This document shows positions 1 to 64,000 of a DNA stretch of 64,000 nt, piece after piece (positions within the stretch are counted from its first letter, which is position 1; each line of letters starts with the position of its first letter). Source of the stretch: Rhodoligotrophos sp. CJ14 (GTDB lineage: Bacteria; Pseudomonadota; Alphaproteobacteria; Rhizobiales; Im1); contig NZ_CP133319.1 of assembly GCF_038811545.1 (NCBI RefSeq), forward strand, positions 2,323,516 to 2,387,515, in the 5' to 3' direction. A program made the translations under genes and the position numbers. The notes below the pieces were generated by a model. The model searched no databases and was not told the DNA's origin. It saw only the letters and a list, made by a program, of their open reading frames with translations.

Positions 1-306
1 TGCCCAGTCATACCGATCCGCGGTAATCCCAAACCGCGTGCCGTAGGAAATGATTGCCTTGCGCCCAAGCAGATGCCCGATGAGATAGCCGATATTATCC
101 CCGATCACCGCCCCCACGAAGGCGCCACCGAACAGCAGCATCGGGTTGAGCAAGCCTTGCGCCGCAAGGCCGCCGGACGCGATCAACAGGCTCTCGCCGG
201 GCAAGGGAACGCCGAAGCTTTCCAGCAGGATGATGAGGCATACGGCAAACTCGCCATATTCGTGGAGAAAGGCCGCAACCGCGTGTGGAAGATGGACATC
301 GTGCAT
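1..306 (-). CDS. DedA family membrane protein (truncated by window edge)
   Basis: Integral inner-membrane protein of the DedA/SNARE-associated (VTT) family, linked in other bacteria to lipid carrier recycling and membrane homeostasis. The minus strand reads MHDVHLPHAVAAFLHEYGEF and continues with a hydrophobic segment containing the family signature ESFGVPLPGE (about residues 29-38) and then GAVIGDNIGYLIGHLLGR. Only the first 102 residues are inside the window; the C-terminus lies beyond base 1. The ATG at 306-304 is preceded by GGAAAG at a usable distance. The family call is firm; substrate and precise role are unknown. Confidence 0.85.
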   Translation of the reverse strand, partial: MHDVHLPHAVAAFLHEYGEFAVCLIILLESFGVPLPGESLLIASGGLAAQGLLNPMLLFGGAFVGAVIGDNIGYLIGHLLGRKAIISYGTRFGITADRYDWA

Positions 307-340
307 TTACCGGGCTTTCCACTGACAGAGGTGGAGCCCA

Positions 341-1153
341 TTATTGCATCCAGCGCTGAAACAACTTCTCACCAATGAGACAGTCGACTGGTGTGGCCTG
401 CGCAACGGAGGTCTCGCTAGCATAGGTCACCTCGGGTTCCGCGGGCTGAGGCCCGACGATCTCGAGCACGAGCTTGCGCCGGATCGCTTCGGCAATTGTT
501 TGCAGGTCCTGCACAGCGATGATGAATGATCCCGGCCCGCCCACAACGCACTGTTCGTAATAGACATCAAGATTGTCAATGGAATAGAAGCCGCTGGCCT
601 CCTTGATCATGATTGGCAGTCCATTGATCACGATGCCGCGTCCGACCACTGCATCGCGTGCGCCGGCAACCGGTTCGCCCATATTGTTGGGACCATCCCC
701 TGAAATGTCGATGACCCGCCGCATGCCCTGAAAGCCATTTCCATCGAACATGGGCGCGGCGAATTGGAGCGCGGAAGATATGGAGGTCGCACGAAAGCGC
801 GAAATAGGTGCGGACGCAAGCCCATCGGCAAAGGCATGCGCCGCCTCGGCACTGTCAATGACGGTCCAGGGCATCAGCACGGTCTGATATCCTGGGCCCG
901 CCCATTCCATGTAGGTGAGCGCGATCTTCCCATGCAGCCCCGAGCTGATTGCCCTGATCACGTCGGGATGCTTGAGCGCCGCCACATAACCCTGTCGTTG
1001 CAGGTCCTGCTCATCCATGTCCATGGACCAGGACACGTCGACCGCCAGGACCAGCTCGAGATCGACATCGATATCGGCAGCTTTGGCCGGCATCAGCGAT
1101 GAGCCTAAGGCGCTCAAGAGAACAAGCAACCAGGTGAACCGGGACATTGTCAT
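341..1153 (-). CDS. DUF1194 secreted von Willebrand factor A-like protein
   Basis: A 270-residue exported protein. It has a clear N-terminal signal peptide (hydrophobic core about residues 7-20, cleavage near AKA-AD). A vWA-like fold follows: the strand ELVLAVDVSWSM (about 32-43) carries the D-x-S-x-S-like metal site, and RVIDISGDGPNN (about 145-156) is the second conserved strand. This pattern and length fit DUF1194, a family common in alphaproteobacteria and of unknown function. An ATG six bases downstream (1147) has slightly better Shine-Dalgarno spacing. It appears monocistronic, head-to-tail upstream of dedA on the minus strand. Role inferred only as a periplasmic protein-protein or metal-binding domain. 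Confidence 0.85.
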   Translation of the reverse strand: MTMSRFTWLLVLLSALGSSLMPAKAADIDVDLELVLAVDVSWSMDMDEQDLQRQGYVAALKHPDVIRAISSGLHGKIALTYMEWAGPGYQTVLMPWTVIDSAEAAHAFADGLASAPISRFRATSISSALQFAAPMFDGNGFQGMRRVIDISGDGPNNMGEPVAGARDAVVGRGIVINGLPIMIKEASGFYSIDNLDVYYEQCVVGGPGSFIIAVQDLQTIAEAIRRKLVLEIVGPQPAEPEVTYASETSVAQATPVDCLIGEKLFQRWMQ

Positions 1154-1365
1154 AGCCTCACGCGTCTAGTGGGCGAGCACCAGCCGGCCCGTCTGGCGAT
1201 CGCGGCGATGCTGGCGACGCATGGCCTTATGCATTGTCGTCAGAGGACAGGCGGCGAGCAACAGCATAAGAAGGATGCTGGTTTCTCTGAGGCGAACTCA
1301 AAATCTTTTCAGCCTGTGCCTCGCCCTCGTTCATCGGTGCCGGCGAAGAGCCCCTCGGATCGGGA

Positions 1366-2265
1366 GTGGTGAGCGGCAATATGCGATCTATGTCGAGCCT
1401 GCATGGCGTATTGGTTGCCCTTGCCGCCTATCTGCTCTTCCCCATTCACGATGCGATGGTGAAATGGCTGGTGGCCGATTACTCCATCTGGCAAATCATG
1501 TGCGTCCGCAGTGCGGTCATCGTCGCCATTCTCTTGGCTTGGGAAGGCGCGCCGCTGGTGAAGCGCGCGCTCCACTCGCCCATGCGAGGCTTCCTCGTTT
1601 TGCGCGCCCTCTTTCTGATCAGTGCCTGGTCCTGCTATTACTCGGCTGCTCGCTATCTCGGCCTTGGTGAGCTGACCACCATCTATTTTGCCTCTCCCAT
1701 TCTCGTCGCCTTACTTGCGGTGCCGCTGCTGGGCGAGGCCGTTTCCTTGAGAAAATGGCTGGCGATCGGCATCGGCTTTATCGGCGTTCTGATCGCCTGC
1801 CGCCCAGATCTCCATGTGGGCATCAAACCCGTGCTCCTCGCCCTCGCCGCTGCAGTTCTCTGGGCCATGGCCGTCATTCTGGTGCGCAAGAAGGGGACCG
1901 CAGAAAGCACCGCGGCCAATCTGCTCGTCGCAAACACGGGCTTCGTGGTTCTCGGCGGCGCGGCTCTGCCCTGGTCTTGGGTCACCCCTGATCTGGTTAG
2001 CTGGGTCTTGTTCATCGCTGCAGGCCTGGTGAGCGGGGCTGCGCAATATCTCGTCTTCGAGGCCATACGCAAGGTGCCGGCCTCGACGACCGCGCCCCTA
2101 GGCTTCTCGAGCCTGATCTGGGCCTTTGGTCTCGGCTATCTCGTCTGGGGAGACATACCGAGCCCCTGGGTGCTCGGCGGCGCCCTTCTGATCGTCCTTA
2201 GCGGGGCCATCATCTGCACCCTGGAATGGCGCGCGGCCGCTCCTGCCCGCGAGCGGCCGGTTTAG
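1366..2265 (+). CDS. EamA/DMT superfamily permease
   Basis: Inner-membrane transporter of the drug/metabolite superfamily. The 299 residues hold about ten hydrophobic helices arranged as two EamA repeats (roughly residues 8-135 and 150-285). The first repeat contains the typical stretch around AARYLGLGELTTIYFASPIL and the second ends at GGALLIVLSGAIIC. The chosen GTG start at 1366 has GGATCGGGA just upstream; an ATG at 1381 is a possible alternative. It converges on the MAPEG gene with only 2 bases between stop codons. Substrate cannot be deduced; many relatives export metabolites or amino acids. Confidence 0.85.
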   Translation: MVSGNMRSMSSLHGVLVALAAYLLFPIHDAMVKWLVADYSIWQIMCVRSAVIVAILLAWEGAPLVKRALHSPMRGFLVLRALFLISAWSCYYSAARYLGLGELTTIYFASPILVALLAVPLLGEAVSLRKWLAIGIGFIGVLIACRPDLHVGIKPVLLALAAAVLWAMAVILVRKKGTAESTAANLLVANTGFVVLGGAALPWSWVTPDLVSWVLFIAAGLVSGAAQYLVFEAIRKVPASTTAPLGFSSLIWAFGLGYLVWGDIPSPWVLGGALLIVLSGAIICTLEWRAAAPARERPV

Positions 2266-2267
2266 CC

Positions 2268-2666
2268 CTACAGTCCCGTCAGCGCGGCAACCAGCGTGAG
2301 AATGAGGCCTGCGACGGATATTCCCCAGACCACCGAACGCATGTAGCGGATTCCCGCGGCATAGACCGGCACATAGACGAGCCGTGCCCAGAAATAGAGA
2401 TGCGCGCCCCAAAGGGTGAGCTGACTATGCCGGCCTGAAAGCTCGGCGATCAAAACCGCCGCGGCGAAGAAGGGAAACGTCTCCATCAAATTGGTGAAGG
2501 CGCGCGCGAGCCGCCCTGCGATGCCCGTCAGCGGCTCCCTGGGGCGATCACGCGGCCCCATCGCCCATTCGAGGCTATCTTGCTGGCGCGCGGCGGCCGT
2601 GGCCACCCCGAGTTGAACGAGGCCGAGAACGACCGCCCAGGCCAGCAGCTGCAATTCGATAGACAT
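2268..2666 (-). CDS. MAPEG family membrane protein
   Basis: A 132-residue protein with four predicted membrane helices, matching the MAPEG family (eicosanoid/glutathione metabolism membrane proteins). Diagnostic features are the loop ending in TGIAGRLARAFTNLMETFPFF (about residues 47-67) with the conserved R-x-x-x-N-x-x-E-x-x-P pattern, and the later RLVYVPVYAAGIRYMRS segment. Bacterial MAPEG proteins of this size are often annotated only by family. It is convergent with the upstream DMT permease gene. Enzymatic activity is not established from sequence. Confidence 0.88.
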   Translation of the reverse strand: MSIELQLLAWAVVLGLVQLGVATAAARQQDSLEWAMGPRDRPREPLTGIAGRLARAFTNLMETFPFFAAAVLIAELSGRHSQLTLWGAHLYFWARLVYVPVYAAGIRYMRSVVWGISVAGLILTLVAALTGL

Positions 2667-2871
2667 TGGGGTTCCCTCGTTACCTGAACTTGAAAGCCAA
2701 ATTTGTGCACGCCATATTTTGGAATGTCAGCGGGTGATCCTGGGCTGAGCGGGCAATCGCTTCTTAGGACATGTGTTGAATACGGCGACGATGCCTTTGA
2801 GGGTCGTTGCCGTGCAGCCTGGGCGAGCTTTCGCGGGCATGAGAACTGAGCTGCTTTTGAAGGGCTTGTCT

Positions 2872-3297
2872 ATGTCTAGAGTATCGATCTTTTCGAGTCC
2901 CTTGCTGTTGGGCTTCGAAGACATGGAGCGGCTGCTGGACCGCTTGGGAAAAACCTCGAGCGACGGTTATCCGCCTTACAATATCGAGCGTCTGGACACA
3001 TCGGACGATGGGAATAGCCATTTGCGGATCACTCTGGCCGTTGCCGGGTTTTCCAAGGACGAGCTGCAGGTGCAAGTGGAAGAAAACCAGCTGCTGGTTC
3101 GCGGAAAGCAAAAGGATGATCGTTCACGGGCCTATCTCCATCGCGGTATCGCGGCGCGCCAGTTTCTCAAAGCCTTCGTTCTCGCCGATGGCATGGAGGT
3201 GACAGGAGCCTCGCTCGAGCACGGCATGTTGGAGATCGATCTGGTGCGCCGGGCGCCAAATCGCACGGTGCAGACCATCGAGATCCGCTCGTCGTGA
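2872..3297 (+). CDS. Small heat shock protein, Hsp20/IbpA type
   Basis: ATP-independent holdase chaperone of 141 residues. An N-terminal arm begins MSRVSIFSSPLLLGFEDMER. The alpha-crystallin domain runs from about 33 to 128 and includes YNIERL, the strand LRITLAVAGFSKDELQVQVE, the QLLVRGKQ strand, and HRGIAARQF, where IbpA proteins have the equivalent R-G-I-A-x-R-x-F. The C-terminal part ends VQTIEIRSS. The start at 2872 has AGGG at about 8 bases and gives the family length; longer in-frame extensions look non-coding. DUF1150 follows 90 bases later on the same strand, a pairing seen in many Rhizobiales. Confidence 0.92.
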   Translation: MSRVSIFSSPLLLGFEDMERLLDRLGKTSSDGYPPYNIERLDTSDDGNSHLRITLAVAGFSKDELQVQVEENQLLVRGKQKDDRSRAYLHRGIAARQFLKAFVLADGMEVTGASLEHGMLEIDLVRRAPNRTVQTIEIRSS

Positions 3298-3387
3298 GCC
3301 CGCAACCGAACCGCTGCTGCTGACAGAGCGGAGTAACACTTACGATAGCGCAATGGCGTATCGTGATGGACGTGAAAGGAGTTCGCT

Positions 3388-3651
3388 ATGAACAAACAGG
3401 ATGTTGCGCTGAAGGCCCCGATGAGCGCCGCGGAATTTGCGCTGCTGGGCGAGGGCAAGATCGGTTATGTTCGCGAGATCGACGGCGTGCGTGCGGCCGA
3501 GCTCATTGGCCCGATCCCTTACCTTCCCGCTGATGCACGACTGTTTGCATTATATGCCGCAGATGGCACGCCAATGGCGATTGCTGGCAGCCGCGAGGCC
3601 GCTCTGGCCAATGCCTTTGAGCACGACCTGCAGACGGTGAGCGTGAACTGA
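3388..3651 (+). CDS. DUF1150 family small protein
   Basis: An 87-residue protein matching DUF1150, found almost only in alphaproteobacteria next to small heat-shock genes. Conserved blocks visible are the N-terminal ALLGEGKIGYVREI (about 19-32) and the following AADGTPMAIAGSREAALANA (about 57-76). The start is well supported by AAAGGAG eight bases upstream. Function is unknown; genomic association suggests a role connected to proteostasis or stress, which is inference. It converges with ptsN across a strong hairpin. Confidence 0.9.
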   Translation: MNKQDVALKAPMSAAEFALLGEGKIGYVREIDGVRAAELIGPIPYLPADARLFALYAADGTPMAIAGSREAALANAFEHDLQTVSVN

Positions 3652-3672
3652 GACCGGCAGAGGAATTCAAGT

Positions 3673-3698
3673 CCCGCGCGGCGGTTACGCCGCGTGGG
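3673..3698. terminator. Hairpin between convergent DUF1150 and ptsN
   Basis: An 11-bp stem (CCCGCGCGGCG with CGCCGCGTGGG, one G-T pair) closes a GTTA loop. It overlaps the ptsN stop codon and lies 22 bases after the DUF1150 stop, so it could act on both strands. There is no long T tract, so intrinsic termination is inferred from position and stability. Confidence 0.5.
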
Positions 3699-4155
3699 AG
3701 GCAGAGGCCGTCGGCTCTGTCAGAATGGAATAGAGCGCCGCAGCGCTGTCCGAGCCGCGAAGCTTCGCAACTATCGTTTGATCGCGCAAAAGCCGCGAGA
3801 TCCGCGCCAAGGCCTTCAAATGGTCCGCGCCGGCACTTTCGGGGGCGAGCAGCAGGAAAATCAGATCGACGGGCTGATCATCGACCGAATCAAAATCGAT
3901 CGGCTGGGCAAGACGCGCGAACACAGTCTGAAGCCGGGTCAGTCCCGGCATCTTGCCGTGCGGGATGGCAATGCCCTGGCCAAGCCCGGTTGAGCCCAAG
4001 CGCTCCCTCTGCAGCAGAGTCTCAAAGACTTCCCGCTGATCCAGATGCATCAGCTGCCCTGCGATCGCGGACAGCTCCTGTAAAGCCTGCTTTTTGCTGC
4101 TGACCTTCAGCGACGGCACGATCCCATCTGCGGAGAGGATATCGGACAGCTGCAT
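3685..4155 (-). CDS. ptsN: Nitrogen PTS EIIA component PtsN (EIIANtr)
   Basis: Cytoplasmic phospho-acceptor of the nitrogen-related phosphotransferase system (PtsP-Npr-PtsN), a regulator of potassium, nitrogen and carbon physiology. The 156 residues form one EIIA type-2 domain; the phosphorylated histidine is H66 in GIAIPHGK. The ATG at 4155 is preceded by AAGGAG and gives MQLSDIL, the usual N-terminus; the open frame extends 21 codons further upstream without family similarity. In relatives this gene sits after rpoN and hpf; here rpoN is upstream on the same strand but the interval carries no hpf. Confidence 0.95.
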   Translation of the reverse strand: MQLSDILSADGIVPSLKVSSKKQALQELSAIAGQLMHLDQREVFETLLQRERLGSTGLGQGIAIPHGKMPGLTRLQTVFARLAQPIDFDSVDDQPVDLIFLLLAPESAGADHLKALARISRLLRDQTIVAKLRGSDSAAALYSILTEPTASASHAA

Positions 4156-4676
4156 CGTATCATATCTCCTTGGTCGCGACCCACCGGTCCCGAGCCCACC
4201 GATTCTGTAGACCTTCATTGCGCCTCTCTGCGCTCATGACACAACGCCTCGCGCGTGGGTCTGGTGTCATGTTGCTTGCTCAGCAAGTCCTAGACACCCG
4301 ACACCCGATTCGGATCGCCGAGCCTTCATGTGATGTGCCGATATTGGATCTTCATTCTCAGAAGTGCCGTCCACTGCCTTCTGCCAAACGCGCGACCGAG
4401 GTCCAAGCCTCAGCCCTCAGCGCGCTCACCCGCGTTAATCATCTGCTTACCATATTTGTACGGTATGCCCAACCTCATCGGTCACGGATCCGGGTGATTT
4501 TCGACGGCCGCACCTACCTAGTCAGCAGCGGCATGTAAGTCAACGCTTGAGCCAAACTTTTTTCTCGAGCAGAAGAATACGGGCTAAATCATTAAAGTTG
4601 CACTATTTTTCTGCGCAGGAATACGGACAGTTCCGCTTGGCCGCTGCTGGCCGACTGATCCGCATTTTTCTGTCGA
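4156..4676. other. 521-bp intergenic region between rpoN and ptsN, no gene found
   Basis: In most Rhizobiales this interval carries the ribosome hibernation factor gene hpf. I read all six frames and found no HPF-like reading frame: the available open frames are low-complexity or shadows of flanking genes. The sequence is more A/T-rich than its surroundings around 4440-4620 and presumably contains the ptsN promoter, but I could not single out convincing -35/-10 elements. Confidence 0.6.
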
Positions 4677-6149
4677 TTATCGCCGATCCATCTTCTCGCG
4701 GCGACGCTGCACTGACGACAATATTCCCAATGCTTCGCGGTACTTGGCCACGGTCCGGCGGGCAATTTCTATGCCTGAGTCTCGCAGGAGCTCCACGATG
4801 CGGTCATCGGACAATACCTGATCGGGCGGCTCGTTATCCACAAGCTCACGGATCCGGTGGCGAACCGCTTCAGCAGAATAAGATTCGCCCCCTTCGACCG
4901 ACGCGATCGCCGTCGTGAAGAAATATTTCAGTTCGAAGGTGCCGCGCGGCGTCGCCATATACTTGTTCGCGGTTACCCTGCTGACCGTTGATTCGTGCAT
5001 GCCGATCGCATCGGCCACCATGCGGAGGTTCAACGGCCTCAGGAACTGCACCCCATGCACCAGAAACGGGTCCTGCTGGCGCACGATCTCGCGGGCGACC
5101 TTCAGGATGGTCTTGGCCCTCTGCTCCAGGCTCTTTACCAGCCAATTGGCATTGGCCAGGCATTCCGACAGATATTCCCGGTCCTGATCTCGCCCGCCAT
5201 TGCGGCTCACTTGTGCATAATAGTGATTATCGACCAGCACCCTGGGCAGGGTTTCGCTGTTCAGCTCCACAAGCCAGCTTCCGTCGGGCGCAGCCCGGAC
5301 GAACACGTCCGGAATGACGGGCTGGATCGGTGAGCTCCCGAAGCTCGCGCCAGGTTTCGGATTGAGACGGCGGATTTTTGCCACCATCTCCCGCAGTTCT
5401 TCACCGTCTACCTCGCAGATTTTCCGCAATTTCGAGAAATCGCGCTGCGCCAGAAGCGGCAGATTGTCGATCAGCGCTTCCATCTCGAGGGTGAGATGGC
5501 CCTCGGCTTCGAGCTGGATGCTCAGGCATTCCCTTAAGCTTCGCGCGGCAATACCTGGCGGATCGAAGGTCTGGATCTTACGGAGAACGGCTTCGACCGT
5601 GCTCACATCCGCCCCAAGCTGGTCGGCCACCTCCTGCAGATCGGCACTGAGATAACCGGCCTCGTCCAGCATCCCGATCAGATGGGAGCCGATCAACCGT
5701 TCGGCAGGCCCTGCCGCGACCTCCCCCAGCTGCTGCTCCAGATAGGCATTGAGGCTGGTATGCTGCTTGAGGATCGATTGCAGATCACCATCGAGTGAAT
5801 CCGCATAGCCGCCATTGCCCCCGAGTGTCGACCAGCCGGAATCGGAAAGCCCCGCCGCCGCTTCTCGCGACCGCTTGTCGGCGGCGGCCTCATCCGCATA
5901 GACATTGTCGAGGTCGGTATCGAGATGTTCCAGGCGCTCCTGCACGGGCGAGACCTGCTCGGCCTGGCCGTCCACCGTGACGAGCTCATCATCACCGCTG
6001 TCTAGGAGCGGGTTACGTTCGATCTCTGTTTCGACAAATTGCGAGAGCTCAAGATTGGACATCTGCAGAAGCTTGATCGCTTGCTGCAGCTGAGGTGTCA
6101 TAACCAGGGATTGCCCCTGGCGAAGCTCGAGCTTGGCTCTCAGCGACAT
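4677..6149 (-). CDS. rpoN: RNA polymerase sigma-54 factor RpoN
   Basis: Sigma-54 directs RNA polymerase to -24/-12 promoters activated by AAA+ enhancer-binding proteins. The 490-residue protein has the N-terminal activator-interaction domain (LRQGQSLVMTPQLQQAIKLL, about 9-28), an acidic variable linker (about 60-110), the core-binding domain, and a C-terminal DNA-binding domain that includes the RpoN box ARRTVAKYRE (463-472). Start at 6149 gives MSLRAKLELRQ, the standard N-terminus; the Shine-Dalgarno is weak. It follows lptB by 136 bases on the same strand, as in other alphaproteobacteria. Confidence 0.97.
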   Translation of the reverse strand: MSLRAKLELRQGQSLVMTPQLQQAIKLLQMSNLELSQFVETEIERNPLLDSGDDELVTVDGQAEQVSPVQERLEHLDTDLDNVYADEAAADKRSREAAAGLSDSGWSTLGGNGGYADSLDGDLQSILKQHTSLNAYLEQQLGEVAAGPAERLIGSHLIGMLDEAGYLSADLQEVADQLGADVSTVEAVLRKIQTFDPPGIAARSLRECLSIQLEAEGHLTLEMEALIDNLPLLAQRDFSKLRKICEVDGEELREMVAKIRRLNPKPGASFGSSPIQPVIPDVFVRAAPDGSWLVELNSETLPRVLVDNHYYAQVSRNGGRDQDREYLSECLANANWLVKSLEQRAKTILKVAREIVRQQDPFLVHGVQFLRPLNLRMVADAIGMHESTVSRVTANKYMATPRGTFELKYFFTTAIASVEGGESYSAEAVRHRIRELVDNEPPDQVLSDDRIVELLRDSGIEIARRTVAKYREALGILSSVQRRREKMDRR

Positions 6150-6285
6150 AACCCCAAATGCCCTAACGCAAAGCCGCTTCCCGCACAACCCGAGCGCGGC
6201 AACCGGTCACCGGATTGGTATAGAGCATTTCTTGGCGAAACAAGCACCGCTCTGTAACAGAGGGAAGCAGAACGGAGGGACGTGG

Positions 6286-7140
6286 TTAAAGGGTAAACTG
6301 TTCGCCAAGGTAAAGTCGCCGGACCTCGCGATTATTGACAATCTCTTCAGGCGAGCCCTCCATCAGGACCCGACCCTCATGTATGATGAGCGCTCGATCA
6401 ATGAGCTCGAGGGTCTCTCTGACGTTGTGATCTGTAATAAGCACCCCGATTCCCCGAGCGGTGAGGTGGTGCACCAGCTCGCGTATATCGCCGATCGCAA
6501 TGGGATCAATCCCCGCGAAGGGCTCATCGAGGAGCATGAACTGTGGTCGAGCAGCGAGTGCTCGTGCGATCTCCACCCTTCGACGCTCTCCGCCAGATAA
6601 TGCAACAGCTGGCGTACTCCGGAGATGCGAGATAGCAAACTCATCCAACAACCCGCGCAACATACTCTCGCGCGTCTTCCGGTTCGTCTCGGTGAGCTCC
6701 AGAACCGCGCGGATATTCTCTTCCACAGTTAGCCCGCGGAACACCGACGCCTCCTGAGGGAGGTAGCCGATGCCCAGGCGGGCCCGGCGATACATCGGCA
6801 GGTGCGTGATATCGGTCCCATCGAGCTCGATAGAGCCGAAATCCGCCGCAATCAGCCCGGTGATCATATAGAACACCGTGGTTTTCCCGGCCCCGTTTGG
6901 GCCGAGAAGGCCGACTGCTTCCCCGCGTCGAACGGATAGACTGACACCCCTCACCACCGGACGGCGCTTGAAGCTCTTGCCGAGCGAATGCGCCACCAGA
7001 CCTTCACCACCGAACTGGCCGGTTGCGCCGGCTTCATTCTGCGGATCGAACAGTCCCGCCATGTCGCGCCCGGAACTTTCCCAAACTCTTGGCCGTTTCC
7101 GGTCCGGTGCTGCAGGCTTGTCCACGTCGTTCCGTTCCAC
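6286..7140 (-). CDS. lptB: LPS export ABC transporter ATPase LptB
   Basis: Cytoplasmic ATPase of the LptB2FGC complex that extracts lipopolysaccharide from the inner membrane. Visible motifs are Walker A GPNGAGKTT (80-88), the Q-loop in YLPQEAS, signature LSGGERRR, Walker B FMLLDEPFAGIDP and the switch His in ITDHNVRE. Together these are the LptB pattern rather than a generic ABC ATPase. The protein is 284 residues; about 45 N-terminal residues precede the ATPase core, a hydrophilic extension seen in several alphaproteobacteria. It lies downstream of lptC and lptA in the same orientation, about 100 bases after lptA. Confidence 0.95.
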   Translation of the reverse strand: MERNDVDKPAAPDRKRPRVWESSGRDMAGLFDPQNEAGATGQFGGEGLVAHSLGKSFKRRPVVRGVSLSVRRGEAVGLLGPNGAGKTTVFYMITGLIAADFGSIELDGTDITHLPMYRRARLGIGYLPQEASVFRGLTVEENIRAVLELTETNRKTRESMLRGLLDEFAISHLRSTPAVALSGGERRRVEIARALAARPQFMLLDEPFAGIDPIAIGDIRELVHHLTARGIGVLITDHNVRETLELIDRALIIHEGRVLMEGSPEEIVNNREVRRLYLGEQFTL

Positions 7141-7241
7141 CCAATTACCGCCGCTTTGGATTAATTTTCTATGAAGGCGAGGGAGACCCCGTTTCGCCCC
7201 CAGGCCGTCATTCCTTTCCTCCAGCAGAGATCCTTCTCGCC

Positions 7242-7772
7242 CTAGGGCACGAAACGTCCGCGCACCCGCCCGCCGGAAAGCTGGCTCTGGCCGGTATTCA
7301 GGTCGATATTGAGCTGATTTCCGTGCAGCACCGTCTCACCCTGGGTAACGACGACATTTCCGCCCATCACGATTTTATTGGCCGGCACGTCCATCTTCGC
7401 CCAATCGCTATTGATCACCTGTCCGTTGCTGGTGACCACCACCTTGCCGTCTGCCTGCAAGGTCTTGAATTGCCGCGACGACTTCTCGCCCGTCTTCGCG
7501 TCCTCGTAATCGACCACGAGCTTTTCGCTTTGCAGCCGGACATTGCCGCGCTTGGCATCCACCTTGCCGGTGAAGATCGCCCGCTTCTGCGCCTGATTGA
7601 GCTCGACCTTCTCAGCGGCGATATCGACCGCGCCGCTGGAGCTGGCGCTGGCATCCTTCAGTCGCGTTGCCGTATTACTTTGGGCGACAGCAACAGACGG
7701 GAGCAGCGCAATCGCGCCAAACAGGCAGATTGCGAAGCCGAATGCTTCAGCGCTGCGCAGGCGTTTCGGCAT
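7242..7772 (-). CDS. lptA: Periplasmic LPS transport protein LptA
   Basis: Periplasmic bridge protein carrying LPS between LptC and LptD. The 176 residues start with a signal peptide (MPKRLRSAEAFGFAICLFGA, cleaved near AVAQS). A beta-jellyroll OstA domain follows, with the repeated pattern of short strands IDIAAEKVELNQ-like, AIFTGKVDAKRG, LVVDYED and MGGNVVVTQGETVLHGNQL. The start at 7772 overlaps the 3' end of lptC by 26 bases; the frame stays open further upstream but the extra residues are the shadow of lptC. A clear Shine-Dalgarno is not visible, consistent with translational coupling. Confidence 0.92.
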   Translation of the reverse strand: MPKRLRSAEAFGFAICLFGAIALLPSVAVAQSNTATRLKDASASSSGAVDIAAEKVELNQAQKRAIFTGKVDAKRGNVRLQSEKLVVDYEDAKTGEKSSRQFKTLQADGKVVVTSNGQVINSDWAKMDVPANKIVMGGNVVVTQGETVLHGNQLNIDLNTGQSQLSGGRVRGRFVP

Positions 7773-8433
7773 CGCCACGCGCGGCTTGCCCTGCAAAGGT
7801 CGTCCGTGTTCCGTTGGTGAAATACACCTGCTGCCCGTCATCGCGCATCTCCAACCCCCCGGCCGAAATTGTGCCATCGGGGAACATAACCTCTACTGGA
7901 TCCTGGCTTATAAGTCTCTTTTCCCGCAGCAACACGCGCGCGGTTTGCATCTTGGCCGTATAATTTGCGGTATTGGCCATGCGCACGTCCCCCGCGAGAT
8001 CAAGGGTTTTCTGTTTGTCGTCGAAAACACCTTGCCGGGCCGTAACCAGCAGCATCTCTCCACTGGCTTTTAATCGCATTTCCAGCTTGATCTCTTCGAG
8101 ATGCACCCGGGACGGCTTGTTTTTGTCCTGAGCGGCCCGGCGCGCCTCAACCAGGAATGGCTGATCATCTGCATCAAATCCGGTGAATCGGACGACGCGT
8201 CCGACAGCCACTTCCGGATCTTCGACCGCGCGCTCGGACGGAGCCGCTTCATAGGGCGACTGGAACATGCCGATCTGAGCGATGAAAGCTGAGATGAGGC
8301 CGACCACCGCGGCCACCATGACCCATGTGATGATCCGAGGCAGCGTTAGTCGCGGGCGGCGCTTCTCCGATGGGGGAGCTACCCCTCCGGATTGCACAAC
8401 TGGCCTAACACCTCGAGACGTGGGCATCACCAT
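7747..8433 (-). CDS. lptC: LPS export protein LptC
   Basis: Bitopic inner-membrane protein that passes LPS from LptBFG to LptA. The 228 residues have a short cytoplasmic N-terminus, one membrane helix (about 31-51, IITWVMVAAVVGLISAFIA) and a periplasmic LptC/YrbK domain. Typical sequences are RFTGFDADDQPFLVEARRA and the later GVFDDKQKTLDLAGDVRM. It is the first gene of the lptC-lptA-lptB-rpoN row and overlaps lptA by 26 bases. rnd lies 79 bases upstream on the same strand. Confidence 0.9.
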   Translation of the reverse strand: MVMPTSRGVRPVVQSGGVAPPSEKRRPRLTLPRIITWVMVAAVVGLISAFIAQIGMFQSPYEAAPSERAVEDPEVAVGRVVRFTGFDADDQPFLVEARRAAQDKNKPSRVHLEEIKLEMRLKASGEMLLVTARQGVFDDKQKTLDLAGDVRMANTANYTAKMQTARVLLREKRLISQDPVEVMFPDGTISAGGLEMRDDGQQVYFTNGTRTTFAGQAARGDAETPAQR

Positions 8434-8512
8434 ACGGAACCATGCTCCAAGGACCCGTTTTCAGATCCGGCATGCTTCCCTGTTCGCCGGCATCATCCGC
8501 AAAAGGCGGCTT

Positions 8513-9121
8513 TCAGTGGGCAAATATGTCCTCTTCGGGCCAACCTGCAAGATCCAGGGCCGCTCGAGTTGGCAGAAAGCGGAAACACGCCTCCGCGAGA
8601 ATGGTACGCCCCTCCCTCGCAAGCAGTTCATCGAGCCTGGATTTGAGCTGGTGCAGGTACAGCACGTCCGATGCGGCATATTGCAGTTGCGCTTCACTCA
8701 GCGCCTCTGCCCCCCAATCCGAACTCTGCTGCTGTTTTGAGAGCTCGATGCCGAGCAGTTCCCGGCAGAGATCCTTGAGCCCATGCCGGTCGGTATAGGT
8801 CCGCGTCAGTTTCGAGGCGATTTTTGTGCAATAGAGCGGTGCGACCTCGACCCCGAGATAATGCTTCAGGACCGCGACATCGAAACGCGCGTAGTGAAAG
8901 ATCTTCAGAACCTTGGGATCGGCGAGCAGCGCCTTGAGATTAGGCGCATCCGCTTGCCCCGGGGCGATTTGCACCAGATGAGCCGAGCCGTCTCCTGTGG
9001 AGATCTGCACCAGGCAAAGACGATCGCGATGAGGATTGAGGCCGAGGGTCTCCGTATCGACCGCGATCGAATCACCGAACCGAATTTCGGGAGCAAGATC
9101 GCCGCGGTGAAGGGTAATCAT
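8513..9121 (-). CDS. rnd: Ribonuclease D-like 3'-5' exonuclease
   Basis: DEDDy-type 3'-5' exoribonuclease acting on tRNA precursors or structured RNA. Exo I is AVDTETLG (about 20-27), Exo II lies in FHYARFDVAVL, and Exo III is YAASDVLYLHQL with the DEDDy tyrosine and aspartate. At 202 residues it lacks the C-terminal HRDC domain of E. coli RNase D, which is normal for the short alphaproteobacterial form. The ATG at 9121 has AAGGA nine bases upstream, and a tRNA-Leu gene ends 95 bases upstream on the same strand. Confidence 0.9.
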   Translation of the reverse strand: MITLHRGDLAPEIRFGDSIAVDTETLGLNPHRDRLCLVQISTGDGSAHLVQIAPGQADAPNLKALLADPKVLKIFHYARFDVAVLKHYLGVEVAPLYCTKIASKLTRTYTDRHGLKDLCRELLGIELSKQQQSSDWGAEALSEAQLQYAASDVLYLHQLKSRLDELLAREGRTILAEACFRFLPTRAALDLAGWPEEDIFAH

Positions 9122-9215
9122 CGAACGTCCTTCTTGCCGGTGAGGCATGAGCCAGAGCGGCTGCGGCACTCCGAAGGGGGCACGCCCTCGCATGGGACAA
9201 AGCACAAAGAGGGAA

Positions 9216-9302
9216 TGGTGCCCAGGAGAAGACTCGAACTTCCACGAGGTTTCCCTCGCTAGCACCTGAAGCTAGTGCGTCTACCAATTCCGCCACCTGG
9301 GC
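9216..9302 (-). tRNA. tRNA-Leu (anticodon CAG)
   Basis: The minus strand reads GCCCAGG for the 5' acceptor strand and CCTGGGC for the 3' strand, with encoded CCA. The D-arm is GGCGGAATTGGTAGACGC; the anticodon arm is CTAGC-TTCAGGT-GCTAG with anticodon CAG; a long class II variable arm (GAGGGAAACCTC) and the T-arm with GTTCGAGTC follow. Length is 87 bases. It decodes CUG. Confidence 0.96.
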
Positions 9303-9500
9303 AACGGCCGATGACATAGGATGCGAGGGCGACGATTGTCAACAGATCGATCGTGAATTTACGCAATCTCTCGACAGTCGGCCTTTACTTTCGCCTCACG
9401 GGAACGTTGCATTCTCAGGCGGGAGCGCTAAAAGGCGTTGGAGCGGGGGCATGCCTGCGGCCAAAGGCCGTGTCGCATGCTGCAACAGGGCTTAGGAACA

Positions 9501-10472
9501 GTGATCTCCACATCCAACACTCTGATCACCATCGTCGGGGGCTCGGGCTTTCTCGGCCGCCATATCGTGCAGGTCCTTGCGCGGCGCGGTTATCGCATCA
9601 GAGCGGCGGTGCGCCGCCCTGACCTGGCCGGACATCTCCAGCCGCTCGGAATGGTCGGCCAGATCAAGACCGTTCAGGGCAATGTCCGCTATCCCGCATC
9701 GATTGCTGCGGCCTGCCAGGGTGCTCAGACGGTCATCAATCTGGCCGGCATTCTTTACGAGACGGGCCGCCAGACCTTCGAGGGCGTTCATGTCTTCGGT
9801 GCCGAAGCGGTGGCCAATGCCGCCCGTGAGGCCGGAGCGACACAGCTGATCCACGTCTCGGCCTTGGGCGCGGATCCCAATTCCGACTCCGCCTATGCCC
9901 GCAGCAAGGCCGAAGGCGAACAGCGTGTCCTCGCAGCCTTCCCCGGTGCGACCATTCTGCGCCCGGCGGTCGTTTTTGGCCCGGAGGACGACTTTTTCAA
10001 CCGGTTCGCCAGCATGGCCCGCATCATGCCTGCCCTGCCCCTGATTGGCGGCGGCCATACCCGTATGCAACCGATCTATGTGGGCGATATTGGCCAGGCT
10101 GTCGGCGAGCTTGCCGACCGTAAGATCGGTGCTGGCACCACTTACGAGCTCGGCGGCCCGGAGATTCTCACCTTGCGCGAGATTTTCGAGCTCGTGCTGA
10201 AAACCATCCACCGCCGCCGCCTGCTAGTTCCCGTGCCCTTCTCGGCCGCGCGTCTGCCGGCGAGCCTGCTTCAGCTTCTACCGAAGCCGCTATTGACCAC
10301 CGACCAGCTGACGCTGCTCCAGCGCGACAATGTGGTGAGCCCCGAGGCGGAGGCTGAGCGGCGCACGCTGGCCGGACTCGGTGTTGCGCCGCAAGGCGTC
10401 GAGGCCATCGTTCCGCAATATTTGGAGCGGTTTCGGCCCACCGGCAGTTATGATCGGGCACCCAAGGCCTGA
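9501..10472 (+). CDS. NAD(P)H-binding protein, complex I NDUFA9-like
   Basis: An atypical short-chain dehydrogenase of about 323 residues, related to the accessory complex I subunit NDUFA9 and widespread in alphaproteobacteria. The Rossmann motif is ITIVGGSGFLGRHIVQ near the N-terminus, followed by VINLAGILYE, HVSALGADPNSDSAYARSKA (the Y-x-x-x-K-like element is Y-A-R-S-K) and LRPAVVFGPEDDFFNRFA. The GTG at 9501 is chosen because AGGA lies just upstream and the Rossmann strand starts soon after; ATG 9477 is an alternative. Whether it binds complex I here is inference. Confidence 0.82.
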   Translation: MISTSNTLITIVGGSGFLGRHIVQVLARRGYRIRAAVRRPDLAGHLQPLGMVGQIKTVQGNVRYPASIAAACQGAQTVINLAGILYETGRQTFEGVHVFGAEAVANAAREAGATQLIHVSALGADPNSDSAYARSKAEGEQRVLAAFPGATILRPAVVFGPEDDFFNRFASMARIMPALPLIGGGHTRMQPIYVGDIGQAVGELADRKIGAGTTYELGGPEILTLREIFELVLKTIHRRRLLVPVPFSAARLPASLLQLLPKPLLTTDQLTLLQRDNVVSPEAEAERRTLAGLGVAPQGVEAIVPQYLERFRPTGSYDRAPKA

Positions 10473-10526
10473 ACCAGCGGTCATTTCCGCCGTTTCCCAC
10501 CAAGCTCAGAGATCATCCGGACCTGA

Positions 10527-11231
10527 ATGCCTCAGCTGCTCCACTACTCGCTCGACCCCTTTTCGCGCCGTATAAGGCTCATGCTTGGCGAGCTGGGGAT
10601 AGAGGCCGATATCCTGGAGGAGAAGCCATGGGAGCGCAGGGAGGAGCTTCTGCTGCTCAACCCCGCTGGAGCGCTGCCGATCTTTGTCGAGGATGACCAG
10701 ACCCTCATTGTTGGCGTGGAATCGCTGGCCGACTATCTCGAAGAAACCCGGTGTGTTCTGGGCGCCGGCGGCTCGATGCCGCGCACCCTGCTCGGTCGCA
10801 CACCATTGGAGCGTGCCGAGACACGACGCCTCGTCGCTTGGTTCGATGTGAAGTTCTATCGCGAGGTCAGCCGGCTCATTCTCATGGAGAAAATCGAGCG
10901 GCGCCTGGCACCTCCGGGCAAGGGCGGCGGCCCCACCAACATGAACGCGGTCCGCGCCGCGCTCAACAATATCCGCCCGCATCTCGACTATATCGGCACA
11001 CTCGCCGAGCATCGGAACTGGCTCGCCGGTGACGAGCTCACCCAGGCGGATCTTGCGGCGGCAGCGCACCTCTCATGCCTCGACTATCTCGGCGATGTGC
11101 CTTGGGGCGTGAATGCCTATGCCAAGGCGTGGTATCAGAGAATCAAGTCCCGCCCCTCCTTCAGGCCGCTCCTGGCCGATCATATCCGCGGCATGCCGCC
11201 GCCGCGCATCTACGCAGATCTGGACTTCTGA
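10527..11231 (+). CDS. Glutathione S-transferase family protein
   Basis: A 234-residue cytosolic protein with a thioredoxin-like N-terminal GST domain (LLHYSLDPFSRRIRLMLGEL, about 4-23; NPAGALPIF with the cis-Pro, about 45-53; and GVESLADYLEE, where the conserved Glu-Ser contacts glutathione). An all-helical C-terminal domain contains the N-capping pattern LTQADLAAAAHL. The active-site Cys/Ser at the start of helix 1 is S-x-x-S-R-R, a form common in uncharacterised alphaproteobacterial GSTs. It is followed after 25 bases by queG. Confidence 0.9.
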   Translation: MPQLLHYSLDPFSRRIRLMLGELGIEADILEEKPWERREELLLLNPAGALPIFVEDDQTLIVGVESLADYLEETRCVLGAGGSMPRTLLGRTPLERAETRRLVAWFDVKFYREVSRLILMEKIERRLAPPGKGGGPTNMNAVRAALNNIRPHLDYIGTLAEHRNWLAGDELTQADLAAAAHLSCLDYLGDVPWGVNAYAKAWYQRIKSRPSFRPLLADHIRGMPPPRIYADLDF

Positions 11232-11256
11232 GCCCTCCGACACCTATTTCGGAGGG

Positions 11257-12369
11257 ATGGGCGCGTCGCTGAAGGACAATATAAAGGCATGGGCCGAGGC
11301 CGAGGGCTTCGACGTGGTCGGGTTCACCACGCCCGATACCATTCCCGAAGCTCCCGCCCGCTTGCATGCCTTTGTCGCCGCGCAGCGCCATGGCGACATG
11401 CACTGGATGAGCGAAACCCTCGATCGTCGTGCTGATCCGAAGGCCTTATGGCCCGAGATGCGCAGCATCATCATGCTGGGTAAGAATTACGGGCCCGATG
11501 AGCCGCCTTTGGCGCGCCTGATCGAGCGAGAAATTGGCGTGATCTCGGTCTATGCCATGGGCAGCGACTATCACGAGCTCATCAAAAAGCGCCTGAAAGC
11601 GGTCGCGCGAGCGCTCGTGCGGAATACTGGCGCCGATGTGAAGGTATTCGTCGATACAGCACCCCTCATGGAAAAGCCGCTCGCAGCGGCCGCGGGCCTC
11701 GGCTGGCAAGGCAAGCACACCAATCTCGTCTCGCGCGGTTTCGGCTCCTGGCTTTTTCTCGGCGCGATCGCCACCACCGCGATCATCGAACCCGATGCGC
11801 CCATTGAAGACCGATGCGGCTCGTGCCAGGCCTGCCTCGATATCTGCCCCACCAAGGCGTTTCCGGCCCCTTACCAGCTCGATGCGCGGCGCTGCATCTC
11901 CTATCTCACCATCGAACATAAGGGGCATATTCCCGAGGAATTCCGCAAGCCCATCGGCAACCGCATTTTCGGTTGCGATGACTGCCTCGCCATATGCCCA
12001 TGGAACAAGTTCGCGAGGAACGCGGCCGACGCGAAGCTGAAGGCGAGACCCCAACTTGCGCGCCCGCGCCTTGCCGAGCTTGCAGGCCTCGATGATGCCG
12101 GCTTCCGCGCCATGTTCGCCGGCACCCCGGTCCGGCGCGCCGGACGGGACCGCTTCATCCGCAACGTGCTGATCGCGATCGGCAATTCCGGCGATTCGGC
12201 GCTGGTTCCCACAGTGCGGGAACGTCTGAATGATCCATCGCCACTGGTCCGCGCCATGGCTATATGGGCGCTCCGTCAACTGCTTCCGAAGAACGAATTC
12301 GCCGCCCTGGCGCGCGCGGCACCCGCGGAAGCTGATCCCGATGTTGCCGTCGAGTGGAGCTGGTCCTGA
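11257..12369 (+). CDS. queG: Epoxyqueuosine reductase QueG
   Basis: Cobalamin- and iron-sulfur-dependent reductase for the last step of queuosine tRNA modification. The 370 residues include a DUF1730 domain, then the double 4Fe-4S ferredoxin part CGSCQACLDICPTKAF (about 187-202) and CDDCLAICPWNKF (about 244-256). A HEAT-like C-terminus RERLNDPSPLVRAMAIWALR follows. The ATG at 11257 directly abuts GGAGGG, which is tight for a Shine-Dalgarno, so the true start may differ by a few codons, but homology begins at MGASLKDNIKAWA. Its stop overlaps the next ATG (TGATG). Confidence 0.93.
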   Translation: MGASLKDNIKAWAEAEGFDVVGFTTPDTIPEAPARLHAFVAAQRHGDMHWMSETLDRRADPKALWPEMRSIIMLGKNYGPDEPPLARLIEREIGVISVYAMGSDYHELIKKRLKAVARALVRNTGADVKVFVDTAPLMEKPLAAAAGLGWQGKHTNLVSRGFGSWLFLGAIATTAIIEPDAPIEDRCGSCQACLDICPTKAFPAPYQLDARRCISYLTIEHKGHIPEEFRKPIGNRIFGCDDCLAICPWNKFARNAADAKLKARPQLARPRLAELAGLDDAGFRAMFAGTPVRRAGRDRFIRNVLIAIGNSGDSALVPTVRERLNDPSPLVRAMAIWALRQLLPKNEFAALARAAPAEADPDVAVEWSWS

Positions 12370-13244
12370 TGAATCATCTATTGTTTTTGGGAATGGGTTA
12401 TTGCGGGCGCGCCCTGGCCGAGCGCCTGAAGGCACGTGGCTGGAGCATCACCGGCACGACGCGCAATCCGGAGAAGGCGAAGGACCTCGAGGCTGAAGGC
12501 ATACGCAGCGTGCTCTTCAACGGCGGGGAGCCGATGGCTGATATCGACAATGTGCTGGCGGGCGTCACGCACGTCATTGCCTCCATTCCCCCCGACGATG
12601 ACGGCGACCTCTTCCTCAGGGCGCATAATCATGACCTCGCCCGCCATGCCGGTCACATTCAATGGGCCGGCTACCTTTCGACCACGGGTGTCTATGGCGA
12701 CAGCGATGGTGAATGGGTGGGCGAGGATGCGCCGACCGCTCCGACCACGCGTGCCGGGACGCGCCGCCTTCTGGCCGAGCAGCAATGGCAGGCTTTGGCA
12801 GCGCAAAGCGGGCTGCCCCTCCACATCTTCCGCATCGCGGGCATATACGGACCGGGCACCCGCAACCAGATCGATCAGGTGAAGCAGGGGACCGCCAAGC
12901 GGATCCTCAAGGCGAATCACTATGTGGGACGTGTGCACCGCGACGACATTGTCGGGATCCTCGAGGCCTCCATCGCCATGCCCAATCCAGGCCGGATCTA
13001 TAATGTCGTCGACCACGAGCCATCCGCGCCCGAAGAGGTGATTGCGTTCACCGCGCAGCTTTTGGGTATCGAGCCCCCGCCCGCCATTCCCTTCGAAGAG
13101 GCTGATCCGTCAGGTGTTGCGCGCAACTTCTTCTCGGGCAGTAAGCGCGTATCCAATGCCCGGGTTCGCGAAGAGCTTGGCTACAGCTTCCTCTATCCGA
13201 CCTACAGAGAAGGAATGCGGTCCATCATTTCTGAGGCTGGATAA
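12369..13244 (+). CDS. NAD(P)-binding SDR/epimerase, YeeZ-like
   Basis: A 291-residue extended/atypical short-chain dehydrogenase. The nucleotide motif is FLGMGYCGRALAERL (G-x-G-x-x-G, about 6-20), and there is YLSTTGVYGDSDGEWV with the catalytic-type Thr/Tyr region. It resembles the YeeZ/YlbK group of sugar-nucleotide-like epimerases with unknown substrate. It starts inside the queG stop codon and has GGAGCTGG upstream, so the two are translated together. The 3' end overlaps the convergent hydrolase gene by 20 bases. Confidence 0.82.
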   Translation: MNHLLFLGMGYCGRALAERLKARGWSITGTTRNPEKAKDLEAEGIRSVLFNGGEPMADIDNVLAGVTHVIASIPPDDDGDLFLRAHNHDLARHAGHIQWAGYLSTTGVYGDSDGEWVGEDAPTAPTTRAGTRRLLAEQQWQALAAQSGLPLHIFRIAGIYGPGTRNQIDQVKQGTAKRILKANHYVGRVHRDDIVGILEASIAMPNPGRIYNVVDHEPSAPEEVIAFTAQLLGIEPPPAIPFEEADPSGVARNFFSGSKRVSNARVREELGYSFLYPTYREGMRSIISEAG

Positions 13245-14031
13245 TTCTGTCAGCTCTCTCGCAGAGCGCCGCGCTCGTCTCCACCAGCAGGTTGAGCGAG
13301 CGGGCGTCCGACAAGCGGTGGTCTCCGCCCTTGACGAGGGTGAAGGCGACGTCCTCGCCCTCGATCGTCCTGTAGGCTTCCAGCCCGTGCAACCAGGGCA
13401 CGTCAGGATCCTGCTCTCCATGAATAATCCGTACGGGAACCGACGCGTGATAGGGCGCGTTCATCAGCCGATGATAATCGCCATCTTCGATTAGCTTGCG
13501 CGTTATGGGGTAAGGTCCGTCGCCATAGATCGAAGTCCTGTGCACGACGCCCTCGCTCATGAGCTGCTCCCGTTCCTGCTCGCTCATGGCTTGCGTAATC
13601 AGGGCGGCGGTCATATCTATGGCTGGTGCGATCAGCACCAATCCGTGGACGCGCCGTGCTTCGTTAGGAAATTCCGCCTTCAGTCTTCGCGCCAGCAGCA
13701 GAGCCAGCCATCCGCCCATGCTCGAGCCGAGGACAACTCGTGGCCCAGGTGCCTCCTCGCGGAACATCAGCACGGCTTCGTCGAGCCACGTCGAGATGGT
13801 TCCTTCGGTGAACACTCCGCCCGATGCGCCATGCCCGGAATAATCAAAACGGACCAGGTTGCGCTCCTGCGCGACCGCCCATTGCGCGAGCGTGCTTGCC
13901 TTTTCGCCGGTCATGACGGATTTGAAGCCGTTGAGCCAGAACAAACCGCAGCGGTCGGGCCGAAGAGGGCCTTCGCGAACATAGGCCAAGCGGGTAGAAT
14001 GGGACTGGCGATAGGCGATGGGTGTAACCAT
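13225..14031 (-). CDS. Alpha/beta hydrolase (ABHD10-like)
   Basis: A 268-residue serine hydrolase. Visible elements are the oxyanion-region strand FWLNGFKSVMTGEKA (about 31-45), the strand RFDYSGHGASGG, the nucleophile elbow GSSMGG (about 102-107), the acid in IIHGEQDPDVPW and the histidine in KGGDHRLSD. This order matches the ABHD10/palmitoyl-thioesterase-like group found next to housekeeping genes in alphaproteobacteria. The substrate is unknown, but ester or thioester hydrolysis is expected. It converges with the SDR gene and diverges from infC. Confidence 0.88.
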   Translation of the reverse strand: MVTPIAYRQSHSTRLAYVREGPLRPDRCGLFWLNGFKSVMTGEKASTLAQWAVAQERNLVRFDYSGHGASGGVFTEGTISTWLDEAVLMFREEAPGPRVVLGSSMGGWLALLLARRLKAEFPNEARRVHGLVLIAPAIDMTAALITQAMSEQEREQLMSEGVVHRTSIYGDGPYPITRKLIEDGDYHRLMNAPYHASVPVRIIHGEQDPDVPWLHGLEAYRTIEGEDVAFTLVKGGDHRLSDARSLNLLVETSAALCERADRIIQPQK

Positions 14032-14200
14032 GCTAAGCCCTGTGAAAGCTTTTGGTGGTTCAAGATGAAGCCTGTGCTTGACTTGCTGCCTTGAGTTCCA
14101 GATTGATATGTGCCTCGATCGGCAAAGATTTCAGCCTAGCGATTTCGATCGTAATGGCTGACAGGTAGTCCTCCGATTAACAGCAGAAGGAGATAGCAAC

Positions 14201-14740
14201 ATAGCCCGCAGACCGTTTAGAGCGCCGCCGACCCGTGATGATGGTCCACGCGCCAATGACCGAATCCAGGCCCGCGAAGTATTGGTTATCGACCAAGAAG
14301 GGGAGAAACGCGGCATTATGCGGACAGAGGACGCGATCGAACTCGCCATGGAGGCTGGTCTCGATCTCGTGGAGGTCTCGCCGACCGCTCAGCCGCCCGT
14401 CTGCAAGATCCTGGATTACGGCAAGCTCAAGTACCAGACCCAGAAGCGCACCAACGAAGCCCGCAAGAAGCAGAAGACCATCGAGATCAAGGAGATCAAG
14501 ATGCGTCCGAACATCGACACGCATGACTATGACGTGAAGATGCGCTCCATGCAGCGGTTCTTCGAGGAGGGCGACAAGGTTAAGGTGACCTTGCGTTTCC
14601 GCGGCCGCGAGATGGCGCATCAGGATCTCGGTATGAAGCTGCTGGAGCGAGTGCGCGATGACATCATGGATCGAGCCAAGGTCGAGCTCGAGCCGCGACT
14701 GGAAGGTCGCCAGATGATAATGGTCCTGGCCCCTCGCTAA
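14201..14740 (+). CDS. infC: Translation initiation factor IF-3, apparent ATA start
   Basis: IF-3 binds the 30S subunit and proofreads start codon and initiator tRNA. The 179 residues have the N-domain ([22 protein letters not shown]) and C-domain ([31 protein letters not shown], shortened here to key residues H, K, R). A perfect AAGGAG at 14187-14192 sits 8 bases before ATA at 14201, which opens a product beginning [14 protein letters not shown] after the initiator. No ATG, GTG or TTG occurs in frame between the upstream stop (14159) and TTG 14282, which would delete the conserved N-terminus. Rare start codons on infC are known to support autoregulation, as with AUU in E. coli. Confidence 0.93.
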
Positions 14741-14748
14741 TTCGTCTT

Positions 14749-14772
14749 GGCCTCTCCCGCCCGGGGGAGGCC
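14749..14772. terminator. Terminator-like hairpin after infC
   Basis: A 10-bp stem, GGCCTCTCCC with GGGGGAGGCC (one T-G pair), closes a GCCC loop 8 bases after the infC stop and 10 bases before the convergent permease stop. There is no strong T tract; position and stem strength support a bidirectional terminator. Confidence 0.55.
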
Positions 14773-14781
14773 ACCGATAAG

Positions 14782-15693
14782 CTATTTGCCTCTCGGCCGA
14801 AAGCGCAGCGACCGAAACTGAATTTGCGCGAGCGCGGCCCCGCAGATCACCAGCACGCCACCTACAGCCTGCATGGGTGATACCGTTTGCCCGAGCAGCA
14901 ACGCGAACACCATCGTGTAGAACGGGATGAGATTGTTGTGCATGGCGGCCACTGTGACGCCAAGCAGCCGGCACGCGGCCATCCAGAACACCGATGAGAG
15001 CCCGATGGCGATACAGCCAAGCCAGGCGAGCAGCGCAAGCGTCTTGGGATCAAAGGAATAGGCGAGATCAACCAGCCCCGACAGACCAGCGATCACCGCG
15101 ATCGGCGCGGTCACGACGGCGGAAGCAGCGGCTGTGACGGCCGCCCGTGAAAGATCCGAGAGCGTGGCCAGTCGGTCGACCGAGATCCGTGTGAACAGCA
15201 CGAACAGCACTGTCGAGGCAAACACGAGCAATTCGCCCAAGCCGATCGCCGCAATGGCCGCCGGCCTATCCTCGCCCATCATGCTGATGACCCCTCCGGC
15301 GATCGCGAGCACGACACCTGCAACGAGCGCGAGGCTCAAGCGCTCGCGCCCGGTTACCGTCCCCACCACCGCAGATATGGCAGGCATGGACGCGACGATG
15401 ATCGCCACATTGACGGGGTCGGCATAGGCTTGCCCCCAGACGAGCATCTGCCCCGACAGCCCCATGGCGCCGCCAGCGAGCATGATGTCCTTGCTGAGGC
15501 GGATATTGAGGCGTGGCAGCCCTTCCCAGGCCGCCACGATGATCAGGAGCACGACCCCGGCGAATGCCATGCGGCTTGGCATGACGAGGAGCGGATGCCA
15601 GGATTTCAGGATCTCGGCTGCGGCCGGCAAACCGGTTGCCCAGACAAGCATCGACAAGACACCGGCAAGATTGCCGAATACGCGGGGTGACAC
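14782..15693 (-). CDS. EamA/DMT superfamily permease
   Basis: Ten-helix inner-membrane transporter with two EamA domains (first roughly LAGVLSMLVWATGLPAAAEI onward; second from GLGELLVFASTVLFVLFTRI to the C-terminus). The GTG at 15693 starts immediately before the first helix and has GGGAAAG upstream; an ATG at 15756 would add 21 mostly hydrophilic residues with two cysteines and is the main alternative. The gene lies antisense between infC and rpmI, which are contiguous in many other bacteria. Substrate unknown. Confidence 0.83.
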   Translation of the reverse strand: MSPRVFGNLAGVLSMLVWATGLPAAAEILKSWHPLLVMPSRMAFAGVVLLIIVAAWEGLPRLNIRLSKDIMLAGGAMGLSGQMLVWGQAYADPVNVAIIVASMPAISAVVGTVTGRERLSLALVAGVVLAIAGGVISMMGEDRPAAIAAIGLGELLVFASTVLFVLFTRISVDRLATLSDLSRAAVTAAASAVVTAPIAVIAGLSGLVDLAYSFDPKTLALLAWLGCIAIGLSSVFWMAACRLLGVTVAAMHNNLIPFYTMVFALLLGQTVSPMQAVGGVLVICGAALAQIQFRSLRFRPRGK

Positions 15694-15989
15694 GGGGCAG
15701 GCTTTCCCTGGGGCAGCGGTGCCGCCACAATGGCAAGCCCCGACTCGCGCAGACATCGCAGGCTCATCTTTCCCCACGGCATCAAGCCTGCAAGCGTATT
15801 CTGCGCAATGCATGCATTCCGAAACTTGCATCCGGCGCGCGCAGACCCTATAAGCAGCACGCATCGAGCTGGCCGGCCTTGGCAAGGGCATGCCGTGCCG
15901 GCTCTGAAGGCTTCAATGGAAGCGGCGTCTCGCATCTGCCTCTCCGGGGGCGGCGGAGGCGCCTATTTTGCTGAATGAAAGGAAGCAAA

Positions 15990-16190
15990 ATGCCCAAGCT
16001 GAAGAACAAGTCCGCGGTGAAGAAGCGCTTCAGCTTCACCGGCACGGGCAAGGTGCGGGCCAATCAGTCCGGCAAGCGCCATGGCATGATCAAGCGCACC
16101 AACCGTCAGATCCGCGACCAGCGCGGCACCACCATCCTCAACGAGAGCGATGCGGGGATCGTACGGCAGTTCCTGCCTTACGGACGCTGA
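15990..16190 (+). CDS. rpmI: 50S ribosomal protein L35
   Basis: Large-subunit protein of 66 residues. [20 protein letters not shown] with the following [11 protein letters not shown] pattern is diagnostic of bL35. AAAGGAAG precedes the ATG by seven bases. A second ATG 15 bases upstream in frame lacks the family N-terminus. rplT follows after 22 bases in the standard rpmI-rplT order. Confidence 0.98.
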
Positions 16191-16212
16191 CCGAACTTAG
16201 AGGAGATACGGT

Positions 16213-16566
16213 ATGGCACGCGTAAAGCGCGGTGTGACGGCTCACGCCCGTCATCGCAAAGTCATCAAGCAGGCCTCCGGCTACTATGGCCGCCGGAAGA
16301 ACATCTTCCGGGTTGCCAAGCAGGCCGTCGACAAGGCCAATCAATACGCCTATCGCGATCGTCGCGTCCGCAAGCGCAATTTCCGCGCCCTGTGGATTCA
16401 GCGGATCAATGCGGCAGCGCGCGAGCTCGGCCTCACCTACGGCCGATTTATCAACGGGCTCGACAAGGCCGGTGTTGAGGTGGACCGCAAGGTTCTCGCC
16501 GATCTCGCCGTGCGTGAGCCCGAGGCGTTCAAGGCGCTGGTCGAGACGGCGAAGGCTGCTCTCTAA
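16213..16566 (+). CDS. rplT: 50S ribosomal protein L20
   Basis: 117-residue 23S rRNA-binding assembly protein. It begins [20 protein letters not shown] and has the conserved [18 protein letters not shown] and [14 protein letters not shown] blocks, the full family length. The start is preceded by AGAGGAGATACGGT. It follows rpmI and precedes pheST by 161 bases that contain two hairpins. L20 regulates its own operon in E. coli; no equivalent pseudoknot was looked for in detail here. Confidence 0.98.
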
Positions 16567-16579
16567 GGTGCCGAGTGCT

Positions 16580-16697
16580 GGCCGGCAGCCTGCCGGCCCA
16601 CGCGCGCTCGCGACACTCGCGGACACGATGGTTATCCGGTCTTTGGCCGAGCCCACGCCGCAGCTCATGCGACGCGTGCGCTCGGCTTTTGTGTTTT
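16580..16697 (+). promoter_or_regulatory. Hairpins between rplT and pheS, possible attenuator
   Basis: Two structures lie in the 161-base gap. The first is a perfect 8-bp stem GGCCGGCA/TGCCGGCC with loop GCC (16580-16598). The second is a longer stem with outer arms GCCGAGC (16646-16652) and GCTCGGC (16680-16686) followed by TTTTGTGTTTT, the appearance of an intrinsic terminator. A 28-codon reading frame (16628-16714) spans the second hairpin and has Phe-Val-Phe codons on its 3' side. Attenuation of pheST is an inference. Confidence 0.4.
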
Positions 16698-16727
16698 CCG
16701 CCCAAACCCGCTGATGGATCAATCACG

Positions 16728-17801
16728 ATGAACCGGATCGAGACCTTGGAGCATGAGCTCCTCGAAGGGATCGCCAACGCCGCTGACGAACAGGCGCTTG
16801 AAGCTGCACGCGTGGCGGCCTTGGGAAAGAAGGGCGTGATCGCCGAGCTCATGAAGGGCCTTGGCAGCATGAGCCCGGAGGAACGCCGCGAGCAGGGCCC
16901 TCTGTTCAACGGCCTGAAGGACCGAGTGACCGAGGCCATCGCTGCCCGCCGCGAGCTATTGAAGGAACAGGCTCTGGAGGCGAGGCTCGCCACCGAGGTC
17001 GTGGACGTCACCCTGCCGGCGAGGCCCGAGCAGCGCGGCACCATCCATCCTGTGCGCCACGTCTATGACGAGGTGATCCAGATCTTCGGCGACCTTGGTT
17101 TTTCCGTCGCTGAAGGACCTCACATCGAGGACGATTTCTACAACTTCACCGCCCTGAACATTCCGCCTGAGCATCCGGCCCGGCAGGAGCATGACACCTT
17201 CTATCTCCGGGAGAAGCCGGATGGAACGCGCAAGGTGCTGCGCACCCATACCTCGCCCGTGCAGATCCGCACCATGCTCGCGCAGAAGCCGCCCATCCGC
17301 ATCATCGCCCCCGGCCGCACCTTCCGCTCCGACAGTGATCAGACTCACACCCCCATGTTCCACCAGATCGAGGGGCTGGTGATCGACGAGACCACCCATC
17401 TCGGCCACCTCAAATGGGTCCTGGAGGAATTCTGCAAGGCCTTCTTCGAGGTTGATGCAGTGAAGATGCGCTTCCGCGCCTCCCATTTCCCCTTCACCGA
17501 ACCCTCCATGGAGGTCGATATCGGCTATCGGCGCGAGGGCGGCCAGATCCGCATCGGCGAGGGTGACAGCTGGCTCGAGATCCTCGGCTCCGGCATGGTG
17601 CACCCCAATGTGCTCACCGCCTCCGGCATTGATCCCGCCCGCTATCAAGGCTTTGCCTTCGGCATGGGGCTCGATCGCATCACCATGCTGAAATATGGCA
17701 TCCCGGACCTGCGCGCCTTCTTCGAGGCCGACCTCCGCTGGCTGCGCCACTACGGCTTCACCGCACTCGACCTGCCGACCTTGGCGGGAGGACTGTCATG
17801 A
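16728..17801 (+). CDS. pheS: Phenylalanyl-tRNA synthetase alpha subunit
   Basis: Catalytic subunit of the alpha2-beta2 class II synthetase. The 357 residues have an N-terminal coiled-coil tRNA-binding arm (about 1-85), then class II motif 1 around [19 protein letters not shown], motif 2 [35 protein letters not shown], and motif 3 [22 protein letters not shown] near the C-terminus. Starting at 16728 gives [11 protein letters not shown]; the Shine-Dalgarno is weak. It overlaps pheT by 4 bases (ATGA). Confidence 0.98.
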
Positions 17802-20200
17802 AATTCACGCTGAACTGGCTGAAGGACCATCTCGAAACTGACGCCTCCCTGGATGAGATCCTGGAAGGCCTTGTTGGCTGTGGCTTCGAGGTGGAGAGCG
17901 TCACCGACTTCCGTCAGACGCTGAAGCCCTTCAAGGTTGCCTATGTGCGCGAGGCGGTACAGCACCCAAATGCGGAACGGCTGCGGGTGTGCTCTGTCGA
18001 AACCGAGGAGGGCGTGCTGCAGGTGGTGTGCGGTGCGCCGAATGCCCGCACCGGCCTGCGCGGGATCTTCGCGCCCATCGGCACCCATGTGCCCGGCACC
18101 GGGCTTGATCTGGTTAAGGCCAATATCCGCGGCGTTGAATCCAACGGCATGCTCTGTTCGGAACGGGAATTGCTGATCTCCGAGGAGCATGACGGCATCA
18201 TCGACCTTGCCGAGGATTTCCCCGTCGGCACGCCCGCAGCGACCGCTTTGGGCCTCGATGACCCGATAATCGATATCGCCGTCACACCCAACCGTCCCGA
18301 TGCCCTGGGCGTCTATGGCGTTGCACGCGATCTCGCTGCGAAAGGCTTGGGCAAGCTGAAGCCGCTGAGCGTGCCAGTGGTCAAGGGCACCTTCGCCTCT
18401 CCCATCGCAGTCAGCACCGAGGATCCTGAGGGCTGCCCCCTGTTCATCGGCCGCACCATCCGCGGCGTGAAGAACGGCCCCTCCCCCCTTTGGCTGCAGC
18501 GGCGCCTGCGTGCGATCGGATTACGGCCCATTTCGGCCCTGGTCGATATCACCAACTACATCACCCATGGCTATGGCCGCCCGTTACACGTCTTCGATGC
18601 CGGGAAGGTCAAGGGCAACATCACTGCCCGTTCGGCGCGCGACGGCGAAGAGATCCTGGCGCTCGATGGCAGGACCTACCGGCTGGAGCCGGGCATGGTG
18701 GTCATCGCCGATGACGCGGGCCCGGAAGGCATTGGCGGTATCATGGGCGGAGAGCATTCCGGCTGCACGGATGAGACCACCTCGGTGTTCCTCGAAGCCG
18801 CCTATTTCGATGCGATCCGCACGGCCAAGACCGGGCGCAAGCTCGGTATCCAGAGCGATGCCCGCTATCGTTTTGAGCGCGGTGTCGATCCTTGCTTCGT
18901 CGAGACAGGCGCGGAGCTTGGCACCGCCATGATCCTCGATCTTTGCGGCGGCGAGGCATCCGATCTGGTCATCGCCGGCAAGATCCCTGCGTATGAGCGC
19001 AGCTACATCCTGCGCAAGGACCGGGTGCGCACCCTCGGCGGTGTTGATGTTGCGCCCGCCGAGCAGAAGCGGATTCTCGAGGCCTTGGGCTTCGGCGTGA
19101 CCGAGACGGCAGAGGGCTTCGATTGCAGGGTTCCCTCCTGGCGGCCGGACGTTCATGGCGAGGCGGACCTCGTCGAGGAGATCTGCCGGATCATTGGGCT
19201 CGACAACATTCCGGCGGCGCCCATGGACCGGCCTCATCCCGTGGCCCGGCCGGTTCTGACCCCGCTTCAGCGCCGTGCTGCCGTAGCCGAGCGGATCTTG
19301 GCCGCCCGCGGCCTCAACGAAGCCGTGACTTGGTCATTCGTGTCAAAGCCTCAGGCTGAGCTCTTCGGCGGCGGCAGTTACGAGCTGGAGCTTGCCAACC
19401 CGATTTCGTCGGAACTCTCCGATATGCGCCCCTCGATCCTGCCGACGCTGATCGCGGCGGTGGGCCGGAACATCGCGCGCGGCTTCGGGGATGTCGGCCT
19501 GTTCGAAGTCGGGCCGGCTTATGGAGGCGACGAGCCGCAGGACGAGACTTTGCGGGCAACCGGCATCCGCCGGGGCCGCAAGAGCCCTCGTCACTGGTCC
19601 GGCCAACCCGAGGCGGTGGACGTCTTCGATGCCAAGGCCGATGCCCTGGCCCTTCTTGATGCGGTCGGCGTGTCGATGGATGCCCTCCAGGTGGTGCAAG
19701 GCGCTCCGGCCTGGTTCCATCCGGGCCGTTCTGGCACGCTGCAGCTTGGCCCCAAGAATCAGCTCGGCTGGTTCGGCGAGCTGCACCCGCGCGTGCTGGA
19801 GGCCATGGACGTCAAGGGGCCGCTGGTCGGCTTCGAGATCGTCTTGAACGCCATCCCGGACAAGCGCGCCAAAGGCACTGCCCGGCCCGCCCTCGCCCAG
19901 TCCGACCTCATGCCTTTGACCCGCGACTTCGCCTTCGTGCTCGACCGGGACGTGCCGGCAGACAAACTGCTGCGGGCCGTCAAGGGGGCAGACAAGCAGT
20001 TCATCACCGCTGTCTCGTTGTTCGACCTGTTCGAAGGAGAAGCAGCTGAACGCGCGCTGGGCCAGGGCAAGAAGTCTATCGCCGTCGAGGTGACGCTGCA
20101 GCCTAAGGCCAAGACCCTGACGGACGAGGAGATCGAGGCCATCTCGGCTCGTATCGTCGCCCAGGCGACCAAGGCGACCGGAGCCAGCTTGCGAAGCTGA
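17798..20200 (+). CDS. pheT: Phenylalanyl-tRNA synthetase beta subunit
   Basis: An 800-residue structural and editing subunit paired with PheS. Domains in order are an N-terminal part [14 protein letters not shown], an EMAP-type tRNA-binding domain (about 40-150, with [13 protein letters not shown] and [10 protein letters not shown]), the B3/B4 editing domain (about 210-390), B5, a degenerate catalytic-like domain (about 480-690) and the C-terminal FDX-ACB anticodon-binding domain (about 705-800, [19 protein letters not shown]). Length is normal. Translation is coupled to pheS by the ATGA overlap. Confidence 0.98.
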
Positions 20201-20212
20201 CGGCGGGGGAAG

Positions 20213-21058
20213 TCAGAGCCGCTTGATCGTGCGGATTTCCGTTCCTTGCTTGCGGATGCGGGCCACCACCTCCGCAAGTGGCTCGCGCACCACCTGCATG
20301 TAATGGCCGGTGGCGTGCAGCAATGTCTCGCCATCGGCCATGATGCCCACATGGCCCGGCCAGAACACGAGATCGCCCCGACGCAGCGCGTTGAGCGCTG
20401 TGAGATCGAGCGCTTTCCCTAAGCCTTTCTCCTGCATGTCGCTGTCGCGCGGACAGTCGATGCCCGTAGCCCTCAGCGAGACCTGCACGAGCCCTGAGCA
20501 GTCGATCCCGGTCCACTGGCGCCCGCCCCACACATAGGGTGCGCCCAGGAACTTCTCCGCCACCGCCACGAAATCCTGCCCCACCGGTCCGATCGGCTGC
20601 ACATGGCTGGCAAAGGCAAACCGGCCGTTTTCAACAGCGACAAAGCCTTCCGCCTCGCCGACAGCCCTGAGCTTTGCCCCGAAGCTGATGGTGATGATCG
20701 GCTGCACCTTGATATTCGCCGCGGGGTAGAGCGTGGCGCAGGGCACCGCGACCACATGGGTCGGCTCGCCATGATCAGGCGCAAGTCCCTCGGCGGGCAG
20801 ATAACCGACATACCCGTCATCCGCCAATTGCCCCCAGGCCCAGCCGTCGCGGATCTCGAACACGCGCACGAGCTCGCCCATCAGCGCCTCGGTGGTATAG
20901 GCCGCCTCCGGTCGCGGCGCGGACCGCATCCCCAATGCCGGAACGGCAATCCGCATCAATTCCGGCTCGACGAAGCGAGGCGCATCCACTTTGCCCTTGA
21001 GCGATGCAGCGGCAAGATCCTCGCGATAGGGCGTAATCCGGCGATCGAATGCAGTCAT
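20213..21058 (-). CDS. NlpC/P60 family cysteine peptidase with SH3 domains
   Basis: A 281-residue putative peptidoglycan endopeptidase. The N-terminal part has two bacterial SH3-like segments (about 35-95, including GWAWGQLADDGYVGYLP, and 100-150). The C-terminal NlpC/P60 domain has the catalytic Cys187 in GIDCSGLVQ, His236 in GHVGIM and a third polar residue around His248. No signal peptide is visible, which is common in this alphaproteobacterial family. It overlaps the MarR-like gene upstream by 4 bases, so they form an operon. Convergent with pheT. Confidence 0.92.
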   Translation of the reverse strand: MTAFDRRITPYREDLAAASLKGKVDAPRFVEPELMRIAVPALGMRSAPRPEAAYTTEALMGELVRVFEIRDGWAWGQLADDGYVGYLPAEGLAPDHGEPTHVVAVPCATLYPAANIKVQPIITISFGAKLRAVGEAEGFVAVENGRFAFASHVQPIGPVGQDFVAVAEKFLGAPYVWGGRQWTGIDCSGLVQVSLRATGIDCPRDSDMQEKGLGKALDLTALNALRRGDLVFWPGHVGIMADGETLLHATGHYMQVVREPLAEVVARIRKQGTEIRTIKRL

Positions 21059-21405
21059 GTCGTGGTCTTCTCCGCATGCCCGATAATCAGATCCGCCAGA
21101 TGCTCGAGGAACAGCGAGCCCTTCACTGTACGCTGAATGAGCACGTTGCGCCGGTCATTTTCATCGCGCCGGCGACCGATGAGGCCTTCCTTGCCCATAC
21201 TGTCCAGCGCACGGGTGATCACGGGCTTTGTCACCGAGAGCTTGGCTGCCAGCCCCCTCACCGTGTGAGGCGGCGCTTCCAGATAGACGGACAGCAATAT
21301 GGCGGTTTGACGGACCGAGAGATCTGGCTGACCGTCCTTCACCAGATCAAGGTGAATTTGCTGCCACAGCTTGAGGGCTTGGTTCAAATTGAGTTTCACG
21401 GTCAT
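21055..21405 (-). CDS. MarR-type winged-helix regulator (short)
   Basis: A 116-residue DNA-binding protein. The helix-turn-helix is in HTVRGLAAKLSVTKPVITRALDSMGKEGLI (recognition helix around PVITRALDSM, residues 60-69), and the wing has RRRDENDRRNVLIQRT. It is at the short end for MarR proteins, with brief dimerisation helices at both ends. It overlaps the NlpC/P60 gene (ATGA), so it may control cell-wall turnover or its own operon; the target is unknown. Confidence 0.85.
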   Translation of the reverse strand: MTVKLNLNQALKLWQQIHLDLVKDGQPDLSVRQTAILLSVYLEAPPHTVRGLAAKLSVTKPVITRALDSMGKEGLIGRRRDENDRRNVLIQRTVKGSLFLEHLADLIIGHAEKTTT

Positions 21406-21492
21406 GAAGCCGAACTGCTCGTTCCGCCAAGACGTTTCGGTTCCGTTACAATAAAAGGAACCGTGGGCAGCTGCAAGCCAGACCAGCCGATC

Positions 21493-22893
21493 TCAAGAAC
21501 CATATCGCGATAGGATTAACGCATAGAGCGCGCGGATAGCCTGCGCCTCGCCGCCAATGGGTCGTCCGGGCCGCGCCTTTGGAGTCCATGCCATGAGATC
21601 CACATGGATATAGGCACGCGCGGGGCTGACGAACCGCTTCAGGAACAGCGCCGCCGTGATCGCACCGGCAAATCCCCCATCGGAAACATTGTTGAGATCC
21701 GCAACCTTGCTGTCGAGCCATGAAGCATAGGGCTCGTAGAATGGCAGCCGCCATACCGGATCGTTCTGCTCCGCGCCATGCATGACGAGACGATTTGCCA
21801 GATCATCCTGGCTCGCGAAGAAGGCGGGCAATTCCGGTCCGAGTGCCACCCGCGCAGCTCCAGTCAGGGTGGCCATGTCGATCAGCAGGTCGGGGTCCTC
21901 CTCTTCCGCGAGCGCAAGCGCATCGGCGAGAACGAGGCGCCCCTCCGCGTCGGTATTGCCGATCTCGACCGTCAGCCCCTTGCGGCTCCTCAGCACGTCG
22001 CCCGGCCGGAACGCTGCACCCGAGATGCTGTTCTCAACCGCCGGAATGAGCACGCGCAGGCGCACGGGCAGCTCGGCCGCCATGATGAGCTTGGCCAGTG
22101 CCAGCACATTCGCAGCACCGCCCATATCCTTCTTCATCAAAAGCATGCCGGATGCTGGCTTGATATCGAGCCCACCCGTGTCAAAGCAGACGCCCTTGCC
22201 CACCAGCGTCAGCTTGGGCGCGTCCCGCCTGCCCCAGCGCATGTCGATAAGACGAGGCAATCGCGCGCTCGCGCGGCCCACCGCATGCACCATGGGATAG
22301 TCCCGGCTCAGCACGTCTTGGTCGGCTATAACCGAAATCTCCGCCCCGCCGGCCTCGGCCACCTTGCATGCGGCATCCGCGAGCTCTGCCGGCCCCATAT
22401 CGCTTGAAGGCATATTGATGAGATCGCGCGCGAGGCCGACTGCCTCGGCTTCGCTGAGCAGCGCGGAGCGATCACATCCGCTGGGCGTCACCAGCAGGGC
22501 CTTCGGCTCGGGGCGCGATCTATAGGCGGCAAAGCGATAGCTCTCGAGCAGCCATCCGAGCGCCGCAAGGCGAGGATTGGGGACGCTCTCCGCAAAGCAA
22601 TAGAGTCCGCGCGGCAGGAGGGTCGCAAGCTTGCCGGGCGCGAAAGGATCATAGCCCTCCTTCAGCGAGCCCAATCCATAGAGGACACCCTTCAAATTGC
22701 CCGAGCTGCCCGGCAGCAGCACCAGCTGTCCCGGCTTTCCCTGAAAATCCTGCGCCCTCGCCCAGGACCGGGACGGCTCGGGCACCGCCGCGAGAACTTG
22801 CTCGACCGTGTCCTGGTCGGTCGTCTGAATCAGGACCGCAGGCTGGGATCGCACGTCAGCAGCATCAATCAGCAGAGTTCGATAGTCGGTCAT
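21493..22893 (-). CDS. M17 leucyl aminopeptidase family protein
   Basis: A 466-residue cytosolic di-metal aminopeptidase. The C-terminal catalytic domain shows the metal-binding strand LTLVGKGVCFDTGGLDIKP (with the catalytic Lys and Asp), KKDMGGAA, the signature NTDAEGRLVLADAL (about 315-328) and DMATLTGAARVALG. The N-terminal domain (about 1-150) is the variable M17 domain. It acts in peptide turnover. This is the shorter alphaproteobacterial paralogue often annotated simply as leucyl aminopeptidase, distinct from PepA. Confidence 0.93.
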   Translation of the reverse strand: MTDYRTLLIDAADVRSQPAVLIQTTDQDTVEQVLAAVPEPSRSWARAQDFQGKPGQLVLLPGSSGNLKGVLYGLGSLKEGYDPFAPGKLATLLPRGLYCFAESVPNPRLAALGWLLESYRFAAYRSRPEPKALLVTPSGCDRSALLSEAEAVGLARDLINMPSSDMGPAELADAACKVAEAGGAEISVIADQDVLSRDYPMVHAVGRASARLPRLIDMRWGRRDAPKLTLVGKGVCFDTGGLDIKPASGMLLMKKDMGGAANVLALAKLIMAAELPVRLRVLIPAVENSISGAAFRPGDVLRSRKGLTVEIGNTDAEGRLVLADALALAEEEDPDLLIDMATLTGAARVALGPELPAFFASQDDLANRLVMHGAEQNDPVWRLPFYEPYASWLDSKVADLNNVSDGGFAGAITAALFLKRFVSPARAYIHVDLMAWTPKARPGRPIGGEAQAIRALYALILSRYGS

Positions 22894-22985
22894 CTCGTGG
22901 CCTTGTTTTCAGGGGGGAAGGCCGACGATAGCTCGCAGGGGTCCGCGCGGCAATTGCTTGCTGGGGTAGGGGATCCCAGAAGCGC

Positions 22986-23025
22986 TGCGGCCGCGGAGCA
23001 ATTACTGCCGCGGCCGCATTTTGAT
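22986..23025. terminator. Strong GC-rich palindromic hairpin, terminator-like
   Basis: An 11-bp perfect stem TGCGGCCGCGG/CCGCGGCCGCA with an 11-base loop is followed on the plus strand by TTTTGATTT. It lies just after the small pilin-like gene (minus strand) and upstream of the aminopeptidase gene. The T tract favours plus-strand termination; on the minus strand only the stem would act. Confidence 0.55.
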
Positions 23026-23057
23026 TTAGACCTGGATGAGTAGCTTACGAGTTCTTC

Positions 23058-23186
23058 TCAGCCTATGGCCATCGAGACGATGACGGTGACGATGGCCAAG
23101 GCGATGCCCGCAGCAATCAAGCCGTACTCGAATACGGCGGCGGTGCCGGTTTCATCCCTCGAACGCACGCCCCTCTTCTTCTGCAT
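23058..23186 (-). CDS. Small Flp/Fap pilin-like protein
   Basis: A 42-residue protein too short for routine gene calling. After a basic N-terminus (MQKKRGVRSRDETGTAA) comes VFEYGLIAAGIALAIVTVIV, closely resembling the class IVb Flp pilin consensus with the E-Y-G-L-I-A-A processing/assembly region; the usual Ile before Glu is Phe here. No tad/cpa genes are within the window, so it may be an orphan pilin or a relic. The Shine-Dalgarno (GAGTGG) is weak and close to the ATG. Confidence 0.65.
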   Translation of the reverse strand: MQKKRGVRSRDETGTAAVFEYGLIAAGIALAIVTVIVSMAIG

Positions 23187-23816
23187 CCACTCTAACCCGT
23201 CTGCTTGACACCGATGGTCCGGTCTTTTCCGCTTGCTGCGTTTCGCCGGAAGCCGAGATCGACCGTATCGGGCAGATTTTAATGACGAGTTAAGTCAAAC
23301 TTGGCGCACATCCTCGCTTTTTCTTCCACTCATTGGCTTACTTCTTCTGAGGCAAGGCGGATTTCTCCCAGCTCGGTCTTACGTAGTTAATGGATACTGA
23401 AGAGCAGACCGCAAACATGGTAACCAAACCTTTTCCGTCGGGTCTGAGAATCCACCACAAGAACGCCTTTAAGCTGCAAAATTTCGTGCACTTTCGTGCA
23501 ATAGGCGAATCACCCGACCAAGCTGCCCCGCCAGAACCGGTCTGGGATCGCCATCAGCGACTCAGTTACAGGGGATTTAATGCCTTGGTTTTCCAATGAT
23601 TCTTGGTGAACAGCCGATTAATCCTGAATCGGCATTATCACCACTCATGCGTGCTTTCCTGCAATTTTCTCCAAATGATAGGAATTTTCGTTGCCCATCT
23701 GCAACAGCGTCACCTCATTGAGATCTTCCGGCCATCCAAACGCATATTTCCTGCGGACTCTTCCCGTTCGACGGTATAGGTTCCACACAGTCATCCTTCG
23801 GGAGAGAGGAACTGAA
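23187..23816. other. 630-bp intergenic region upstream of the outer-membrane barrel gene
   Basis: No convincing gene: the open frames are short and lack family features. The region is A/T-richer than the flanks and probably holds the promoter and long leader of the highly expressed barrel gene. A perfect 7-bp hairpin GCCGATT/AATCGGC with loop AATCCTG lies at 23613-23633, and TTCGTGCA occurs twice in tandem around 23484-23501. Their roles are unknown. Confidence 0.5.
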
Positions 23817-24629
23817 ATGCGTAATATGTTGTATGCTGGCGTTGCCGGCGCTGCGATGATCCTGGGGGCGAACGCTGCCTCTGCTGCTGACCTTTACACC
23901 CCTCCGCCGGCTGAGCAGGCGATTGCTCCGGCTCCGGCCCCGAGCGGTGGCTGGTATATCGGTGTGTTCGGTGGTGCCGCTTTCCCGCTGGACATGAAGA
24001 CCCGCGCTGCGGCTTACGAGACCAACAACGTGAGCGACGATTTCTTCGCGTTCAACGGCGACACGAAGTTCGACACTGGTTGGCTGGTCGGTGGCAACAT
24101 CGGCTACGAGCTGGGCAATGGCCTGCGCGGCGAAGTCGAAGTCTCCTATATGCAGGCTGGCAACGACAAGATTAAGGGCCGCTACGCAGAGCTCTATGAC
24201 TATGACAACGATGGCGTGCTTCTCGTCGGCAACGGCAGTGATCGTGCCCGCGGCGACCTGAGCGCCACCTTCGTCCTGGCCAACCTCTGGTACGACTTCG
24301 ACATGGGCACCCCCTTCCGTCCCTATATCGGCGGTGGTGTCGGTGTGGCCTTCGTTGATCAGAACCTGAAGGTCTTCGGTGCGAAGCTGATCGATGACAG
24401 CACCACGGCTTTCGCCTTCCAGGCGGGCGCGGGCTTCAAGTGGGCTCTGTCGGATGCCATCGATCTGGACATCGGCTATCGCTTCAAGGGCGCTCTCGAC
24501 GCCAAGCTGAAGGATCGCGGTTACTACTCCGATCAGTTTGTGGATGCCGGCTACGTCGCTCAGAGCAAGGACGACCTCTTCGTCCACACTGTCCAGGCTG
24601 GCCTGACCTTCCACTTCGGCGGCTACTGA
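23817..24629 (+). CDS. Outer-membrane beta-barrel protein, Omp25/Omp31 type
   Basis: A 270-residue porin-like surface protein. It has a classic signal peptide (MRNMLYAGVAGAAMILGANA, cleaved after ASA-A), a Pro/Ala-rich linker (about 24-42) and an 8-stranded barrel from about residue 43, GGWYIGVFGGAAFPL. It ends at the outer-membrane insertion signal HTVQAGLTFHFGGY with an aromatic C-terminus. A strong GGAGAGAGG Shine-Dalgarno and consistent codon use suggest high expression. A terminator follows. Homologues in Brucella and Bartonella are major Omp25/31 proteins. Confidence 0.9.
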   Translation: MRNMLYAGVAGAAMILGANAASAADLYTPPPAEQAIAPAPAPSGGWYIGVFGGAAFPLDMKTRAAAYETNNVSDDFFAFNGDTKFDTGWLVGGNIGYELGNGLRGEVEVSYMQAGNDKIKGRYAELYDYDNDGVLLVGNGSDRARGDLSATFVLANLWYDFDMGTPFRPYIGGGVGVAFVDQNLKVFGAKLIDDSTTAFAFQAGAGFKWALSDAIDLDIGYRFKGALDAKLKDRGYYSDQFVDAGYVAQSKDDLFVHTVQAGLTFHFGGY

Positions 24630-24655
24630 GACTGAATTTCCCTTCTGGGATGGAG

Positions 24656-24687
24656 CGCGGCCCCATTGCGGGCCGCGTTTCGCTTTT
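24656..24687 (+). terminator. Intrinsic terminator of the barrel gene
   Basis: An 8-bp stem CGCGGCCC/GGGCCGCG with a six-base loop CATTGC is followed by TTTCGCTTTT, 27 bases after the stop. A standard Rho-independent terminator; it also faces the convergent porin gene. Confidence 0.8.
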
Positions 24688-24703
24688 GCGGATCCGCATT
24701 CTT

Positions 24704-26095
24704 CTAGAAGAAGAACCAGGCGCCGATCTGACCGCGCCAGGCATCATCCCTCCCCTTCTTTCCGGCCATGTCGATCCGCTCGCGCTCTGCCCACATCACC
24801 TCGGCACCGAGGCGCAACTGGCTGACCGGTTGCCATATGATGTTTGCGTGGGCTGAAAGCACATCAACGCTGGCGTTCTTGACGCCCGCATTCAGAATGT
24901 CCTTGTCGTTCTGATCGAGATACCCCACGCCGAGATTGAAGGTGGTCGTGTCGGTGAGGGTCACGATGGCGCCACCGAACAGCCCGAGCTGCTCGACCAA
25001 CTCGACCTTCCCATTCTTAGCATAGGCGCCAAACTGCGAGCCGAGGACGTAATTACCCAGGCCTTTTCCATACATCGCCGATGCGGTGAGGATGATTGGC
25101 TCGGCGATGGCGACATTGACGGCTCCCTGCACACCCCAGCCCAAGGCCTCGTCGCCGCCCTGGCCTGCAACGCCGTCGACCCGGTAATTGCGCAGCATGC
25201 CCGAAAACATGATCTGATTGCCGCCCGGCAGCTCATATTGCACGCGCGCCGACACATCGGGCGCATTATCCGTGGCACCATCGGGGCGCGAGATCGATTT
25301 TGCATCGAGATCCGCGCCATAGGCGACGATGTCACTGGCACTCGTAGGCCTCTCGACCGAGAGCGCGGCAGTGGTCGGCCCATTGACCCATGTGAGCCGG
25401 AACTGGGCATTTCGCGAGGTCCCGATCAGGCCGACATCACCGTTGAAATCGACCGTGGTGACCCCGACGAATGGCGACATGAAATTGCGCCAATATTGTC
25501 CGGCGCCAAGGGTGAGTTCCGGCGTTGCATCCCATTCTCCCCAGGCATGGCGGAGCCGGAAATCTGTCGAATCACCCCCGAAGAAGTCGCCTTCGATCAG
25601 CGTCCTCACCTGGCCAACGGCCGTGTCTGAGCGCGATTTGATCGAGAAGCGGCTCTGCCGAGCATGCAGCCGAACGTGGCCGCCCCCTCCTTTGCCGATC
25701 CGTTCATAATAGAACGCATCCCCCAGATCCTCGTCAAAATCATAGATCACATCCCCCTTCACGTAGCCCGAGATGGTGACCTCGTGGATCGGCGAGGGCA
25801 GATCCGCCGAAGGCGAAATGGCAATCGTAAACCCCCTATCGGCCGGCATGACGTCTCCCGCCCGATCAGTGCGCCAGCTGCTTGTTGCGCCTGAACCTTG
25901 CACGAAGACGATGGAACTGGGGGAAGACGGCGTTGGCACATCTGCCTGCCGTGATTCCAGGCGATCAACTTGCTCCTGCAACCGCTGCAGTTCTGATTTC
26001 AGCTGGGAAAGCTCGTCCGCCTGAACAGGCGTCAGAAGCAAGGCGGCGAGGGCAATGCCGCCGGATAACGCGGCATGGAAACGCAAAATTGACAT
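24704..26095 (-). CDS. DcaP-like trimeric outer-membrane porin
   Basis: A 463-residue exported protein. Signal peptide MSILRFHAALSGGIALAALL is cleaved near VQA-DE. A periplasmic coiled coil follows (about 30-55, LSQLKSELQRLQEQVDRLES), then an outer-membrane barrel starting at ISGYVKGDVIYDFDEDLGD and ending with the C-terminal phenylalanine signature IGAWFFF. This order matches DcaP-like porins, which import dicarboxylates and similar small anions in Acinetobacter. The ATG at 26095 gives a good signal peptide; a TTG five codons upstream is possible. The substrate here is unknown. Confidence 0.85.
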   Translation of the reverse strand: MSILRFHAALSGGIALAALLLTPVQADELSQLKSELQRLQEQVDRLESRQADVPTPSSPSSIVFVQGSGATSSWRTDRAGDVMPADRGFTIAISPSADLPSPIHEVTISGYVKGDVIYDFDEDLGDAFYYERIGKGGGGHVRLHARQSRFSIKSRSDTAVGQVRTLIEGDFFGGDSTDFRLRHAWGEWDATPELTLGAGQYWRNFMSPFVGVTTVDFNGDVGLIGTSRNAQFRLTWVNGPTTAALSVERPTSASDIVAYGADLDAKSISRPDGATDNAPDVSARVQYELPGGNQIMFSGMLRNYRVDGVAGQGGDEALGWGVQGAVNVAIAEPIILTASAMYGKGLGNYVLGSQFGAYAKNGKVELVEQLGLFGGAIVTLTDTTTFNLGVGYLDQNDKDILNAGVKNASVDVLSAHANIIWQPVSQLRLGAEVMWAERERIDMAGKKGRDDAWRGQIGAWFFF

Positions 26096-26243
26096 GACTG
26101 AACTCGACAAAACTTACGCGGGAATACAAATTCCCTTTCCCTTATAGCGTGTGATTCGCCGCAGACAAACTCGCGATACGGCTGTGCTAAATGAAAAGCA
26201 CAACCTGTCGCTATTCCGTCACAGTCGCTAAACAGGATTCAGC

Positions 26244-28052
26244 TCAGTTGGCGTCCATCTTGAGGGCGGCGATGAAGGCCTCCTGCGGAATGTCGACCTT
26301 GCCGAATTGCCGCATCCGCTTCTTGCCCGCCTTCTGCTTCTCCAGCAGCTTGCGCTTGCGGGTAATATCGCCGCCATAGCACTTCGCGGTGACGTCCTTG
26401 CGCAGCGCCGAGATGGTCTCGCGCGCGATGACCTTGCCGCCAATGGCAGCCTGAATCGGGATCTTGAACAAGTGCTGCGGGATAAGCTCTTTGAGCTTCT
26501 CGCACATCACCCGGCCGCGCTGCTCGGCGCGCGCCCTATGCACGATCATCGATAGCGCGTCCACCGGCTCGCCATTCACGAGAATGGACATCTTCACGAG
26601 CTGCCCTTCCTCATAGCCCTTGATGTGATAGTCGAAGCTTGCATAGCCCCGGCTCACCGATTTCAGCCGGTCGTAGAAATCGAACACCACCTCGTTCAGG
26701 GGCAGGTCATAAACGAGCATCGCTCGCGCACCCGCATAGGTGAGCTGCTTCTGTCTCCCGCGCCGGTCCTCGCAGAGCTTGAGCACAGCACCGAGATGCT
26801 CGTCCGGCACGAGGATGGTGGCCTCGATCCACGGCTCCTCGATCTTGGCGATCTTCATCACATCGGGCATGTCAGCCGGATTGTGCAGCTCCTCCGTGCT
26901 GCCATCGGTGAGATGCAGATGGTAAACCACCGAAGGCGCGGTCGTGATGATCTCGATATCGAATTCACGCTCGATCCGCTCCTGGATGATCTCCAGATGC
27001 AAGAGCCCGAGAAATCCGCAGCGGAAGCCGAAACCCAGCGCCGCCGATGTCTCCATCTCGTAGGAAAAGCTCGCGTCATTGAGCGCAAGCTTGCCCATCG
27101 CCTCGCGCAATGCCTCGAAATCGGAGGTATCGACCGGGAAAAACCCGCAGAACACCACAGGCTGTGCGGGGCGGAAGCCCTTCACCGGCGCCGTCGCCCG
27201 CCGCTTCTCGTCAGTGACCGTATCGCCCACACGTGTGTCGGCGACCTGCTTGATGCCGGCGGTGAAGAAGCCGAGCTCGCCCGGCCCGATCTTGTCCACC
27301 ATTTCTTGCTTTGGCCTGAAGAAGCCGACCCGCTCCACCTGATATGTGGCGCCGGTGCTCATCAGCAGGATCCGTTGCCCCTTGCGCAGCTCGCCATCGA
27401 TGATCCGCACCAGCACGACCACGCCGAGATAAGGGTCATACCAGCTGTCGACCAGCAGGGCCTTGAGTGGCGCATCCAGCTCTCCCTTGGGCGCCGGCAG
27501 CTTATGAACGATGGCCTCCAGCACATCCGGAATGCCGAGGCCTGTCTTGGCCGACACTTCCACCGCCTCGGAAGCATCGATCCCGATCACGTCTTCGATC
27601 TGCGCCCTGATCCGGTCCGGCTCGGCGGCGGGCAGATCGATCTTGTTGAGCACGGGCACGATTTCGTGATTGACCTCGAGTGCCTGGTAGACATTGGCCA
27701 GCGTCTGCGCCTCGACCCCCTGGCTTGCGTCGACCACCAACAGCGAGCCCTCGCAGGCTGCCAGCGAGCGGTTCACCTCATAGGCGAAGTCCACATGTCC
27801 CGGCGTGTCGATCAGGTTGAGAATGTAGTTTTCCCCATTCTTGGCCTTGTAATCGAGGCGCACCGTCTGTGCTTTGATGGTGATGCCGCGCTCGCGCTCG
27901 ATCTCCATGGAATCGAGCACCTGCTCCTTTCCCTGCATTTCGCGCGAGGACAAGCCGCCGCACAACTGAATGAGCCTGTCGGCGAGGGTCGATTTGCCAT
28001 GATCGATATGGGCGATGATGGCGAAGTTGCGAATGTGCGCGAGATCGGTCAT
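26244..28052 (-). CDS. lepA: Elongation factor 4 (LepA)
   Basis: Translational GTPase that back-translocates or remodels ribosomes. The 602 residues contain G1 AHIDHGKST (about 13-21), the switch regions [11 protein letters not shown] and [12 protein letters not shown], and NKIDLP. A LepA-specific C-terminal domain has [16 protein letters not shown] and the tail [20 protein letters not shown]. The ATG at 28052 gives [23 protein letters not shown] 28070, six codons upstream with CCGGA before it, is the alternative. It is divergent from rph. Confidence 0.97.
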
Positions 28053-28223
28053 GGAACGGGTAGATAGCATTCCGGAAAGTGCGGTCAAGCGCCGTGACGC
28101 CTGCGCCACGCCTGCAAGGCGAGACTGGCCTGCCGATCGCATGCCATTGCCGCCACCGGACCGATCGACTACAACCGCCGTCTGCACTGGCGAGCCCAGT
28201 GCCGCCACCGGATTTCAGGAGCC

Positions 28224-28940
28224 ATGATGCGACCTTCTCGACGCGAAGCCCACGATCTCAGAGCCGTCAGCCTGGAGCGGGGCGTCTCAAAACATGCTGA
28301 AGGGTCATGTCTCGTTCGCTTTGGCGACACGCACGTGCTGTGCACCGCGAGCCTTGAAACCCGCGTGCCGGGCTGGCTGCGCGGCGCGGGCAAGGGCTGG
28401 GTTTCCGCCGAATACGGCATGTTGCCCCGCGCCACCAATGAGCGTACGCAGCGCGAGGCCGCCAGCGGCAAACGGGGCGGCCGCACGCTCGAGATACAAC
28501 GGCTGATCGGCCGCTCGCTACGCGCAGCGGTAGACTTAGCGAAGCTCGGAGAGGTCCAGATCACGATCGACTGCGACGTGATCCAGGCGGATGGTGGCAC
28601 CCGCACCGCAGCGATCACCGGCGGCTGGGTTGCCCTGCACGACTGCCTGATGTGGATGAAGGCCCGCAACATGATTCGTGAAATGCCGCTGATCAGCCAG
28701 GTCGCGGCTGTTTCCTGCGGCATCTACCAGGGAACCGCGATCTGCGATCTGGATTATGCTGAGGACTCCGAAGCGGAGGCCGATGCGAATTTTGTCATGA
28801 ACGGCAATGGCCAGCTGATCGAGGTTCAGGGCACAGCGGAAAAGGCGCCCTTCTCCGAAGAGCAGTTCCTGGAGCTTCTAAGGCTGGCGCGGCAGGGCAT
28901 CGAGCGCCTCGTCGATTTGCAGAAGACTGCGGTAAGTTGA
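28224..28940 (+). CDS. rph: Ribonuclease PH
   Basis: Phosphorolytic 3'-5' exoribonuclease for tRNA 3' maturation. The 238 residues (full length) include [37 protein letters not shown] and the phosphate-binding region [27 protein letters not shown]-like [19 protein letters not shown] and the metal-binding aspartates in [20 protein letters not shown] follow. Two adjacent ATGs occur (28224, 28227), with AGGA upstream. It begins a tight four-gene row rph-VOC-rdgB-hemW with overlaps or very short gaps. Confidence 0.97.
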
Positions 28941-28942
28941 GC

Positions 28943-29353
28943 ATGACACCTGCGGGCATTCTCGAAACGGTCATCTACGCCGCCGATCTGGATGCTGCGC
29001 AGGCCTTCTACGAAACCGTGCTGGGCCTGCAGCGCGTGGCCCGGGTTGGCGACCGTCATGTCTTCTTCTCCATGGGTGATCAGATGCTGCTGGTCTTCAA
29101 CCCGCAGGCCACCCGTGAGCCGCCCAAGCCCGGGGCCCTGCCCATCCCTGTCCATGGCGCCGAGGGGCCGTGTCACGTATGCTTCCGTGCTAGCCGTGAC
29201 GAGCTTGACCGCTGGCAGGCCCATCTTGAGGCCCATGGCGTCGAGATCGAGTCCGTCGTGGATTGGCCGAAAGGTGGCCGCTCGATCTATTTCCGCGACC
29301 CTGCCGGCAACTCGATCGAATTTGCCGAGCCGAAGATCTGGGGTTTTGCATGA
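28943..29353 (+). CDS. VOC superfamily (glyoxalase/bleomycin-resistance fold) protein
   Basis: A 136-residue single-chain vicinal-oxygen-chelate protein with two beta-alpha-beta-beta-beta modules: the first from [22 protein letters not shown] and the second from [20 protein letters not shown] to [18 protein letters not shown]. Putative metal ligands are His at the second strand and Glu in SIEFAE. The substrate is unknown; it may be a dioxygenase, lyase or resistance protein. It starts 3 bases after rph and its stop overlaps the rdgB ATG. Confidence 0.88.
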
Positions 29354-29979
29354 CTGGGCGCCCGCTGATCGAGAAGCGGCTCGTCATCGCCACCCACAAT
29401 CCGGGAAAGCTGCGGGAGATCGCCGATCTTCTGCGACCTTTGGGACTTGATGCCGTCTCCGCCGGCGATCTCGGCCTGCCAGAGCCGGAAGAGACCGGCG
29501 ACAGCTTCACGGCCAATGCCCTGCTGAAGGCACGCGCGGCGACAACCGCATCCGGCCTGCCTGCCTTGGCGGATGACAGCGGTCTCGCGGTCGATGCCCT
29601 TGACGGCGCACCCGGCATCTACTCGGCGCGCTGGGCGGGCCCCGGCAAAGACTTTGCCATGGCCATGCGCAATGTGGAGGAACGGCTCCAGGCAAAGGGA
29701 GCAACCACCCCCGACCGGCGCACGGCCCAATTCGTTTGCGCCCTTGCGCTGGCTTGGCCCGATGATCATGTGGAAGTCTTCGAGGGCCGGGTGGCCGGCA
29801 CACTGATATGGCCGCCGCGCGGCGCGCTTGGCTTCGGCTACGACCCCATGTTCCTGCCCGAGGGTTATGACCAGACCTTTGGTGAAATGAACCCGGAGAA
29901 GAAGCACGCGATTTCGCACCGGGCACGCGCCTTCACCGCTTTGACCGGCCACGTGCTCAGGGCACGCAAGCATGAGTGA
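29350..29979 (+). CDS. rdgB: Non-canonical purine NTP pyrophosphatase RdgB/HAM1
   Basis: House-cleaning hydrolase that converts ITP, dITP and XTP to monophosphates. The 209 residues include [18 protein letters not shown] (substrate-binding S/T-x-N-x-x-K), [37 protein letters not shown] and [20 protein letters not shown] with the conserved SHRARAF near the end. The start overlaps the VOC stop (ATGA) and the end overlaps hemW by 8 bases, giving an operon with rph. This gene order is common in Rhizobiales. Confidence 0.96.
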
Positions 29980-31153
29980 TCCCAACGACACATTGTTTGG
30001 CGTCTATGTGCATTGGCCATTCTGCCGGGCCAAATGCCCCTATTGTGATTTCAACTCGCATGTCCGTCCCCAGGCGGACGCCATGGCCTATGCGGCAGCA
30101 CTCGCGCGCGAGATCACCTATTACGGCCAGCTTGCGCCTGGACGTACTGTCACCAGCATCTTCTTTGGCGGCGGCACTCCATCGCTCATGCCGCCTGCAG
30201 CAGTCGAGCTGGTGCTTGGCACGATAGCGCGGCAATGGGCGGTCTCCAGCACCGCCGAGATCACGCTCGAAGCAAATCCCACCAGCGTCGAGGCCGACAA
30301 TTTTGCAGGCTATGCCAGTGCCGGTGTCAACCGCCTCTCACTCGGTATCCAGGCGCTCAATGATGCCGACCTCAAGCTGTTGGGCCGCGAGCACTCCGCC
30401 ACTGAGGCACTCCGGGCGCTCGACATTGCCCAACAAACTTTCGCCCGTACCTCCTTCGATCTCATCTACGCCCGGCCAGATCAGACACCCGAGGACTGGC
30501 GCAAAGAGCTTGAGCAAGCCCTTTCCCTAGGGACGGAGCACTTATCCCTCTATCAGCTGACCATTGAGCCCGGCACGCCCTTTGCGGCCCGCCACAAGCG
30601 CGGGCAGCTGATCGTGCCCGAAGACGAGACGGCACTGGAGCTATACGATCTCACCCAGAGCCTCTGCGCGGCCGCCGGCATGCCCGCTTATGAGATATCG
30701 AACCATGCGCGCCCTTGCGCGCAATCGCGCCACAACCTCACCTACTGGCGCTATGGCGAATATGTCGGCATAGGACCCGGCGCGCATGGGCGGCTGCGGC
30801 TGAGCGATGGCCGTCATGCCATGCAAGCGATCCGGGCGCCGGCCCCTTGGCTTTCGGCCGTGCGGCGTGACGGGCACGGCATTGCCGATGACATCGTGCT
30901 CGCACCCGAGGAAGAGGGCGAGGAATTCCTGCTGATGGGTCTGAGGCTCAGCGAAGGCATCCTGCTTGATCGCTTCACCGCGCTGAGTGGCCTCAGCCTT
31001 GCGCCTGATACCCTCCGCGCCCTTCAAGCCGAGGGCCTGATCGCATGGGATGAGCGCGGGAAGCGCATCGCGGCAACGGGTCGCGGCCGGCAGGTGCTGA
31101 ACGCCCTGATTGCCACCATCGCCGGCTCGGCTGAGCGCGCCGAGGCAGCCTGA
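29972..31153 (+). CDS. hemW: HemW, radical SAM heme chaperone
   Basis: Radical-SAM family protein of 393 residues. The cluster-binding C-x-x-x-C-x-x-C is C18, C22 and C25 in [16 protein letters not shown]. The SAM-binding GGGTPSL motif is in [10 protein letters not shown], and the C-terminal HemN_C domain (about 300-370) contains [14 protein letters not shown]. The absence of the extra N-terminal features of HemN indicates HemW, a heme-trafficking protein, rather than coproporphyrinogen dehydrogenase. It overlaps rdgB by 8 bases. Confidence 0.93.
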
Positions 31154-31213
31154 CCCGCCCAGCCCCTTGGCCTTCTCCGGCTCGGAGCTAGGATCCAGCC
31201 AGCACCGGCGGGA

Positions 31214-32461
31214 TTAGAATGAGGACGAGCCCGTAAACCGGCCGGGTGGATTCTCGATGACCTGCGGCCCCTGCGGGGTCACCTCAAGAATGGCAAGCCC
31301 GCGCTCGATCCGCCCATCGGACCGGAACCGGAAGAGCCCGTTCACGCCCTGATATCCCTCGGGATTGGTCAGCTGCTCCCGGCTGAACCGCTGTCCCTCC
31401 GGCGCCTTGGCCAGCGCGATCGACAGGCTGACCGCATCATAGGCAAGGCTTGCGAGCCGCGGCGGCGTATCACCATAGGTCGACTGATAACGCTGCTCGA
31501 ACCTCGTGACCATTTGCGGGGTAACGCCCGCATACCAGCCGCCGAGCGATATGGGCGTGGTGCGTGCAACGGGACTATCCCATAGTCCCGTGCCGATCAT
31601 CTTCACACGTTGAGGCTCAACGCCCGCCTGCTGAAGCCCTGCTCCGATCTGCCGGAGATAATCGCTGCCATCCGGCAGCAGCACCGCCTGCACATTTCGC
31701 GAGGGATCATTCACCGCCTCGGCGATCTGCCGCACAGCGTCATTGATCCCTCCCGGCGCTCTTGCATAGCGCGCAGTCACGACCACCTGCCCGCCATTGG
31801 ATTGCACGGCCTCGATGAGGCCCCGCTCCACCGTCGCGCCATACTGATCTTTCGGGATCATGGCTGCGATGTTCTTGCGCCCCTGTCGCACCGTGTAGCC
31901 GGCCACGCTCGCGACCTCCTGCTCCGGCAGGAAGCTCATGAGATAGGTGCCCGGACCCGCAACATTGCTCGAGGACGAGAAGGCGATGACCGGCACATTG
32001 TTCTGCCGCGCCAGCGGTGAGACCGCCTGCACTTCCGTTGACAGCAGCGGCCCGATGATGAGCTGAGCCCCTTCGTTCAGCGCTTCCTGCGCAGCCGCTT
32101 GCGCACCCTGCGGATTGCCCCGCGTGTCCTTGGTGATCAGCACGATCCCGGGATCACCGGAGTCGAACATCGCCAGTTCGCCGGCTTGCTTCAGCGCCCG
32201 GCCGACATTGGCGGTATCGCCCGGACCGGACATTGGCACCAGCAGCGCAACCTTGATGCCTTCTGTATTGATATTCACGGTCTGCGGCGCGGCCGGCTGC
32301 TGCACCACTGGCGGGGCCGATCTCGAATCTCCCCACAGGCTGGGATTGACGCTGCAGCCCGCAAGCGCCAATGCTGCCAAACTGGCCAATGCCACTTTGA
32401 GCCGCGACAGAGGCGAAACTCGTGGAGTAAGTGTACGAGGAAATACGGCCGTTAACGCCAC
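31214..32461 (-). CDS. Penicillin-binding protein activator, LpoA-like lipoprotein
   Basis: Periplasmic-binding-protein-fold lipoprotein (Peripla_BP_6/LpoA C-terminal domain) of about 415 residues. The lipobox LALAGC gives the lipidated cysteine at about residue 36. The main domain starts VALLVPMSGPGDTANVGRAL and includes GPLLSTEVQAVSPLARQNNVPVIAFSS. Relatives activate peptidoglycan synthases, though direct evidence in alphaproteobacteria is limited. The exact start is uncertain: GTG 32461 gives a plausible signal peptide, ATG 32512 an overlong one. It is divergent from rsmI, its usual neighbour. Confidence 0.85.
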   Translation of the reverse strand: MALTAVFPRTLTPRVSPLSRLKVALASLAALALAGCSVNPSLWGDSRSAPPVVQQPAAPQTVNINTEGIKVALLVPMSGPGDTANVGRALKQAGELAMFDSGDPGIVLITKDTRGNPQGAQAAAQEALNEGAQLIIGPLLSTEVQAVSPLARQNNVPVIAFSSSSNVAGPGTYLMSFLPEQEVASVAGYTVRQGRKNIAAMIPKDQYGATVERGLIEAVQSNGGQVVVTARYARAPGGINDAVRQIAEAVNDPSRNVQAVLLPDGSDYLRQIGAGLQQAGVEPQRVKMIGTGLWDSPVARTTPISLGGWYAGVTPQMVTRFEQRYQSTYGDTPPRLASLAYDAVSLSIALAKAPEGQRFSREQLTNPEGYQGVNGLFRFRSDGRIERGLAILEVTPQGPQVIENPPGRFTGSSSF

Positions 32462-32568
32462 TGTGTATCCCGATGGCTGCTCTGTATCCTGGACAGGTGC
32501 ACCGGCAGCCATTGGCCGACGGAAGCGCGCCTAAGCTAAACAATGCGCACCTTGATGGGAAGCCCCAC

Positions 32569-33522
32569 GTGTCCCGCCCACTGAACAATGAACCGTCTTT
32601 CATCGAAGCCGCATCGCAGCGGCGCCCGTTTTCGGTGGAGGGTCATACCTTTAGCGCAGCCCCCGCCGAGCCCGGCCTGCACATAACGGCAACACCCATC
32701 GGCAATCTCGGCGACATCACTCTGCGTGCCCTGCAGACCCTTGCAGGAGTCGACGTGATTCTTTGCGAGGACACCCGGGTCACCCGGAAACTGACCCAGC
32801 GCTATGGCATCACCACACCGTTGCAGCCTTATCACGAGCACAACGCGGCCAAGGTCCGCCCCGGCATCCTGAGCCGCCTCGAGGAAGGCGCGGCCATCGC
32901 ACTCGTCAGCGATGCCGGCACACCGCTCATCTCCGATCCCGGCTACAAGCTGGTACGCGAAGCGCGCGAGCAGGGCTTGCGCATCCATGCCGTGCCGGGC
33001 GCGAGCGCGGTACTGGCCGGTCTCTCCATCGCCGGCCTGCCAAGCGACAGCTTCCTGTTCGCGGGCTTCCTTCCGGCAAAAAGCGGTGAACGCACGCGGC
33101 GCCTGGCCGATCTGGCGGAGGTTCCAGCGACCGTCATCCTGTTTGAAGCCCCTCAGCGTCTTCTTGCAACCCTCTCCGCCATCGCCGAGGTGATGGGCGA
33201 GAGAGAGATCACCGTCACGCGCGAGCTGACCAAACTGCACGAGGAGTGTTTATCCGGCACCGCCGCAGACCTTGCCGCGCAATTTGGCGATAGGGCCTCC
33301 ATCAAAGGAGAAATCACCCTCCTGATCTCACCCCCCGACCGGGATCAGCACGAGGACTTGAGCGAGGAAGCGCTGGACGCGGAGCTTGCCTGCGCGCTCA
33401 AGACAATGTCGCCCAGCAGGGCGGCGGCCCATGTGGCCGAGACATTGCGGCTGCCGCGCAAGCGTGTCTATGCTCGCGCTATGGCCTTGCGGGATGGCGA
33501 TGGTGGACCGCATCAGGAATGA
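32569..33522 (+). CDS. rsmI: 16S rRNA 2'-O-methyltransferase RsmI
   Basis: SAM-dependent tetrapyrrole-methylase-fold enzyme that 2'-O-methylates C1402 of 16S rRNA. Key blocks are ITATPIGNLGDITLRAL, CEDTRVTRKLTQRYGI, AIALVSDAGTPLISDPGYKL, the PSDSFLFAGFLP region and EREITVTRELTKLHEE. The GTG at 32569 has GGGAAG upstream and leaves a 40-residue leader before the conserved strand; the frame stays open further upstream toward the divergent lipoprotein gene. Length is 317 residues, slightly above typical. yraN overlaps its 3' end by 29 bases. Confidence 0.93.
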   Translation: MSRPLNNEPSFIEAASQRRPFSVEGHTFSAAPAEPGLHITATPIGNLGDITLRALQTLAGVDVILCEDTRVTRKLTQRYGITTPLQPYHEHNAAKVRPGILSRLEEGAAIALVSDAGTPLISDPGYKLVREAREQGLRIHAVPGASAVLAGLSIAGLPSDSFLFAGFLPAKSGERTRRLADLAEVPATVILFEAPQRLLATLSAIAEVMGEREITVTRELTKLHEECLSGTAADLAAQFGDRASIKGEITLLISPPDRDQHEDLSEEALDAELACALKTMSPSRAAAHVAETLRLPRKRVYARAMALRDGDGGPHQE

Positions 33523-33895
33523 CGAGGCGCGCCGGGCAGCCTATCGCCGCGGCCTGCATGCCGAAACCCTTGCGGTCTGGATGCTGCGCCTGCGTGGCTT
33601 TCGCATCCTCGACCGCCGCGCACGCACGCCCGTCGGCGAGATCGACATCGTCGCCAGACGAGGTGAGCTCGTGCTGTTCATCGAGGTGAAGCGCCGCAGC
33701 GAATTGCCCACGGCCTTTTCTTCGCTGCGCCTGCGCCAGCAGGAGCGCATCGTGCGGGCCGCCCGCTTCTGGCTGGCGGGGCAGGCCCACCTCTCCCGCT
33801 GCAACTACCGCTTTGACATGGTGATTGTGCCGCCCTACCTATGGCCTCTGCACATCGCGGATGCCTTCCCGGCCGATATTGCCGGGCAGATGTGA
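33494..33895 (+). CDS. YraN/UPF0102 family endonuclease-like protein
   Basis: A 133-residue protein of the YraN family with a restriction-endonuclease-like core. Conserved residues are visible in [30 protein letters not shown] with the following IEVKRR (the E-x-K motif), and in RFDMVIV near the C-terminus. It is found with rsmI in many bacteria, sometimes linked to Holliday-junction or nucleic acid metabolism, but the function is not proven. ATG 33494 or 33500 could start the protein. Confidence 0.9.
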
Positions 33896-33921
33896 GCACA
33901 GGCCGCGCAGGGGACCGCCTC

Positions 33922-34860
33922 ATGTCATTGAAGATTGCCGTTCAGATGGACCCGATCGAATCGATCACGATTCGCGGTGACTCAACCTTCGCCCTGCTGC
34001 TGGAGGCCCAACGGCGCGGCCATGAGATCTTCTACTATCTCCCGAAACATCTGAGCCTGCGCGATGGGAAGCTGCAGGCCTCGGGCCAGTCGCTGGTGGT
34101 GCGGGATGAGGAAGGCAACCACTTCACGGCGAGCGATCAACGGACCGAGGACTTGAGCCGGTGGGATGTGGTGCTGCTCCGCCAGGACCCGCCTTTCGAT
34201 ATGTCCTACATCACCACCACCCACCTGCTGGAGGCGATCCATCCGCGCACCTTGGTGGTGAACGATCCGGTCGAGGTGCGCAACGCGCCGGAAAAGATCT
34301 TCGTCACCCGCTTTCCCCAATTCATGCCGCCGACGCTGATCACCCGTGACCGCAATGCCATCCGCGCTTTCAAGGACGAGTTCGGCGACATCATCCTCAA
34401 GCCGCTGTTCGGCAATGGCGGCGCCGGCGTGTTCCGGCTCAGCCATGGCGATGAGAACCTCGCCTCCCTGGTCGAGCTGTTCGAGCAGTCCTTCCGCGAA
34501 CCCTTTATCGTGCAGAAATACCTGCCCGAGGTGCGCAAGGGCGACAAGCGTATCATCCTGGTGGACGGAAAGGCCGTTGGCGCCATCAACCGCGTGCCGG
34601 CGCTGGGCGAGGCCCGCTCCAACATGCATGTGGGCGGCCGTGCCGAGCCAAGCGAGCTCACCAAGCGCGACCTCGAGATTTGCGAGGCGATCGGGCCCGA
34701 GCTGAAGGCGCGCGGGCTTCTGTTCGTCGGCATTGATGTGATCGGTGATTGGCTCACCGAGATCAATGTGACTTCGCCCACCGGTATCCGCGAGGTGAAA
34801 CGGTTCGGCGGTGCCGATATCGCAAGTCTCATCTGGGATGCGATCGAGGCGAAGCGCTGA
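33922..34860 (+). CDS. gshB: Glutathione synthetase
   Basis: ATP-grasp ligase joining gamma-glutamylcysteine and glycine. The 312 residues begin [20 protein letters not shown], the gammaproteobacterial/alphaproteobacterial GshB N-terminus. The N-terminal domain (about 1-120) is followed by the ATP-grasp domain with [34 protein letters not shown] and the C-terminal [19 protein letters not shown] lies upstream of ATG 33922. It lies 26 bases after yraN in the rsmI-yraN-gshB block. Confidence 0.97.
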
Positions 34861-34878
34861 GCCAGCCTCAGGCCAGGT

Positions 34879-36066
34879 TCAGCTCTGGCTCGCGTAATCC
34901 GCAAGCTTCAGCATGAAGCGCGAGCAAGCCTCGATCTGCTCGACCGAGATATACTCATCCGGCTGATGCGCCTGGGCAATATCCCCCGGCCCGCAAACGA
35001 TCGCGGACATTCCGCCTTCCTGGAACAGCCCGCCCTCTGTGGCATAGGGGACTGCGAAAGTGCGGTTGGTCTGGGTGAGAAACAGCGCCAGCCGCTCCGC
35101 CTCCGAGCCCGGATCCGGCTTCAGCCCGACCACCCCGCCGATATCCCGGGTTGTGATCGTGGCATCGGGTGCAACGGCCCGCAATTCAGGCAGGATCTCA
35201 TCGGCAAAGGCAGCAAGCCGTCGCGGCGCCTCCTCCGGGTCAGCATCTGGCAATAGCCGCGTTTCCCAATAAAAGCGGGCATGCCGCGGGATGATGTTGA
35301 GCGCGCCACCCCCTTCGATGCGTGAAACCTGTAGCGAGGTGAAGGGCGGATCGAAGCGGCCCGACGGGTCACCCCGCTCCCGCAGCGCCCGGCTCATACG
35401 CGCAAGCTCGGCAATGAGTTCACCCACCGCCATGGCTGCATTTGCTGCGATATGTGGCATGCTGGAATGCGCTTCCTTGCCCGTCACCTCCGTGAGGAAA
35501 CGCCGTGTGCCCTTATGCGCGTCCACCACCTTCATCATGGTCGGCTCGCCCACGATCACCGCACGCGGCAAGGGGTGATGCGCGCGGATCTCCGCAATCA
35601 TCGGCCGCACCCCGAGACAGCCCACCTCCTCGTCATAGGAAAGGGCAAGGTGGATCGGCTGCTTGAGCTTGCGCTCCAGGAAATCGGGCACATGCGCAAG
35701 CGCTGTGGCAACGAAGCCCTTCATATCGCAGGCCCCACGGCCATAGAGCTTGCCATTCCGCTCCACCAGCCGCCAGGGATCGCTGCTCCAGTCCTGATCA
35801 TCGACCGGCACCACATCCGTATGGCCAGACAGCGCGATGCCCCCGCGGTCCCGTGGCCCGATTGTGGCATAGAGCGACGCCTTCGTGCCGTCCTCGCTGG
35901 GGATGATGATGCTCTCAACACCCCAGCCGGCGAGATAATCGCGCACGAAATCGATCAGCGGCAGGTTGCTCAAGCGGCTCGTGGTGTCGAATGCCACCAG
36001 CCGCTCCAGCATCTCCACCGGGCTGAGCCTCTGCCCCGAGGCGCTCGCTTGTGCTGCTGCGGTCAA
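34879..36066 (-). CDS. argE: Acetylornithine deacetylase (M20 family)
   Basis: Zinc-dependent deacylase of the M20 peptidase family, producing ornithine in arginine synthesis or acting on related N-acyl amino acids. The 395 residues include ALSGHTDVVPVDDQDW (metal His and Asp), GRGACDMKGF, SYDEEVGCLGVRPMI, and GEPTMMKVVDAHKGTRRF preceding the dimerisation domain. The C-terminal His is in VCGPGDIAQAHQPDEYI. The ArgE pattern is good, but substrate assignment within M20 is tentative. It overlaps apaG by 4 bases on the same strand. Confidence 0.9.
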   Translation of the reverse strand: MTAAAQASASGQRLSPVEMLERLVAFDTTSRLSNLPLIDFVRDYLAGWGVESIIIPSEDGTKASLYATIGPRDRGGIALSGHTDVVPVDDQDWSSDPWRLVERNGKLYGRGACDMKGFVATALAHVPDFLERKLKQPIHLALSYDEEVGCLGVRPMIAEIRAHHPLPRAVIVGEPTMMKVVDAHKGTRRFLTEVTGKEAHSSMPHIAANAAMAVGELIAELARMSRALRERGDPSGRFDPPFTSLQVSRIEGGGALNIIPRHARFYWETRLLPDADPEEAPRRLAAFADEILPELRAVAPDATITTRDIGGVVGLKPDPGSEAERLALFLTQTNRTFAVPYATEGGLFQEGGMSAIVCGPGDIAQAHQPDEYISVEQIEACSRFMLKLADYASQS

Positions 36067-36455
36067 TGCACTCTCTTCTTCTCATAGGGGCTTTCGAGCG
36101 CGAAGGCGGGGATGTCCACATTGAACATCTCGCCTGACGCGGTCTCCATCTGGTAGCACCCCACCATGATCCCCGACGGGGTCGGAAGCGGTGCCCCGCT
36201 CGTATATTCGAAGCTCTCTCCGGGACGCAGGATAGGCTGCTCGCCGACCACACCCTCGCCGCGAACCTCCTGGTTGCGTCCGAACGCATCGGTGATGCGC
36301 CAATAGCGCGTCTTCAGCTGGACAATCTCCTGCCCGAGATTCTCGATGACAATGGTATAGGACCAGACAAAATGGTGCTCATCGGGCGCCGACTGGTCAT
36401 CGAGAAAGGCGGGCGTCACGGTAACGCGTATGGCTCGTGTCGTCTTGTTGTACAT
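36063..36455 (-). CDS. apaG: ApaG/DUF525 protein
   Basis: A 130-residue protein with the immunoglobulin-like ApaG fold. Typical sequences are IRVTVTPAFLDDQSAP, FVWSYTIVIENLG, QLKTRYWRITDAFG, VRGEGVVGEQPILRPGESFEY and SGIMVGCYQM. Co-S efflux or magnesium-related roles were proposed for relatives, with no agreed biochemical function. It precedes argE with an ATGA overlap and is divergent from dcd. Confidence 0.93.
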   Translation of the reverse strand: MYNKTTRAIRVTVTPAFLDDQSAPDEHHFVWSYTIVIENLGQEIVQLKTRYWRITDAFGRNQEVRGEGVVGEQPILRPGESFEYTSGAPLPTPSGIMVGCYQMETASGEMFNVDIPAFALESPYEKKRVH

Positions 36456-36627
36456 CGCATCCTGTCATGCAGGGACATGTGAACGCACTCTGGGCCTCAG
36501 TCTCGGTCGCCGTCAAGTCGACAGCCGTCGCTCGGATCGACGCCACACAACCAAAACATTGGCACTTCTGCACTGTTCCGCTACGAAGAAGCGCCCATTC
36601 AACGGCAGCGAATAGGAGCCGGGTCTC

Positions 36628-37746
36628 GTGATAACCAATCCTTCATTTTCCAAGAGAGGGATCCTCCCGTCCCATTCCATCCGGGCGCTGGCCGAGAATG
36701 GCGCGGTCATCACCGCGACCCCGCTCGATGCCGACCAGATACAGCCGGCGAGCTTGGACCTGCGTCTAGGCCCGGTGGCTCATCGGGTCCGCGCCAGTTT
36801 CCTTCCCGGGCGCAATGCCACCGTCGAGGATCGTCTGGGCGAGCTCGTGCTCCATACCATGCCGCTCGATCAGGGCGCGGTGCTGGAGACCGGTTGCGTC
36901 TATATTGTCCCGCTGCTCGAAAGCCTGGCGCTGCCGGATGGCATCAATGCCCTGGCCAACCCGAAGAGTTCGACCGGGCGTATCGATGTGTTCACCCGGG
37001 TCATCGCCGACCATGCCCGCGAGTTTGACAAGATCGCCACCGGCTATAGCGGCCCGCTTTATGCGGAAATCTCGCCCCGCACTTTCCCCATATTGGTGAG
37101 GACCGGTTCGCGATTGTGTCAGATCCGCTTCCGAGCCGGTCCGCCCGCCTCCTCGGACGCCGCCACCACCTTGCTGCACCAGCGCGAGCGGCTCGTTTCC
37201 ACCGACGAGGCCGATATCAACAACGGCATTGCCTTATCCGTCGATCTCGCGGGCCCTGGACGCAATGAACCCATCGGCTTCCGCGCCAAAAGGCATTCTG
37301 CTCTGATTGATGTGGATGAAAAGGCGAGGCTCGATCTCGCTGACTATTGGGAGCCACTCACCCAGCGCGGCAGCCTGATCCTCGACCCCAATGAATTCTA
37401 CATCCTGGCATCGAAGGAATCGGTGAAGATCCCGCCGACACACGCCGCCGAAATGGTGCCGTTCAATCCGCTGGTGGGCGAATTCCGCGTGCATTATGCG
37501 GGCTTTTTCGATCCCGGCTTCGGCCATGCCGCCGGCCATGGCGAGGGCAGCCGCGCCGTGCTTGAGGTGCGCAGCCACGAAGTGCCCTTCATCCTGGAGG
37601 ATGGCCAGATCGTGGGCCGGCTCATTTACGAGCCGCTCACCGAGCCGCCCGAGCAGGTCTATGGACAGGGCATAGGCTCTCATTACCAGAGCCAGGGTCT
37701 CAAACTGTCGAAGCATTTCCGCGTGGCGGACGAGCATTGGTCTTGA
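36628..37746 (+). CDS. dcd: 2'-Deoxycytidine 5'-triphosphate deaminase, double-domain form
   Basis: dCTP deaminase converts dCTP to dUTP for thymidylate synthesis. At 372 residues it is about twice the usual size and consists of two dUTPase-like halves, the form annotated as 2'-deoxycytidine 5'-triphosphate deaminase in many alphaproteobacteria. The first half has QPASLDLRLGP and LANPKSSTGRIDVFTRV (S-S-x-x-R core motif); the second has PNEFYILASKESVKIPP, GEGSRAVLEVRS and GQIVGRLIYEPL. The GTG start has AGGAG 11 bases upstream. A hairpin and then tRNA-Gly follow. Confidence 0.9.
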   Translation: MITNPSFSKRGILPSHSIRALAENGAVITATPLDADQIQPASLDLRLGPVAHRVRASFLPGRNATVEDRLGELVLHTMPLDQGAVLETGCVYIVPLLESLALPDGINALANPKSSTGRIDVFTRVIADHAREFDKIATGYSGPLYAEISPRTFPILVRTGSRLCQIRFRAGPPASSDAATTLLHQRERLVSTDEADINNGIALSVDLAGPGRNEPIGFRAKRHSALIDVDEKARLDLADYWEPLTQRGSLILDPNEFYILASKESVKIPPTHAAEMVPFNPLVGEFRVHYAGFFDPGFGHAAGHGEGSRAVLEVRSHEVPFILEDGQIVGRLIYEPLTEPPEQVYGQGIGSHYQSQGLKLSKHFRVADEHWS

Positions 37747-37758
37747 TCGGCACAGGCC

Positions 37759-37785
37759 AAAGCGGGTAGAAAGAGGTCCCGCTTT
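37759..37785 (+). terminator. Hairpin downstream of dcd
   Basis: A perfect 8-bp stem AAAGCGGG/CCCGCTTT with an 11-base loop begins 13 bases after the dcd stop. No T tract longer than three follows; terminator function is inferred from position. Confidence 0.45.
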
Positions 37786-37845
37786 CACCGGACCTCCCAT
37801 CCTGGCAGGAAGCGGGGCAAAGACGCTGCAACCCATGGTGTCTTC

Positions 37846-37920
37846 GCGGGCGTAGTTCAGTGGTAGAACGTCAGCTTCCCAAGCTGAATGTCGTCGGTTC
37901 GATCCCGATCGCCCGCTCCA
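37846..37920 (+). tRNA. tRNA-Gly (anticodon CCC)
   Basis: Acceptor GCGGGCG pairs with CGCCCGC, encoded CCA at 37918-37920, D-arm GTAGTTCAGTGGTAGAAC, anticodon arm TCAGC-TTCCCAA-GCTGA with anticodon CCC, and T-arm GTCGGTTCGATCCCGAT. Length is 75 bases. It decodes GGG. Its 3' end borders a decayed prophage-like islet, a typical integration target. Confidence 0.96.
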
Positions 37921-38208
37921 AAAAACGATAGCTAGTCAACTGTTTACGGGTAACGAGCCGCAACGCTAGTTTGGCGTGGAAGAGAACACACCGGGTAAAG
38001 CCCATACCATTTGGGTGTCTTCGCCGCAGAGACTCCCGAAAATCTCCCGAAGGAGGCTCTCAAATCGTTCGCCAACATCCCGTTAGGGAGGCCCGGGAGC
38101 TATGCTGCTAGCTCGACCCGGATTCGGCCGTTGCTGATGTCCTTCCGGCACATCTTCGGGATTTAACTAAGCCGTTGGCCAGTGCACCACCCATGACGTG
38201 CCTCTTTA

Positions 38209-38420
38209 GGCTCCTCAGCATGATGACGATCGCGCCGCTGCCTGGACTCATGACGCAATGCTGGATCATCAGTCATCAGAACTCCATCAGGACTGCGCCG
38301 GCATCTTCGGGGCGATCAACAATCCCTATGCCTTTGGCGCCTTCGCGGTTGGCGCGGTGACGCGCCGTTGGCCTTGCGATCTACTTCCGCAAGGAAATCC
38401 GCGAGCAGTTCGGAGGGTGA
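38209..38420 (+). pseudogene. Frameshifted 3' end of a phage lysis-type gene
   Basis: One frame reads ...LHQDCAGIFGAINNPYAFGA followed by FAVGAV. After about base 38360 the sensible reading moves to another frame, GLAIYFRKEIREQFGG, ending at TGA 38418. Together these look like a C-terminal membrane anchor (hydrophobic stretch then positively charged tail) broken by a one-base change near 38365. The upstream part ends at a TAG at 38206. Its place immediately before a holin-like gene suggests the end of an endolysin or lysozyme; this is inference. Confidence 0.4.
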
Positions 38421-38424
38421 GCCC

Positions 38425-38922
38425 ATGTTCGCGATTGTCACCTGGCTCTTTGGCTGGCTCGCCAGTGGGCCGCTGGACCGCATTCTCACCTCGATCGATC
38501 ACAAGGTCGATAATGAGACCGAGCGCGAGCGCATCAAGGAGGTGGTCGCGGAGTACCTGAAGGCCCAGACGGCAATAAGCTCCGGCCGCGGCTGGTGGTT
38601 TCCGCTGCTATTTCTCGTGCCGGCGGGTCTGTCGTTCGCCTCGGTGTGCGTCTATTCGATTTTATGGTGCCGGGGGTGCATCTATCCGCAAAACTGGTTG
38701 ATTGCCGCACTGCCGCCGCCGCTCGATCAGTGGATGGGCGCGATTGTGGCGTCGCTGTTCATTGGCAAGATCGGCGGCGAGCTGGTGGCGCGGTTGAGGC
38801 GCCAGTCCCGCCACTCCCAAGGGTGTGCGTCTCCCCAAAGCCCGCGCCGCTCGGCCCCACCCTGTCTCCGTGGGCCGACGCAAGGCCGGCCCTACTTCTG
38901 TTCTGCACTCCAGCGATCCTGA
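38425..38922 (+). CDS. Phage holin-like membrane protein
   Basis: A 165-residue protein with two or three hydrophobic helices: a short one near the N-terminus (MFAIVTWLFGWLASGPLDRI), one at about 55-75 (WWFPLLFLVPAGLSFASVCV), and one near 105-120 (WMGAIVASLFIGKIGGELV). A charged amphipathic helix lies between. The pattern matches short holin-like proteins of Rhizobiales prophages (three-TM type). GGAGGG precedes the ATG. The last about 40 residues are Arg/Ser/Pro-rich and unlike the rest, so the original stop has probably been lost. Confidence 0.55.
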   Translation: MFAIVTWLFGWLASGPLDRILTSIDHKVDNETERERIKEVVAEYLKAQTAISSGRGWWFPLLFLVPAGLSFASVCVYSILWCRGCIYPQNWLIAALPPPLDQWMGAIVASLFIGKIGGELVARLRRQSRHSQGCASPQSPRRSAPPCLRGPTQGRPYFCSALQRS

Positions 38923-38935
38923 TTTCGATCAGGAT
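38916..38935. terminator. TTCG-loop hairpin between convergent islet genes
   Basis: A perfect 8-bp stem ATCCTGAT/ATCAGGAT closed by TTCG, an especially stable tetraloop. It overlaps the last bases of both convergent genes, as bidirectional terminators do, but has no T tract. Confidence 0.45.
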
Positions 38936-39555
38936 AAGTGAACGGAATCTTGCGGGTGATCGGGATCCCTCATGCTCGCGTCATGTACATCGGAATGGCC
39001 AAGAGCGTAGCCAAGACCACCAGCGGCAGCGCCCCCTGCAGCGACCAGACCGACTTTTGCGGCAGTGGACAAACCATCTAACGCAACTTTCGAGGAGGTC
39101 AACCCGCTGCTATGGTCGTTCTGAGGCAGATGGACGCCTTCCGGAAGGAGACCGTCGCGGGCAAGCCCCTCGTAAAGCGGCGCTTTGAAGCGCGTGACAA
39201 AAGAGGTACCGGCCGCTTTGCTGGCGGAATCCTGTATCGTTTGGCTGCTCGCAACCTTATCCAGCAGCGTGCTATCCCAGCCGTCCTTTGCGGCAACCCG
39301 GTTTACAAAGTTTGAAATCAATCCATTGGCGACCCGATCGGCACCTTGAGCCATCTTATGATTAACAAAGGTATGGAAGTCTGGAAAGTTTTGGTGTTCC
39401 CCATTTTGCATAGAACGGACAACACCCGGGTAGAATTCGTTCTTATAGTAGTTCGGCACCGTGGAACCGTGGAATGTCACCGCGTCCTTCGTAAAATTTA
39501 CCGTCTGCCCCAGATCTGAAATGAACGACCTAGCGATGTTAAATTTACCCATCAT
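38929..39555 (-). CDS. Orphan protein of unknown function
   Basis: A 208-residue protein I do not recognise. It begins MMGKFNIARSFISDLGQTVN. The middle is rich in Asn, His and aromatic residues (for example PNYYKNEFYPGVV, about 34-46), and near the C-terminus is a Gly/Ala-rich hydrophobic stretch AAKVGLVAAGGAAAGGLGYA (about 164-183) that could insert in a membrane. A short acidic, His-rich tail follows. No signal peptide is evident. Composition is less GC-rich than its neighbours, consistent with acquisition. It lies in the tRNA-Gly islet, convergent with the holin-like gene; toxin, effector or phage moron are possibilities only. Confidence 0.6.
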   Translation of the reverse strand: MMGKFNIARSFISDLGQTVNFTKDAVTFHGSTVPNYYKNEFYPGVVRSMQNGEHQNFPDFHTFVNHKMAQGADRVANGLISNFVNRVAAKDGWDSTLLDKVASSQTIQDSASKAAGTSFVTRFKAPLYEGLARDGLLPEGVHLPQNDHSSGLTSSKVALDGLSTAAKVGLVAAGGAAAGGLGYALGHSDVHDASMRDPDHPQDSVHLS

Positions 39556-40166
39556 AAACCCTATTTAAATCTGAATAATGCTCCGATCGTGAATGGCCGA
39601 TGCCGCTTGATCGTGAGCGATGCAACTATAAGGAGAATTCCCCATCGAGGGTACTTAATCTTTGGTAAGATTTCGGTGTGAATGCGTGGACGCAAGCGTT
39701 TGGCCAGCTGGCGGCTTGGTTCCCGTCACCCGACTGCCGGACATGGTGCGCTCGGCCTCCATCTCGGCAATGGGCGGCGCAGCTTGATATTTTCATCATC
39801 GAGGCGAGCACCATCGTGTGTTGCTCGCTTGCGCGGGGCCGCATGCCTCGGATGTCGGTGCGCGTGCCTCTTCCATTGCAACAGACCGTGGAAGTCGCTC
39901 CGTCCGCGGCTCGTCCGCCGCATAGCCGCCCATCGAAAGGCCTGCAGTCCGCCCCTCTCGCGCAGGCCTGGCCGATGGCCCTGGCGCTGGCACCTGACTG
40001 GCAGGCGATGGGCCTACCGGGGTGACGGTCAGGGCTGGAGGCGCCGCCGCTTCGCCGGCAGGGGTTGCAGGCGGCAGCTGCGTAGCATTCGGCAGGTCGC
40101 CGGCCGCGGCTCCCGCGGTGCCTTGCGCCGCGGCGGTCGTCAGCCGGTCTTTTCTCCCAGAGACGT
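39556..40166. other. 611-bp region with no convincing gene
   Basis: Between the orphan gene and the catabolic locus. The first about 100 bases are A/T-rich (promoter side of the orphan gene). The remainder is very GC-rich and open in several frames at once, giving Pro/Ala/Arg-rich translations without recognisable motifs, starts with Shine-Dalgarno sequences, or neighbours. I interpret it as non-coding or decayed sequence. Confidence 0.5.
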
Positions 40167-40195
40167 TTGACATACCGCGTATACATGGATATCCA
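40167..40195 (+). promoter_or_regulatory. Promoter with GntR-type operator (site 1)
   Basis: A -35 box TTGACA (40167-40172) is followed at 17 bp by TATCCA (40190-40195). Within the spacer is the near-palindrome CCGCGTATACATGG (40175-40188). The same motif recurs at 41987 and 51391 in the same promoter position. It would control the hydroxyacid dehydrogenase/hydratase pair, whose GTG start lies 40 bases downstream. Motif conservation is seen directly; binding by the GntR protein at 46648-47388 is inferred. Confidence 0.75.
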
Positions 40196-40234
40196 AGAGG
40201 CAAAAGCCTTCACCTGAAGTCCGAGGGGACGCAA

Positions 40235-41230
40235 GTGCCACAGCCTCATCGCCCGATCCGCCTCCACGTGCAGGAGAGCCGGAACTCGCTTGATGTCTTC
40301 CTCGTCACCGAGCAGCGACTTGCCCCGCATCTCGCGGCGGTGCCGGGCCTGTCCGAACGGCTTTCCGTTACCTACGGCAACGATAGCGCCGCCCTTGAAC
40401 ACGGCCTGTCCGATGCGGAAATCCTTCTGGTGGGAAACTTCGATTCCGAGAACTTGGCCGCTCGCGCCCCCCATCTCAAATGGGTGCAGTCCATCTTTGC
40501 CGGGGTGGAGAAGCTTCTGCCCTATATTCCGCCACAGGTTGCGCTCACCAATGCCAGCGGCGTGCATGCCCCCAAAGCTGGCGAATACGCCATTTGTGCA
40601 TTGCTCATGCTCAACAGCAAGGTGCACAAATTCAATGCGCTTCAGCGCCAGCGGGAATGGGAATGCGTCTTCACGCCGGTCATCGCCGGCAAGACGGTTG
40701 CTATCCTGGGTACCGGCAATATTGGCGCTGCCGTCGCTGCCCATGCCAAGCATTTTGGCATGCGTGTCATCGGGGTGAGCCGCAACGGACGCCCACTTGC
40801 CGGCTTCGACGAGGTCCACCCGATCGGCAAGCTTCATGACGCGCTCACCGGGGCTGACTTTCTTGTGGTCACCCTGCCGAATACCCGAGAAACCCATAAG
40901 ATCGTCGATGCAGGAGCCTTGGCTAGGCTCGCACCCGGCGCGGGCTTTGTGAGCATCGGCCGTGGCCAGGTGGTCGATGAGGCCGCGCTCATCGCCGCGC
41001 TTGCCTCTGGCCAACTCGGCGGCGCCGTTCTCGATGTTTTCGAAACCGAGCCATTGCCGAAGAGCTCGCCCTTATGGTCGATGGACAATGTGCTGATCAG
41101 CGCCCATTGCGCAGTCGATGACCTCGAAGCCTATCTGCCTCGCGCCATTGATATCTTTATCGATAACCTGCAGCGTTATCTTGATGGCAACCCGTTGAGA
41201 AATCTTATTGACCGCGACCTCGGCTATTGA
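40235..41230 (+). CDS. D-2-hydroxyacid dehydrogenase family protein
   Basis: NAD(P)-dependent 2-hydroxyacid dehydrogenase of 331 residues. The Rossmann motif is ILGTGNIGAAV (about 157-167). The catalytic triad is visible as Arg243 in SIGRGQVVDE, Glu272 in VFETEPLP and His291 in ISAHCAV. The GTG at 40235 has GAGGGG seven bases upstream and starts 40 bases after the predicted promoter; longer upstream frames cross the operator. In this locus it probably reduces or oxidises a 2-keto/2-hydroxy acid intermediate; the substrate is unknown. It is followed closely by an enoyl-CoA hydratase-like gene. Confidence 0.92.
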   Translation: MPQPHRPIRLHVQESRNSLDVFLVTEQRLAPHLAAVPGLSERLSVTYGNDSAALEHGLSDAEILLVGNFDSENLAARAPHLKWVQSIFAGVEKLLPYIPPQVALTNASGVHAPKAGEYAICALLMLNSKVHKFNALQRQREWECVFTPVIAGKTVAILGTGNIGAAVAAHAKHFGMRVIGVSRNGRPLAGFDEVHPIGKLHDALTGADFLVVTLPNTRETHKIVDAGALARLAPGAGFVSIGRGQVVDEAALIAALASGQLGGAVLDVFETEPLPKSSPLWSMDNVLISAHCAVDDLEAYLPRAIDIFIDNLQRYLDGNPLRNLIDRDLGY

Positions 41231-41241
41231 GGACAGCGGTA

Positions 41242-41982
41242 ATGTCAGCCGATGATCAGCAGCCGCTCATCGTGAAGCGGCAGGATCGCGTTACAACCCT
41301 CACGCTCAACCGCCCTTCGGCCCGCAACGCCCTGAACGCCCGGCTCCTTGCAGCTCTCGAAACCGAGCTCTCAGCCATTGCAGCCGATCGAGACGTCGCA
41401 ATTCTGGTCCTCCGGGGGGCTGACGGCTTCTTCTGCGCGGGCGGCGATGTGAAAGAGCGCCGCAGCCTTCCCCTGACCGGCGATGCCTCCCTCGAGCAGC
41501 GCAGCGCGAGAGAGGGCGTGCTTCTCGCACAGCTGAGCCAGATGCCGCAACTGACCCTCGCCGCCGTTGAGGGCGGAGCCATCGGTGCCGGTCTCGGAAT
41601 GGTGTGCGCCTGCGATCTGGTGCTGTGCACGGCGGGTGCATTTTTCAGTGCGCCGGAAATCCTCACAGGCAACATGCCGGCTCAGATCGCACCTTACATT
41701 CTCGCCCAAGCAGGCCGCCGCGAGGCGCGCCGCCTACTGCTGACGGGGACCAGAATCACCGCCAACGAGGCGCGGGCCATTGGCCTCGTCACCGAGGTGC
41801 TTTCGGATGAAGCCGATATGGATCTGACCATTGCACGCAAGCTCGAGCAGCTCGCAGGCATCCACCCTCGTGCGATCGCCCACACCAAGGCTCTGTTGCG
41901 TAGGCTCATGCCGATCGAAGCCGATTACCCGCGTATCGCCGCCGAGGCTTATGTCGCATTGGAGCATGCCAAGGTTTCTTGA
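41242..41982 (+). CDS. Enoyl-CoA hydratase/isomerase family protein
   Basis: Crotonase-fold protein of 246 residues. The oxyanion-hole segments are GADGFFCAGGDVKERR (about 60-75) and GGAIGAGLGMVCACDLVLC, and the region PEILTGNMPAQIAPYIL follows in place of the usual P-E-x-x-x-G-x-x-P. One of the standard glutamates is replaced by the PEIL Glu only, so activity as hydratase, isomerase or hydrolase is open. GAGGACA precedes the ATG; the gene starts 11 bases after the dehydrogenase stop. Its stop overlaps the -35 region of the next promoter. Confidence 0.9.
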   Translation: MSADDQQPLIVKRQDRVTTLTLNRPSARNALNARLLAALETELSAIAADRDVAILVLRGADGFFCAGGDVKERRSLPLTGDASLEQRSAREGVLLAQLSQMPQLTLAAVEGGAIGAGLGMVCACDLVLCTAGAFFSAPEILTGNMPAQIAPYILAQAGRREARRLLLTGTRITANEARAIGLVTEVLSDEADMDLTIARKLEQLAGIHPRAIAHTKALLRRLMPIEADYPRIAAEAYVALEHAKVS

Positions 41983-42007
41983 CATACTATGTATACATAG
42001 ATTAGCA
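41979..42007 (+). promoter_or_regulatory. Promoter with GntR-type operator (site 2)
   Basis: TTGACA (41979-41984), then the perfect 14-bp palindrome CTATGTATACATAG (41987-42000) in the spacer, and a weak -10 region TTAGCA (42002-42007). The arrangement matches site 1 to the base: the operator starts two bases after the -35. It overlaps the hydratase stop codon and drives the BKACE, oxidase and aminotransferase genes. A strong AGGAGG lies at 42011-42016. Confidence 0.75.
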
Positions 42008-42042
42008 AGTAGGAGGATATCGTTTTCAGTGGGTCATTTCCG

Positions 42043-42927
42043 ATGGCTGCCAACCGCGTCACCCTCACCTGCGCCGTTACCGGTGGTCTAACCCGCAAGG
42101 AGATGAACCCCAATCTTCCCGTCACGCCGGAAGAGATTGCCAATGCCTGCCTCGAGGCTGCAGAGGCCGGCGCAGCGATCGTCCACATTCATGTGCGCGA
42201 CCCACAGACGGGTCTGCAAACCATGGAGCTGGACAAATATCGGGAGGTCGTCTCCCGCATTCGCGCCAAGAACGATGCGGTGATCATCAACCTGACCACC
42301 GGTCCGGGCGGCCGCTACGAGCCGGGCGATCCCGACCCGCTGAAACCTGGTCCGAAAACAAATCTGCTGCCGGCCGCACGACGGGTTGAGCACATCGTCG
42401 CGCTGAAGCCGGATATCGCCACCCTCGACCTGAACACCATGGTCTTTGGCGGGGAGACCGTGATCAACAGCCTCGGCATGATCCGCAAGATGGCGGCAGC
42501 CATTCACGAGAGCGGCGTCACGCCCGAACTCGAGCTCTTCGATTCCGGCGATATTGCCTTGGCCCATGATCTCATGGCCGAGGGCGTGCTCAAGCGCTCC
42601 GGCCTGTGCTGCTTGGTTCTGGGCGTGAAATACGGCTTCGCCGCCACGGCCGATACCATGCTCTATGCCAAGCAGCGCCTGCCGGAAGGCTTGCGCTGGA
42701 CGGGCTTTGGCATCGGCCGCAGCGCCTTCCTGATGCTGGCTCAGTCATTCATCCTCGGCGGCAACATCCGCATCGGCATGGAAGACACGGTTCACATTGC
42801 CAAGGGAAAGCTCACATCCGGCAACGCGGAGCTCGTCGAGAAGGCTCGCTGGATCGTGGAGAGCCTGGGCGGCGAGCTGATGTCGCCCGAGGAAGCGCGC
42901 CAAGATCTCGGATTGCGACCGGCTTGA
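42043..42927 (+). CDS. DUF849/BKACE beta-keto acid cleavage enzyme
   Basis: Zinc-dependent enzyme of the BKACE family: beta-keto acid plus acetyl-CoA gives acetoacetate and an acyl-CoA. The 294 residues form a TIM barrel; zinc ligands are His48 and His50 in VHIHVRDP, with Glu in GMEDT near the C-terminus. Also diagnostic are TTGPGG and the C-terminal [11 protein letters not shown]. Substrate specificity within BKACE varies widely and cannot be read safely here. The only good Shine-Dalgarno (AGGAGG) is 26 bases upstream of ATG 42043, so the start is less certain. It is first of a three-gene unit. Confidence 0.93.
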
Positions 42928-42964
42928 GCATGATCGGCGGCAGGATCCGCCCGAGGAGAGAAGA

Positions 42965-44218
42965 ATGGATGCTTCGGCCAAGCGCGATGTGACGGTGATT
43001 GGAGCCGGCATCGTCGGGACAGTCTGCGCGAGCTATCTTCTTCGTGAAGGCCACAATGTCACCCTCATCGATGAGCGCGACCCCGGCGAGATGACGTCCT
43101 TCGGAAACACGGGCGGCATCAGCCCCGCATCGGTGGTGCCCATTGCTATGCCGGGCATGGTCAAGGACGTCCCCAAATGGCTGCTGGACCCCTATGGCCC
43201 GCTTTTTGTGAACTGGAGCTACCTGCCCCACTGTCTGCCCTGGCTGGTGAAATTTCTGCGCGCCGGCTCAAAAACCCGCATCGGTGGCATTTCGCGTGCG
43301 CTTGCAGCCTTGAACATGCCGACTTTCGATGCGTATCGCCCGCTGCTCAGGGATGCCGGCCTTGAGCATCTCTTCCACCAAACCGGGCAGCTGTTCATCT
43401 ATCGGTCGGAGGCCGGCTTTAAAAAGGACCGCTTGTCGATTGAGCTGAAACGCGCAACCGGTGTGCGCGTCGATATTCTGAATGCTGATGACATTCGCCA
43501 GCTCGAGCCAAACCTCGCCCGCGACTTCGTCAAGGCGCATTACATCGAGGCCCATGGCCACTGCAAGAATCCCGGCGGGCTAGTGAAGGGCTTGGCTGGC
43601 CATTTCGCCCGCAGTGGCGGCTCGCTTGTGCGTGACAAGGTCCTCGGAATAGAGACCGGCAATGATGCGGCCACCACACTCGTGACGGCCAGTGGTAGGC
43701 GGAACGCCGATCTTATCGTGCTCGCCGCTGGCATCTGGTCAAAGCCGCTCGTCGAACAGCTCGGCTACCGCGTGCCGCTTGAAACCCAGCGTGGTTATCA
43801 CGTCACCTTGCCTGATCCGAAAACCGGCCCTCGCCGCATGGTCCTGTCCGTGCAGGACAAGGTGGCGATCACACCCATGGAGATGGGCTTGCGGATCGCG
43901 GGCACCGTGGAGCTCGCGGGCATCGATGCACCGCCCAACTATGCGCGCGCGCGCAAGCTGCTGGAAATCGGCCAGACTGTCTTTCCGGGCTTGCAGTCGG
44001 ACGGCTTCACCGAGTGGATGGGTCATCGTCCGTGTACGCCGGACAGCCTCCCGGTCCTAGGTTTCGGTCCCCGGCAGCGCAACGTGCTCTTTGCCTTCGG
44101 CCATGGTCATCAGGGCCTGCTCGGGGCGGCGAAGACCGGACAGGTGATTGCTGAACTGGCCAGCGGGCGCCCTCCTTCCATCGACCTTGCCCCCTATTCC
44201 ATCGAGCGGTTCGCATGA
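42965..44218 (+). CDS. FAD-dependent D-amino acid dehydrogenase-like oxidoreductase
   Basis: A 417-residue DAO-fold flavoenzyme. The FAD motif is VTVIGAGIVGTVCASYLL (G-x-G-x-x-G, about 9-26), then a substrate domain, and the C-terminal FAD loop WMGHRPCTPDSLPVLGF and GHGHQGLLGAAKTGQ. It resembles DadA-type dehydrogenases that pass electrons from amino acids to the respiratory chain. GAGGAGAG precedes the ATG. It lies 37 bases after the BKACE gene and overlaps the aminotransferase by 4 bases. The substrate is presumably an amino acid or imine-forming amine imported by the locus. Confidence 0.92.
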   Translation: MDASAKRDVTVIGAGIVGTVCASYLLREGHNVTLIDERDPGEMTSFGNTGGISPASVVPIAMPGMVKDVPKWLLDPYGPLFVNWSYLPHCLPWLVKFLRAGSKTRIGGISRALAALNMPTFDAYRPLLRDAGLEHLFHQTGQLFIYRSEAGFKKDRLSIELKRATGVRVDILNADDIRQLEPNLARDFVKAHYIEAHGHCKNPGGLVKGLAGHFARSGGSLVRDKVLGIETGNDAATTLVTASGRRNADLIVLAAGIWSKPLVEQLGYRVPLETQRGYHVTLPDPKTGPRRMVLSVQDKVAITPMEMGLRIAGTVELAGIDAPPNYARARKLLEIGQTVFPGLQSDGFTEWMGHRPCTPDSLPVLGFGPRQRNVLFAFGHGHQGLLGAAKTGQVIAELASGRPPSIDLAPYSIERFA

Positions 44219-45543
44219 GCAAGACCAGCCCCACCCCCGCCTCACATCTCAGAAATTCTTCGAGGTCGGCCGATCTCTATGATCGGGCCTGCGCCGTACT
44301 TCCCGGCGGCAATACGCGAACGACTGTCTATACGCCGCCGCATCCGATCTATGCATCGCATGGCCAAGGCTGCCGCATCTGGGATGTTGAAGGCGTCGCA
44401 CGCATCGATTTCCTCAACAACTACACCGCCCTGATCCACGGCCATGCCCATCCCGCGATTACCGCGGCCGCCACCCAGCAGATCGCCCGAGGCGCCTGCT
44501 TCAGCATGCCGACGGAATCGGAAATCGCGCTCGCCGAGCTGCTCTGCAACAGGGTCGCCAGCATCGAGCAGATCCGCTTCACCAATTCGGGCAGCGAAGC
44601 TGTGATGATGGCCATCAAAGCCGCGCGCGCCTTCACGGGGCGTTTCAAGATTGCCAAGGCGGAAGGTGCCTATCACGGCTCTTATGATCATATGGAGGTG
44701 AGCGAAGATGCGGGTCCTGGTGCCTGGGGCGAGCCGGAGCCGCTGAGCCTGCCCTATTCGAAGGGTACTGCGCCCAGCATTCTCGACGAGGTGGTCGTTT
44801 TCCCGCTGAATGACCTCGCGCTCACCGAGACTATTATCCGTCGGCACGCAGCAGAGCTTGCGGCGATCATCATTGATCCGCTTGCCCCCCGCATCGGCCT
44901 GATCCCTGCGAGACAAGACTGGTTATCCCTGGTGCGCGGCCTATGCGATGAGCTCGCCATCGTGCTGATCAGTGACGAGATCATTTCGTTCCGCACGGCC
45001 TATGGCGGCGCACAGCAAAGCTTCGGCTTTCGCGCGGATCTGACCACCCTCGGCAAAATCATCGGCGGCGGCTTTCCCGTGGGCGCCCTCGGCGGGCGTT
45101 CCGACATCATGGCCGTGTTTGATCCAACCCAGGGAAAGCCGGCCGTTCCCCATGGAGGCACTTTCAACGCAAACCCTGTCACCATGGTGGCGGGTCGGGT
45201 CGCGATGGATCTCATGACTGAGCGGGCCTATGAGCGATTGGAGCGTTTGGGTGACAGGCTCGCCGAGGGCATCGAGGCGGTCTTTCGCGAAAGCGGCATA
45301 GACGGCCAAGTCACCGGTCGCGGCTCGATCCGGCGCATCCATCTCACCACCCGCAAGCTGCACGACTACCGATCGGCCTATCCCGGCCCCAAGGAAAAGG
45401 CCCGCATGGCCAAAATTTATGACGGGCTTCTCTCGCGTGGCGTGCTCATGGCGCCCGGCGGCATGATTGCCTTATCCACCGCGATGAGCGATGCCGAGAT
45501 CAACCATTTCATCAATGCGTTGCGCGAGGTTGTTTCAGGCTGA
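44215..45543 (+). CDS. Class III aminotransferase (GSAM/beta-amino acid transaminase-like)
   Basis: PLP enzyme of fold type I, 442 residues. PLP lysine is K281 in TLGKIIGGGFPVGA, the ring Asp is D254 in ISDEI, and G-S-E-A at about 127-130 binds phosphate. The N-terminal VLPGGNTRTTVYTPPHPIYA carries Arg35 at the place where, as I recall, beta-phenylalanine aminotransferases bind the substrate carboxylate. It is related to glutamate-1-semialdehyde aminomutase, but the context (catabolic locus with BKACE) favours a transaminase of beta- or similar amino acids. The start overlaps the oxidase stop (ATGA). Confidence 0.9.
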   Translation: MSKTSPTPASHLRNSSRSADLYDRACAVLPGGNTRTTVYTPPHPIYASHGQGCRIWDVEGVARIDFLNNYTALIHGHAHPAITAAATQQIARGACFSMPTESEIALAELLCNRVASIEQIRFTNSGSEAVMMAIKAARAFTGRFKIAKAEGAYHGSYDHMEVSEDAGPGAWGEPEPLSLPYSKGTAPSILDEVVVFPLNDLALTETIIRRHAAELAAIIIDPLAPRIGLIPARQDWLSLVRGLCDELAIVLISDEIISFRTAYGGAQQSFGFRADLTTLGKIIGGGFPVGALGGRSDIMAVFDPTQGKPAVPHGGTFNANPVTMVAGRVAMDLMTERAYERLERLGDRLAEGIEAVFRESGIDGQVTGRGSIRRIHLTTRKLHDYRSAYPGPKEKARMAKIYDGLLSRGVLMAPGGMIALSTAMSDAEINHFINALREVVSG

Positions 45544-45550
45544 TCAGCCT
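45537..45550. terminator. Palindrome spanning two convergent stop codons
   Basis: AGGCTGATCAGCCT is a perfect 14-bp palindrome that contains TGA of the aminotransferase and TCA of the opposing enolase-superfamily gene, which abut with no spacer; TTTGG follows. It may form a short terminator hairpin in both directions. Short and without loop bases, so weak evidence. Confidence 0.35.
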
Positions 45551-46632
45551 TTGGCGCGGAGATGAGCGATATAGTCCTGATTGAAGGTGAAACCCCAGCC
45601 GGGCCGCTCGGGTACGAGCGCCTCGCCGTCCGCAAACTCCAAACGCTCCTCATAAAGGTCGGAGAACCAGGGCATATATTCCAGGAAGGATACATTCGCG
45701 AGGGCCGCGAGCAGCTGAATGCTGGTTTCCGGAAACAGGTGGCTCGAGACGGGCACGTCGAAGGCTTCCGCAAGATGGCCGACCTTCATGAATTCGCTTA
45801 CCCCGCCCACACGCTGCAGATCGGGCATCAGGATGTCGGCGGAGCGCAGCTCGAGCATGCGGCGAAAGGCATAGCGTGTGTAATCGGTCTCACCGCTCGC
45901 GACCGGCGTTGAGATGGCAGCCTTGACGCGCGCCAGCCCTTCGAGATCCCACGCCGGCAACGGCTCCTCGAACCAAGTGATGTCGAATTCCTCCAGCATG
46001 CGCCCTCGCCGGATGGCTTCGTTCTCAGTCAAGCTTTGATTGGCATCGGTAAGCAGCTTGATTGATGGGCCGATCACCCGGCGCACAAGCGCAACGCGCT
46101 CCCGATCGGCCCCGGCAGTAGGCGCACCGAGCCGCAGCTTGATCGCCTTGAAGCCCTCCTCGACCATGCGCCCTGCTTCCTCCTCGAGCTCGCTCAGCGA
46201 GGCAGATAGCCAAAGGCCGCCCGAATGGTAAGCCGGTACGTGGGTGCGCACGCCGCCCAGCATTCGGAAAAGCGGCAGCCCAGCCGCCTTCGCATTCAAA
46301 TCCCACAGGGCGCCATCAAGCGCCGAGAGTCCGACGACGGATACCCCTTTGTGGCCGATGAAGTTCACCCCCCGCCAGGCCTCGGCCCAGAACCTCCCCG
46401 TGAACGCTGGATCAGTGTCGATCAGCAGCGGCTTCAGGCTGTCGATCATCTCGACGAACACGCGCGTCCGTATATCGTTGAGCGTGAACACAAGGTTTTC
46501 ACCGACCAATCCTTGATCGGTTCTCACGGTCACCAAAACGCAGCCAAAACAGGTGATCTTGCCCAAGGCGAATCCCACGGGCTTTGCCAGAGGCACGACC
46601 ACAGGCTGGGTCTCGATATCGGTGATCTTCAT
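45544..46632 (-). CDS. Enolase-superfamily (mandelate racemase/muconate lactonising) enzyme
   Basis: A 362-residue member of the mandelate racemase group. The metal ligands are D196 (TDANQS), E222 (WFEEPLP) and E248 (ASGETD). The His-Asp dyad is D271 (MPDLQ) and H298 (SSHLFPE), with E302 near. In the K-x-K position it has K165-x-R167 (FKAIKLRLG), so the second acid/base lysine is an arginine; this argues for dehydratase or one-sided chemistry rather than simple racemisation. It is the last gene of the minus-strand transporter operon and follows the GntR gene by 15 bases. Substrate unknown. Confidence 0.9.
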   Translation of the reverse strand: MKITDIETQPVVVPLAKPVGFALGKITCFGCVLVTVRTDQGLVGENLVFTLNDIRTRVFVEMIDSLKPLLIDTDPAFTGRFWAEAWRGVNFIGHKGVSVVGLSALDGALWDLNAKAAGLPLFRMLGGVRTHVPAYHSGGLWLSASLSELEEEAGRMVEEGFKAIKLRLGAPTAGADRERVALVRRVIGPSIKLLTDANQSLTENEAIRRGRMLEEFDITWFEEPLPAWDLEGLARVKAAISTPVASGETDYTRYAFRRMLELRSADILMPDLQRVGGVSEFMKVGHLAEAFDVPVSSHLFPETSIQLLAALANVSFLEYMPWFSDLYEERLEFADGEALVPERPGWGFTFNQDYIAHLRAKG

Positions 46633-46647
46633 GGGCAGGCCCTAAGG

Positions 46648-47388
46648 TCAGATCGGCAGGTCGAGCTTGTAGGCGAGACGGTCGAAGGGCGAGATGGACA
46701 CCCCATAAATCGAGAAGTCGCCCGATTTGACGACCGGATTATAGAAGTGACGGATGGTAGGATAACCGACGGACACCCCTAGTAGCGCCGACAGCTGCGG
46801 CGATGCCGGGGCCGCATCGAAATACAGATGATTGTCCGAGAGCTTCAGATTGCGCTTTCTCAACACCCTGTACATCAGGTCATTGGAGAGATCATCGATG
46901 AAATCCTGATCGATCGGCATGGTGACGAAAGTATGCTCGAGCGCCATGGCCTCACCATCGATCATGATCAGCCGGTTGATGCAGAGATGTTTCGCATTGG
47001 CCACATTGAACTGCGCGAATGCCGGATCCTGGGGGTCACGCAGCTCGACCGAAAGCGTTTTCGTGGTGGCCGTCTTGCCGATATGCAGCGCCTCCTCGAA
47101 GGCGCCGTAGTGCTGATCGCGCACGCGGTTGAGATGCCGCACGAAGCGACGCGTTGAATTGACGAAGGTGCCAAGCCCCGGCACGGTGCGCAGCAGGCCG
47201 GCATTCTGGAGATCCGTCAGGGCCCGGCGCACGGTAATGCCGCTGACCCGGAGCTCTGAGGCGAGCGCCAACACGGAAGGCAGCGGTTCATCGGGCTTGT
47301 AAACGCCGGCCTTTATGCGCTCTTCAATCGTGGCGCGAGCGATCTCGTATAGAGGGCGCCCACCGCCCAAGCGTGATCTCGCAATCAT
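46648..47388 (-). CDS. GntR/HutC-family regulator with UTRA domain
   Basis: A 246-residue repressor. The N-terminal winged helix (about 13-80) has PLYEIARATIEERIKAGVY and the recognition helix around SGITVRRALTDLQNAGLL. The C-terminal UTRA ligand-binding domain (about 95-240) has the typical H-L/C-I-N-R-L-I-M-I-D pattern. It lies inside the transporter operon, 7 bases after the ATPase gene, so it would be autoregulated through site 3. Three GTATAC-centred palindromes in the locus promoters are the likely operators. The inducer is probably the imported compound or a breakdown product. Confidence 0.92.
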   Translation of the reverse strand: MIARSRLGGGRPLYEIARATIEERIKAGVYKPDEPLPSVLALASELRVSGITVRRALTDLQNAGLLRTVPGLGTFVNSTRRFVRHLNRVRDQHYGAFEEALHIGKTATTKTLSVELRDPQDPAFAQFNVANAKHLCINRLIMIDGEAMALEHTFVTMPIDQDFIDDLSNDLMYRVLRKRNLKLSDNHLYFDAAPASPQLSALLGVSVGYPTIRHFYNPVVKSGDFSIYGVSISPFDRLAYKLDLPI

Positions 47389-47395
47389 GCCTTCA

Positions 47396-48496
47396 TCAAT
47401 TCCCTACTGTTCTGGCCTTGGACTCACCGGCCACTACAATACAATCGGCGGAGTCGAAGGCCAGAACGACCGGCGCGCCATGTTGCGGAACGGGCTGACC
47501 CAGATTCTTTTCAACAACTGCAATCCGTTTGCCGCCCCTTGTTTCTGCCAGAATGGCGAGGTCGGGCCCGAGATAGGTCGCCTCGATGACAATCGCCTCG
47601 ATCTGGTTTTCCCCGGGAGAAAGCTTGCCATCGTAAATGGCACGAATCCGCTCCGGACGCACGCAGACATCATGCGTAGAACCCTGCGGAATGTCAGACG
47701 GAGCGAGCGTCAAGACGAGGCCTTCCTTCGTATCGAAACGGGCGCCATTCCCATCGCCCCCGCTGATCTTTCCCTCGAACCAGTTCGACCGGCCGACGAA
47801 CTCGGCGACGAATCGGTTAGCGGGACGTGCATAGATGTCAGCGGGGCTTGCCACCTGCTCAACTCTGCCTCGGTTCATGACGATGACCGTGCTGCCGAGG
47901 CTCATCGCCTCTTCCTGATCATGCGTCACCACGATCACGGCGGCCCCGACTTTACCAAGCACCTCCTTGAGCTCGACCCGCAGCTCCTGCCGCAGTTTCG
48001 CATCCAGCGCGGATAGCGGCTCATCGAGCAGAACCACATCCGGATTGACAGCGATCGCCCTTGCGAGCGCAACACGCTGCTGCTGGCCGCCGCTCAGCTG
48101 GTTTGGCCGCCGCTTTTCGTAACCCGAGAGCTGGATAATCTTCAGAAGCGACGCCACACGGTCCGCCAGCTCCCGCGCGGGATAGCCGCGACGCTTGAGT
48201 CCATAGGCGATGTTTTGCTCCACCGTCATGTGCGGGAACAGCGCATATTCCTGAAAGACGATGCCCACATTGCGCTCATAGGGCCGGGTGCCGCTCACAT
48301 CCCGTCCTGAGATCAGGATCTGTCCCGAGCTCGGCGTCTCGAATCCGGCGATCATCCGCAGGATCGTCGTCTTGCCGCAACCGCTCGGCCCCAAGAGCGA
48401 GACGATCTGCCCCCGTGCCACGCTGAAGCTGCAATCGGTCACCGCCCGCACCGGGCCGAAGCTCTTCGAGATATTGACGAGCCGGACCGCGTCCAT
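47396..48496 (-). CDS. ABC transporter ATPase, PotA-like
   Basis: ATPase of a polyamine/opine/amino-acid-type importer, 366 residues. Walker A GPSGCGKTT (36-44), Q-loop FQEYALFPHM, signature LSGGQQQRVALARA, Walker B VVLLDEPLSALDAKLR and switch His in VVTHDQEEA are all intact. A C-terminal TOBE domain (about 280-360) completes the PotA/CysA layout. The ATG at 48496 is chosen with GGAAG upstream; GTG 48511 is an alternative. It lies between the permease genes and the GntR gene. Confidence 0.93.
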   Translation of the reverse strand: MDAVRLVNISKSFGPVRAVTDCSFSVARGQIVSLLGPSGCGKTTILRMIAGFETPSSGQILISGRDVSGTRPYERNVGIVFQEYALFPHMTVEQNIAYGLKRRGYPARELADRVASLLKIIQLSGYEKRRPNQLSGGQQQRVALARAIAVNPDVVLLDEPLSALDAKLRQELRVELKEVLGKVGAAVIVVTHDQEEAMSLGSTVIVMNRGRVEQVASPADIYARPANRFVAEFVGRSNWFEGKISGGDGNGARFDTKEGLVLTLAPSDIPQGSTHDVCVRPERIRAIYDGKLSPGENQIEAIVIEATYLGPDLAILAETRGGKRIAVVEKNLGQPVPQHGAPVVLAFDSADCIVVAGESKARTVGN

Positions 48497-48515
48497 TCCA
48501 GTTACTTCCACAGTC

Positions 48516-49337
48516 TCAGCCTCTGTAGATTCCTTGGCCGATCACACGTTCGAGGCCAATGAGGCGGTCGAGCAGAACGATCAGGGCGATTGTGATGAGG
48601 ATCAGCACCACGGCGGCCGCCGCAATGGTCAGATCGAAATTGGCGCGCATCATGCTCAGCATGGCCACCGGCAATGTATAGGCGTTCGGATCAGACAGGA
48701 ACATGCTCAGCGAGGCATCATCCATGGAGAAGGCCAGCGCAAAGACAGCGCCAGCGGCAATGCCGGTTCGCGCGAGCGGCAGGGTGACATCCCAAAAGGC
48801 TTGCCTCTCATTCGCACCAAGGCTTTGCGCCACCTCCACATAAGCGCGCGGAATGCCGCTGAGGCTCACCAGCGTCGTCCGGAACGTATAGGGGATGGCC
48901 ACGATCAGGTGGCCGGCAAGCAGCCGCCAGAAGCCGTCATGCACACCAATGCGCGAGAGGAACAGCAGAAGAGCAAAGCCGATGACGACCGCCGGCACGA
49001 TCAGCGGCGCGAGAAACAGGTTAACCAGCAGCTTCTTGCCAGGAAAGCTCGTGCGGTCCACCATCACGGCCATTGAGACGCCGACAAGCACGGCAAGGCC
49101 GGTCGCCAGCAGCGAGACCGTAATGCTTATGGCGAGACCTTTGAGATAATATTGGCTCGAGAAGAAATCTTCATACCAGTGCAGCGAGAACTCCTTGGGC
49201 GGAAATGGACCCAGGAAGGTTCGCGCGTCGAATGACATGGTGATCGCCACCAGCAACGGCACGATGAGGAACGCAAAAGCGATCAGAATGAGAAGGCCCG
49301 CGAGCAGGCTCCCGGCGCCATCGAGCATACTCTTCAT
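48516..49337 (-). CDS. ABC transporter permease, PotC-like
   Basis: A 273-residue inner-membrane permease with six hydrophobic helices. The EAA loop is in YVEVAQSLGANERQAFWDVTLPLA (about 180-203), where the ATPase docks. The N-terminal region FSLHWYEDFFSSQYYLKGLA is typical of PotC proteins. It starts within the 3' end of the upstream permease (4-base overlap) and is followed by the ATPase gene after 19 bases. Confidence 0.92.
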   Translation of the reverse strand: MKSMLDGAGSLLAGLLILIAFAFLIVPLLVAITMSFDARTFLGPFPPKEFSLHWYEDFFSSQYYLKGLAISITVSLLATGLAVLVGVSMAVMVDRTSFPGKKLLVNLFLAPLIVPAVVIGFALLLFLSRIGVHDGFWRLLAGHLIVAIPYTFRTTLVSLSGIPRAYVEVAQSLGANERQAFWDVTLPLARTGIAAGAVFALAFSMDDASLSMFLSDPNAYTLPVAMLSMMRANFDLTIAAAAVVLILITIALIVLLDRLIGLERVIGQGIYRG

Positions 49338-50194
49338 GACCGTGCCTCCCGACGACGGCCGGCAACAGATGAAAGGCAGTAGACGATCAGCAAGGTCGCG
49401 ATGAGCAGTGCGATTGCTATGGCTGCACCACCCGGGAAATTGGTGACCTCGCCGAACCTGCTGTAGATCAGGTTCGAGACAAACAGCACACGTCCCTTTC
49501 CCAGCACCATGGGAATGATGAACGCGCTGATGCAGAGGCTATAGGAGATCAGAAAGGCTGACAGCGCCGCAGTTGTGCTCAGCGGCAGCGTGACCATCAG
49601 ATGGGAGTGCCAGCGGGCTGATCCGAGGGACTGCGCAGCTTCCAGGAGGCGCGGATTAATATTCTGGAGCGCGCTCACCAGCGTGAGCGCGGTGATCGGC
49701 AAGGTCAGATGCACCAGCCCCATGATCACCAGAGCCTCCGTCATGCCTTGTCCGTTGGGATTGACGCCGAGCCATAGAGAGATCGGCCGCAGGAATCCGA
49801 CGGGGCCGAAGGTCAGGGCAATCGAATAGACCCGGGCCAGGACGCTCAGAAACATCATGCTCACAAAGAAGGTGATGTAGAAGCGTCGGCGCGCGCTCCG
49901 CGTCTCCGTCGCGATGAGATAGGCAATGGGATAGGCGAACACGAGCGATATCAGCGAGGCTATCAGCCCGATACGGAACGTATCGTAAAAGTAGAGCGCA
50001 TAGGCGGGCGAGAAGATCTCGCGATAATTGTCGAATGTTAGCCCATGTTCCGCAGCACCAATGCGCCCGGCCACATGCGGCAACAGACTTTCCCAGCCAA
50101 CCATCATCAGCGGTATGATCAAGAGCGCCGTGAGACACACGATGCCCGGAATGGCCAGAAGAAGCGGCCGGCTGGATTGACGTTGCCGAGACAT
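49334..50194 (-). CDS. ABC transporter permease, PotB-like
   Basis: A 286-residue permease with about six helices; the EAA loop is in LLEAAQSLGSARWHSHLMVTLPLS (about 190-213). The N-terminus MSRQRQSSRPLLLAIPGIVC leads into the first helix, and a large periplasmic segment follows it (HGLTFDNYREIFSP). PotB/PotC pairing with overlapping genes indicates a heteromeric channel. It lies 39 bases after the binding-protein gene. Confidence 0.92.
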   Translation of the reverse strand: MSRQRQSSRPLLLAIPGIVCLTALLIIPLMMVGWESLLPHVAGRIGAAEHGLTFDNYREIFSPAYALYFYDTFRIGLIASLISLVFAYPIAYLIATETRSARRRFYITFFVSMMFLSVLARVYSIALTFGPVGFLRPISLWLGVNPNGQGMTEALVIMGLVHLTLPITALTLVSALQNINPRLLEAAQSLGSARWHSHLMVTLPLSTTAALSAFLISYSLCISAFIIPMVLGKGRVLFVSNLIYSRFGEVTNFPGGAAIAIALLIATLLIVYCLSSVAGRRREARS

Positions 50195-50233
50195 TCAGCG
50201 CGCAACCTTGCTCGTCCTCACGTAAGCCTTTGC

Positions 50234-51316
50234 TTATCGCAGCAATGGCACGATCTCAGTTTCCCAGCGCTTCATCCAGTTATTCAGTTGGCCTGACACA
50301 TAGGCCCAATCGGCGTGATAGACGAATTTCTTGTCTTCCTCTTCGGTAAACCGCAGGAAGCTCAGCCTTTCTGGAACCTCGGCCAAGGTATTGCTGGGCA
50401 GCGTACCGATGGCTTCGTTATATAGCGCGTTATTCTCCGGTGAGAGCATGAAGTTGATGAGCTCGCAGGCGCCCTTCTTGTTCCGCCCCTTCAACACCAC
50501 AAAACCAGTGGTGAAGATGACCGTCTTGAAACCCTTGTCACCTTCGACACGCCCCAAGGTTTTGACGGGAAAGTTCTTTCCGATCGCACCATTCACGACG
50601 GCTGAACCGAAGTCGATCGAAGTCTCTCCGGTCGTCATCGATGTGATGATGTCATTATCCGAGTGAGCGACGCGGCCGATATTGCCGCTTTTGGCGAGTT
50701 CCTTCAGAAACTCCCAGCCGGGTTCCAGGTTTTTCTCGTCTCCTCCACGGGCAAGAGCCAGGGTGACCACCGCAAAATTGGTGCTCAGCAGCGGATCGGG
50801 AAAGACGATCTGTCCCTTGAGCTGCGGGTCCAGAAGATCTTCGATCTTCGTCAGCTTGATCGGGCAGATATCTTCGCGATAGGCCCAGAGATTGGCGTTG
50901 ATGCTTGTGGGAATGGTCATGAACTGACCCTTGTCGTCCTTGAAAATCAGGGACTCGGGCACGTTCTTCAGGTTGGGGACGTCCTCCAGTGAGATCGGCT
51001 CCAGCCAGCCTTCCTGCATCATCGACAGGAAAACGGGATCCCAGGCCGCGACAGCATCATATTTGACGTTTGGCCAAGCAGCTTTGATCTTACCCAATAT
51101 CGCAGCAGCGCCACCGGAATGGAGCTCCCAGGTGACATTTGCCTTGTCCTGCTTGGCTACGATCGCCTCGGATACTTTGATATAATTGCCGCCCCATTGA
51201 ACAAAGACGAGGTCTTCTTTGGCCGCGGCGGAATGAGGAATGAAGCTCGCCGAAGCAGCAAGGCCCGCTGCCGCGGTGCCGGCAAGGAAATGGCGCCTGG
51301 TGAGATTGTCGCGCAT
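50234..51316 (-). CDS. ABC transporter substrate-binding protein (PotD-like, Tat signal)
   Basis: Periplasmic solute-binding protein family 1, 360 residues. The N-terminus MRDNLTRRHFLAGTAAAGLA is a twin-arginine signal (R7-R8-H-F-L), implying export in a folded state. The mature protein starts near AKEDLVFVQWGGNYIKVSEA, the usual first strand of polyamine/opine-type binding proteins. The absence of clear carboxylate-only motifs leaves polyamines, amino acids or quaternary amines possible. It is first in the operon; the predicted promoter and operator lie 67-95 bases upstream. Confidence 0.92.
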   Translation of the reverse strand: MRDNLTRRHFLAGTAAAGLAASASFIPHSAAAKEDLVFVQWGGNYIKVSEAIVAKQDKANVTWELHSGGAAAILGKIKAAWPNVKYDAVAAWDPVFLSMMQEGWLEPISLEDVPNLKNVPESLIFKDDKGQFMTIPTSINANLWAYREDICPIKLTKIEDLLDPQLKGQIVFPDPLLSTNFAVVTLALARGGDEKNLEPGWEFLKELAKSGNIGRVAHSDNDIITSMTTGETSIDFGSAVVNGAIGKNFPVKTLGRVEGDKGFKTVIFTTGFVVLKGRNKKGACELINFMLSPENNALYNEAIGTLPSNTLAEVPERLSFLRFTEEEDKKFVYHADWAYVSGQLNNWMKRWETEIVPLLR

Positions 51317-51382
51317 TGTGTTCTCCCTCCTTACTGGCAGCCTGACCTTATGCTGGGTCTACATCGTTACTGCCGTGTAGAC

Positions 51383-51411
51383 ATATTCTCCCATGTATAC
51401 GTGGAAGTCAA
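51383..51411 (-). promoter_or_regulatory. Promoter with GntR-type operator (site 3)
   Basis: On the minus strand -35 TTGACT (51411-51406) and -10 GAATAT (51388-51383) are separated by 17 bp, and the spacer holds CCACGTATACATGG (51404-51391). The core GTATAC and flanks match sites 1 and 2. It would drive the transporter, GntR and enolase-superfamily genes, closing an autoregulatory loop. Confidence 0.8.
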
Positions 51412-51790
51412 TGATGGCTCCTGTGTCCGCTTGGCTTCTTGTCGCGTAAAGAGCTGAACGCAGCCCGCTTCTCAGCAGGCCCCGTCCCTCACCTGGACTG
51501 CACGGTTGTATCAGAAGCGTTGCTGTTCGGTAGCATCCGGACGCCGCCTATTGTTCGAGGGCGGATCGTCACGATTGAGGTGAGCGGATGCGCTCACCTT
51601 GGCCGAGGGAACTGAGATTGGTCCTATAGGCCCCTTCGCGCGTACCGACGGGCCGTCGCGGGCGCGTGACACTGATCCAGTCCGCCCCGCCGCAGTGGCC
51701 GACACTGATCTACAGCGCCCAGCCGGCTAAAGCCCGTCCCTCACCGCTTTATGCGCCCTGTCGAACAGAACCCTTGCGGACATTGCGGTG
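51412..51790. other. Intergenic region without a gene
   Basis: The 379 bases between the transporter promoter and the 3' end of the MFS gene contain no reading frame with protein-like features. A perfect 9-bp inverted repeat AGGTGAGCG/CGCTCACCT with loop GATG lies at 51578-51599 and could be a terminator or binding site. Confidence 0.5.
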
Positions 51791-52996
51791 TCAGACACTG
51801 TGTGGATTACGCGGGAGGAAGAACGTCATGAGCCCGACGGCCGGCAACCAGGCACATACCCAGAAGACATTGATGATGCCGATCCAGTCGGCCAGCGCGC
51901 CGAGGGCTGCAGCGCAGATGCCCCCAAGACCGAATGATAAGCCGTAGAACAGCCCGCCGACCAGCCCGACACGATGTGGCACCAGGTCGATCGCATAGAT
52001 CAGGATCGAGGCAAAGGCGCTCGAGATGATCAGGCTGACGATGACACTGAGCACGCCGGTCCAGAACAGATCCGCATAGGGCAGCATCAGCGCGAATGGC
52101 AACGTCCCGAGGATCGACAGCCATATCACGCGATCGCGGCCGATCCGGTCGCCAAGCATGCCGCCGGCGATCACACCCACAGCGCCGACCACGAGATAGA
52201 CGAACAGCATGATCTGCGAGAGCTGCACCGTCACCCCGAAGCGCTCGATGAGATAGAATGTGTAATAGGAAGTGAAGCTCGCCGTATAGGCATTCTTCGA
52301 GAGCAGCAGCACCATCAGAATTGCCATGGCAAAGACGATACGTCTGCGTGGCAGCAAATTGCTGTGTACTTTCTCCTGCGTTCCCTTGCCCTCCGCCACC
52401 TGGCGGCGCCGGAACGCCACATAGCGCGAAGCTGTCCAGAACATGAGCACCATGGCGAGCAGGACGATGCCCGAGAACCATGCCAAGCTTGATTGTCCGC
52501 GCGGCACCACGACTATGGCGGCCAGCAGCGGCCCGATCGCATAACCGGCATGGCCGCCGACCTGGAATACGCCCTGCGCGAGCCCTTGCCGCCCGGCCGC
52601 AGCGTGGCGGGCCATTCGCGTTGCCTCCGGATGGAAGACAGCCGACCCGACGCCGACCAACGCCGCCGCGATCAGCACCACGCCGTAGCTATGCGCGAAA
52701 GCGAGGAGGAGCAGCCCGCTCAGGGTCGCGGCCATGCCCAGGACCATCGCGTAGGGCCATGGACGGCGGTCAGTCAGATAACCAAGGACGGGCTGCAGCA
52801 GCGACGACGTGACCTGGAACGCCAGCGTGATCAGGCCGATCTGCACAAAATCCAGCCGATAGCTCTCCTTGATCAGCGGGTACAGCGCTGGGATCATCGA
52901 TTGGACGAGATCGTTTAGCAAATGCGCCCCACTCAGCGCGGCCAGAACTGACATCAGCGGGCGTCCGCGGGAAGTGGCTATCGAAACGGAGGTCAT
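51791..52996 (-). CDS. MFS transporter, fosmidomycin-resistance (Fsr) type
   Basis: A 401-residue major facilitator protein with about twelve helices. The N-terminal helix region LSGAHLLNDLVQSMIPALYP and the loops YLTDRRPWPYAM and GVGSAVFHPEATRMAR are characteristic of the Fsr subgroup. The ATG at 52996 has ACGGAGG upstream; the frame continues to 53080 without family similarity. A predicted TetR operator lies about 270 bases upstream, so it may export or import compounds of the neighbouring pathway. The true substrate is unknown, and drug resistance is not implied. Confidence 0.88.
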   Translation of the reverse strand: MTSVSIATSRGRPLMSVLAALSGAHLLNDLVQSMIPALYPLIKESYRLDFVQIGLITLAFQVTSSLLQPVLGYLTDRRPWPYAMVLGMAATLSGLLLLAFAHSYGVVLIAAALVGVGSAVFHPEATRMARHAAAGRQGLAQGVFQVGGHAGYAIGPLLAAIVVVPRGQSSLAWFSGIVLLAMVLMFWTASRYVAFRRRQVAEGKGTQEKVHSNLLPRRRIVFAMAILMVLLLSKNAYTASFTSYYTFYLIERFGVTVQLSQIMLFVYLVVGAVGVIAGGMLGDRIGRDRVIWLSILGTLPFALMLPYADLFWTGVLSVIVSLIISSAFASILIYAIDLVPHRVGLVGGLFYGLSFGLGGICAAALGALADWIGIINVFWVCAWLPAVGLMTFFLPRNPHSV

Positions 52997-53268
52997 GACA
53001 GATCGCTTGGGTTGCGGATGCCGTCCGGCAGGAGATTGACCACCCCACATAGCGCAGTCGCCGCGTCTCGGAAAGGCCAACCGCGATTAAGGAGAAGACT
53101 GGGCTCGTCTCGCAAGCTGATACGCGGACTTGGCCCGGCGCCTCTTGGACCTCCCCTCGAGCGATGAACACGGGGCGCATGAAGCAGCGCGCCTGGCGCG
53201 CCAGCACGGGATGCGGTAAGGCCTCAGCGGAGATCGATCAGACGAGCGCAGGGCTTGAGCGAGCAAAA

Positions 53269-53288
53269 AGCATTCATGATGGAATGTT
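53269..53288. promoter_or_regulatory. TetR-type operator (site MFS)
   Basis: AGCATTC-ATGATG-GAATGTT: an inverted repeat with one mismatch, with the same half-sites and six-base spacer as copies at 54079, 59859 and 60027. It lies between the 3' end of the tetR-like gene and the MFS gene and faces the MFS gene's upstream region, though the distance (272 bases) is long for a direct promoter operator. Confidence 0.6.
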
Positions 53289-53309
53289 GTTGCCGAGAAT
53301 AGTGACCAC

Positions 53310-53984
53310 CTATTTCCCTCTGAGCTTCGTGACCAGCATGTCGATCAGCAGCTCGACTGAGCTGGTCAGCGTTGCCGGCGGGTCCCCCTCGAGCTTGCGC
53401 AATGCGACGCCGCGGAGCACATCGAGCATCAAGCGCCGGAGCAGCACGAGATCCTCGGTCGGCAATGGCGAATCACTGAAGATGCGGATCCAGCTTCGGT
53501 CGCGCACCTCGCTGATATCGCGCATCTCGCGGCTCATGCTGTCATGCAGATCTTGGTTGAACCTCTCATAAAGCCTGATTTCGAGGGCCGCCACATAAGC
53601 GTTGCTGCCGATAACGTCCCAGTAGTTGCTGACCATGGCACGTACCCGGTCTTCGAGGGACATCACAGAAAGCGTGCCGGGTGCGAGTTTCTCTTTCATG
53701 GCTTCGGCCAGGCGCAATCGGGCCGCGCAGAACAAGGCTTCGCGGGATTCGAAATGATACTGCAACGCTCCCCGTGACACGCCCGCCAGCCTCGCAACCC
53801 GGAGCGTCGAGAACCCGGCATAACCGAGATCGCTCAGCACCTGGATTGCCGCATTCACGAGCCTTTCGCGCGTCTCCATGCTGCGATCCTGCTTGAGGAC
53901 GCGGATACTGGCGCTTTCGGTCTCGGGCTGCAGGTGGCGTGACCGGGGGCGTGTCAGCCGGGTATCCTCGATATCGCTGGCCAT
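53310..53984 (-). CDS. TetR/AcrR-family regulator
   Basis: A 224-residue repressor. The helix-turn-helix is in YAGFSTLRVARLAGVSRGAL with the recognition helix RGALQYHFESREALF (about 70-84). The C-terminal domain is divergent, as expected for the ligand pocket. About 35 residues precede the first helix; an alternative start is ATG 53879. It is divergent from the ligase operon; a TATAAT -10 (54057-54052) on the minus strand lies next to a palindrome at 54079-54098, so autorepression is likely. Probable effector: an acyl-CoA or acid of the pathway. Confidence 0.9.
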   Translation of the reverse strand: MASDIEDTRLTRPRSRHLQPETESASIRVLKQDRSMETRERLVNAAIQVLSDLGYAGFSTLRVARLAGVSRGALQYHFESREALFCAARLRLAEAMKEKLAPGTLSVMSLEDRVRAMVSNYWDVIGSNAYVAALEIRLYERFNQDLHDSMSREMRDISEVRDRSWIRIFSDSPLPTEDLVLLRRLMLDVLRGVALRKLEGDPPATLTSSVELLIDMLVTKLRGK

Positions 53985-54051
53985 TCCTAAACTTCACGCT
54001 TCCTGAGCAGGGTCACGACATGAGCCCGGCGGTACGCGAGCTGTGCGGTCC

Positions 54052-54098
54052 ATTATAGCGGCGCCGTTGACAAGAGGAAACATTCATGAGTGAATAAT
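54052..54098. promoter_or_regulatory. Divergent promoters with TetR-type operator
   Basis: On the plus strand TTGACA (54067-54072) faces the ligase operon. On the minus strand TATAAT (54057-54052) with a -35 near 54080-54075 faces the tetR-like gene. The inverted repeat AACATTC-ATGAGT-GAATAAT (54079-54098) lies downstream of one -35 and overlaps the other, so a bound repressor would shut both promoters. Confidence 0.7.
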
Positions 54099-54165
54099 TC
54101 TTGCGCGCCAGCGCCCCTTTCACAAGACATGCTGCTCCGGGAGGTCCTCGAAGGGCTTACATTCC

Positions 54166-55797
54166 ATGCTTTCTGATCAGATCCCGACCGGCCCACAAGC
54201 TGCCGCGGCGCAATCGCCCCTCTTCTCTCTTTTCGAGCGGCCTGCTGCCTCTGCCCCGTTCCTTATTCTTCCAGACCGTGTGGTGACTTACGGTGAAGTG
54301 AGCAAACGCGCCCATCACCTTGCCGCAGGTCTTCATGCGGCGAGGCTGAGGCGTGGCGATCGCATCGCCCTCATGCTGCCGAACACCCCCGAATGGCTTG
54401 TGATTGCCGCTGCATGCTGGCGGCTCGGCGTGGCCGTCATGGCGCTGAATGTTCGTCTGGGCACCAAGGAGCTGGGCGACCTCGTCGCCCGCACCGAAAG
54501 CAAGGCCATCTTCTATGCCCCGAACCATCGCGACGGGGCTTGCGCGGAGGTCATCGCCCAGACCGATCCGGCAAAGCTTGCGAGCCTGCGCTGGCTCGTT
54601 GCCTGCGATGGCGGCACGGCACTCTCGAATGTCGCGGACGCAACCCCGCTCAGCCTTGCGGAGATTGAGAATTCTGGCCAGGAGAGCCCTGACCAGAACG
54701 CTGTTGAGTCAGGCGGGCCGCAAGATCCGTGCCTGTTCCTCGCAACCTCCGGCACCACGAGCGCGCCCAAGCTCGTCACCCATATTCAGGAGCGCGTGGC
54801 CCGGCATGCTCAGGATTGCGCGCGCACGATCGGCTTCGATGATGAAAGCAAAGTGCTGCTGGCCATCCCGTTCTGTGGTGGCTATGGCTTCACCATCGCC
54901 ATTTCCACCATAGCGGGCGGGCGCCCTCTGGTGCTCATGGACAATTTCGACCCGGCAGAAGCAGCCCGCCTCATCAAAGAGCATGCCGTAAGTCATGCCA
55001 TGGGCACCAATGACATGCTCGACAAGATGCTGAAGGCGACCGACGCTGAGGCACCTTTCCCGAGCCTCAAATTCTATGGCCACGCCAATTTCACGCCCGG
55101 CCTGACGGAGCTGCCGGCGGAGGCTGAGCGGCGCAAGGTCACCATGCGTGGCTTTTACGGCCTCAGCGAGACCTTGGCCTTCGTTGCCGCGCAGTCGCTG
55201 AATGCCTCGCTCGAGCGCCGCGCTGAAGGCGGTGGCCGCCTCGTCTGCCCCGATGCCCGTTTTCGCATCCGCGATCCGGAGACGGGCCGCTCACTTGGTC
55301 CCGGCGAGGTCGGGGAGATCGAGATCAACACCCCCAACATGATGATTGGCTATCTCAACGATCCCGAAAAGACGCGCGCCGCAATCACGTCGGATGGCTA
55401 TCTGCGCACCGGTGACTTCGGACAAATCGCTGACGATGGTGGCTTCACGTTCATCTCCCGCATGAATGACATGCTGCGGATCGGCGGCTATCTGGTCAGC
55501 CCCGTCGAGATTGAGGATGTGATCAAGGCCACGGGCAATATCGAGACTTGCCAGGTTGTTTCCGTCGAGACGGACAAGGGCGTGCGTCCCGTTGCCTTTG
55601 TGGTGCCCTCCGGCGATGGCGGAATCGACGAGAAAATGATCCTGCAACGCTGCCGGGCCGAGCTTGCCGTCTACAAAGTGCCGGTCGCCATTTTCGAGAT
55701 CCGGGACCTGCCCGTTGTGCAGGGACCGAACGGCGTTAAGGTGAAGAAGCACGAGTTGAGGAATATCGCCAAGGAGCGCCTTGCTGCCGCCCGCTAG
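54166..55797 (+). CDS. Acyl-CoA/aryl-CoA ligase (AMP-binding, benzoate-CoA ligase-like)
   Basis: A 543-residue ANL-superfamily ligase that activates a carboxylic acid with ATP and CoA. The P-loop is LATSGTTSAPKL (about 189-200), A5 is GFYGLSETLAF, A7 is YLRTGDFG, A8 is MLRIGGYLVSPVEIEDVI and the C-terminal catalytic Lys is in GPNGVKVKKHEL. The pattern is nearest to benzoate/cyclohexanecarboxylate-type ligases, but the acid is not predictable. First gene of a plus-strand row with OYE-like reductase, SDR and hydratase genes. The leader contains the TetR-type operator. Confidence 0.9.
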   Translation: MLSDQIPTGPQAAAAQSPLFSLFERPAASAPFLILPDRVVTYGEVSKRAHHLAAGLHAARLRRGDRIALMLPNTPEWLVIAAACWRLGVAVMALNVRLGTKELGDLVARTESKAIFYAPNHRDGACAEVIAQTDPAKLASLRWLVACDGGTALSNVADATPLSLAEIENSGQESPDQNAVESGGPQDPCLFLATSGTTSAPKLVTHIQERVARHAQDCARTIGFDDESKVLLAIPFCGGYGFTIAISTIAGGRPLVLMDNFDPAEAARLIKEHAVSHAMGTNDMLDKMLKATDAEAPFPSLKFYGHANFTPGLTELPAEAERRKVTMRGFYGLSETLAFVAAQSLNASLERRAEGGGRLVCPDARFRIRDPETGRSLGPGEVGEIEINTPNMMIGYLNDPEKTRAAITSDGYLRTGDFGQIADDGGFTFISRMNDMLRIGGYLVSPVEIEDVIKATGNIETCQVVSVETDKGVRPVAFVVPSGDGGIDEKMILQRCRAELAVYKVPVAIFEIRDLPVVQGPNGVKVKKHELRNIAKERLAAAR

Positions 55798-55837
55798 AGC
55801 ATTTCGAGCCTAAGCGGCCGCTTCAACGAGAGAGCAT

Positions 55838-56995
55838 ATGCCTGCCAGCAAACTGTTTGAGCCGCTTACCATCAGAGAGGTGACCCTCTCCAATCGCGTC
55901 GTAGCATCGCCCATGTGGCAATATGCCGGGGAACGAGGCTATCCCACCGATTGGCATCTGATGCATCTCGGGCGCATGGCATCCGGCGGCACCGGTCTGG
56001 TGATGCAGGAAGGCACGACGATCGAAAAGCGGGGCCGTGGCACCGTCGGTGATCTCGGCATCTGGGATGACAGCTATATCGAGCCCCTGCGCCGCCTGGT
56101 CGGCATCATCAAGGCCAATGGCGCCGTGCCGGGAATCCAGCTCATGCATCCCGGCCGCAAGGCACGCCAGCACCGCCCCTGGGAAGGGCGCCGCCCGCTG
56201 GACCATTCGAGCGACCTCTGGGATTGGCACGAATGGGAAGTCATCGGCCCAAGCCCCATTCCGGTGGCTGAGGGCTTTCCCATCCCCCGCGAAATGACCG
56301 CAGCCGACATTCGCGCGGTGATCGGGGCCTGGGCCGCGGCCGCCGAACGGGCCGATGCCGCCGGTTATGAGGTGATCGAGATCCATGGCGCCCATGGCTA
56401 TCTCCTTCACGCTTTCATGTCGGAAGCGGCAAACCAGCGTCGCGATGCATATGGCGGCTCGTTCGCCAACCGCATCCGGCTCACCCTCGAAGTGACCGAG
56501 GCCGTTCGCGCCGTCTGGCCTGAGCGCAAGCCGCTTTTCATGCGCCTGTCCTGTGTGGACGAGGTCGGCTGGACCATGGCAGAGACGATCAAGCTCACAC
56601 GCGAGCTGATGGCACGCGGCATTGACGTGATCGATTGCAGCTCGGGCGGGCTCGGCGGGTCACCCGTCGCAGGCGCACGCGCCTATTACGGTTATCAGGT
56701 TCCCTATTCAGCCCGATTGCGACGTGAGACCGGCGTGTTGACAGCGGCGGTCGGGCTCATCGTGCATGCCGATCAGGCGGAAGGCATCATCGCCAATGGC
56801 GAGGCCGACCTGGTGGCGGTCGGCCGGGAGCTTCTCTACAATCCCAATTGGGCGGCCGATGCAGCACAAAAGCTGGACGCTTTGCCCAATTTCGACAACA
56901 TGCCGGAACGGATGGGATTCTGGCTGCGCAAGCGCGCCCGGGCAGTCGAGGGCTTCGTGCCATCGACTTATGAGCCGGCATCTACCGAGGCATAG
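55838..56995 (+). CDS. Old Yellow Enzyme-type NADH:flavin oxidoreductase
   Basis: FMN-dependent ene-reductase or demethylase of 385 residues. FMN/substrate sites are visible as LSNRVVASPMWQYAGERGYP (about 15-34), the HGAHGYLLHAFMSEAANQR region (catalytic His pair, about 187-205) and GRELLYNPNWA near the C-terminus. It lacks an iron-sulfur/NAD-binding extension, so it is the single-domain YqjM-like class. In a pathway with CoA ligases it could reduce an unsaturated or aromatic-derived ring. It lies 40 bases after the ligase gene. Confidence 0.92.
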   Translation: MPASKLFEPLTIREVTLSNRVVASPMWQYAGERGYPTDWHLMHLGRMASGGTGLVMQEGTTIEKRGRGTVGDLGIWDDSYIEPLRRLVGIIKANGAVPGIQLMHPGRKARQHRPWEGRRPLDHSSDLWDWHEWEVIGPSPIPVAEGFPIPREMTAADIRAVIGAWAAAAERADAAGYEVIEIHGAHGYLLHAFMSEAANQRRDAYGGSFANRIRLTLEVTEAVRAVWPERKPLFMRLSCVDEVGWTMAETIKLTRELMARGIDVIDCSSGGLGGSPVAGARAYYGYQVPYSARLRRETGVLTAAVGLIVHADQAEGIIANGEADLVAVGRELLYNPNWAADAAQKLDALPNFDNMPERMGFWLRKRARAVEGFVPSTYEPASTEA

Positions 56996-57077
56996 CAGAG
57001 CAAGCTGTTATCGGTGACGCCTCGCCGCTAAACATCTGCCCGATCGGGACGATCGCGATTATCGGAGGAAACGGAAC

Positions 57078-57842
57078 ATGGAGTTGAAGGGAATTGCCGC
57101 GCTGGTCACCGGAGGAGCCTCGGGCCTTGGCCGTGCGAGTGCCGAACGGCTGGTGGAACAAGGCGCTCGCGTCGTCATCGTGGACCTTCCGACCTCCGCG
57201 GGCGCCGAGACCGCGCGGGCCATCGGACCATCGGCCAAGTTCGTTGCGGCTGACGTGACCAATGAAGAGCAGATGCAGGCCGCCGTGGAGGCGACGGCGG
57301 AGTTCGGCGATCTTCGCGCGGTTGTTCATTGCGCCGGCCGCGGTGGCGCCCTGCGCATTCTCGACAAGGAGGGCAATCCGGGCTCACTCGACCATTATGA
57401 GGGGATCGTGCGCCTCAACCTCGTGGGAAGCTTCAATGTCTTGAGGCTCGCGGCCGCCCGCATGGCAAAGGCGGAAGCCATGGGCGAAGAGCGCGGCGTG
57501 ATCATTCTTACCGCCTCCATCGCCGCCTACGAAGGTCAGATCGGCCAGATCCCCTATGCCTCCTCCAAGGCGGGCATTGTCGGCATGACGCTTGTCGCCG
57601 CGCGGGATCTTGCAAGCCGCGGCATCAGGGTCTGCACTATCGCCCCCGGCATCTTTGACACGCCATTGCTGGCGCGCTTGCCCGAGCCCGTGAAGGCCTC
57701 GCTGGGTGCTTCCGTGCCAAACCCGGCGCGCCTGGGGCGTCCGGAGGAATTTGCGCTGCTCGCCGAGCATATTATTCGCAACCCGATGCTCAATGGTGAG
57801 ACAATCCGATTGGACGGCGCGCTGCGCATGGCGCCACGATAA
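57078..57842 (+). CDS. Short-chain dehydrogenase, 3-hydroxyacyl-CoA dehydrogenase type
   Basis: A 254-residue classical SDR resembling type II 3-hydroxyacyl-CoA dehydrogenases (HSD10). The NAD motif is LVTGGASGLGRASAERL (about 10-26), V-I-V-D-L selects NAD, N-x-G-is partly changed (VHCAGRGGALRI), and the catalytic tetrad includes S in TASIAAY and Y-x-x-x-K in YASSKAGIVG (about 161-170). A good GGAGGAAACGG precedes the ATG. Position between reductase and hydratase genes suggests a beta-oxidation-like step. Confidence 0.92.
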   Translation: MELKGIAALVTGGASGLGRASAERLVEQGARVVIVDLPTSAGAETARAIGPSAKFVAADVTNEEQMQAAVEATAEFGDLRAVVHCAGRGGALRILDKEGNPGSLDHYEGIVRLNLVGSFNVLRLAAARMAKAEAMGEERGVIILTASIAAYEGQIGQIPYASSKAGIVGMTLVAARDLASRGIRVCTIAPGIFDTPLLARLPEPVKASLGASVPNPARLGRPEEFALLAEHIIRNPMLNGETIRLDGALRMAPR

Positions 57843-57877
57843 CCAGAACGACTGATCAGGAAGCTCCAGGAGGCAGC

Positions 57878-58639
57878 ATGGCGGAAGTGAACTTCTCCGA
57901 ACGCGATGGCATTGCCATCATCGAGATCAACCGGCCGGAGGCGCGCAACGCGGTTAACCGGGCCGTCGCCGAGGGCATTGCCCAGGCAATTGAGACCCTG
58001 GACGCGCGCGATGACCTGCGCGTCGGCATCCTCACGGGCGCCGGCGGCAATTTCTGCGCCGGCATGGACCTCAAGGCCTTCCTGCGCGGGGAAAAGGTGG
58101 TGCTCGAGGGACGCGGCTTTGCGGGGCTCATCGAAGCACCGCCGAAGAAGCCACTGATCGCCGCCACTGAGGGCTATGTGCTGGCTGGCGGCTTTGAGCT
58201 CGCGATAACCTGTGACCTCATCGTTGCCTCCCGCGAGGCAAAGTTCGGTGTGCCCGAGGTAAAGCGCGGGCTGGTCGCCAATGCCGGCGGTCTGGTCAGG
58301 CTGCGGCGGCAGATCCCGCAGCGGATCGCCATGGAGCTGGTGCTCACCGGCGACATGATCTCCGCCGAGCGTGCGGAGCGCTACGGGTTGATCAACCGGG
58401 TGGTGGAGCCCGGCACCGCCTTGGAAGAAGCGATCAAGCTCGCCAAAGCTATCGTCGAGAATGGCCCAATGGCGGTCTCGATCAGCAAGCGCGTGGTGCT
58501 TGAGTCGCAGGACTGGCCGACAACCGAGATGTTCCAGCGCCAGCGTGAGATTACGGCGCCGATCTTCACCTCGGAAGATGCCCGCGAGGGCGCCACGGCC
58601 TTTGCAGAGAAGCGCAAACCGGTTTGGAAGGGTCGCTAA
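57878..58639 (+). CDS. Enoyl-CoA hydratase/isomerase family protein
   Basis: A 253-residue crotonase. The oxyanion segments are GAGGNFCAGMDLKAF (about 59-73) and EGYVLAGGFELAITCDLIVA. The catalytic-type glutamates are in GFELA and PEVKRGLVANAGG. AGGAGG lies directly upstream of the ATG. It is last in the ligase-OYE-SDR-hydratase row and ends at a strong terminator, so the four genes form one transcription unit. Confidence 0.93.
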   Translation: MAEVNFSERDGIAIIEINRPEARNAVNRAVAEGIAQAIETLDARDDLRVGILTGAGGNFCAGMDLKAFLRGEKVVLEGRGFAGLIEAPPKKPLIAATEGYVLAGGFELAITCDLIVASREAKFGVPEVKRGLVANAGGLVRLRRQIPQRIAMELVLTGDMISAERAERYGLINRVVEPGTALEEAIKLAKAIVENGPMAVSISKRVVLESQDWPTTEMFQRQREITAPIFTSEDAREGATAFAEKRKPVWKGR

Positions 58640-58665
58640 TCCAACTGCTGTTCCCAGAAAACAAG

Positions 58666-58698
58666 AAAAAGGCCGCCGTTCCCGGCGGCCTTTCTCGT
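58666..58698. terminator. Bidirectional terminator
   Basis: A stem GGCCGCC/GGCGGCC with loop GTTCCC, preceded by AAAAA and followed by TTTCTCGT. It lies 26 bases after the hydratase stop and 18 before the convergent amidohydrolase stop. Classical bidirectional Rho-independent terminator. Confidence 0.85.
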
Positions 58699-58716
58699 GT
58701 TCGGAATCGAGCCCGG

Positions 58717-59760
58717 TCAGATCGAGAGACTGTAAACCCGCGCCGCCGTTCCGCTGAGCATGGCCACTTTCTCCTCAGCGGAATATCCGCTGACCAGCCG
58801 CTTGAAGGCGTTCCACAGAACGGCGTAGTTGCACGATATCTGGTCGACGGGAAAATTGCTCTCGAACATGCAGCGCTGCGGTCCGAACGCCTCAATGCAG
58901 GTCTCGACATAGGGGCGCCAAGCCGCGGCCATTTCCTCCGATGAAGGCGGCTCCGGCCGCTCGTGAAAGCCAAACCCGCTCAGCCGCATGGCAAGCCCGC
59001 CCAGCTTGACCGTTACATTTTCGTGGCGAGCAATCTCGAGGATGCCCTTCTTCCAGACAGTGAACACGTCCTCGCGCTTGCCGGCATAAGGGCCGATACC
59101 CACGGGCCCGCCCACATGATCAAGAATGATCGGCTGATCCGGAAACGTCTTCGCGAGGTCAGCCACATCGGACAGCTGGTGGTGATAGACCCACGCATCG
59201 AAGGTGAGGCCCAGCGGCTTTAGCTTGGCGAAGCCCTCACGCAGCTTCGCATCCAAAAGCAACTCAGGCGGTGGCGTGCGCATCGTCGAGCGCACCTCCG
59301 GGCTCGGATCCCAGGCCGTCGACTGGCGAATGCCTTTGAAGAAGCCGCCCCCGGCCTCGATATGCGCAACCAGCACCTCCTCCACGGAGGCGCCTTCGGT
59401 GAGATCCGCGCGGCTGACAATGCCTGCGCAAAGCCCGATCGGACCATATTTTCCTGCCGCGCTGTCCCGGGCGATCTCAGCGAAGAACTCGGTCTCGCCC
59501 ACCGGCTTCATATTCTCTGGCCCGGTGGTGCGATAGCGCTCGGTGCAATCAACGAACACCGTGGCGCGCACATTGTGACCGGATCGAGCATCCGCCAGCA
59601 TCTCTTCCGCCATGTAGCGGGTGCGTGGCGCGTCCCACAAATGGTGATGCGCATCGATCACCGGCAGATCCGGCTCGATGATCTCTTCCTGGCGCTTGCC
59701 GAGCCAAGCCGGATCGCCCGGTGGCAATATCGCATCGGAAGTCATTGGCTTGTCAGCCAT
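58717..59760 (-). CDS. Amidohydrolase-2 family metal hydrolase
   Basis: A 347-residue TIM-barrel hydrolase of the amidohydrolase-related family (decarboxylases and lactonases). The metal motif HHHLWD is at about residues 38-43 (IDAHHHLWD); other ligand regions are ILDHVGGP (about 216-223) and MFESNFPVDQ (about 298-307). Relatives hydrolyse cyclic esters (for example lactones) or decarboxylate acids. The operator-containing promoter lies 98-127 bases upstream. It is convergent with the hydratase gene and belongs to the same predicted TetR regulon. Confidence 0.9.
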   Translation of the reverse strand: MADKPMTSDAILPPGDPAWLGKRQEEIIEPDLPVIDAHHHLWDAPRTRYMAEEMLADARSGHNVRATVFVDCTERYRTTGPENMKPVGETEFFAEIARDSAAGKYGPIGLCAGIVSRADLTEGASVEEVLVAHIEAGGGFFKGIRQSTAWDPSPEVRSTMRTPPPELLLDAKLREGFAKLKPLGLTFDAWVYHHQLSDVADLAKTFPDQPIILDHVGGPVGIGPYAGKREDVFTVWKKGILEIARHENVTVKLGGLAMRLSGFGFHERPEPPSSEEMAAAWRPYVETCIEAFGPQRCMFESNFPVDQISCNYAVLWNAFKRLVSGYSAEEKVAMLSGTAARVYSLSI

Positions 59761-59858
59761 ACCTATCGCCCCTCCCTTGATATGATCAGCCCTCGGCGGA
59801 GCAGCCGCGAGAAATGGACCCGGCGAGAGTCGCGGAGCAATCCCGTGTTCCGACCGTT

Positions 59859-59887
59859 AACATTCACAGCCGAATGTTTTTTGTCAA
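59859..59887 (-). promoter_or_regulatory. Promoter with TetR-type operator (amidohydrolase)
   Basis: On the minus strand -35 TTGACA (59887-59882), then three bases and the inverted repeat AACATTC-GGCTGT-GAATGTT (59878-59859), which is a perfect repeat of its half-sites. The expected -10 region falls inside or at the end of the repeat (TGTTAA). Architecture and sequence are nearly identical to the site at 60018-60046. Confidence 0.75.
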
Positions 59888-60017
59888 GAACGCGATCAGA
59901 CAACCATCGGCTCCCTGGGAACCCTCCCGCATTCTCTCTGTAGAACGCGGCGGCGTTGGTCGGCCTGCGCCTGTTCAGTAACGCTTCGAAAGAAACTGTC
60001 TCCCATCACATCAGCGC

Positions 60018-60046
60018 TTGACAAAAAGCATGCTTGTCTGAATGTT
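60018..60046 (+). promoter_or_regulatory. Promoter with TetR-type operator (binding protein operon)
   Basis: TTGACA (60018-60023), three bases, then AGCATGC-TTGTCT-GAATGTT (60027-60046), an inverted repeat with two mismatches in the left half. A mirror of the amidohydrolase promoter 130 bases away. It drives the substrate-binding protein, ligase and oxidoreductase genes. Confidence 0.65.
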
Positions 60047-60154
60047 TCAGGCCAGTAACATCGTCAACCTGTGCCATGGCAGCGGCTCGGGGCACGGCAT
60101 AGAGAACAGACAGGGAAACCGCAGGCCGGAGCCCGAGCCCCAGGGAGGATTTCC

Positions 60155-61384
60155 ATGCGCTTTTCAAGAACGCTTCTCGCGGCGATTTCACTCTTCGCCG
60201 TCGCAGCCCAATCACCGGCGACTTTCGCTCAGAGCGCGCCTGTCGATGACGTCAAGGTGGGCGTGCTCACTGACATGTCGAGCGTCTTTTCCGACTTGGT
60301 CGGCAAAGGCTCCGTGATCGCAGCCCAGATGGCGATTGACGATTTCGTCGCGGCCGAGAAGCCCGATTTCAAGGTCTCCATGATCTCTGCGGACCACACC
60401 AGCAAGGCGGACGTGGCCTCGAACGTCGCGCGCCAATGGATCGACCAGGAGGGCGTTGATGTCATCACCGACATTGCCGGCGCCTCCGTCACGCTTGCGG
60501 TATCGAAGGTGGGTGCAGAGAAGAACAAGATCGTCCTTGCAACCGCCTCGGGCCAGAACAGCCTGACCAGCGAGGATTGCCAGCCGACGGCCCTTCACTG
60601 GACCTACAACACGCGCGCGGTCTCCGGCACCACCGCCCGCGCCGTCACCAAGGAAGGCGGCAACAAGTGGTTCTTCATCACGGCTGATTATGCGGGTGGC
60701 CGCTCCCTTCAGGAAGATGCAACCGAAGGCGTGCTCGCCGAGGGCGGCGAGGTCGTTGGTTCGATCAAGCACCCCTTCAACAGCCAGGACTTCTCCTCCC
60801 AGCTGCTCACCGCCCAGACCTCCGGCGCCAACGTGGTGGCCTTCGCCAATTCGGGCCCGGAGTTCGTGAACGGCACCAAGCAAGCGATCGAATACGGCAT
60901 TAACACCCAGGCGAAGCTCGTCGGCCTGCTGCCATATGTGACCGACATCCACACCTTGGGCCTTGAAGCAACCCAGGGCATGTATGTGACCGATCCCGCT
61001 TATTGGGACCGCAACGATGCCACCCGGGCCTGGTCGAAGCGCTTCTTCGAGAAACACGGCAAGATGCCGACCTATGTCCAGGCAGGCCTCTATTCCGGCA
61101 TCATGCATTACCTGAAGGCGGTCAAGGCCGCTGGTACGACCGACACGGAAGCCGTTCTCGCCAAGATGCGCGAGATGCCGATCAATGACGCGTTCACCGA
61201 CAATGCCAAGCTGCGCGAGGACAACATGGTCGTTCGCGACATGTATGTTTACAAGGTGAAGGCGCCGGCGGACTCGAAGGGTGAATGGGACCTCTACGAG
61301 TATCAATACACCGTCCCCGGTGATCAGGCTTTCCGCCCGCTCTCCGAGAGCAAATGCCCCCTTCTCGCGAAGAACAAAGGCTGA
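60155..61384 (+). CDS. ABC transporter substrate-binding protein (branched-chain amino acid/aromatic type)
   Basis: Periplasmic Peripla_BP_6 protein of 409 residues. Signal peptide MRFSRTLLAAISLFAVAAQS is cleaved near FAQ-SA. The mature part starts DVKVGVLTDMSSVFSDLVGK and includes the hinge regions KNKIVLATASGQNSLTSEDC and the repeated NKWFFITADYAGG segment. This subclass often binds aromatic or other hydrophobic acids rather than leucine. GGGAGG precedes the ATG. Permease and ATPase genes are not in the window and may lie downstream of 64 kb. Confidence 0.92.
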   Translation: MRFSRTLLAAISLFAVAAQSPATFAQSAPVDDVKVGVLTDMSSVFSDLVGKGSVIAAQMAIDDFVAAEKPDFKVSMISADHTSKADVASNVARQWIDQEGVDVITDIAGASVTLAVSKVGAEKNKIVLATASGQNSLTSEDCQPTALHWTYNTRAVSGTTARAVTKEGGNKWFFITADYAGGRSLQEDATEGVLAEGGEVVGSIKHPFNSQDFSSQLLTAQTSGANVVAFANSGPEFVNGTKQAIEYGINTQAKLVGLLPYVTDIHTLGLEATQGMYVTDPAYWDRNDATRAWSKRFFEKHGKMPTYVQAGLYSGIMHYLKAVKAAGTTDTEAVLAKMREMPINDAFTDNAKLREDNMVVRDMYVYKVKAPADSKGEWDLYEYQYTVPGDQAFRPLSESKCPLLAKNKG

Positions 61385-61455
61385 TCCACGCGAGATTGCC
61401 GCTGCGCGGGCAGCAGATGCCCGCCTGCCTCCTGTCCCCTCCAGGAAACGGGCCT

Positions 61456-63024
61456 ATGCAGAACCAGCTTCATTCAGGCGGCACGGTCGGCCGCCTCATT
61501 ATTGATGCCATTACCCGCTTTGCCGATCGCCCCGTTCTCGCCGACGGCCACGTGGCCTGGACCTATCGCGAGCTGGGCCGGCAGATCGGGCTTTACATGG
61601 CCTTCTACCGCTCGCTGGGCCTAGGCAAAGGCTCCGGCATCGCCATGGTGACGGGGAACCGTGCCGAAGCCTGGGCTTCGGTCTGCGCCGCCAATATCTT
61701 GGGCATGCGTCATACCCATCTCCATCCCATGGCAGGCGAGGATGATCACGCCCAGATCATCGATGATGCCAAGGCCAATGTTCTGGTCGTCGACGGCCGC
61801 CGGTTCGCCGCCCGCGGCCAGGCGCTCAAAGCCCGCTGCCGCAGCCTTGAGCATCTCGTGTCTTTCGGCCCGGTCGAGGGGGCTCATGACATCACGGCGG
61901 CCGCAGAGACGCTCGAGCCCGCGGAGCTCGTCGAGGAGAACGAGCCCGAGGACACCGTCCTCCTCACCTATACCGGCGGCACCACCGGCCGCTCCAAGGG
62001 CATCATGCTGCCCCACCGGGCGCTGGCCGCCATGACGCTCACCATTGCCGGTGAATGGGAATGGCCGAGCACACTGCGCTATCTTGCCATGACGCCGATC
62101 AGCCATTCGGCCGGGATCAAGCTCTACCCTATCATGCTGCGCGGCGGCTATGCGCGCATGATCGACGGCTTTGACAAGCAGACCTTCTGTGAGGTGGTCG
62201 AGGCCGAGCGCATCACCGCGACCTTTCTCGTTCCCACCATCATCACCACCCTCCTCCAGGACCGCGCTCTGCTCCAGCGCCATGATCTCTCATCCCTCGA
62301 GCTGATCATCTATGGCGCTGCCCCCATGTCCCCCGACCGCCTGCGTGAGGCAACCGAGCTCTTCGGCCCGGTCTTCATGCAGCTCTATGGCCAGTCGGAA
62401 GCGCCGGAATGCATCACCACCCTGCGCCGTGCCGATCACGACCTCTCGCGCCCGGAGCGGCTCGGCTCTTGCGGTAAGCCGACCGCGCTTTGCGAGGTGA
62501 AGCTGCTCGACAGCGAGCTCAACGAGGTCGCCCTGGGCGAGCCCGGCGAAATCTGTGTGCGCGGGCCGCTCGTGATGAACGGCTATTGGGGGCTGCCGGA
62601 GCTCACCGCCGAAACCTTTCGTGGCGGTTGGCTGCATACCGGCGATGTCGCTCGACGCGATGCGGAAGGCTATCTCTACATTGTTGACCGCACCAAGGAC
62701 ATGATCATCTCCGGCGGCTTCAACATCTATCCCCGCGAGGTCGAGGACGTGCTGGCCTCCCATCCCGCTGTGGTCTCCGCTGGGGTGATCGGCGTGCCCG
62801 ATCCGAAATGGGGCGAGGCAGTGAAGGCCTTCGTCACATTGCGCGACGGCCGCAGCGCCACCGAAGCCGAGCTGCAGGCCTTCGTCAAGGAGCGCCGGGG
62901 TGCGCCATGGTCGCCCAAATCGGTGGAGTTCGTGACTGAGCTGCCATTGACCGGCTTAGGGAAGCTTGACCGTAAGGCTCTGCGCGCGCCCTATTGGGAA
63001 GGGCAGACCCGCGCAGTGTCCTGA
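61456..63024 (+). CDS. Acyl-CoA synthetase (AMP-binding)
   Basis: A 522-residue ANL ligase. The P-loop is LLTYTGGTTGRSKGIMLPH (about 178-196), A5 is YGQSEAPECI, A7 is GGWLHTGDVA, A8 DRTKDMIISGGFNIYPREVE and the C-terminal catalytic Lys in LPLTGLGKLDRKAL. It resembles fatty-acid/steroid-acid CoA ligases. The ATG 61456 has AGGAAAC upstream; longer frames overlap the upstream gene by chance. The second CoA ligase in the same regulon may act on a different intermediate. Confidence 0.92.
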   Translation: MQNQLHSGGTVGRLIIDAITRFADRPVLADGHVAWTYRELGRQIGLYMAFYRSLGLGKGSGIAMVTGNRAEAWASVCAANILGMRHTHLHPMAGEDDHAQIIDDAKANVLVVDGRRFAARGQALKARCRSLEHLVSFGPVEGAHDITAAAETLEPAELVEENEPEDTVLLTYTGGTTGRSKGIMLPHRALAAMTLTIAGEWEWPSTLRYLAMTPISHSAGIKLYPIMLRGGYARMIDGFDKQTFCEVVEAERITATFLVPTIITTLLQDRALLQRHDLSSLELIIYGAAPMSPDRLREATELFGPVFMQLYGQSEAPECITTLRRADHDLSRPERLGSCGKPTALCEVKLLDSELNEVALGEPGEICVRGPLVMNGYWGLPELTAETFRGGWLHTGDVARRDAEGYLYIVDRTKDMIISGGFNIYPREVEDVLASHPAVVSAGVIGVPDPKWGEAVKAFVTLRDGRSATEAELQAFVKERRGAPWSPKSVEFVTELPLTGLGKLDRKALRAPYWEGQTRAVS

Positions 63025-63060
63025 CCTAGCACTGGCCGGAGGCTGGAAGGAACACGGGCA

Positions 63061-64000
63061 ATGAAAGCCATGCACTGTGTCGCCTATGGCGATCCGCCGG
63101 AACTGGCGATCGCGGCGGTTGATGATCCTCAACCGGGCCCCGGCGAGGTGCTGGCTGAAGTGGAGAGCGTTGGCATCGGCTATTTCGATGCGGTGCTGCT
63201 GGGCGGCAGATATCAGGAAAAGCCAGCCCTCCCCTTCATTCCCGGCCGAGAATTTGCCGGGCGCATCATCGATGTGGGTGCCGATGTCGACCGGAACCTG
63301 ATCGGCAGGCGCATCGCCGGCCTCACCTTCAAAGGCTCGCTCGCGGAACGGGCGGTGGCCAAGGCACACGATTGCATGGTGATGCCGCCCAATCTGCCGG
63401 ACGACATGGACGGCGCATTCCTGTCCGCCTATGCCACCTCGCTCTATGCTTTGGAGAGCTGTGGCCATATGCGGCCCGGCGAACGGGTGCTGATCCTCGG
63501 TGCCGCCGGCACGGTTGGCACCGCCGCGATCGAGATCGCCAAGGCCTTTGACGGCTTTGTCATCGCCGCAGCTTCCTCCCCAGAGAAGCGCGCCTTCTGC
63601 CTGCAACAGGGTGCAGATCTCGCGATCGACTACACCGCCGAAAACTGGCGCCGCACAATGAGCGACGCGCTAGGCACCGGTGGCGTTGATCTCGTGGTGG
63701 ACAGCGTCGGTGGCGCCCTGTCGGAAACCGCCTTCCGCTGCCTCAACCCGGGCGGCCGGCACCTTGTCGTTGGCTTCTCCTCTGGTGAGATCGGCCGGCT
63801 GCCGCTCAACCTGCCGCTGCTCAAGCGGGCCAATGTGGTGGGCGTCGACTGGGGCGGCTTCATGCAGAAGGAACCCGAGCCAAGCCGAAAGCTTTTGGAG
63901 AGGCTTTCACAATTGCTTGCCGAGGGACGGATAAGACCAGAACCTGCGCGCATTCTCCCGGTGGATGCCTTGCCTGCCCTCCTGAAAGACCTTCTCGCGC
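63061..64000 (+). CDS. Quinone oxidoreductase-like MDR protein (truncated by window edge)
   Basis: Zinc-independent medium-chain dehydrogenase/reductase with the NADPH:quinone reductase pattern. About 313 residues are visible: an N-terminal GroES-like domain (IPGREFAGRIIDVGADV) and the Rossmann motif VLILGAAGTVGTAAIEIAK (about 143-161). The catalytic zinc ligands of alcohol dehydrogenases are absent. The 3' end lies beyond base 64000. It starts 36 bases after the ligase gene. It could reduce an enoyl- or acryloyl-CoA; unproven. Confidence 0.9.
   Translation, partial: MKAMHCVAYGDPPELAIAAVDDPQPGPGEVLAEVESVGIGYFDAVLLGGRYQEKPALPFIPGREFAGRIIDVGADVDRNLIGRRIAGLTFKGSLAERAVAKAHDCMVMPPNLPDDMDGAFLSAYATSLYALESCGHMRPGERVLILGAAGTVGTAAIEIAKAFDGFVIAAASSPEKRAFCLQQGADLAIDYTAENWRRTMSDALGTGGVDLVVDSVGGALSETAFRCLNPGGRHLVVGFSSGEIGRLPLNLPLLKRANVVGVDWGGFMQKEPEPSRKLLERLSQLLAEGRIRPEPARILPVDALPALLKDLLA

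Follow-up and report, generated by a model that had tools for sequence, protein, structure and literature searches.

The infC gene of Rhodoligotrophos sp. CJ14, which encodes translation initiation factor IF-3, appears to start with ATA at position 14201 of the window, as we call the 64,000-nucleotide stretch of DNA analyzed here, and not with TTG at 14282. This placement, which the initial annotation had proposed, is supported by comparisons with relatives, by alignment placement, and by same-locus controls. We put at about 85% the probability that infC is translated from this AUA by fMet-tRNA, positioned by the Shine-Dalgarno (SD) sequence, with IF3 repressing its own synthesis on the poorly paired codon. 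Most of the relatives examined keep AUA, AUC, or AUU (AUH) at infC codon 1, a conserved start that is probably of the self-regulating kind.

The identity of the protein is clear from profile scans. The frame from 14162 scored 242 bits against TIGR00168 (cut-off, 60), and both PF05198 and PF00707 scored above their cut-offs, which identifies the product as IF-3. The genome, a single 4.8-Mb contig, contains one IF3 match. The window protein is identical to Escherichia coli IF3 at 99 of 174 aligned positions, including all 11 of E. coli positions 75, 99, 107, 110, 112, 116, 129, 131, 133, 147, and 168, which we take to be those implicated in 30S/RNA binding or codon discrimination. Counted from ATA, the TIGR00168 match does not begin until residue 15, which counts against this placement of the start.

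Direct reading of the 5' end of infC gives AAGGAG, a spacer of 8 nt, and ATA followed by GCC CGC AGA CCG (Table 1). From the upstream in-frame TGA to TTG 14282 the frame contains no ATG, GTG, or TTG, and a start at this TTG, codon 28, would remove 27 of the 179 residues encoded between ATA and the stop at 14738 to 14740. On these three points (SD sequence, lack of conventional start codons, and a loss of about 27 residues), the description in the initial annotation was accurate. By comparison, the frame belongs with genes that start at AUU, AUC, or AUA, and it has an SD sequence at a working distance. By itself the SD sequence is modest evidence for ATA 14201 (when the 25 nt preceding it in the window were shuffled, at least 6 matches at a legal spacing occurred in 2.3% of draws); comparison with other genomes provides the strong evidence. 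ATA accounts for 5 of the 99 Ile codons in four neighboring genes.

Table 1. Features at and around infC, in window coordinates
Feature	Position	Strand	Basis
Alpha/beta hydrolase gene, divergent, upstream of infC	13225-14031	minus	
Conserved block TGCTTGACTTG ... AGATTGATA	14075..14108	+	alignment of 4 family members
In-frame TGA, closes the frame upstream	14159..14161	+	direct reading
Shine-Dalgarno sequence AAGGAG, 8 nt 5' of ATA	14187..14192	+	AGGAGA 14188-14193 invariant in 4 family members
infC start codon ATA (supported)	14201..14203	+	sequence, alignment, surveys, family comparison
infC, initiation factor IF-3, 179 residues	14201..14740	+	TIGR00168, PF05198, and PF00707 profile scans
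TTG, codon 28, rejected start	14282..14284	+	CTG/CTC/CAG in three nearest relatives; no SD
EamA transporter gene, downstream of infC, before rpmI and rplT	14782-15891	reverse	

The search turned up three further genomes of the family, G002, the congener G001 (locus L083), and G003 (locus L084), giving four with the window. At the position of the window ATA, where the initial annotation had suggested that related genomes be compared, they read ATC, ATA, and ATC, respectively. The nearest upstream in-frame stops lie at codon -14 in the window and at codons -14, -5, and -7 in the three relatives. All four proteins share the same residue at 18 of codons 1 to 22 versus 2 of the 13 codons from -13 to -1, and those two lie in the SD sequence; protein conservation among the four members starts at codon 1. 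The infC gene of G003 is split by a frameshift about 190 bases after ATC, at a run of five C's, which is probably a sequencing error in this one-contig assembly.

Translation could instead begin at TTG 14282, the earliest conventional start in the frame of the window, with the upstream similarity being incidental. This codon is not conserved, its counterparts in the three nearest relatives being CTG, CTC, and CAG. In these relatives the first conventional codon is ATG at codon 40, and a start there would cost 39 residues. The SD and shuffling test applied to ATA 14201 found no SD sequence for TTG 14282. A start at TTG would also discard 27 residues, the first 22 of which contain the 18 positions conserved in the four family members, and would lower the PF05198 score from 107 to 91 bits. 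Non-conservation and the lack of an SD sequence rule this codon out as the start, and we give it next to no chance. Gene finders that consider only ATG, GTG, and TTG would misplace the start, and IF3 would lose 27 residues in the window and 39 in each of the three nearest relatives.

For a wider view, infC starts were called in 343 distinct loci from 358 fetched, with a caller that picks the candidate with the best SD sequence. AUH starts were called in 80 of 80 named relatives, 82 of 83 loci from the same order (the other was GTG), 98 of 117 loci of a class set (7 conventional, 12 without an SD sequence), all 23 loci of a mixed phylum set, and 36 of 40 loci from other Proteobacteria (one GTG, 3 without an SD sequence). 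Since the named set consists of the 80 best among 545 relatives and the order set partly of best matches, the shares of ATA, ATT, and ATC in these two sets are biased. In L198 and L319, both called AUH, ATG comes directly after this codon, so that ATG is possible there. In 129 of the 343 loci, the stretch from the upstream stop to residue 22 contained no ATG, GTG, or TTG. A draw across the order matched 386 of 397 genomes, and reading was confined to those for which loci or fetched stretches were available. In a phylum draw, 46 of 89 nonalphaproteobacterial genomes were read, and five of these 46 lie outside the survey counts; four of the five extra loci have AUH with an SD sequence (one of them, L377, with ATG directly after), and L379 has ATC without one. 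In two loci, L369 (G496) and L372 (G446), the IF3 N-domain is preceded by a long extension rich in Gly, Pro, and Arg, and no start was found in the stretch read.

The frequency of SD sequences among starts chosen by SD is circular and was not used. The start was instead placed by alignment, which makes no use of the SD sequence, in the 267 loci that align with the window protein from residue 1 or 3 onward. Placed in this way, codon 1 was ATT in 115 loci, ATA in 88, and ATC in 51, i.e., ATH in 254 of 267, and ATG in none. Each of the remaining positions between -4 and +5, counted from this codon, had 0 to 29 ATH codons. For the remaining 13 loci, the SD caller gives a nearby AUH start in ten (alignment offsets) and a conventional start in three: ATG in L167, TTG in L250, and GTG in L298. 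The last of these, from G050 of the same order, has GTG at the homologous first codon, and its draft genome is estimated to be 84% complete. An SD sequence of at least 5 matches at a legal distance was found for 80% of alignment-placed loci at codon 1, for 79% one codon to either side (-1 and +1), and for 0.4 to 3% at positions -4, -3, and +3 to +5 relative to codon 1. Since it is as frequent for the two flanking codons as for codon 1, the SD sequence marks the region of the start, and which codon is used there follows from conservation. Comparison across these sequences shows where the start lies and that a rare AUH codon is conserved there.

The same loci provided controls. Residue 1 was ATG in 87 of 88 rpmI and 79 of 80 rplT genes, and infC in these loci had 87 AUH starts and one ATG (n = 88). 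The SD caller returned 81 ATG, one GTG, one ATC, and 5 genes without an SD sequence for rpmI and 74 ATG, one GTG, one ATC, and 4 without for rplT. One false ATC in each implies that about one false AUH per 80 to 90 calls is to be expected from the caller. For E. coli K-12 infC, which is annotated from ATT, the caller recovered ATT when given the annotated frame.

An even draw of 144 genomes across the Alphaproteobacteria gave 143 matches, of which 140 were read (G412, G415, and G536 were left out). ATA was the commonest infC start (82/140), followed by ATC (27), ATT (11), ATG (10), TTG (4), and GTG (2), with four loci given no call. The 16 conventional starts indicate that the rare codon is not indispensable. 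Twenty-nine calls were made manually, 15 at loci fetched later and read by eye and 14 at loci with no SD sequence or an improbable caller choice; they comprise 14 AUH, 11 conventional, and four without a call. A sequencing or assembly error that made ATA at 14201 out of a conventional start, the possibility that the initial annotation had named as refuting its reading, is contradicted by ATA in the congener and by these class counts, and the one-contig genome also speaks against it; no support for such an error was found, and we regard it as extremely improbable.

Codon 1 does not behave like other isoleucine codons. The internal Ile codons of 177 infC genes were 1,357 ATC, 370 ATT, and 72 ATA; from each gene's internal usage, 6.9 ATA starts would be expected, and 51 were observed, which sets infC codon 1 apart from ordinary Ile codons. 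When 179 AUH loci were placed on an IF3 tree, parsimony gave at least 26 changes among ATA, ATT, and ATC at codon 1, versus 62 to 70 changes in ten of 50 shuffles of the labels. Two of 181 rows were dropped from this tree, L167, whose ATG lies two codons upstream of the aligned one, and L154, which the caller read as GTG and we read as ATA. Assuming that the codon changes to G as readily as to either of the other two bases, the probability that all 26 changes miss G would be 2.6e-5, a rough value that depends on parsimony and on a tree in which only 33 of 175 inner branches are well supported. The start of infC, whose product itself reads start codons, looks as if it is under selection not to be AUG.

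Conventional infC starts in the class draw clustered in small genomes, a lead that is sensitive to manual calls and lacks confirmation on the tree. Genomes of ≤2.0 Mb (n = 52) had 32 AUH starts, 16 conventional starts, and four without a call; none of the 88 larger genomes had a conventional start. Fisher's test on 32 AUH and 16 conventional starts (48 small genomes) versus 88 and 0 gave P = 8.6e-9, a value that rests on the manual calls. Six of the 88 larger genomes are manual AUH calls: the caller had chosen GTG and ATG inside the gene in L154 and L251, and it had accepted no SD sequence in L216, L224, L255, and L256. The caller alone, covering 125 of the 140 genomes, gave 25 AUH, 5 conventional, and 8 without an SD sequence in small genomes and 81, 2, and 4 in larger ones (P = 0.014); with only the 8 SD-bearing conventional starts, P was 5.4e-5. 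Independent pairs on the IF3 tree (12 changes, two well-supported pairs; a weak tree) showed no significance. After manual review, conventional starts such as those of L254, L259, L270, L371, and L373 were seen only in genomes of ≤2.0 Mb. Kinship could also explain the genome size pattern. That Alphaproteobacteria favor AUA over AUU and AUC, beyond codon usage, as a tuned feedback strength and that reduced genomes (≤2.0 Mb) have repeatedly abandoned the rare codon is a speculation that we consider rather unlikely; if true, IF3 autoregulation would be dispensable in reduced-genome lineages.

By analogy with E. coli, the initiator fMet-tRNA would start infC at AUA 14201, where the SD sequence AAGGAG would place initiation. 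The third position of AUA would pair poorly with the CAU anticodon, and IF3 would destabilize initiation complexes on such a codon, so that abundant IF3 would repress its own synthesis and scarce IF3 would relieve the repression, a negative feedback. A role for the AUA codon in IF3 autoregulation can soundly be inferred from the AUU of E. coli and from the retention of AUH among relatives. In E. coli, changing the infC start to AUG reportedly abolished repression (Butler, 1987). One report gives ATT as the infC start of E. coli and ATC as that of Streptomyces and describes infC translation as autoregulated by IF3 (PMC5472188); another describes strong third-position pairs as favored by IF3 (PMC10158994). 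A retapamulin ribosome profiling study describes ribosome density at the AUA start of Staphylococcus aureus infC and suggests autoregulation (PMC13009471).

Alternatively, AUA might simply be weak as a start and reduce the output of IF3, without any feedback. The S. aureus study would fit this, as the output of cvfC1, ccpN, and citZ reporters starting with AUU or AUA was about 10% of that with AUG in poor medium; in rich medium one of them reached up to 30% (PMC13009471). Against it, IF3 itself discriminates such codons, and the source on Streptomyces treats feedback as established for the E. coli AUU (PMC5472188). We think an AUA without feedback improbable and favor autoregulation. In Listeria, whose infC starts with ATT, rsbW reporters ranked ATG > ATA > ATT (PMC13068326). 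The natural series of AUA, AUC, AUU, and conventional starts would allow feedback strength to be compared across infC genes.

Upstream of infC, the conserved block is invariant at 11 of 11 and 8 of 9 positions in the alignment of the four family members. TGCTTGACTTG and AGATTGATA resemble a -35 and a -10 region, and the block is likely the infC promoter. A scan of 13950 to 14900 for sigma-70 consensus promoters and terminators found nothing, including at this block. The leader from 14112 to 14240 showed no unusual fold (z = 0.33), and Rfam gave no match near infC at the gathering threshold; a structured leader was dropped as a candidate on these grounds. The EamA gene parts infC from rpmI and rplT, while infC of E. 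coli K-12 is directly followed by rpmI.

Among the results of searches in an open-access library, in which few subscription journals are represented, we recognized no paper on infC starts in Alphaproteobacteria. In the Caulobacter ribosome profiling paper (PMC4117421), AUA, AUU, ATA, and IF3 are absent, and IF-3 occurs in one reference only; the passages available of PMC8266586 and PMC9845219 contain nothing about alphaproteobacterial infC start codons. AUA as another version of the rare infC start, as the initial annotation had it, is not new: this form is already known from S. aureus (PMC13009471), and it is the majority form in the class draw. Our analysis adds that, in this alphaproteobacterial draw, infC starts with AUA more often than with any other codon. 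Gvozdjak and Samanta are said to have described genes preferring non-AUG starts (arXiv, 2020), and their set may already include infC with AUA.

Among the closest known systems is E. coli infC, the same gene with a rare AUH start after an SD sequence and with the 11 IF3 positions listed above identical in the window. The two differ in the codon, AUU in E. coli and AUA here, and in setting: thrS ends 3 bases before infC in E. coli, whereas in the window infC is preceded by the conserved block and a divergent neighbor. The infC genes of Listeria (ATT, PMC13068326) and Streptomyces (ATC, PMC5472188) likewise have a rare AUH start but differ in the third base. S. aureus infC shares the AUA start and the proposed autoregulation; it belongs to another phylum, and its start was found by experiment, whereas that of the window was found by comparison (PMC13009471).
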